A stretch of DNA of 32,618 nucleotides, from the NCBI GenBank assembly GCA_017857755.1, contig JAFMCM010000015.1, positions 1-32,618 of the forward strand, in the 5' to 3' direction. This document shows positions 1 through 32,618 of the stretch, piece by piece. The number at the start of each line of letters is the position of its first letter. Position 1 is the first letter of the stretch. Source of the DNA: Methylophilaceae bacterium. Lineage in GTDB: Bacteria > Pseudomonadota > Gammaproteobacteria > Burkholderiales > Methylophilaceae. The notes under the pieces were generated by a model. The model was not told the origin of the DNA and ran no database searches. It saw only the letters and a list, made by a program, of their open reading frames with translations. The position numbers and the translations under genes are program-made.

Positions 1-252
1 GAAGCACTCGGTGTTGGCTTAGGTACCGTTGCCTATGTGGCCTATATGGCGCGTGAAACCAATCCAGCTTACACGGCCACCCAGCTCGCCCTATTCACCA
101 GCTTGTCTGCTGTTCCTCGTGCTATCTTTAATGCCATGACTGGCAGTATGGTCGAATGGATGGGCTGGGAAACATTCTTTTATGTGTGCACCTTGTTAGC
201 CCTTCCTGGGATGCTTTTGTTGTTTAAAGTTGCGCCTTGGCATCAAAAGTAG
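1..252 (+). CDS. ampG: AmpG-like muropeptide MFS permease, C-terminal fragment
   Basis: The reading frame is open from base 1 to a TAG at 250-252, giving the last 83 residues of a protein whose start lies outside the window. What is visible is the end of a major-facilitator transporter: a segment with the AmpG-like pattern ALFTSLSAVPRAIFNAMTG, then VEWMGWETFF, then a final hydrophobic helix ending in a short basic tail. AmpG permeases bring anhydro-muropeptides (GlcNAc-anhMurNAc peptides) from periplasm to cytoplasm for wall recycling. The same window carries mpl, the ligase that reuses the recovered tripeptide, which fits the role. Another MFS transporter cannot be fully excluded from the tail alone. 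Confidence 0.75.
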   Translation, partial: EALGVGLGTVAYVAYMARETNPAYTATQLALFTSLSAVPRAIFNAMTGSMVEWMGWETFFYVCTLLALPGMLLLFKVAPWHQK

Positions 253-347
253 TTAGCGAAAAACCTCCACCAACATATCTTCCTGAAATCCATGTCAGTT
301 TTAGTGAATCTGCACGACTAAACACCTCATAATACGAAGGCGTAGTG

Positions 348-1124
348 ATGCAAGTCAATCGTTATACCAAAGGCCTTGTCCTTACTTTTTTGTTCCTGAG
401 CCAAGCAACAATCGTTGCTGCTGAATGTCGTGCCAAAAGCGATGAAAAAACCATTCCGCTATTAGCGCTTTATACCTCAGAAGGTTGTAGCAGCTGCCCG
501 CCTGCCGACCAATGGATGAGCGCTATTCAGCAGCCGAAAAACACATTATCGCTGCTGGCATTTCATGTTGATTATTGGGATTATATCGGCTGGAAAGATC
601 CATTCTCGAGAGCCGAATATAGTGACAGGCAGCGTCAAATTGCAACGTTTGGTGGTGCTGGATTTGTTTATACCCCTCAATTTGTTTTGAATGGTCGTGA
701 TTTTAAGGGTTGGAATAATCGCCGCCTGAATTCAGCCATCAATACCACGCAACAGCTTCCATCGCGCGCGAATTTAAGTTTGGACGTGGCTACTGAGACT
801 GATGGTAGTATGACACTCAAAGCCAGCGCTGAAGTAGTGCGCCCTGCTGATGGCAAAAAAGCTGATGTCTTTGTCGCGCTCTATGAAAATGGTTTAGTGA
901 GCCATGTGCAAGCTGGTGAGAATATTGGCCGACAGTTAAAGCACGATTATGTGGTGCGCCAATTATTTGGTGCTTACCCTATGAAGGACTTGAATCCATT
1001 TAATAAAAGCTTCACCTTAAATCCTTCATGGAAAAACAAAGTGGCTGGCGCGGTGATTTTTCTACAAGACCGTGCCAACGGTGAAATCATCCAAAGCTTA
1101 ACTTTGGATTTTTGTCATGAATAG
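348..1124 (+). CDS. DUF1223 secreted thioredoxin-like protein
   Basis: This is a 258-residue protein of the DUF1223 family, whose members have a thioredoxin-like fold and no settled function. An N-terminal hydrophobic stretch (about residues 9-25, ending VAA before Glu26) looks like a signal peptide, so a periplasmic location is likely. The family signature YTSEGCSSCPPAD is present, with Cys47 and Cys50 as a CxxC pair. A GTG at 345 would add one residue. I prefer the ATG at 348 because the purine-rich GAAGG at 336-340 lies 7 bases upstream of it, against 4 for the GTG. The gene is alone on this strand between the ampG tail and the convergent exoA. A redox role is inference. Confidence 0.85.
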   Translation: MQVNRYTKGLVLTFLFLSQATIVAAECRAKSDEKTIPLLALYTSEGCSSCPPADQWMSAIQQPKNTLSLLAFHVDYWDYIGWKDPFSRAEYSDRQRQIATFGGAGFVYTPQFVLNGRDFKGWNNRRLNSAINTTQQLPSRANLSLDVATETDGSMTLKASAEVVRPADGKKADVFVALYENGLVSHVQAGENIGRQLKHDYVVRQLFGAYPMKDLNPFNKSFTLNPSWKNKVAGAVIFLQDRANGEIIQSLTLDFCHE

Positions 1125-1155
1125 TCAGTCATCTTGTTTTGATTAATGCTCTGCT

Positions 1156-1187
1156 TTTCTAATCAAACTGATTAGCTTGATTAGAAA
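1156..1187. terminator. Inverted repeat between convergent DUF1223 gene and exoA
   Basis: A perfect 11-base inverted repeat (TTTCTAATCAA at 1156-1166 against TTGATTAGAAA at 1177-1187) with a 10-base loop lies between two convergent genes. It may end transcription from both sides. The stem is AT-rich and no clean T-run follows it directly on either strand; a TTTTT at 1201-1205 lies further downstream on the plus strand. Confidence 0.4.
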
Positions 1188-1210
1188 TGACCTATTGGTC
1201 TTTTTAAAGC

Positions 1211-1984
1211 TTAAAGGTGATAATCAATCACTAACGGCGCATGGTCACTAAATCGTTCGTCTTTAAAAACTGTCGCTTCTTGTGCTTGGTGCGCGATGCC
1301 AGGTGTTGCAATTTGATAATCAATACGCCAGCCAACGTTTTTGGCCCAAGCCTGACCTCGATTACTCCACCAAGTATAAGCCTCTTCTGTTTTATCTGGG
1401 TGTATCTTTCGATATACATCCACCCAGCCTACTCGATTGAACAAATCTGTCATCCATGCCCGCTCTTCTGGCAGGAAACCAGAATTCTTTTTATTGCCTT
1501 TGAAGTTTTTTAAATCCATTTCCTGATGCGCGATATTCCAATCACCGCAAATAATGACTTCAAAATCTGTGCTGATCAACTTTTCCAAATGCGTCATAAA
1601 ACGTTTCATCACGCTAAATTTATATGCCTGCCGTTCATCCCCACTAGATCCACTAGGTAAATATAATGAAATGACTGCTCGCTTGCCAAAACGACATTCA
1701 ATATAACGTCCTTCACGATCAATATCTGGAATTCCTAATCCAACGATCACTTCATCGGGCTTGTGCTTGGAATAGATACCAACACCGCTATACCCTTTTT
1801 TTTCCGCGTAGTGAAAATGAGCGTGATAGCCAGCTGGTGCTTGCATCTCTTCGGTCAAGTTGTCGGCTTGTGCTTTTAACTCTTGTAGACAAATGATATC
1901 TGGCTGCATCTGTTGCAACCAAGGATAAAATCCTTTATTCGCCGCAGAGCGGATTCCATTTAAATTCAACGTTATAATACGCAT
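1211..1984 (-). CDS. xthA: Exodeoxyribonuclease III (AP endonuclease)
   Basis: This 257-residue enzyme of the ExoIII/AP-endonuclease family cleaves DNA 5' of abasic sites and removes 3' blocking groups in base-excision repair. The metal and catalytic residues are visible: Asn7 in LNLNGIR, Glu35 in CLQELKA, Tyr108 in LYLPSGSSG, Asp148 and Asn150 in GDWNIAH, and the terminal Asp247-His248 in SDHAPLVIDY. Length and motifs are those of a complete bacterial enzyme. The ATG at 1984-1982 has a good ribosome-binding site (AAGGA on the minus strand, 1994-1990) 5 bases away. It is divergent from pyrE with only 26 bases between the start codons, so the two promoters must overlap. Confidence 0.95.
   Translation of the reverse strand: MRIITLNLNGIRSAANKGFYPWLQQMQPDIICLQELKAQADNLTEEMQAPAGYHAHFHYAEKKGYSGVGIYSKHKPDEVIVGLGIPDIDREGRYIECRFGKRAVISLYLPSGSSGDERQAYKFSVMKRFMTHLEKLISTDFEVIICGDWNIAHQEMDLKNFKGNKKNSGFLPEERAWMTDLFNRVGWVDVYRKIHPDKTEEAYTWWSNRGQAWAKNVGWRIDYQIATPGIAHQAQEATVFKDERFSDHAPLVIDYHL
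1973..1978 (+). promoter_or_regulatory. Possible -10 box for pyrE inside the exoA start region
   Basis: A perfect TATAAT lies 32 bases before the pyrE ATG and would give a leader of about 26 bases. A second TATAAT at 1994-1999 overlaps the exoA ribosome-binding site on the other strand. No convincing -35 box is seen for either, so the choice between them is open. Confidence 0.3.
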
Positions 1985-2010
1985 TTAATTCCTTATAATG
2001 ATGTCCAATA

Positions 2011-2685
2011 ATGTCACTTAACCATCAACCATTATCACAAGACTTTATTCAATTCTGCATCAAACTGCAGGTACTTAAATTTGGCGAATTTAAAACCAAG
2101 GCTGGACGATTAAGCCCTTACTTTTTTAATGCAGGTTTGTTTAATGATGGCGATAGCTTGTTGCAGCTTGGTGAATTTTACGCGAATAGCATCGAAAAAT
2201 CAGGTATTGATTTTGATATGTTATTTGGTCCTGCTTATAAAGGCATCCCTTTGGCCGCCAGCATTGCAATTGCGTTTGCACGCAAAGGACGTAATTTGCC
2301 TTATGCCTACAATCGTAAAGAAGCTAAAGACCACGGCGAAGGAGGCACTGTTGTTGGTGCGCCACTAAAAGGTAAAGTGCTGATTATCGACGATGTGATT
2401 TCAGCAGGGACGTCCGTTAGAGAATCGGTAGAACTTATTCAAGCACATGGCGCCATTGCCTGTGGTGTTAGCATTGCCTTAGACCGACAAGAAAAAGGAT
2501 TGGGGACATTGTCTGCTGTGCAAGAAGTCGAACAAAATAACGCCATGCCAGTGATTAGCATTGCACAACTGACGGATTTGTTAGCGCATATTGAAAGGAG
2601 CGCTGAACTGGCACAGCATTTGCCAGCCGTTCAACGCTATCAACAACAATATTGTGTTAACGCCTATTTAAAAACAGCGCATTAA
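2011..2685 (+). CDS. pyrE: Orotate phosphoribosyltransferase
   Basis: This 224-residue type-I phosphoribosyltransferase joins orotate to PRPP to form OMP, the fifth step of pyrimidine synthesis. The PRPP-binding loop [13 protein letters not shown] is intact, with Asp127-Asp128 as the acidic pair. The N-terminal [20 protein letters not shown] segment and [11 protein letters not shown] are typical of bacterial PyrE. Upstream ATGs at 1998 and 2001 are out of frame, so the ATG at 2011 is the start even though no strong ribosome-binding site precedes it. It is transcribed away from exoA and faces the gatCAB operon tail to tail. Confidence 0.95.
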
Positions 2686-2780
2686 TTGCAATGCGCTACT
2701 GGCTCTCAATACAGATGATGATTGAAGATGAAACAGGTGCTGATGCTACCAAAAAGATAAACTAAGCGCGACTTCACTTG

Positions 2781-2803
2781 TGTAAGCAGCCACGCTGCTT
2801 ACA
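2781..2803. terminator. 10-bp hairpin between convergent pyrE and gatB
   Basis: TGTAAGCAGC (2781-2790) pairs perfectly with GCTGCTTACA (2794-2803) around a CAC loop. The hairpin sits between two genes that converge and could serve both. Neither flank has a clear T-run, so it may be a transcript-end stabiliser rather than a classical intrinsic terminator. Confidence 0.5.
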
Positions 2804-2814
2804 GTCACCCAATA

Positions 2815-4263
2815 TTAAGCATCTAGTTTCTTTTTCAACAAGGCATTGACTTGCGCTGGATTAGCTTTGCCTTTTGATGCTTTCATGGTTTGTCCAACTA
2901 ATGCATTAAAAGCTTTTTCTTTACCTGCTTTATACTCATCAACCATCGTCGCATTGGCCGTTAATACCTCGTCAATCATGGCTTCAATTGCACCAGTATC
3001 TGAAACTTGTTTTAGCCCTTTAGCTTCAATAATGGCATCAACATCTGACTCTCCTGACCACATCGCCTCAAATACTTGTTTGCCAGCATTGTTCGAAATC
3101 GTACCATCCGCAATCCGTATGACTAATTGCGCCAATGTTGCAGCATTAATAGGCGAATCGACAATCGTTTTATCCTCAGTGTTTAACTTTGCAGTCACAC
3201 CACCCATTACCCAGTTTGCCGCTAATTTAGCATCGCCACCCGCTTGAATAACACTTTCGAAATAATCAGCAATCGCCTTGCTTGAAGTTAATGTAGAAGC
3301 ATCATAAGACGAGAGTGCATACTCACTTTCAAAACGTGCCTTCATTGCCTCTGGCAGTTCTGGCATTTGACTTTTTATTGCGGCTTGATCAGCCTCTGTG
3401 ATGGCCAACGGCAATAAATCAGGGTCGGGGAAATAGCGATAGTCATTCGCTTCTTCTTTACTACGCATGGCGCGTGTTTCACCCGTATCAGGATTAAATA
3501 AAACAGTGGCTTGTTCTATTTTGCCACCATCTTCCAGTGTTTCAATTTGCCACTGCGTTTCATACACAATCGCTTGTTGCATAAACTTAAACGAGTTTAA
3601 GTTTTTAATTTCGCGCCGAGTACCTAATTCAGTCGTTCCTTTTGGACGGACAGAAACATTCACATCACAACGAAAACTACCTTCTTGCATATTGCCATCG
3701 CAAATACCAATCCATTGCACCAATTCATGTAGTTTTTTCGCATAGGCCACTGCTTCTGCCGCAGATCGCATATCTGGCTCAGTCACAATCTCCAGCAAGG
3801 GTGTGCCAGCGCGATTCAAATCAATACCGCTCATATCATCAACCGCACCATGCAAAGATTTACCCGCATCTTCCTCCAAATGCGCACGAGTGATATGAAT
3901 GACTTTTTCATAAGCTTCATGCTTACTAGTAGCAGGCACTTGAATCGTCATTTTTCCTTTGCCTACAACAGGTAGCTCAAACTGACTGATTTGGTATCCC
4001 TTGGGCAAATCTGGATAAAAATAGTTTTTGCGTGAAAACACAGAGCGAGGCGCAATTTCCGCATCAACGGCCAAACCAAATTTAATTGCACACTGTACGG
4101 CTTCTTTGTTGAGCACAGGTAAAACACCAGGTAAGGCAATACTCACTTCACAAGCTTGCGTGTTTGGCTCAGCGCCATAAGCGGTTGAAGCACCACTGAA
4201 AATTTTTGATTTCGTTCTTAGCTGAGTATGTGTCTCAAGCCCGATGACAACTTCCCACTCCAT
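2815..4263 (-). CDS. gatB: Asp-tRNA(Asn)/Glu-tRNA(Gln) amidotransferase subunit B
   Basis: This 482-residue subunit of the GatCAB amidotransferase binds mischarged tRNA and phosphorylates its Asp or Glu carboxylate before amidation. The N-terminal [10 protein letters not shown] and the [20 protein letters not shown] signature are present, followed by the helical tail domain (about residues 330-482) shared with YqeY proteins, which contacts tRNA. The start codon overlaps the gatA stop by one base (TAATG), so translation is coupled. It is the last gene of a gatC-gatA-gatB operon on the minus strand. Confidence 0.97.
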
Positions 4264-5732
4264 TATTCAATTCCTTTTGGCATAGCCGTGTGCCAATCTG
4301 TTACTTGTTGATACGCATGTGCAACATTTAACATGCGTGCTTCATCGAAATAATTACCAATTAATTGCAAACCAACTGGCAAATCATGTCCATCAATACT
4401 TGCGCTAAATCCCGCAGGAATACTCATCCCAGGCAAGCCAGCCAAATTAGTTGCAATGGTATAAATATCTTGTAAATACATCGCCACTGGGTCATCGGTT
4501 TTCTCGCCAGTTTTGAAAGCAGTTGATGGCACCGTAGGCCCCATAATAATGTCACACTGTTTAAAAGCAGCTTTAAAATCGTCAGCAATTAAGTGACGAA
4601 TTTGTTGTGCTTTCAAATAGTAAGCATCGTAATAACCCGCACTCAACACGTAAGTCCCGATTAAGATGCGGCGTTTGACTTCTTCACCAAAGCCTTCTGC
4701 ACGGCTTTTCATATACATATCCATCAAGTCATCATATTGCGCAGTGCGATGACCATAACGCACACCATCGTAGCGTGAAAGATTGCTGGATGCTTCTGCT
4801 GGCGCCAACACATAATAAACTGGAATGGATAAACTAGCGTTTGGTAAGGAGATATCAACAAATTCAGCGCCCAATTTTTGATACGTCGCTATCGCCTCAT
4901 CAACAACTTTCGCCACATCTGAGTCTAATCCTTCTGCAAAATACTCTTTCGGCAAGCCCACTTTTAAGCCTGCCAAGGGCTGCTCTAGCTTTGCGGTGTA
5001 ATCTTCTTTAGGATGGTTCAGACTCGTTGAATCGCGCGCATCAAAACCAGCCATCACGTTCATCATTAACGCACAATCTTCCGCTGATTTCGCCATAGGG
5101 CCAGCTTGGTCTAGGCTGGAAGCAAAGGCAATCATGCCATAACGGGACACCAAACCGTAAGTTGGTTTTAATCCCGTAAAACCACACAATGAAGCGGGCT
5201 GCCGAATAGAACCACCAGTGTCAGTTCCAGTAGCTGCAGCGCACAGACGTGCCGCCACCGCCGCTGCTGACCCGCCACTACTCCCCCCAGGTACACGGGT
5301 TAAATCCCAAGGATTTTTAACCCCACCAAAATAACTTGTCTCATTGGATGACCCCATTGCAAACTCATCCATGTTGGTTTTGCCTAAATTAACCGCTCCC
5401 ACATGATTAAACTGGGCAATCACATGCGCGTCGTAAGGTGCGATAAAATTCGCCAGCATCTTAGAACCACAGGTGGTTCTCCAATCTTTTGCACAAAAAA
5501 TATCCTTTTGCGCAAAAGGGATGCCCGTTAAAGTCGTTGCAGTTCCAGCAGCAATTAGACTGTCGGCCGCTTTCGCTTGAGCCAAGCTTTTTTCCTCGTC
5601 TATCGTAATATAAGCATTGATCGTTGGATTATATTGACGAATACGCTCCAAGAATGTTTGCGTCATCTCTACGCTTGATACTGCTTTGCTGGCCAACAGT
5701 TGGCTTAAATTTTTAAGGCTTTGGTTAATCAT
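4263..5732 (-). CDS. gatA: Asp-tRNA(Asn)/Glu-tRNA(Gln) amidotransferase subunit A
   Basis: This 489-residue amidase-signature enzyme is the glutaminase of GatCAB, releasing ammonia that passes to GatB. The Ser-cisSer-Lys triad is intact: Lys76 in FAQKD, Ser151 in [10 protein letters not shown] and Ser175 in [14 protein letters not shown]. Length is normal for the family. It ends in a one-base overlap with gatB and lies 46 bases after gatC. Confidence 0.97.
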
Positions 5733-5778
5733 GTTTTTTCTATCTAGTTCAAGACGTTTTATTCAGAGGTATGATGTG

Positions 5779-6066
5779 CTATTCAATGACTTTAGGCACT
5801 AAATACAGACCACGATCAACAGCAGGTGCATTGCGTTGGAATGCGTCGCGCTGATTGCTCGCCGTCACCACATCTTCGCGCAAGCGTTGGACCACATCTT
5901 GCGAATGCGACATCGGAGAAATACCTGTCGTGTCGACGGCTTGCATTTCTTCAATCAAGGCTAATATGCCTGTCAACTTATTGAGGGTTTTGTCCGCTTC
6001 TGAATCATTAATTTCAATTCTAGCGAGGTGCGCAATGCGCTTAATATCAGGGATGGTAAGTGCCAT
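5779..6066 (-). CDS. gatC: Asp-tRNA(Asn)/Glu-tRNA(Gln) amidotransferase subunit C
   Basis: This 95-residue protein is the small GatC subunit that wraps around the GatA-GatB interface and holds the complex together. The N-terminal [12 protein letters not shown] pattern, the central [18 protein letters not shown] helix and the C-terminal [18 protein letters not shown] tail are all typical. It is the first gene of the operon and is divergent from mreB across 159 bases. Confidence 0.95.
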
Positions 6067-6146
6067 AGGATGCTTCTACTCTTTGGTTTTTTCACTTTAG
6101 TGTAATAAACTTGATTTCTGACTTAAATTTAGGTCAAATATGCGTT

Positions 6147-6152
6147 ATTATA
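6147..6152 (-). promoter_or_regulatory. Possible -10 box of the gatCAB promoter
   Basis: On the minus strand a perfect TATAAT occurs 81 bases before the gatC ATG in the gatC-mreB divergent spacer. No good -35 match is found 16-18 bases upstream, so this is a weak call. I found no convincing promoter on the plus strand for mreB in the same spacer, although mreB has a clear AGGA ribosome-binding site at 6216-6219. Confidence 0.3.
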
Positions 6153-6210
6153 CCTTGATTTTGTGACACATCTTATTTTAAGCATGTGAATATCATGCCC
6201 TTAATAATAA

Positions 6211-7269
<1,059 letters not shown>

Positions 7270-7304
7270 TCGACCAGCGCTTCAACTAAACTCACAGCAA
7301 CGGC

Positions 7305-8249
7305 ATGCTTAAAGGCGTTCATCAGAAACTAGAACCACAACAAACTCCAGCTTTTTTCGTCCATGGCGCTAGCCCATTCTCTCGCATGGTCCTGTTTTGT
7401 GCTTTATCCATCACTTTGATGGCAGTGGATGCTAAGTTAAATTACTTATCTCAAGTTCGACAAGCTTTTATTGGCGGATTGCATCCGATTGAGAGAATAG
7501 CCGATATTCCGAGTGAGTTTATCAGAGATGCTAGTAGGTATTTTTCTGTGCATAACGAACTAGTGCAAGAAAACTATATCCTGAAACAGCAGGCATTTGA
7601 ACATGCCATCAAACTGCAGCGTCTAAATACCTTACAAGTTGAGAATGACCATTTGCGTAGTTTATTAGGTGGTGTTATTCCTATACATCCTAAGGCCATA
7701 TTGGGCGACATCTCACATACTGGAAGAGATCCGTTTAGAAATGTCGTGATTATTAATCGTGGCAGCCGACATAATATCCAAGCTGGACAAGCCGTTGTTG
7801 ATGCAAAAGGTGTATTGGGGCAAGTCACGCGCGTTTACCCGTTTAGTAGTGAAGTCACTTTAATCACCGATAAAAATTTATCAATCCCTGTTCAAGTCGA
7901 ACGCAATCAACTACGTGCCATCGCCTTTGGCCAAAGCGGTAATACACTTGATATTCCATATTTGCCAACTAATGTGGATATTAAAATTGGTGACAAGTTA
8001 GTCACGTCAGGTATAGATGGCATCTACCCAGCTGGCTTAGCTGTTGCCACTGTGACAAAAATTGATCAAGACCCTAAATCGCCATTTGCGAAGATTATTA
8101 GTACACCGACGGCAAAAGTCAGTCATCATTTGCAACTGTTAATTTTAGAACTACCTGAATCAAAAGAAGCTCAGATTCCGTTACCTGATACGGATAATGC
8201 TTTACAGAAACCCACTGAACAAGAGGTCCAGCCAAATGCGCACCCCTAG
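7305..8249 (+). CDS. mreC: Rod shape-determining protein MreC
   Basis: This 314-residue inner-membrane protein links MreB to the periplasmic PBP2/RodA synthase. One membrane helix (about residues 25-43) is followed by a coiled coil (about residues 80-120, with NELVQENYILKQQ and LQRLNTLQVENDHLRSLLG) and then the two-barrel MreC domain, including VVIINRGSRHNIQAGQAVV and GDKLVTSGIDGIYPAGLAVA. The C-terminal 25 residues are Pro/Gln-rich and probably disordered. It starts 35 bases after mreB, and its end overlaps mreD by 14 bases. Confidence 0.95.
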   Translation: MLKGVHQKLEPQQTPAFFVHGASPFSRMVLFCALSITLMAVDAKLNYLSQVRQAFIGGLHPIERIADIPSEFIRDASRYFSVHNELVQENYILKQQAFEHAIKLQRLNTLQVENDHLRSLLGGVIPIHPKAILGDISHTGRDPFRNVVIINRGSRHNIQAGQAVVDAKGVLGQVTRVYPFSSEVTLITDKNLSIPVQVERNQLRAIAFGQSGNTLDIPYLPTNVDIKIGDKLVTSGIDGIYPAGLAVATVTKIDQDPKSPFAKIISTPTAKVSHHLQLLILELPESKEAQIPLPDTDNALQKPTEQEVQPNAHP

Positions 8250-8721
8250 TCTACTATTCGTCTATGGGACTTTGTTGGTGGCGCTTGTTTTCCAACTTTT
8301 CCCCTGGTCTAGCAAAGGCGTCATTGCACGCCCTGACTTTATGTTAGTGGTATTGCTGTATTGGTTCTTTCGTGCGCCTCATTTATGCAATATCGGCACA
8401 GCATGGATAGCTGGCGCTCTTGTCGATTTAGCAACGGGTAGTTTGCTAGGCCAGCATGCGTTAGCTTTTACATTAATCGCCTATTTGGCTATCTCGTTTC
8501 AACGCAGATTGGTTTTATTTAACGCTTTTCAATTACTGTTTTTTACCTTTGGCTTACTCACACTCAACCGACTGACTATTTTGATATTGAAGCTGTTTAG
8601 TGGAAATGAGCTGCCCAATCTACATTACTTTTGGCCAGTCATCACTGGTGTGATCCTTTTGCAAGTGATGCAATTTGCTTTAGGCAAAATCACGCAACCA
8701 ACATCGAACAAAGCGGATTAA
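8236..8721 (+). CDS. mreD: Rod shape-determining protein MreD
   Basis: This is a 161-residue polytopic membrane protein with about five hydrophobic helices and the MreD pattern KGVIARPDFMLVVLLYWFFR followed by GTAWIAGALVDLATGSLLG. MreD works with MreC in the elongasome, probably to set PBP2 activation. The frame stays open upstream to an ATG at 8197, but I start it at the ATG at 8236: an AAGAGGT ribosome-binding site (8221-8227) lies 8 bases upstream, and homologues begin with this short hydrophilic N-terminus before the first helix. The start lies inside mreC, so translation is probably coupled. Confidence 0.92.
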   Translation: MRTPSLLFVYGTLLVALVFQLFPWSSKGVIARPDFMLVVLLYWFFRAPHLCNIGTAWIAGALVDLATGSLLGQHALAFTLIAYLAISFQRRLVLFNAFQLLFFTFGLLTLNRLTILILKLFSGNELPNLHYFWPVITGVILLQVMQFALGKITQPTSNKAD

Positions 8722-8728
8722 ATCGAAT

Positions 8729-10645
8729 ATGCGCCGCAGGCCTGAATTAAGAAACCATCAGCATGAACTGCATCAGTTTAAACTCCGATTGGCGGTGCTT
8801 GGGTTTGTTGTACTCATTGGGTTTAGTACACTCATTATTCGTTTTTACTTTCTGCAAGTCGTTCGGTACGAGCACTATCACACCCTAGCAGAAAATAACC
8901 GTATTTCCGTTGTTCCTACCGCGCCAACACGCGGCATTATTACGGATAGAAACGGTACTACCATTGCACATAACTTTTTTGTGTATGCTTTAGAAATCAC
9001 GCCATCAAAGGTTGATGATTTAGAAAAAACCATTGCCGATATTAGTCAGCTGGTCGAAATCTCTAGCAGTGATATCAAGCGCTTTAAAAAACTAAAAGAG
9101 CGTACGCATGAATTCGAATCAATTCCTATTCGTACACACTTAAATGAGGTGGAAGCAGCTAAATTCGCGGCTAATCGTTTCAGATTTCCTGGTGTGGATA
9201 TTAAATCTAGGTTGTTCCGCCATTATCCTAACGAAAAACTCGGCGCCCATATCGCTGGCTATATTGGCCGAATTAATGACAATGATTTAGATTGGTTAAG
9301 AGAATCCAATGTGTTATCCAATTATAAAGGCTCTGACCATATTGGTAAAAGTGGCATTGAACAGTATTATGAAAAAACGCTGCATGGCATAACAGGATTT
9401 CAACAAGTGGAAATCAATGCCGAAGGTAAAGCGGTGCGCGTATTGTCGAGCAAGGCACCTGTTTCTGGCAACAATCTCACACTTTCTATCGATCTTGAAT
9501 TACAAGCAATTGCTGAAAAAGGCTTTGGCGAAAGCCGTGGCGCTTTAGTCGCTATTCAACCAAAAACAGGTGAAGTGCTCGCTTTAGTGAGCATGCCTAC
9601 TTTTGACCCTAACCTCTTTGTTGGTGGCATTGATACGAAAAACTGGCGCCGTTTAAATGAATCCGAAGATAAGCCCTTAATTAACCGACCATTGAGAGGC
9701 ATCTATCCCCCTGGTTCTACCTTCAAACCTTTTGTCGCCCTAGCTGGTCTTGAAGCTGGAAAACGGTTACCCCCGTATAGTATTCAAGATCAAGGCTATT
9801 TCACGTTACCAAATAGCAGTCACCGCTATCGAGATTGGAAAGTTGACGGTCATGGCATTGTCGATGTTACCCGCGCGATTACCGTTTCATGTGACACCTT
9901 TTTTTATGGTCTCGCCATAGAGCTTGGCATTGAAAAACTAGCTAACTTTGTACGACATTTTGGCTTTGGTGAGAAAAGCGGCATCGATATTGGCGGTGAA
10001 AATAGCGGGCTATTGCCTACCCCAGAGTGGAAACGACGTCGTTTTAAACAGCCTTGGTATGTTGGAGAGACTGTGATTGTTGGTATTGGCCAAGGCTACA
10101 CCCTAGTCACACCAATGCAGCTTGCTTATGCAACAGCTGTTCTGGCCAACAAAGGTACTGCAATGAAGCCGCATCTGGTTACCGCTATCACCAATATCGA
10201 AACTGGCGAGGTGTCCCACATTAAACCCGTCTTAACTGAACAAATCGTTTTAAGTGACAGCAACCTAGAAATTGTCAAAAAAGCGATGATTGATGTCACA
10301 TTGCCAGGCGGGACAGCAGCATTTGTGGGCAACAATGCGGGCTATAGCATCGCCGCAAAAACAGGCACGGCACAAGTGATTGGCATTAAACAGAATGAAA
10401 AATACAATGAAAAGAGCATTAATGCCCGACATAGAGACCACGCCTTATTTATTGCCTATGCGCCAACAGAGGATCCAACAATCGCGATTGCCGCGATTGT
10501 TGAGAATGGTGGTCATGGTGGTTCCGCAGCTGGTCCTATTGTAAGACAGGTCATGGATTATTATCTACTTGGCAAAAAACCGCTAGCATCAGATAGCAAA
10601 CTTTTGCCATCGCCAACACCAGTAGAAGAGATGCATCATGATTAA
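8729..10645 (+). CDS. mrdA: Penicillin-binding protein 2, elongation transpeptidase
   Basis: This 638-residue class B PBP cross-links new peptidoglycan during cell elongation, in complex with RodA. One N-terminal membrane helix (about residues 22-44) precedes the pedestal domain with the PTRGIITDRNG motif. The transpeptidase motifs are complete: Ser330 and Lys333 in PPGSTFKPF, Ser387-Cys-Asp389 as the SxN-position motif, and Lys544-Thr-Gly in AAKTGTAQ. The C-terminus is short after the last motif. It starts 7 bases after mreD and overlaps rodA by 8 bases. Confidence 0.97.
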   Translation: MRRRPELRNHQHELHQFKLRLAVLGFVVLIGFSTLIIRFYFLQVVRYEHYHTLAENNRISVVPTAPTRGIITDRNGTTIAHNFFVYALEITPSKVDDLEKTIADISQLVEISSSDIKRFKKLKERTHEFESIPIRTHLNEVEAAKFAANRFRFPGVDIKSRLFRHYPNEKLGAHIAGYIGRINDNDLDWLRESNVLSNYKGSDHIGKSGIEQYYEKTLHGITGFQQVEINAEGKAVRVLSSKAPVSGNNLTLSIDLELQAIAEKGFGESRGALVAIQPKTGEVLALVSMPTFDPNLFVGGIDTKNWRRLNESEDKPLINRPLRGIYPPGSTFKPFVALAGLEAGKRLPPYSIQDQGYFTLPNSSHRYRDWKVDGHGIVDVTRAITVSCDTFFYGLAIELGIEKLANFVRHFGFGEKSGIDIGGENSGLLPTPEWKRRRFKQPWYVGETVIVGIGQGYTLVTPMQLAYATAVLANKGTAMKPHLVTAITNIETGEVSHIKPVLTEQIVLSDSNLEIVKKAMIDVTLPGGTAAFVGNNAGYSIAAKTGTAQVIGIKQNEKYNEKSINARHRDHALFIAYAPTEDPTIAIAAIVENGGHGGSAAGPIVRQVMDYYLLGKKPLASDSKLLPSPTPVEEMHHD

Positions 10646-11735
10646 TCAGATCGTTCATATCATCTCTAAACATATCGACTCCATCTTAATGAGTTGTATT
10701 TTATTCGCGATGCTTGTTGGGCTATTTGTTTTGTATAGTGCGTCAGGAGAGAGCCTCAATCGATTGACTTCACAGCTCATCAATATTTCAGTCGCAATCA
10801 CCATTATGTGGGCTGTCGCCAATATTCAACCACAACTAATGGAGCGTATCGCTTTACCGCTCTATCTCATTGGTCTACTCTTGTTGCTAGGTGTCGCTCT
10901 TTTTGGCAATATTAGCCATGGCGCGAGAAGATGGCTAGATTTAGGGGTAATGAAAATTCAGCCATCGGAACTAATGCGGATTGCGGCACCCATGATGCTG
11001 GCTTGGTTTTTCTCTAAACGAGAAAACGCGCTGCGAGTTACTGACTTTTTCATTGGGTTCTTAATTCTCATTGCGCCAGTGCTATTCATTCTTAAGCAAC
11101 CAGATTTAGGCACTTCTTTACTGGTGTCTGCATCAGGGTTCTTTGTGATTTTCTTAGCTGGCTTAAGTTGGCGAATTATGCTTGGCGGCATGATGACCAT
11201 TGGCGCCCTAATCCCAGTGTTTTGGTCACTGTTGCATGATTATCAAAGAAGACGCGTCATGATTCTCATTGATCCAACACAGGACCCTTTGGGCGCTGGT
11301 TATCATATTATTCAATCGACCATTGCACAGGGTTCTGGCGGCCTAACAGGCAAGGGTTGGTTAAATGGTTCCCAGTCCCAACTAGACTTTCTGCCAGAAC
11401 GTACGACTGATTTTATTTTTTCAGTATTCAGCGAAGAGTTTGGTATGGTTGGCAATTTGTTGCTAATCTTACTGTTTAGCACGATTATTGCGCGTGGCTT
11501 GTATATTACGTCGCAAGCAAAAAGCACTTTCTCTCGATTGCTCGCGGGCAGCATTACGCTCACTTTCTTTATCTATATTTTTGTCAATATTGGCATGGTG
11601 AGTGGTTTGCTTCCTGTCGTTGGCGTTCCGTTACCTTTAATCAGTTATGGTGGCACCTCAATGGTTACCATATTGCTAGGTTTTGGCATACTAATGAGTA
11701 TCCATACGCATAAAAACTTAGTTGCATCAGGATAA
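10638..11735 (+). CDS. rodA: Peptidoglycan glycosyltransferase RodA (SEDS family)
   Basis: This 365-residue SEDS protein has about ten membrane helices and polymerises glycan strands from lipid II as partner of PBP2. Family landmarks are present: ARRWLDLG followed by MKIQPSELMR with Glu111, the large periplasmic loop with Asp258 in RTTDFIFSVFSEEFG, and the C-terminal LPVVGVPLPLISYGGTS. Its start overlaps the mrdA stop region by 8 bases, as expected for stoichiometric partners. Confidence 0.97.
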   Translation: MINQIVHIISKHIDSILMSCILFAMLVGLFVLYSASGESLNRLTSQLINISVAITIMWAVANIQPQLMERIALPLYLIGLLLLLGVALFGNISHGARRWLDLGVMKIQPSELMRIAAPMMLAWFFSKRENALRVTDFFIGFLILIAPVLFILKQPDLGTSLLVSASGFFVIFLAGLSWRIMLGGMMTIGALIPVFWSLLHDYQRRRVMILIDPTQDPLGAGYHIIQSTIAQGSGGLTGKGWLNGSQSQLDFLPERTTDFIFSVFSEEFGMVGNLLLILLFSTIIARGLYITSQAKSTFSRLLAGSITLTFFIYIFVNIGMVSGLLPVVGVPLPLISYGGTSMVTILLGFGILMSIHTHKNLVASG

Positions 11736-11739
11736 ATTG

Positions 11740-12612
11740 ATGATGAAAAGAGCTTACTTTTTACTTATTCTTATTTGCTTAGCCTTGACCGCGTGTGGCG
11801 GAAGCCCAGCCGTAAAACGCACATCCTCTGCAGACAGTGACACCAAAAAAAGCAACGGCGGTGGTTATTACGGTGATGATGGGCCTCATGAAAATCCACC
11901 CAACAATTTGGACCAGATTCCTGATGCTGTTCCAAAAGTAGAGGCTTTATATGCTTATTCAAGCAAACCTTATCAAGCGCTTGGCAAAAAGTATGTGCCT
12001 TTATCCTCAGCTAAAGGTTATAAAAAACGCGGCGTCGCTTCGTGGTATGGCAAGTTCTTTCACGGCAAAAAAACAGCAATAGGAGAAACTTATGATATGT
12101 ATAGCATGACAGCTGCACATACAATCTTGCCATTACCAAGCTATGCCAAAGTCACGAACATAGAAAATGGTCGTTCTGTTATTGTAAGAATCAATGATCG
12201 CGGCCCTTTTAAGCATGAAAGAGAAATAGATTTATCTTATGCTGCCGCTTATAAGTTGCGTCTCATTGAAAAAGGAAGTGGCATGGTGGAAGTTGAAGCA
12301 ATAGACCCCATGCAATATACCCCCAGACAACATCATACGGCTGACGCCACCACACCAGGCGATGAGGCGGCAGGATTAGAACCGCAACATTTTGTGCAAG
12401 CAGGTGCTTTTGGTGATGAAAACAATGCAATTGCATTGCAGAACCGTATCCAAGGATTGGCTATTGAAGAGCTTACTAAAATTAATCGCATGTATAATGG
12501 TGGCTTATATCGATTAATTGTTGGGCCTTACCAAACAAAAGCCCAAGCAGAAAAAATAGCACAAAGTATTTTGAAACAATTAAATATTTCCACCATTATC
12601 ACTACTAAATAA
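11740..12612 (+). CDS. rlpA: RlpA-like septal ring lytic lipoprotein with SPOR domain
   Basis: This is a 290-residue outer-membrane lipoprotein. The signal peptide ends in the lipobox LTAC, with Cys19 as lipidation site. A Gly/Asn/Pro-rich linker leads to a double-psi beta-barrel (about residues 98-190, starting GVASWYGKFFHGKKTA and containing VRINDRGPF), the domain that in RlpA cleaves glycan strands lacking stem peptides. A SPOR domain (about residues 217-290) binds such strands. I start at the ATG at 11740, 7 bases after an AGGA box at 11729-11732; an upstream in-frame start at 11722 would place charged residues before the signal peptide and overlap rodA. The ATG at 11743 is equally possible. 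Lytic activity is inferred from the family. Confidence 0.93.
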   Translation: MMKRAYFLLILICLALTACGGSPAVKRTSSADSDTKKSNGGGYYGDDGPHENPPNNLDQIPDAVPKVEALYAYSSKPYQALGKKYVPLSSAKGYKKRGVASWYGKFFHGKKTAIGETYDMYSMTAAHTILPLPSYAKVTNIENGRSVIVRINDRGPFKHEREIDLSYAAAYKLRLIEKGSGMVEVEAIDPMQYTPRQHHTADATTPGDEAAGLEPQHFVQAGAFGDENNAIALQNRIQGLAIEELTKINRMYNGGLYRLIVGPYQTKAQAEKIAQSILKQLNISTIITTK

Positions 12613-12621
12613 TAGAAAACT

Positions 12622-13752
12622 ATGTCACAAAAATTGATTGCCCTGATTGCACTAGCCCTTTTACCGCTCTCAAGCTTGGCCGCTGTTGTTCCGCCTCCTG
12701 CCTTGGATGTTAGCGCCTATTTGTTAAGAGATTTCAATAGTGGTACAGATATCGCTTCCAAACAAAAAGAAGCGAGATTGGAGCCCGCTTCTTTAACCAA
12801 AATCATGACAGCCTACCTGACTTTTGAAGCAATTAAAAAAGGGAATTTATCACTCAATCAAGTCGTTCCCGTTAGCAAAAAAGCATGGCAAGCTGAGGGT
12901 TCTAGAATGTTTATTGAACCACAAAAAAGCGTCACAGTAGACGAATTGCTGCATGGTCTAATTATTCAATCTGGCAACGACGCAGCCATCGCACTAGCAG
13001 AAGCAGTGGCTGGCAGTGAAGATCAGTTTGCCGCAATGATGAATCAACAAGCAAAACGTATTGGTATGCGCCACACGCACTACACGAATGCGACAGGTTT
13101 GCCTGATGCGAACCATTACACTACGGCCAGTGATTTGGCACTGATGGCACAAGCACTCATCAGCGACTTCCCCGCTGACTATGACCGCTTATACAAACAA
13201 AAAGAATATACCTATAACAAAATCACGCAACTTAATCGCAATAGCTTATTGTGGCTAGATAGCCATGTAGATGGTATCAAGACTGGTCATACCGACGCGG
13301 CCGGATACTGTTTAATTTCTTCTGCTAAACGAGATAAAACAAGACTCATTGCGATTATCTTAGGTGCAAAAAGTAAAGAGAGGCGCGCATCGGAAAGTCA
13401 GCGCTTACTCAACTATGGTTTTCAATTTTATGAATCAACATTGGTCTACCCAAAAACAAAAGCCATCTCAACGATGCAAGTTTACAAGGGTGCTGAAAAA
13501 ACAGTTGCTGCTTCTGTCGCTCAAGACTTATACCTTTCTTTACCCAAGGGTGATTATGAACGGGTTAAAGCAACGATGGTTTCAAAACAACCTTTAATCG
13601 CCCCAATTAAGGCTGGTCAAGAGATTGGAAATATCACGTTCTCACTTGATGGAAAAGTGATTCATCAACAAAAACTAATTGCTGCATCTGAAGTCAGTGA
13701 GGCAGGTTTCTTTGGTAGGATAATTGATAGTATACGGTTAACAATTCAATAA
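12622..13752 (+). CDS. dacA: D-alanyl-D-alanine carboxypeptidase (PBP5/6 class)
   Basis: This 376-residue low-molecular-weight PBP removes the terminal D-Ala from stem peptides and so limits cross-linking. The signal peptide ends near residue 21 (SLAA). The active-site motifs are intact: Ser57 and Lys60 in EPASLTKIMT, Ser117-Gly-Asn119 in SGNDAAIA, and Lys220-Thr-Gly in GIKTGHTDAAGYCL. A PBP5_C beta domain follows. The C-terminal amphipathic anchor FFGRIIDSIRLTIQ is shorter than that of E. coli PBP5. It begins 9 bases after rlpA and overlaps the next gene by one base (TAATG). The gene could also be called dacC; paralogues cannot be separated from sequence alone. Confidence 0.95.
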   Translation: MSQKLIALIALALLPLSSLAAVVPPPALDVSAYLLRDFNSGTDIASKQKEARLEPASLTKIMTAYLTFEAIKKGNLSLNQVVPVSKKAWQAEGSRMFIEPQKSVTVDELLHGLIIQSGNDAAIALAEAVAGSEDQFAAMMNQQAKRIGMRHTHYTNATGLPDANHYTTASDLALMAQALISDFPADYDRLYKQKEYTYNKITQLNRNSLLWLDSHVDGIKTGHTDAAGYCLISSAKRDKTRLIAIILGAKSKERRASESQRLLNYGFQFYESTLVYPKTKAISTMQVYKGAEKTVAASVAQDLYLSLPKGDYERVKATMVSKQPLIAPIKAGQEIGNITFSLDGKVIHQQKLIAASEVSEAGFFGRIIDSIRLTIQ

Positions 13753-14036
13753 TGACTGACCAGAATCCAAATCAACAAGAAGACAGTCTAATCGATTTCC
13801 CATGTGATTTCCCGATTAAAGTAATGGGCAAATCACAAGTGGATTTTGGTGCTGAGATCATCAGAACCATCCAAAAACTGGATGCTAGCTTTGATGCCAG
13901 CAAGGTAGAAATAAAAGCCAGCGCCAAAGGAAACTACATTAGCCTTACTTGTTTATGTCACGTTGAGTCTCGAGCAGTTTTAGATAATATCTATCGCGCA
14001 TTAACCAGCCATCCTCTGGTTAAGTATGTGTTGTAA
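13752..14036 (+). CDS. ybeD: DUF493 (YbeD-like) protein
   Basis: This 94-residue protein of the DUF493/YbeD family has a ferredoxin-like ACT-type fold. The family core DFPCDFPIKVMGK near the N-terminus and KGNYISLTCLCHVESR further on are visible. No enzymatic residues are evident and the molecular role is unsettled. The position between dacA and lipB is the standard proteobacterial arrangement, and its start overlaps the dacA stop codon (TAATG), so it is co-translated with the carboxypeptidase. Confidence 0.9.
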   Translation: MTDQNPNQQEDSLIDFPCDFPIKVMGKSQVDFGAEIIRTIQKLDASFDASKVEIKASAKGNYISLTCLCHVESRAVLDNIYRALTSHPLVKYVL

Positions 14037-14047
14037 GCCTTAACAAC

Positions 14048-14653
14048 ATGATGCTTATTACACGTAAGCTTGGCATAACAGACTATCAAACGACGCTTGC
14101 AGCCATGCAGGCGTTCACTAACAATCGTCAAGATCATACTGATGATGAGTTATGGTTAACTGAGCATCCTAGCGTCTACACCTTAGGTTTGAACCGTAAA
14201 AATATCCGTTTGCCAGACAATGCCATTCCAGTTGTGAATGTTGATCGCGGCGGCAAAATCACTTATCACGGCTTGGGGCAGGCCGTTATTTATTGTTTGC
14301 TTGATTTGAATAGGCGTCAATTAAAAGTGCGCGCACTGGTTGATATCATCGAAGACAGCATTGTTAGTTTACTGGCACAATACCAGCTTGTTGCATCCAC
14401 TCAAGCCAATGCGCCAGGCGTTTATATTGGTACAAAGAAAATTGCCTCCGTTGGTCTTAGACTCAAAAAAAGTTATTGTTATCACGGATTAAGTTTAAAC
14501 ATTGATATGGACTTAACGCCTTTTCAGGCCATTGATCCATGCGGTTATGCTGGCTTAGAAATGACACAAACAAAGGACTGGAATATTCAAGAATCATCCC
14601 AATCTATGGGTGAGTCTTTACTTGAGATATTAAAAAAGCAACTAATCACATGA
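14048..14653 (+). CDS. lipB: Octanoyl-[ACP]:protein octanoyltransferase
   Basis: This 201-residue LipB transfers octanoate from acyl-carrier protein to lipoyl domains, the first step of lipoate assembly. The catalytic dyad is present: Lys131 in [11 protein letters not shown] and Cys165 in IDPCGYAG. The substrate-site motifs [13 protein letters not shown] and NAPGVYIG are also seen. Two in-frame ATGs (14048 and 14051) sit together and either could be the start. The stop overlaps the lipA start by 4 bases (ATGA). Confidence 0.96.
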
Positions 14654-15621
14654 ATAAACCAACTGACTTAGCCACTAATAGACCAGCCAAAAGAATCGCT
14701 GGTGCCAAAGAGACTAGCGCTGAAAAAACAGCGCGCATCCCTATTAAAATCGTACCTCAACCAACGCTGCGAAAACCAGATTGGATCAAAATGAAAATGC
14801 CGAATAGCAAGCGTTTTCAATCAATCAAACAAGCTTTGCGTAACAACAAGTTACATACTGTATGCGAAGAAGCAAGCTGTCCTAATATTGGCGAATGTTT
14901 TAGTAGTGGCACTGCTACTTTCATGATTTTAGGTGACATTTGTACGCGCCGTTGTCCATTTTGCGACGTGGCACATGGTAAACCATTACCACCTGATGTG
15001 AATGAACCCGCCAACTTAGCCAAAACGATCGCAGAGATGCAATTAAATTATGTCGTCATCACTAGTGTTGATAGAGATGATTTGCCTGATGGTGGCTCGC
15101 AACATTTTGTCGATTGCATTAAAGCCATCCGTGCGACTTCACCAGCAATTAAGATTGAGATTTTAGTCCCTGATTTTCGCGGTCGTTTAGATATCGCATT
15201 GCGCATCTTAAAAGAAGCACCTCCAGATGTCATGAACCATAATCTAGAAACGATTCCGCGGCTCTACAAGCAAGCGCGTCCAGGTTCTGATTATCAAAAT
15301 TCATTAAATTTACTCAAAACCTTTCATGAAATGTATCCTGATGTACCGACTAAATCAGGCTTAATGTTGGGATTAGGTGAAACAGATGATGAGATCGTAG
15401 CGGTTATGCAGGACTTACGTGCCCACAATGTCAGCATGCTGACATTAGGCCAATACCTGCAACCAAGCGTTCATCATCTACCAGTAATGCGTTATGTTGA
15501 ACCCGCGATTTTTGACGCATTGAAAACCAAAGCAGATGCTATGGGTTTTGATAATGCCGCTAGCGGACCGATGGTGCGCAGCAGTTACCATGCTGATTTA
15601 CAGGCCAATCATATCGTTTAG
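14650..15621 (+). CDS. lipA: Lipoyl synthase
   Basis: This 323-residue radical-SAM enzyme inserts two sulfurs into the octanoyl chain on lipoyl domains. Two iron-sulfur motifs are complete: the auxiliary cluster Cys72-x4-Cys77-x5-Cys83 ([12 protein letters not shown]) and the radical-SAM Cys98-x3-Cys102-x2-Cys105 (CTRRCPFC). The C-terminal [11 protein letters not shown] segment carries the conserved RSSY element. About 35 residues of Lys/Ala-rich N-terminal extension precede the core. Coupling to lipB by an ATGA overlap makes a lipoate operon. Confidence 0.97.
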
Positions 15622-15630
15622 AAAGTCATT

Positions 15631-16926
15631 ATGGTCCCACATCTCACCACTGCCTTGAACGGCCCATTACTGGATTTAGAAAAACGCATATTGCACAAAA
15701 TGCCAGAGATTGAACATTGGTTTCGTACAAAATGGCTAGAGCATAGTGCGCCATTTTATGCATCAGTGGATTTACGCAACAGTGGTTTTAAGCTGGCACC
15801 AGTGGATATCAATTTATTCCCAGCTGGTTTTAATAACTTAAATCCAGACTTCTTGAGTTTAAGTGTACAAGCAGCCATGGTCGCTGTTGAGAAAGTCTGC
15901 CCTCAAGCACACCGCTTGCTAATCATCCCTGAAAACCATTCTCGAAATACTTTTTATCTACGCAATATCGTTAATCTAAGCAATATTCTAAAGGCAGCAG
16001 GTTTAAATGTCCGCATCGGTAGCGTTTCACCAGAGGTCACAGCAGCGACCACTTTAGATTTGCCTGATGGTTATTCACTCCTACTTGAGCCTTTAGTGCG
16101 TGAAGGTAATCGCATTAAACTCAAGCATGCTGAATTGGGCGATTTTGATAGCTGTGCCATTTTACTGAATAACGATTTGTCTGGTGGCGTACCTGATATC
16201 TTAAAAAACCTAGAACAAGACCTTATTCCACCATTACATGCTGGCTGGCAGACACGGCGTAAAACCCGTCATTTTGCAGCGTATAGCGATGTGATTAAAG
16301 AATTTTCGGCCTTTTTAGAGATTGATGAATGGTTACTGAATCCGTATTTTGAACATTGCGAGGGCATTGATTTTAATGCGCGTGAAAGCGAGGAACGCTT
16401 AGCGCAAAAAGTCGATCTTCTTCTAAATAAAATCCAAAATAAATATACTGAATATGACATCAAGCAACAACCCTTTGTCATTGTGAAAGCCAATGCTGGG
16501 ACCTATGGTATGGGCATCATGTCAGTCAAATCAGCGGATGAAATGCGCAACTTAAACCGCAAAAATCGCAATAAAATGTCGACCATCAAAGAGGGGCAAC
16601 CCGTAAGTGAAGTCATTATTCAAGAGGGCGTATATACCTTTGAAAGTATCAACAATGCAGTAGCAGAACCCGTGGTATATATGATGGATCATTTTGTTAT
16701 TGGCGGCTTCTATCGCGTTCATACCAACCGTGCGGCAGATGAAAATCTCAATGCACCAGGCGCACACTTTGAACCGCTTGCCTTTGAGTCGCCATGTGGG
16801 TTACCTGACTGTGTTGGCGAACCTGATACTGTACCTAACCGCTTTTATGCTTATGGCGTCGTCGCTCGTTTAGCATTACTAGCCACTAGTATAGAGCTAG
16901 AAGAAACTGACCCGCAGTACGCATAA
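15631..16926 (+). CDS. gshA: Glutamate-cysteine ligase, GshA of the ferro-oxidans/betaproteobacterial type
   Basis: This 431-residue protein matches, as far as I can recognise it, the glutamate-cysteine ligase class first named from Acidithiobacillus ferrooxidans (TIGR02049), which differs from the E. coli GshA family. It makes gamma-glutamylcysteine from Glu, Cys and ATP. Visible landmarks are SVDLRNSGFKLAPVDINLFP near residue 50, FVIVKANAGTYGMGIMSV near residue 285 (an ATP-grasp-like nucleotide loop), and the C-terminal FYAYGVVARLALLA. gshB follows after 16 bases, which strongly supports the assignment. The upstream neighbour is lipA, 9 bases away. Confidence 0.88.
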   Translation: MVPHLTTALNGPLLDLEKRILHKMPEIEHWFRTKWLEHSAPFYASVDLRNSGFKLAPVDINLFPAGFNNLNPDFLSLSVQAAMVAVEKVCPQAHRLLIIPENHSRNTFYLRNIVNLSNILKAAGLNVRIGSVSPEVTAATTLDLPDGYSLLLEPLVREGNRIKLKHAELGDFDSCAILLNNDLSGGVPDILKNLEQDLIPPLHAGWQTRRKTRHFAAYSDVIKEFSAFLEIDEWLLNPYFEHCEGIDFNARESEERLAQKVDLLLNKIQNKYTEYDIKQQPFVIVKANAGTYGMGIMSVKSADEMRNLNRKNRNKMSTIKEGQPVSEVIIQEGVYTFESINNAVAEPVVYMMDHFVIGGFYRVHTNRAADENLNAPGAHFEPLAFESPCGLPDCVGEPDTVPNRFYAYGVVARLALLATSIELEETDPQYA

Positions 16927-16942
16927 AAACATTGATACGAAC

Positions 16943-17893
16943 ATGAAACTACTCTTTATTTTAGACCCGTACGCCAGCTTAAATACCAAAAAAGATACCA
17001 GCATTGCCATGATGCGTGTAGCGGCCGAACACGGACATGCGTTATTTGTCTGCCAACAACAAGATGTGTTTTTGCGAAATGAAATTGTGCATTTCAATAT
17101 CCAGCCCTTACGCCTGTTAAGTGGTGAAAAATGGTATGCTTTATCTGAACAAATTGAAACAATCGCAACAGATTTTGATGCCATCTTAATGCGAAAAGAC
17201 CCTCCTTTTGATAATGCGTATTTATATAGCACTTATCTGCTGGAGATGGCCGCAAATCAAGGTGGCACTGTCATTAATAACCCCGCTGCCGTACGCAGTT
17301 GGAACGAAAAATTATCCGTTACAAGATTCCCACAATTTTGCCCTCATTTCCTAGTCACCAGCCAAGCCGTATTGATTCTTGAGTTTTTAGAGAAACATCA
17401 AGATATTGTCGTAAAACCATTAGACGGCATGGGTGGAACCAGTATTTTCAGACTGACTAAAAACGACCCTAATCTCAATGTTATTTTAGAAACCATCACC
17501 CGTTATGGCAAAGAAACCGTCATGTCACAACAATACATACCAGCCATTAAACAAGGTGATAAACGCATAATTGTCATTGATGGCGAGCCACTGCCTTATG
17601 CGTTAGCACGCATCCCCAAAGTAGGTGAGACGCGAGGCAATCTAGCGGCTGGCGGCAAAGGAATAGCGCAACCACTATCGGACCGTGATCGAGAAATTGC
17701 GACAACAATTGGACAAACACTCAAAGCTGAGGGCTTGTTTTTTGTTGGTTTAGACGTGATTGGCGATTATTTAACTGAAATTAATGTGACTAGCCCAACT
17801 GGCATCGTAGAGATCACTGCTCAAACTGACTGTGCGGCAGCAAGCGTTTTCTTGACTGCATTAACGGCCAAACTAGAATCTCAAGCCCGCTAG
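16943..17893 (+). CDS. gshB: Glutathione synthetase
   Basis: This 316-residue ATP-grasp enzyme adds glycine to gamma-glutamylcysteine to make glutathione. The N-terminal LLFILDPYASLNTKKDTS segment, the RKDPPFD loop, the ATP-binding VVKPLDGMGGTSIF (G-loop) and the C-terminal GLDVIGDYLTEINVTSPTG with its metal ligands are typical of GshB. It is paired with gshA, so the whole glutathione pathway sits in this plus-strand series. Confidence 0.96.
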   Translation: MKLLFILDPYASLNTKKDTSIAMMRVAAEHGHALFVCQQQDVFLRNEIVHFNIQPLRLLSGEKWYALSEQIETIATDFDAILMRKDPPFDNAYLYSTYLLEMAANQGGTVINNPAAVRSWNEKLSVTRFPQFCPHFLVTSQAVLILEFLEKHQDIVVKPLDGMGGTSIFRLTKNDPNLNVILETITRYGKETVMSQQYIPAIKQGDKRIIVIDGEPLPYALARIPKVGETRGNLAAGGKGIAQPLSDRDREIATTIGQTLKAEGLFFVGLDVIGDYLTEINVTSPTGIVEITAQTDCAAASVFLTALTAKLESQAR

Positions 17894-17909
17894 CGTTATA
17901 GTAGCGCTT

Positions 17910-18953
17910 ATGCGACCGCTTTTTTTATTCTTCTCTGCATGGCTACTGATCAGTTGCAGTGCAAAAGAACCCCTCTATAACACCCAAACTTATGTTTTTG
18001 GCACCCTAGTTGATATATCAATTTATGGTGAAACAGACGAACGGGCGCAAGCGGTTAGCAATGCCATTATTCAGGAATATCAGCACTTACATCAACGTTT
18101 ACACGCATGGAAACCAAGTGAATTAAGTGCTGTTAACCAAGCATTCACGCAAGGCGAGGCCATTACAGTAAAAGCTGATATTGCACAAATGCTCAGCGAT
18201 GTTACCCGTCTATCTACACAGTCTAATGGCACTTTCAATCCAGCGATTGGACAACTGATTAAACTCTGGGGATTTCAAAATGATACTTTTACCCCCCATC
18301 AGGTAGATGCCAAAGCAATTGATTCCCTTATCAGCAAAAATCCAAGGATGACTGATCTCGTCATCAAAGGCAATCAAATACATAGCGTTAATTCAGCCGT
18401 TCAATTAGACCTTGGTGGTTATGCAAAAGGCTATGCACTTGATCTTGGCTTGGCTTATTTAAAGCAACAGCACATTCAACATGCGCTCATCAACATTGGT
18501 GGTAATATTATTGCATTAGGTCAGCATGGCAACCAAGCTTGGCGGGTAGGGATTCAGCATCCTCGCCAACCAAATGCAATTGCGACAGTCGCACTGGCTA
18601 GCGGCTGGGCAATTGGTACTTCAGGCGACTATCAACGCTATTTTTATCTGGATGGCAAACGCTATTGTCACATCATTGATCCCAAAACGGGTTATCCCGT
18701 TCAAGGCATGCAATCGGTTACTGTATTAATACCACCAAAAAAGCAGGCTGGCGTGTTATCGGATGTTGCGTCTAAACCGATTTTTATCGCCCCAGCCAAT
18801 GAACGACTTGCTCAAGCCAAGGCAATGGACGTCCCTCACTTTTTAATCATCACGTCAAACACTGATATCCAAGTCAGTGAAGCGATGCAACAAAAACTGA
18901 CCTGGCTTGATCACAAAGCAGAGAAGATCGCAAAGGTGGTACGCTTTGAATAA
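17910..18953 (+). CDS. apbE: FAD:protein FMN transferase, lipoprotein
   Basis: This 347-residue ApbE-family enzyme attaches FMN from FAD to a Thr/Ser of target flavoproteins in the periplasm. The signal peptide ends in a lipobox LISC with Cys16 as the lipidated residue. Family landmarks are present: YVFGTLVDISIYG, FNPAIGQLIKLWGF, LDLGGYAKGYALDLG, HALINIGGNI and the catalytic-domain HIIDPKTGYPV. At the usual metal site (AD-x3-T in most members) the sequence reads SDVASKP, so Asp285 is kept and Lys289 stands where Thr is expected. It overlaps the next gene by 8 bases. No FMN-binding-domain or Rnf/Nqr target is encoded in the window. Confidence 0.93.
   Translation: MRPLFLFFSAWLLISCSAKEPLYNTQTYVFGTLVDISIYGETDERAQAVSNAIIQEYQHLHQRLHAWKPSELSAVNQAFTQGEAITVKADIAQMLSDVTRLSTQSNGTFNPAIGQLIKLWGFQNDTFTPHQVDAKAIDSLISKNPRMTDLVIKGNQIHSVNSAVQLDLGGYAKGYALDLGLAYLKQQHIQHALINIGGNIIALGQHGNQAWRVGIQHPRQPNAIATVALASGWAIGTSGDYQRYFYLDGKRYCHIIDPKTGYPVQGMQSVTVLIPPKKQAGVLSDVASKPIFIAPANERLAQAKAMDVPHFLIITSNTDIQVSEAMQQKLTWLDHKAEKIAKVVRFE
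18933..18939 (+). promoter_or_regulatory. Ribosome-binding site that decides a TTG start
   Basis: AAGGTGG at 18933-18939 lies 6 bases before a TTG at 18946 inside the end of apbE. It is the best ribosome-binding site in the area and fixes the start of the NusG-domain-II protein, since the in-frame ATG at 18907 would add hydrophilic residues before the membrane helix and has no such site. Confidence 0.6.
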
Positions 18954-19323
18954 GCTAAAAAGCCAAGCCTTGATCGGTGACATTTTTATCATCGTTACTA
19001 GCGCCATCGCTGTGGTTTTTTTATTCAAAACCCTTTGGAGCAACGTGCCAGCAAGCCAATTGTTGATACGGCAAGCTGATCAAATTATTGGCACTTATGA
19101 TTTAGAGCAGACGCGAGAACTGCATATTCATGGCCCTTTAGGCGAGTCACACATCAGCATCGAACAAGGTAAAGTCAGATTTAAACAATCTCCTTGCAAC
19201 CATCAATACTGTGTCCACCAAGGCTGGCTAAACCGCGTAGGGCAGGTCGCCATTTGTTTACCCAATCAGATAAGCCTGCAACTCATCGGCGAAAAAAAAC
19301 CTTATGACTCGCTCAACTATTAG
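18946..19323 (+). CDS. NusG domain II-containing membrane protein
   Basis: This 125-residue protein has one N-terminal membrane helix (about residues 10-30) followed by a small beta domain of the NusG domain II family. It is not a NusG transcription factor. The family cysteines are all visible: Cys84 and Cys89 in SPCNHQYCVHQGW, and Cys104 in VAICLPN, together with the GPLGESHISIE strand. The start is a TTG (see the ribosome-binding site entry). It overlaps apbE by 8 bases and the next gene by 20 bases, so the three are translated as a unit. As I recall, homologues accompany ApbE and Gx proteins in flavin-linked electron-transfer loci; the function is unsettled. Confidence 0.82.
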   Translation: MNKLKSQALIGDIFIIVTSAIAVVFLFKTLWSNVPASQLLIRQADQIIGTYDLEQTRELHIHGPLGESHISIEQGKVRFKQSPCNHQYCVHQGWLNRVGQVAICLPNQISLQLIGEKKPYDSLNY

Positions 19324-19813
19324 CATCAACCCCACAAAAACAGACCATCATGTCGCTAAGCTAACGGCGCTTGCAATCGCTTTACACGTATTAGAAGCCG
19401 TCTTTCCATCACCATTGCCTGGCGTAAAACCTGGTGTTGCTAATATCATTACATTGTTTGTGTTAATACGCTATGGATTTGGCACAGCCGCATGGGTGAG
19501 TTTATTACGCGTATTTGCCAGTAGCTTATTGTTAGGCAACTTCCTGTCGCCTACTTTTGTCCTCAGCTTATCAGGCGCGCTCCTAAGCTTAGCCACATTA
19601 TGGCTTGCACAATACTTACCAAAACGCTATTTTAGCGTCATCTCCTTAAGTGTTTTGGCGGCTTTTGCGCATACCCTAGGACAGTTGTGCATCGTTAGAA
19701 TATGGCTTATTCCACATGCAGGCGTCAGTTACTTAATCCCAATCTTTGCTCTAGCCGCACTTATTTTTGGACTCATTAACGGCATTATTTGTGCGCGGCT
19801 GTTATCGAAATAG
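19304..19813 (+). CDS. Gx transporter family membrane protein (HepT-S1-like)
   Basis: This 169-residue membrane protein has about five hydrophobic helices and belongs to the family annotated as Gx transporter or heptaprenyl diphosphate synthase component I. The hallmark PSPLPGVKPGVANI is present near residue 36. The prenyl-synthase label of the family is historical, and the shape is more like a small-molecule (S-component-like) transporter. It starts inside the NusG-domain-II gene with a weak ribosome-binding site, which suggests coupled translation. Its role together with ApbE is inference. Confidence 0.8.
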   Translation: MTRSTISINPTKTDHHVAKLTALAIALHVLEAVFPSPLPGVKPGVANIITLFVLIRYGFGTAAWVSLLRVFASSLLLGNFLSPTFVLSLSGALLSLATLWLAQYLPKRYFSVISLSVLAAFAHTLGQLCIVRIWLIPHAGVSYLIPIFALAALIFGLINGIICARLLSK

Positions 19814-20013
19814 TCCATCTTGATCATACAAAGATTGCCACTCGTGCAAAACTCAACGGTATGGAAACTACCAAAGCTGAACGCGCCTTGTCTTGCCAAT
19901 CGCCGACAATCAGTTGGGTATCTAGAATAAACAGCAAAAAACATTTCTAATCAGCTTGATGAAACAGAAGGTGATAAAATAGGCACTTAACTTGTTGAGT
20001 TTGACAGTCTATT

Positions 20014-20181
20014 ATGATTAAAACCTTGTTGACCGTTTTAATGTTTGCTCTTTATAGCGTTTTAATTGCCTGCGGTACGCCTGGGCCTTTGTATATCCCT
20101 GAACAGCGTTATCCATTACCACAAACAGAGGTGGAAAAAACACCCAACCTAAAAACTGACAACGCTTCCACTAACCAATAA
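20014..20181 (+). CDS. lptM: LptM-like small lipoprotein
   Basis: This is a 55-residue lipoprotein with a signal peptide ending in the lipobox LIAC (Cys20), followed at once by GTPGPLYIPE. That matches the CGxxGPLYxP pattern of LptM (formerly YifL), a short lipoprotein that binds the LptD/LptE LPS-insertion complex and helps LptD form its native disulfides. The rest is a short Thr/Asn/Lys-rich tail with no further domain. It ends 11 bases before lysA, the usual proteobacterial neighbour. A TTGACA at 20001-20006 is too close to the start codon to be its own -35 box. Confidence 0.85.
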   Translation: MIKTLLTVLMFALYSVLIACGTPGPLYIPEQRYPLPQTEVEKTPNLKTDNASTNQ

Positions 20182-20192
20182 AAGACAAAACT

Positions 20193-21437
20193 GTGAATTT
20201 TTTTGAATTAAAAAATAGCGTGTTGCACGCTGAACATGTACCGCTAACGCACATTGCAGAGCAGTATGGCACACCTTGCTACGTGTATTCTAAGCAAGCC
20301 CTGACACAAGCATTTAATGACTTCCAAGCTGGGCTAACCAATACTGACCATTTAATTTGCTTCGCAGTTAAAGCCAATCCTAATCTTGCTGTTTTAAATG
20401 TGTTTGCAACATTAGGTGCGGGTTTTGATATTGTTTCTGGTGGAGAGCTAGCGCGTGTTTTAGCCGCTGGTGGCGACCCGCAAAAGGTGGTTTTTTCTGG
20501 CGTAGGTAAAACTGCTGATGAAATGCGCGCCGCTCTAGAAGCTGGCATTTTCTGTTTTAATGTAGAGTCTGCTAGTGAATTGGTGCGTTTAAACCATGTC
20601 GCTAGTGAGATGGGTAAAGTAGCGCCTGTTTCTTTGCGGGTGAACCCAGATGTGGATGCGAAAACACACCCTTATATTTCCACTGGCCTAAAAAACAATA
20701 AGTTTGGCGTTGCGTTTGAAGATGCCATTGCGGTTTATCAAGCAGCAGCAGCTATGCCGAATATTGCCATTCATGGCGTTGATTGCCATATTGGTTCACA
20801 GATTACTGAAATTGCCCCGTTTATTGATGCTTTAGACCGTGTACTAGGCTTAGTTGATGCTTTAGAGGCACATAATATTCCAATCTCTCATATTGATGTT
20901 GGTGGTGGTATTGGGATTACTTATGATGATGAAACACCGCCAGCATTTAAACAATATACCCAGGCGATTTTAGCGAAATTGAACCAAAAACAAGTCAAAC
21001 TCCTGTTTGAACCAGGTCGTGCATTAGTCGGCAATGCAGGTGTATTGCTCACCAAAGTTGAGTACCTCAAGCCAACTGAAAGTAAAAATTTCGCCGTTGT
21101 CGATGCCGCCATGAACGATTTAATGCGGCCTGCATTATATGATGCCTATCACGATATTGTGCTGGCACAAACACGAGATGGCGAAAAAACAGTATATGAG
21201 ATTGTTGGTCCAGTATGTGAAACAGGTGACTTTTTAGGCCATGATAGAGCCCTCAATTTACAAGAGGGCGACTTACTCGCCATTAAGTCAGCAGGGGCTT
21301 ATGCCATGAGCATGGCAAGCAATTACAACACCCGCGGCAGAGGGGCAGAAATCATGGTCGATGGCGAACAATGCCATATTGTAAGAGCCAGAGAGCAAAT
21401 CACGGATTTATTTGCATTAGAAAGAACGCTGCCCTAA
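20193..21437 (+). CDS. lysA: Diaminopimelate decarboxylase
   Basis: This 414-residue PLP enzyme of the fold-III (alanine racemase-like) class converts meso-diaminopimelate to lysine. The PLP lysine is Lys60 in CFAVKANPN. Other landmarks are VVFSGVGKT, the HIGSQ loop, GGGIGI for phosphate binding, FEPGRALVGNAG, and GPVCETGDFLGHDR with its catalytic Cys. The start is a GTG at 20193. No upstream ATG is in frame, and the N-terminus FFELKNSVLHAEHVPL fits homologues. dapF, often downstream in relatives, is absent here; the gene ends against convergent purU. Confidence 0.96.
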   Translation: MNFFELKNSVLHAEHVPLTHIAEQYGTPCYVYSKQALTQAFNDFQAGLTNTDHLICFAVKANPNLAVLNVFATLGAGFDIVSGGELARVLAAGGDPQKVVFSGVGKTADEMRAALEAGIFCFNVESASELVRLNHVASEMGKVAPVSLRVNPDVDAKTHPYISTGLKNNKFGVAFEDAIAVYQAAAAMPNIAIHGVDCHIGSQITEIAPFIDALDRVLGLVDALEAHNIPISHIDVGGGIGITYDDETPPAFKQYTQAILAKLNQKQVKLLFEPGRALVGNAGVLLTKVEYLKPTESKNFAVVDAAMNDLMRPALYDAYHDIVLAQTRDGEKTVYEIVGPVCETGDFLGHDRALNLQEGDLLAIKSAGAYAMSMASNYNTRGRGAEIMVDGEQCHIVRAREQITDLFALERTLP

Positions 21438-21551
21438 TCAAAACGACAGTGTGTGTCCTCATTATGCTAGTGTTCAGGCTATCCTTAGCCGATATACAAC
21501 CAGCTAATGCGCTCCAACTGACAAAGTTTAGCCCGATTTTAGATTGTGAAT

Positions 21552-21585
21552 ATAAAAAAACGGGGTCACGCTTCGCTTTTTTTAT
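21552..21585. terminator. Bidirectional terminator between lysA and purU
   Basis: ATAAAAAAACG (21552-21562) pairs with CG-C-TTTTTTTAT (21574-21585) with one bulged C and an 11-base loop. The A-run before and T-run after work on either strand, and the two flanking genes converge here, which fits a shared intrinsic terminator. The rest of the 163-base gap shows nothing I can name. Confidence 0.5.
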
Positions 21586-21600
21586 CAACCTCGGTCACGA

Positions 21601-22455
21601 TTAATCAAACACAACCGTTTTATTAGCATAGGTCAACACACGATTGTCAATATGCCATCTTACCGCTCTAGACAAAACAACGCGCTCCAAATCTCTGCCT
21701 TTTTGTAGTAAATCCTCGACCTGGTCGCGATGGGAAATTCTCGCAATATCTTGCTCAATGATGGGTCCTTCATCTAACACTTCCGTAACATAGTGTGCGG
21801 TAGCTCCAATTAACTTTACGCCTCGCTCAAACGCACGATGATAAGGCTTAGCACCGATGAATGCTGGTAAGAATGAATGATGTATATTAATAATTTTTTG
21901 TGGATAGCGCGCAACAAAATCAGATGACAATATTTGCATGTAGCGCGCCAATACAATCAAATCAATGTGGTAATCATCAAACAATTTGAATTGAGCATTT
22001 TCTGCCGCTATTTTGGTGTCTTTTGTAACAGGCACATGATGAAAATCAATCTGATAAAAATCAGCTAATGCTTTGGCATCTAAATGATTGCTGATAATTA
22101 GGGGGATTTCACAAGCTAATTCCCCTTGCTTATGTCGATGAAGCAAATCTACCAGACAGTGATCATATTGAGATACCATCAAAGCCAATCGTGGCTTGTG
22201 TGCCCCTAATTTCAGCTGCCACTTCATACCAAACTGGGTAGCGATTGGCGTAAAATGTTCAGCAAATGTAGATTCATCTATACTAAACTGATTTAAATCC
22301 CATTCAACACGCATTAAAAAAAGATGATTTTCTGCATCTTGATGTTGGTCTGCATGTAAAATATTAGCATTATGTTGATGCAAAAAATGGGCAATCGTCG
22401 CAACAATGCCTTTTGCGTCTGGACAAGTAATCAGTAAAGTAGCGGTGTTTTTCAT
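21601..22455 (-). CDS. purU: Formyltetrahydrofolate deformylase
   Basis: This 284-residue PurU hydrolyses 10-formyl-THF to formate and THF, balancing one-carbon pools. An N-terminal ACT domain (about residues 5-85, LLITCPDAKGIVATIAHFL) is followed by a formyltransferase-fold domain with the catalytic triad Asn190, His192 and Asp228 in INIHHSFLPAFIGAKPYH and VLDEGPIIEQD. The frame extends upstream to 22500, but the ATG at 22455 gives the normal family N-terminus, so I use it; no strong ribosome-binding site decides the matter. It is divergent from ispH across 106 bases. In a methylotroph it could matter for C1 traffic (inference). Confidence 0.93.
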   Translation of the reverse strand: MKNTATLLITCPDAKGIVATIAHFLHQHNANILHADQHQDAENHLFLMRVEWDLNQFSIDESTFAEHFTPIATQFGMKWQLKLGAHKPRLALMVSQYDHCLVDLLHRHKQGELACEIPLIISNHLDAKALADFYQIDFHHVPVTKDTKIAAENAQFKLFDDYHIDLIVLARYMQILSSDFVARYPQKIINIHHSFLPAFIGAKPYHRAFERGVKLIGATAHYVTEVLDEGPIIEQDIARISHRDQVEDLLQKGRDLERVVLSRAVRWHIDNRVLTYANKTVVFD

Positions 22456-22561
22456 GCTGTCTATTGGTAATTTTATATCGAGTTGATTATACCTGAACAC
22501 GTTTAAATTGCGCTAAGCCGATAGTAATCAGTATGTGATTAATCAGGTATGATAGGCATAT

Positions 22562-23524
22562 ATGACACAATTAGAAAATTTAGTTCAAGCCGATGTCGTG
22601 CTAGCCAATCCACGTGGATTTTGTGCAGGCGTTGATCGCGCGATTATTATCGTTGAACAAGCTTTAGAAAAATTTGGCGCACCCATTTATGTACGCAACG
22701 AAGTTGTTCACAATCAGTTTGTTGTTAATGAATTGCGTGAAAAAGGCGCGATATTCGTCAAAGATTTAGATGCCATCCCCAAAGGGAGTACCGTCATTTT
22801 TAGCGCACATGGCGTATCAAAAGCCGTGCGTGCTGAAGCCGATATACGTGGCTTGACCGCGTTTGACGCCACTTGCCCACTGGTCACAAAAGTCCATATT
22901 GAAGTGGCCAAAATGCGTAAAGAAAAGATGGAAATTGTGATGATTGGCCATAAAGGACATCCTGAAGTAGAGGGTACAATGGGACAATCAGATCAAGGAA
23001 TGTATTTGGTTGAAACTCCAGCTGATGTTGAGAAGCTGGTGGTGGTAGATGCCAATAAATTGGCTTATGTCACGCAAACAACGCTTTCCATAGATGACGC
23101 ACTCCAAGTTATTAACGCCTTAAAACATAAGTTCCCAGCAATTAAAGCACCAAAAAGTGATGATATTTGTTATGCCACACAAAACCGTCAAGATGCGATC
23201 AAAATCATGGCAAAAGATTGTGATTTGGTCATTATTGTTGGTTCCCCAAACAGCTCTAATTCCAACCGCCTTCGTGAAGTGGCAGAAAATCAAGGTGTTG
23301 AAGCTTATATGGTCGATAATGCTAGCTTCTTAAAACCTGAGTGGTTACTGAATAAAAAGAAAATTGGCGTTTCAGCAGGGGCATCAGCACCAGAGGTTCT
23401 GGTGAAAGAAGTCATTGCTGCCTTACAAAAGTTTGGTGCAAACAATATCCATGAACTTCAGGGTGTTATAGAAAGTGTGATTTTCAAGTTACCAAAGGAC
23501 CTGACCTCTGCCACAAAAAAATAA
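22562..23524 (+). CDS. ispH: 4-hydroxy-3-methylbut-2-enyl diphosphate reductase
   Basis: This 320-residue [4Fe-4S] enzyme performs the last step of the non-mevalonate isoprenoid pathway, making IPP and DMAPP. The three cluster cysteines are Cys21 ([13 protein letters not shown]), Cys105 (DATCPLV) and Cys203 ([10 protein letters not shown]). The substrate-pocket motifs [15 protein letters not shown] and [12 protein letters not shown] are intact. Its last 17 bases overlap the apparent start of nudB. A TATGAT at 22548-22553 is too close to the ATG to be a confident -10 box. Confidence 0.97.
23494..23499 (+). promoter_or_regulatory. Ribosome-binding site before the CTG start of nudB
   Basis: AAAGGA inside the end of ispH lies 8 bases before the CTG at 23508. 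It is the feature that singles out this codon as the likely nudB start. Confidence 0.55.
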
Positions 23525-23963
23525 AACTCCCGTTTCAGCTCTAATTCTGATTCATACTGCTGATTTACAAGTCCTAATTATGGAAAGGGCAGATAGAGCT
23601 GGCTTTTGGCAGTCGGTCACAGGAAGCCTAGAAAACGATGAAACCCCTTATCAAGCCGCTATTCGTGAAGTGTATGAAGAAACTGGCTTAATTGCATTGG
23701 ATTACGACTTTCAAGACTGGCAGGTAACAAACACTTATGAAATTTACCCACATTGGCGTCATCGCTATGCCGATGGCGTGACAGAAAACGTAGAGCATTT
23801 GTTCGGCCTTACCCTTCCAAGTCCTTTACCTGTTTCATTAGCACCTAATGAGCACCTCCGTTACGAATGGGTCGACTGGCGAGAAGCGGCGAAGCGGGTT
23901 TTTTCATGGACCAATATTGATGCACTGAAAAGATTGGGTGAAAAGCATCAATTGCGCCTTTAG
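23508..23963 (+). CDS. nudB: Dihydroneopterin triphosphate diphosphatase, CTG start
   Basis: This Nudix hydrolase of the NudB type removes pyrophosphate from dihydroneopterin triphosphate in folate synthesis. The Nudix box is perfect (G-x5-E-x7-REV-x-EE-x-GL, from GSLENDET to REVYEETGL), preceded by [11 protein letters not shown] and followed by [16 protein letters not shown] as in NudB. The first in-frame ATG is at 23580, but the 24 codons before it encode [19 protein letters not shown], which aligns with the first beta strands of NudB (PVSILVVIYA in E. coli, from memory). Between the upstream in-frame stop at 23502 and 23580 there is no ATG, GTG or TTG; the CTG at 23508 has an AAAGGA site 8 bases before it. 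I therefore annotate 151 residues from CTG, overlapping ispH by 17 bases. Confidence 0.8.
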
Positions 23964-23966
23964 AGG

Positions 23967-23994
23967 TTTCCATTATCAATCGCAACGTTATAAA
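23967..23994 (+). promoter_or_regulatory. Weak promoter candidate for nadA
   Basis: TTTCCA (23967-23972) and TATAAA (23989-23994) are 16 bases apart in the 68-base gap before nadA. The match to the -35 consensus is only 4 of 6, so nadA may equally be read from upstream. Confidence 0.25.
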
Positions 23995-24031
23995 ATCAAT
24001 CTTTAATCCATATTTAAGTTTTAAATCAATT

Positions 24032-25135
24032 ATGCAAGTACACGCCGCACCTATCCAATTCGATCATTTTCAGTCTAAAAAAAATGATGACTGCCAAGCA
24101 CGTATTTTGGCTGCGCGGAAAAAGCTAGGTAAACGCTTGGTGATTTTGGGTCATCACTATCAGCATGAAAGTGTTTATCGCCATGCCGATTTCTCGGGTG
24201 ATTCGCTCAAACTCTCTAAATATTGCGAAAACTTAGATGCAGAATTTATTGTATTTTTAGGCGTTCATTTTATGGCAGAAGTGGCTGATATTCTCAGCCG
24301 TCCAGAACAGGTCGTCATTTTACCTGATTTGGCCGCGGGTTGCTCAATGGCCGATATGGCAAATCTAGCAAAAGTGGAGCGTAGCTTCCGCGAACTAAAC
24401 AACGTCCTCAATTTTGATGAAACCATCACACCAGTGACTTATATCAACTCGGCCGCAGATTTAAAAGCTTTTTGTGGTGAGCATGGTGGCATTGTTTGCA
24501 CCAGCACCAATGCCCCAAAAATTCTGGATTGGAGCTTTAAACAGCGTGAGAAAGTGTTGTTTTTCCCTGATCAAAATTTAGGTCGTTGGAGTGGTTATCA
24601 AATGGGCATTCCTTTGGAACAAATGCCTATTTGGGATCCAGACCAACCACAAGGTGGCTTGACCATAGAACAAATCAAAAACGCGAAGATACTATTATGG
24701 AAAGGGCACTGTGCAGTGCACCAAATGTTCCGCCCACAAAATATTGAGCAGTTCAAACAAGTGCACCCAGATGGGCAAGTGATTTCACATCCTGAAGCGC
24801 CATTTGACGTCTGTCTCAACTCAGATTTTGTCGGCTCAACCGAATATATTTTAAAAACAGTTTCTGAAGCAGCGCCCAATACTAAATGGCTAGTTGGAAC
24901 GGAATTAAACTTGGTCACGCGCTTAGCAGAACAAATGCAGCCTCAAGGTAAGCTTGTGCAATTTATGAGTCATGTGGTGTGTGAATGCTCCACCATGGCT
25001 CGGATTGACCCACAACATTTAGCTTGGGTGTTAGAAAATTTAGTCGACGGCAATATTGTGAACCAAATCACTGTGCCTGCTGATGAAGCTGTATTAGCCA
25101 AGCTGACTTTAGACCGTATGTTAGCGGCTTCTTAA
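24032..25135 (+). CDS. nadA: Quinolinate synthase
   Basis: This 367-residue [4Fe-4S] enzyme condenses iminoaspartate with DHAP to quinolinate in NAD synthesis. Likely cluster cysteines are Cys104 (AAGCSMADMA), Cys227 (KGHCAVHQMF) and Cys317 or Cys319 (VVCECSTM). The ILGHHYQHESVYRHAD segment near the N-terminus and GTELNLVTRL near the C-terminus are family landmarks. The stop codon is directly followed by the ATG of the HIT gene with no bases between. No good ribosome-binding site is visible. Confidence 0.96.
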   Translation: MQVHAAPIQFDHFQSKKNDDCQARILAARKKLGKRLVILGHHYQHESVYRHADFSGDSLKLSKYCENLDAEFIVFLGVHFMAEVADILSRPEQVVILPDLAAGCSMADMANLAKVERSFRELNNVLNFDETITPVTYINSAADLKAFCGEHGGIVCTSTNAPKILDWSFKQREKVLFFPDQNLGRWSGYQMGIPLEQMPIWDPDQPQGGLTIEQIKNAKILLWKGHCAVHQMFRPQNIEQFKQVHPDGQVISHPEAPFDVCLNSDFVGSTEYILKTVSEAAPNTKWLVGTELNLVTRLAEQMQPQGKLVQFMSHVVCECSTMARIDPQHLAWVLENLVDGNIVNQITVPADEAVLAKLTLDRMLAAS

Positions 25136-25594
25136 ATGGCTGCATCCAACGACTGCGCACTATGCCAACCCAGCGCAAAACTTCTTTTATGGCAAGACGA
25201 CTTTTGTCGAGTGGTGCTATTGAATGACGCTGACTATCCAGCCTATTGCAGGGTAGAGCTTAAAGCACATGTGAAAGAAATGACTGATTTAACGCCAGCA
25301 GACCGCGCTAAAACGATGAATGTCGTCTTTGCGGTGGAAACAGCCATCAGAGAAGTGATACAACCCGATAAAGTCAACTTAGCTAGCTTGGGTAATAAAA
25401 CACCGCATGTGCATTGGCATGTTATTCCTAGGTTTGAAAATGATAAACATTTTCCGAATAGTCATTGGGGTGAAGCGACTCAAACTGGCAACCCGCCACC
25501 ACTTTCGTTGGCGATTTTAAGTCAACTTAAAACAAAGATAGCAGCGTGTACCAACGCCTTGCATACATCATCTAGTCTATCAGTAAACGTTTAA
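25136..25594 (+). CDS. HIT family hydrolase
   Basis: This 152-residue histidine-triad protein has the active site H91-V-H93-W-H95 in HVHWHVIPRF. HIT enzymes cleave nucleotide-phosphoramidate or dinucleoside-polyphosphate bonds; the precise substrate cannot be told from sequence. An N-terminal CALC motif could bind a metal, as in some HIT proteins. It starts immediately after the nadA stop. Its 3' end overlaps the 3' end of the convergent ferredoxin gene by 23 bases. Confidence 0.9.
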   Translation: MAASNDCALCQPSAKLLLWQDDFCRVVLLNDADYPAYCRVELKAHVKEMTDLTPADRAKTMNVVFAVETAIREVIQPDKVNLASLGNKTPHVHWHVIPRFENDKHFPNSHWGEATQTGNPPPLSLAILSQLKTKIAACTNALHTSSSLSVNV

Positions 25595-25886
25595 CAACTT
25601 TGCCATTGACAAGATGGCTTTCAATAATCTCATCTATATCTTCGTGATCCACGAAGGTATACCAAACCGCCTCAGGATATACCACCATAACTGGGCCCTC
25701 TCCACAACGGTCAAGGCAACCTGCACGATTAATCCGTGTTTTACCTATACCACTTAAGCTTTGTTCTTTCACTTGCGCTTTCATATGCGTAAAAGCCGCC
25801 TCAGCACCTTTATCTTGACAGCAAGATTCGCCATCTGGGCGTTTGTTTAAACAGAAAAATACGTGGTGTTTGAAATGGGTAGTCAT
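25572..25886 (-). CDS. Thioredoxin-like [2Fe-2S] ferredoxin
   Basis: This is a 104-residue protein of the (2Fe-2S) thioredoxin-like ferredoxin family. Probable cluster ligands are Cys12 (HHVFFCLN), Cys22 or Cys23 (GESCCQDKG), Cys57 (INRAGCLDRC) and Cys61. The family landmarks GPVMVVYPEAVWY and the acidic C-terminal helix are present. The frame extends to a TTG at 25895; I use the ATG at 25886 because homologues start just before the first Cys. Redox partners are unknown. It is convergent with the HIT gene. Confidence 0.88.
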   Translation of the reverse strand: MTTHFKHHVFFCLNKRPDGESCCQDKGAEAAFTHMKAQVKEQSLSGIGKTRINRAGCLDRCGEGPVMVVYPEAVWYTFVDHEDIDEIIESHLVNGKVVKRLLID

Positions 25887-26026
25887 GTCAATCAACTCAT
25901 TGTTTGTGAATATAGGATTATAGCCGATGGATACGTCATTCAGATTGCAAAGTCAGGCAAGGCTTTCCAGCTAGTGGTTCAAACAAAATCAACACCACAG
26001 GACTTTCAAAGGTCGTGACTTGAGAC

Positions 26027-26977
26027 CTACTTTGTGTAGATAGCCCCTTCATTCGTGAAAGTCCACGTGCGTGTAATGCCTAAAATATCAGTTGTTTTAC
26101 GCATTTCTTCCGAGAATTTTGCATATGGTGCAGCAAGTTTCACAATATTAATAGCGGCGTCATCTAACACTTTTGAACCAGAGCTTCTATCAATTGTGAT
26201 GTCTTCAACGGTACCTTCTGCACGGATTGAAACAGTTAATTGTAATCGCCCATAAATCTTTTGATTGCTGGCAGCGGCTGGATAGTTCATATTACCGATG
26301 CGTTCCACTTTTTGTCGCCAGGCTTCTAAATAAAGTGCATCGTCTACAGCTTTAGTGCGAGCCCCTAAAAAGCGTCTTTTAGGTCGCTTTTGATACTGTT
26401 CTTGTTGTTTAGCAATTTGCGCTTCTAGGCGGTCGATTTCTAGGCTAGCCGCCAGCAAAGCCTCTCGATTAAATGGTTTTTCAAGTACGTTCTCAGTCGA
26501 TTGTTGGCTCTCAATCTTGCGTGTTTTAGCGGTTGGTGTTGCTTGATAATCGACTGGTCGCTCAGCATTCAGTTGAGTCAATAAGGTTTTTGCTTGATTT
26601 TCTAATGCTGCAACACGCTGCTCTGCTTGCTCTGCCTCCGCTTTTACTTGAACAGATTTCGCCGCTGTCCTTGATGCTTTCTTTGCTTGTAACTTTGCAT
26701 CAGCCTGCTTGTTTGGTAGCATCGGCAACATTGATTTTGCTTGTCGATTCTCATCAGTATTGCCGCCACGATCTAAATTCGCCTGCGCAATATGCTCAGC
26801 ATGGTCTGGCGCTTTTTCTGTTTTTGCGTTCACCAACACCACTTCTAGCGGTGGTAAGCGATTCATGATTTGTTTAAGTTCTGGTTCAAACTTAACCGCT
26901 AGTAATACGATATGTGCAGTGACAGAGAACCAAATCGCGATTGCAAAAGGCGTCAGTTTGTTATAAAAACGTTTCAC
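26027..26977 (-). CDS. TonB C-terminal-domain protein with coiled-coil linker
   Basis: This 316-residue protein has one N-terminal membrane helix (about residues 10-28), a long periplasmic linker, and a TonB-type C-terminal domain (about residues 231-307, NYPAAASNQKIYGRLQLTVS then VEDITIDRSSGSKVLDDAA). The linker is not the Pro/Glu/Lys-rich spacer of classical TonB; it is Ala/Gln/Lys-rich and predicted by eye to form coiled coils (about 112-140 and 175-200). No exbB or exbD is nearby. The start is a GTG at 26977, needed to include the membrane helix. It lies 5 bases after mpl and is probably cotranscribed with it. It may energise an outer-membrane transporter or play a TolA-like envelope role. 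Confidence 0.82.
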   Translation of the reverse strand: MKRFYNKLTPFAIAIWFSVTAHIVLLAVKFEPELKQIMNRLPPLEVVLVNAKTEKAPDHAEHIAQANLDRGGNTDENRQAKSMLPMLPNKQADAKLQAKKASRTAAKSVQVKAEAEQAEQRVAALENQAKTLLTQLNAERPVDYQATPTAKTRKIESQQSTENVLEKPFNREALLAASLEIDRLEAQIAKQQEQYQKRPKRRFLGARTKAVDDALYLEAWRQKVERIGNMNYPAAASNQKIYGRLQLTVSIRAEGTVEDITIDRSSGSKVLDDAAINIVKLAAPYAKFSEEMRKTTDILGITRTWTFTNEGAIYTK

Positions 26978-26982
26978 TCAAT

Positions 26983-28350
26983 TCACACCAACTGGTCTAG
27001 AAGTTTTTGATGAATCCCGTCAAAGCCACCATTACTCATGACTAATATAGTGTCATGTGGTTGCGCTAGATTAGTAATTGCTTGAATGAGTGCATCCATC
27101 TGCATGAATACCTGTGATTTATATTCAATCGGCTTCAATGCTTCTGCAACATCCCAATCAACATTGCCTCCATAACAAAACACCCAATCCGCAGCGGTTA
27201 AACTATCAGGCAGTGCGGCTTTCATTGTGCCTAGTTTCATTGTATTTGAGCGCGGCTCTAGCACTGCTAAAATTCTGCTTTTTCCAACCTTAGCACGCAA
27301 ACCATCAAGGGTTGTTGCAATCGCGGTGGGGTGATGAGCAAAATCATCATAAACACTAATCGCATTAACAATGCCACGTAATTCCATACGCCGTTTTACA
27401 TTTTTGAACACACATAAAGCAGCAATGCTTTGCGCTACTGGCACACCAACATGCCTCGCAGCTGCAATACTAGCAAGCGCGTTCATTTGATTGTGTTGGC
27501 CAATGATTGTCCAGTTCAGCCGTCCTTGGCACTCCCGACCAAACATCACATCAAAACTACCATCGCCCTTTGCATTGGCTACATGCCATTTATCTTCACT
27601 TCCAAACAACTCTACTGGTGTCCAACATCCCTTTGCAATCACGCGCTGCAGACTTTCTTCTACATTACTCACTACTAGCCCATTTTGCGGAATCGTACGC
27701 ACAAGGTGATGGAATTGTTTTTCAATCGCGGCTAAGTCGTCAAATATATCAGCATGATCAAACTCTAGATTATTCAACACTGCCGTTCGCGGATGATAGT
27801 GGACAAATTTAGAACGCTTATCAAAAAATGCGGTGTCATACTCATCGGCTTCAATGACAAAAAAGGGTGAAATACTTTTCTCGTCTTGCGTTGGCCTGCC
27901 AGGCAATCGCGCAGAAACAGAGAAATTTTCTGGTACACCGCCAATTAAAAAACCTGGTGCTAAACCTGCGCATTCTAATATCCAAGCCAGCATAGATGAA
28001 GTAGTGGTTTTGCCATGTGTCCCTGCGATTGCAAGCACCCACTGACCTTGTAATACATGCTCAGATAACCACTGCGGCCCTGAAGTATAAGGCAACCCTT
28101 GATTTAATATCGCCTCCATTAATGGATTGCCACGACTGACTGCGTTACCAATCACATATAAATCTGGATTTAGTTGCGTTTGGTCTGCGGTGTATCCTTC
28201 AATCAATTGAATGCCTTGCGCTTCTAGCTGTGTGCTCATCGGTGGATAAACATTGGCATCACATCCAGTTACTTGATAACCAGACTGTTTCGCTAGTGCT
28301 GCAATGCCCCCCATGAACGTGCCGCAGATGCCTAATATATGAATGTGCAT
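26983..28350 (-). CDS. mpl: UDP-MurNAc:L-Ala-gamma-D-Glu-meso-DAP ligase (murein peptide recycling)
   Basis: This 455-residue Mur-ligase-family enzyme attaches the recovered tripeptide L-Ala-gamma-D-Glu-mDAP directly to UDP-MurNAc, so it skips three synthesis steps. The N-terminal HILGICGTFMGGIAALA is characteristic of Mpl rather than MurC, and the ATP loop is GTHGKTTT (Gly110-Lys114). EADEYDTAFFDKRSKFVHY, NNLEFDHADIF and VYDDFAHHPTAI are further landmarks. Together with the ampG tail at the left end, it indicates a muropeptide-recycling pathway. TonB-like protein follows after 5 bases. Confidence 0.96.
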   Translation of the reverse strand: MHIHILGICGTFMGGIAALAKQSGYQVTGCDANVYPPMSTQLEAQGIQLIEGYTADQTQLNPDLYVIGNAVSRGNPLMEAILNQGLPYTSGPQWLSEHVLQGQWVLAIAGTHGKTTTSSMLAWILECAGLAPGFLIGGVPENFSVSARLPGRPTQDEKSISPFFVIEADEYDTAFFDKRSKFVHYHPRTAVLNNLEFDHADIFDDLAAIEKQFHHLVRTIPQNGLVVSNVEESLQRVIAKGCWTPVELFGSEDKWHVANAKGDGSFDVMFGRECQGRLNWTIIGQHNQMNALASIAAARHVGVPVAQSIAALCVFKNVKRRMELRGIVNAISVYDDFAHHPTAIATTLDGLRAKVGKSRILAVLEPRSNTMKLGTMKAALPDSLTAADWVFCYGGNVDWDVAEALKPIEYKSQVFMQMDALIQAITNLAQPHDTILVMSNGGFDGIHQKLLDQLV

Positions 28351-28365
28351 GTATGAATGATGTCT

Positions 28366-28617
28366 TTAATGTTTGGCTAATCGCGCGCGCATCCCAATCT
28401 TTATTGATATGGCATTCAGCACTGCCGTGTTGCTGCTGCCATTGTGATGCTTACTCATTACAGTTTCGCGCTTGTTTATCGTTAAAAAGATGACTACTAA
28501 TGCTGTAATGATAAGCCAAAGTGAGCTTAAAAAGACACCTTTATCGCGATTAAATAAAGTCGTCGTTAAGATGCGTCCATCGATGAAGCCAGCATCGCGC
28601 CTCAATACAAGCGACAT
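28366..28617 (-). CDS. Hypothetical small single-helix membrane protein (uncertain)
   Basis: An 83-residue reading frame with one clear hydrophobic helix (about residues 29-47, LSSLWLIITALVVIFLTIN) flanked by basic residues. I do not recognise a family. It stops 15 bases before the mpl start on the same strand, so it could be the first gene of an mpl-tonB transcript. It has no clear ribosome-binding site, and a shorter form from an internal ATG would lose the helix. It could be chance; the surrounding 404-base gap holds only this frame and the terminator-like repeat near metH. Confidence 0.35.
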   Translation of the reverse strand: MSLVLRRDAGFIDGRILTTTLFNRDKGVFLSSLWLIITALVVIFLTINKRETVMSKHHNGSSNTAVLNAISIKIGMRARLAKH

Positions 28618-28694
28618 CTTATAGGCGCAGCCATTCTATATGAAAGGGCAAGCAGCGGCGCGATCGCTTGCTTCGTGCAAAAGAGCAAAAAGCC

Positions 28695-28716
28695 ACCCCT
28701 TATTGATGTCTGGGGT
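28695..28716 (-). terminator. Intrinsic terminator of metH
   Basis: On the minus strand, about 40 bases after the metH stop, ACCCC and GGGGT form a 5-bp GC stem with a 12-base loop, followed by GGCTTTTTGC. This is a plausible though short rho-independent terminator. A second inverted repeat, GCAAGC/GCTTGC at 28648-28671, lies beyond it. Confidence 0.4.
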
Positions 28717-28754
28717 ATTTCAGCGGTTGAGCCAAAGATCGATGTAAAGTCCAT

Positions 28755-31700
28755 CTAACTCAAATTGGGCGCTAACCATCGCTCTAGATACGCTTTTGGC
28801 AAGTTTCTGCGCTTTGCCATATCATCTAACTGATCAACACCAATTTTATCGACGCTAAAGTATTTACTTTCAGCATGGGCAAAATAGAAGCCGCTCACCG
28901 CAGCCGCTGGCATCATGGCAAAGCTTTCTGTCAACTGCATACCGATTTCTTCACACTGCAATAAGGCAAACATATCGGTTTTGACCGTATGATCGGGGCA
29001 AGCAGGATAGCCTGGCGCGGGACGAATGCCTTGATAGACCTCTTTAATCAAAGCGTCTGTTGCCAGTTGCTCATTTGGCGCATAACCCCATAGATCGGTT
29101 CGAATGCGTTCATGCATATATTCAGCAAACGCTTCTGCTAAGCGGTCCGCTAATGATTGGAACATAATCCCGCTAAAATCATCATGGGCATCGGCAAACC
29201 GTTTTGCGATTTTTTCCATGCCTAATCCCCCAGTTACGGCAAATAAGCCAATATAATCATTTGCCACCCCTTTTGGTGCGATAAAGTCTGCCAGACATTG
29301 ATTCGGACGCGCTATGCCATCAATCACTGGCTTTTGCGTTTGTTGCCGCATGCCATAGTAAGTAAAGGCAATCTCAGTACGGCTTTCATCGGTATAGATT
29401 TCTATGTCATCATCATTGACGCTATTCGCTGGCATTAAGGCAATCACACCATTGGCCGTCAACCAGCGTCCATCGATCAGCTTTTTCAACATAGCTTGCG
29501 CTTCGGTAAAGACTTTATTCGCCGCTTCGCCCACCACTTCGTCTTTTAGAATAGCTGGATAAGCACCCGCTAAATCCCAAGTTTGGAAGAAAGGACCCCA
29601 GTCTATATATTGTGCGATTAAGCTTAAATCAATATTTTTAAACACGCGGCGACCGATAAATTTTGGTTTTACTGGCGCATGACTGCCGTCAAAACTTAAT
29701 TTGGCTTTATTAGCGCGTGCGTCTGCCAGTGTCAGCATGGGCACACCTTTTTTATTGGCATGCTGCACTCGCGCTTTTTCATAATCCGCTTGAATTTCAG
29801 CCAAATAGGCACCACGCGTTTCTGGAGTAAGCAAGTTTTGCATCACGTTCACTGAGCGAGAAGCATCTGGCACATAAATCACAGGACCATCATAATGGGG
29901 TGCAATCTTAACGGCTGTATGCGCACGGGAAGTGGTCGCACCGCCAATGAGCAATGGCGTTTTTGAACTACTGAAATGTGGGTCACGCTGCATTTCTTTC
30001 GCAATATAAGTCATCTCTTCTAAAGATGGCGTAATCAAACCACTTAAGCCAATAATGTCTGCACCTTCTGCTTTTGCCATGGCTAAAATCTCGGCAGCTG
30101 GCACCATTACGCCCATATTCACCACTTCAAAGTTGTTACATTGCAACACCACGCTGACAATATTTTTACCAATATCATGCACGTCACCTTTGACTGTCGC
30201 GATAACAACCTTACCTTTTGGTTTAGCTGCTTCACCTGTACGCGCTTCTTCTGCTGCTTTTTCAGCTTCGATAAATGGAATCAAATGCGCTACAGCGGCT
30301 TTCATGACACGGGCAGATTTCACCACCTGCGGTAAAAACATTTTACCTTGGCCAAACAAATCACCGACGATATTCATGCCATCCATCAATGGGCCCTCAA
30401 TCACATGGATTGGTCGGCCACCTTTTTCAGCCACCGCTGCGCGTGCTTCTTCGGTATCTTCGACAATAAATTCGGTAATACCATGAACCATCGCATGGCT
30501 TAAGCGTTTTTCCACTGGCACGGGATGGTCGGCAGTCCCTCGCCATTCCAATGTGGTGCTTTCTTTTCTGTCGCTGGCTACCAAAGTACCCGCAATTTCA
30601 ATCATGCGCTCAGTAGCGTCATCTCGGCGATTTAACACCACATCTTCTACCCGTTCACGCAGGTCTGCTGGCAAATCGTCATAAACGCCCATCATGCCAG
30701 CATTGACAATTCCCATGGTCATCCCAGCTTGAATAGCATGGTATAGAAAAACGGTATGAATCGCTTCACGCGCAGGGTTATTGCCACGGAAACTGAAACT
30801 CACATTCGAGACACCGCCTGAAATTTTGGCATGTGGCAAGTTTTCTTTAATCCAGCGCGTCGCTTCGATAAAATCGACAGCATAGTTATTATGCTCTTCA
30901 ATCCCAGTCGCAATCGCAAAGATATTGGGGTCAAAAATAATATCTTCCGGCGGAAAGCCAGTGCCGACAAGTAAATCATAAGCCCGTTTACAAATTTCAG
31001 TCTTGCGCTCAAACGTATCAGCCTGACCTTTCTCGTCAAAAGCCATCACGATAACGGCCGCGCCATAACGACGACACAACTTGGCTTGACGTAAAAATTC
31101 GGCTTCGCCTTCTTTCATCGAAATCGAGTTAACAATAGATTTGCCTTGCACGCATTTTAAACCCGCTTCAATCACTTCCCATTTTGAAGAATCTAGCATA
31201 ATCGGTACGCGGGCAATATCTGGCTCTGAAGCAATCAGGTTGAGGAAGTGCGTCATCGCTTTGACCGCATCCAACATGCCTTCATCCATATTAATATCAA
31301 TGATTTGCGCACCATTTTCTACTTGTTGACGCGCTACGCTTAACGCTTCTTCATATTGTTCATTGATAATTAAACGTGCAAAGGCTTTGGAACCTGTGAC
31401 ATTGGTTCGTTCGCCAACATTGACATACAAAGCATCTTCATCAATGATAAACGGCTCTAAACCCGACAACTTAGTGACTGGCGCTTGTTCAGGCACTTGA
31501 CGCGGCGGACAATCTTTTATGGCCTGATAAATAGCATGAATATGGGGCGGCGTAGTCCCACAACAGCCACCAGCGATATTAATAAAGCCACTATCAGCAA
31601 ACTCTTTCACAAGGCTAGAAGTGACATCTGGCGTTTCATCAAAGCCCGTATCACTCATCGGGTTCGGCAGGCCCGCATTAGGGTAAAGGCAGATATAAGT

Positions 31701-32528
31701 ATCGGCAACCTTCGACAGCTCTTCGGCGTATGGACGCATCAAAGTTGCACCTAATGCACAGTTCAAACCTACTGTAAGCGGTTTAGCATGACGAACTGAG
31801 TGCCAAAATGCGGTAACGGTTTGACCTGACAAAATGCGGCCTGATGCATCGGTTACCGTGCCAGAAATCATTAATGGCATTTTGTAGCCAATTTCTTCAA
31901 AGAAGCAATCAATCGCAAACAAAGCGGCTTTACAGTTCAAGGTATCAAAAATCGTTTCCACCATTAAAATGTCCGCACCGCCTTCAAGCAACGCACGTGC
32001 TTGTTCCAAATAAGCTTTGACTAACTGATCAAAACTGACATTTCGTGCTGCTGGATCGTTCACATCTGGTGAAATACTGGCTGTTTTTGGTGTTGGGCCT
32101 AAAGTACCTGCAACAAAACGCGGCTTTTCGGGCGTACTATATTTCTCACAAGCGGCTTTGGCTAATTGAGCTGATGCCACATTCATTTCATGCACCAACG
32201 CCGCCATATGATAATCATCTTGTGCAACAGTCGTCGCGCCAAAAGTATTGGTTTCAACAATATCCGCACCCGCCTCAAGATACTTTTCGTGAATCTCTTG
32301 AATAATTTGCGGCTGCGTTAAAGACAGTAATTCATTATTGCCTTTAACAAACAATTCGCGCTGACCGTCTGGTGCAGAAAAGTCTTTAAAACGCTCTCCG
32401 CGATAGTCCGCTTCCGTCAACTTGTATTGCTGAATCATCGTACCCATCGCCCCGTCTAAAATCAGGATACGATCTTGCAACAAACGACGTAATTGCGTTT
32501 CTAGTGGTGAAATATGTTGTTGACTCAT
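28755..32528 (-). CDS. metH: Cobalamin-dependent methionine synthase
   Basis: This 1257-residue modular enzyme moves a methyl group from 5-methyl-THF through cobalamin to homocysteine. In order: homocysteine/zinc domain (about 1-350) with ligands Cys257 (GLNCALG) and Cys322-Cys323 (GGCCGTTP); folate domain (about 370-650, [18 protein letters not shown] and [13 protein letters not shown]); cobalamin domain (about 670-920) with DVHDIGKN, where His784 is the expected cobalt ligand; and the AdoMet reactivation domain (about 930-1240, with [12 protein letters not shown]). Length is full. The 90 bases upstream show no cobalamin riboswitch. Confidence 0.97.
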
Positions 32529-32618
32529 AACAGATACTAAAGTGAATAATCTGCTATTTTATCATGCAAAGCCTTTTCTTCTAACTATCCCTACGCCTGT
32601 ATTGAATCGCCTCAGCAA

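Follow-up and report, generated by a model that had tools for sequence, protein, structure and literature searches.

In a member of the Methylophilaceae, nudB is very probably translated from a CTG codon at position 23508, inside the last codons of the preceding gene, ispH; the sequences compared here are best explained by a natural CTG start that is genuine and conserved. A folate-pathway gene in a genus of methanol-using bacteria would seemingly have lost its normal start and have come to use a very rare one located in the gene ahead of it. The case rests on evolution: five species share the arrangement, the gene is a housekeeping gene, and the Shine-Dalgarno sequence is particular to the clade and embedded in another gene's codons.

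The ispH-nudB junction

In the window, by which we mean the whole stretch of 32,618 nucleotides that was analysed, taken from a 1.6 Mb genome that is 99.4% complete, ispH (4-hydroxy-3-methylbut-2-enyl diphosphate reductase) occupies positions 22562-23524 of the forward strand (NF002188, 507.7 bits against a cut-off of 420) and ends with TAA at 23522-23524. The nudB frame, on the same strand, is closed upstream by TGA at 23502-23504, and between that stop and the ATG at 23580-23582 (codon 25) it contains no ATG, GTG or TTG. Counted from the CTG at 23508-23510, the putative start codon, nudB comprises 151 codons and a stop (23508-23963) and overlaps ispH by 17 bases (23508-23524). The candidate Shine-Dalgarno sequence, AAGGA (23495-23499), lies 8 bases 5' of the CTG, within the Lys-Asp codons AAG GAC of IspH (23495-23500), and is part of the longer AAAGGA at 23494-23499. 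A first-pass annotation of this DNA had placed AAAGGA, TGA, CTG, overlap and ATG exactly as we find them, and its statement that no ordinary start codon separates the stop from the ATG held on rechecking.

The product is a predicted dihydroneopterin triphosphate diphosphatase, by its profile score (NF006961, 210.3 bits against a cut-off of 103, matching from profile position 3) and by its Nudix box. The consensus of that box is GX5EX7REUXEEXGU, and the nudB translation contains a stretch that fits it; the Pfam NUDIX domain (PF00293) is matched as well.

The window has 42 frames that run 100 codons or more from stop to stop; among 25 of these, at least three have a start-free lead that exceeds the 25 codons of nudB. 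One of them is nadA, whose lead of 30 codons lies mostly between nudB and nadA.

Conservation of the overlap in the genus

The genus was represented by six genomes, four of them 48-90% complete. In five (G000, G002, G003, G004 and G005) nudB begins inside ispH with the same overlap of 17 bases, its codon 1 is CTG, an in-frame stop (TGA in the window, TAA in the other four) stands two codons 5' of the CTG, and no ATG, GTG or TTG occurs before residue 13. G003 is 48% complete and G005 is a single-contig genome of 2.0 Mb; the junction of a further locus, L031 (Methylophilaceae bacterium ANT-32), is the same as that of G002. In the sixth member, G001, 53 bases separate the ispH stop from nudB codon 1, and codons 1 and 2 read GTG-ATG. 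The arrangement seen in the window is more than chance, since it recurs in four further species of the genus. Same-strand overlap or very short spacing is the geometry of coupled gene pairs, and it is present in all five species, at 17 bases.

These five species are not independent cases. A quick tree of 35 loci places the genus in one group (SH-aLRT 99), and a single change suffices to explain the CTG label, the branch that separates the five from G001 being weak (SH-aLRT 49); the shared 17-base overlap itself marks their common origin.

Among the matches listed, ispH and nudB are each found in at least 180 of the 187 family genomes. In many loci of other genera the two genes are adjacent, with ATG, GTG or TTG near nudB codons 2-4; in other loci compared, nudB is located away from ispH. 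The first-pass annotation had proposed looking in relatives for an ATG or GTG at the matching position. We did so at 113 distinct nudB junctions, which come from part of the 187 family genomes and, for a few loci, from outside the family (L056-L061 and L063, about 50% identity), scoring as ordinary starts those no later than codon 4 and no more than about 25 codons upstream. An ordinary start is present at 107 of them, the best being ATG at 66, TTG at 24 and GTG at 17, weak starts being common for nudB. The six junctions that have none all carry CTG at codon 1: five belong to the species described above and one to a species of another genus.

The distance from ispH to nudB, where the two are neighbours, runs from overlap to about 100 bases. 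In two genera with small genomes of 0.7-1.4 Mb (L117-L124, L126-L129 and L132-L136) little of IspH is left beyond its LP motif; in one set of these loci the nudB ATG follows 1-3 bases past the ispH stop, and in a second set TTG overlaps that stop as TTGA. Here too the ispH-nudB junction seems to have been tightened, in other ways.

The candidate Shine-Dalgarno sequence and its surroundings

In all five CTG species IspH reads LPKD at this point, encoded by AAG GAY, which yields AAGGA 8 bases upstream of the conserved CTG. Among the 87 other distinct ispH ends compared, the codon following LPK (or LPR) specifies Asn in 68, Ile in 17, and Phe and Lys in one each, but Asp in none; GGA at the position of the Lys-Asp codon pair recurs in one of the 87 (L007). 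Among the ends compared, this Shine-Dalgarno sequence, made of ispH codons, is particular to the CTG clade, and it is the strongest of the findings. The complete module, CCNAAGGAYYTRACYTCTGC, is found in 5 of the 187 family genomes, every one of them in this genus, and a control search with the module read backward gave no matches.

Of the codons that differ from ATG by one base, the CTG alone is common to all five species within codons 0-12; ACG at codon 7, for example, is found in one of them. No frame contains an ATG, GTG or TTG between the Shine-Dalgarno sequence and a point 36 bases beyond the C of the CTG, with the exception of a TTG at +34 in L006. Synonymous change in nudB is extensive (pS 0.57-0.70), yet the synonymous choices that the module needs are identical in all five. 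On the ispH side, AAG is common to all five species in 2 of the 23 conserved Lys columns and TCT in 2 of the 13 conserved Ser columns, this site being one of the two in either case. Codon identity across five species is by itself not rare: codons of any kind are invariant in 9 of the 23 Lys columns (7 of them all AAA) and in 3 of the 13 Ser columns.

The CTG triplet taken alone was dropped as evidence: it is present at the matching place in 10 of the 87 other ispH ends, and is for that reason little proof.

Predicted RNA structure around the nudB start adds no support for the site in the five CTG species. The Shine-Dalgarno sequence is unpaired with a predicted probability of 0.33-0.56, and the CTG with 0.72, 0.46, 0.01, 0.44 and 0.59, the value of 0.01 being that of L003, where pairing is predicted; the folding z-score is 0.48 for the window stretch.

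We also considered whether the initiation machinery of the host might be relaxed. IF3 is encoded (TIGR00168, 247.5 bits), and an initiator tRNA gene cut short by the end of a contig has an ordinary-looking GGG/CCC anticodon stem, ARAGORN calling no tRNA on that truncated stretch; the genome thus shows no sign of relaxed machinery. Non-standard infC starts are known elsewhere, and the infC (IF3) frame of the same genome (L159, contig C63, opening at 1423) lacks ATG, GTG and TTG in its first 30 codons, which reach as far as the profile match; it may begin at an ATA or ATT codon near GGGGATAGCTATAGCT.

Residues ahead of the first ATG

That the codons preceding the ATG at 23580 encode NudB protein, and that starting there would remove a core strand, had been proposed from the window alone; both claims are supported by comparison and modelling. 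Codons 6-24 evolve under protein-level selection: across the five CTG species their pN/pS is 0.172, that of codons 25-151 being 0.139, and K6, P8, S10, L12 and L23 do not vary among 17 diverse sequences. Codons 2-6 show no protein-level conservation (pN/pS 3.8, on few sites). The predicted structure, whose mean pLDDT is 95.3, places strands at residues 9-17 and 21-27, of which a start at codon 25 would delete the first and most of the second. Residues 7-144 of E. coli NudB (PDB 2o1c), a protein of the same family, align with residues 7-143 of the window protein (numbered from 23505), so that the two N-termini, the latter counted from the CTG, agree in length to within one residue. A scan limited to ATG, GTG and TTG starts would be expected to cut or delete the first NudB beta strand in these genomes.

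Alternative readings of the junction

The frames of ispH and nudB are related by +1, and one rival to a CTG start is a +1 frameshift near the ispH stop that would produce an IspH-NudB fusion. The window does have a run of seven A before the TAA, and the base following the TAA is A in all five species. The codon that would have to slip is nevertheless AAA, AAA, ACA, ACC and ATA (L001, L002, L003, L004 and L006, respectively), of which three are, by inspection, unable to re-pair one base on; L003 has the overlap with no A-run longer than four; and the conserved slippery codon expected at a programmed shift site is absent among the five. A shift at a non-slippery codon would, moreover, poorly explain a conserved Shine-Dalgarno sequence, and we consider a fusion very improbable. 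We hold an equally low opinion of a shortened NudB that starts at a downstream ordinary codon, the kind of start that a gene finder limited to ATG, GTG and TTG would have to pick. ATG at codon 25 is present in four of the five species, GTG at codon 22 in four and GTG at codon 13 in two, but none is common to all, codon 25 itself being TTA in L006 (genome G005); moreover, the protein-level constraint on codons 6-24 would go unexplained, and a start at 25 would forfeit one strand and most of another in a confidently modelled fold.

Fainter still is the prospect of another non-standard start, chiefly ATT at codon 9. This codon occurs in four of the five CTG species, and ATT is a real start codon of infC, but it reads GTT in the window itself, no properly spaced Shine-Dalgarno sequence precedes it on inspection of the five, and its use would cost the protein the invariant K6 and P8. 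Just as remote is an assembly artefact or a decaying pseudogene left with no start: several genomes of the genus are incomplete assemblies of many contigs, but the arrangement is identical in five diverged genomes, one of them in a single contig, and purifying selection acts across nudB.

Proposed origin and expression of the CTG start

The ispH stop of the CTG species is formed by nudB codons 5-6 (NNT AAA). Comparison with G001 and with other genera makes this consistent with a deletion, in the ancestor of the five species, that would have taken the old end of ispH, a short spacer and the ATG or GTG start of nudB itself. Initiation would then have shifted to a CTG already present within Ser-Ala codons of ispH (T-CTG-C), and AAGGA would have arisen 8 bases 5' of it by an Asn-to-Asp change and an AAG lysine codon in IspH, to be retained since. 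That an existing CTG was reused and supplied with a new Shine-Dalgarno sequence is suggested because the triplet is older, as its occurrence in 10 of 87 other ispH ends indicates, while Asp is absent from all 87.

The CTG at 23508 would be read by the initiator fMet-tRNA, and ribosomes that finish ispH 17 bases downstream may help nudB to initiate. The first-pass annotation had offered a genuine CTG start, coupling or re-initiation, and a lost ATG as options; because the ordinary start is absent, the CTG conserved, and the CTG placed inside ispH in the geometry of coupling, the relatives suggest that all apply together, coupling being read from that geometry. Expression is probably low, because CUG gives about 0.86% of the output of AUG in E. 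coli, as reported in PMC11497404. Weak translation would fit an enzyme of which the cell requires little.

A second candidate was seen in another genus. In G008 (locus L025; L054, around 2964-3060, has the same junction) an upstream gene, named aspS from its translation, ends in TAG and is followed by TCG and then by CTG as codon 1 of nudB. The two genes are in the same frame and no ATG, GTG or TTG appears until codon 15. This is a case of one species, and readthrough of the aspS TAG is a rival to a CTG start there.

A broader view would be that nudB of the Methylophilaceae has drifted repeatedly to weak starts and has at least twice come to use CTG, in ispH and just after aspS. The conserved CTG would then keep output low under selection, in dependence on ribosomes that leave the gene upstream, and would not be a tolerated accident. 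We regard this as speculative, and on balance doubtful.

Relation to known systems

CTG starts are rare but known in bacteria. In model bacterial genomes about 0.024% of annotated starts are CTG, according to PMC11497404 and PMC11983097, and among the matches listed in a literature search no publication title dealt with a CTG start of nudB. The reasoning used here, which combines a conserved frame, the lack of any ordinary start and a clade-specific Shine-Dalgarno sequence, could be applied genome-wide to find hidden CTG starts.

Within the NudB family, the E. coli gene follows aspS and starts at ATG, whereas nudB of the window follows ispH and appears to start at CTG. A close likeness is the rep gene of IncFIB plasmids (PMC11983097), in which a good ribosome-binding site precedes a natural CTG start and whose product appears to suffice in small amount, as we suppose for nudB; in most GenBank entries a downstream GTG is given as its start. 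The rep start is, however, backed by N-terminal analysis and by loss upon mutation of CTG to CTC, and the gene is carried by a plasmid, whereas nudB is a chromosomal housekeeping gene whose putative start lies inside the preceding gene.

The overlap resembles the same-strand overlaps of the coupled pairs described in PMC10666635, where long overlaps are commoner in phase 1 (-8, -11, -14 and so on) than in phase 2. The 17 bases of ispH and nudB fall in phase 1, but the pairs described there typically overlap by 4 bases, and coupling at our junction is putative. In PMC5622118, which treats GUG and UUG, AUG-to-CUG switches number 2 among 61,358 ancestral AUG starts. Adoption of a weaker start codon was accompanied there by change toward a stronger Shine-Dalgarno sequence, as appears to have happened at nudB, with the difference that the nudB Shine-Dalgarno sequence would have arisen within the codons of another gene.
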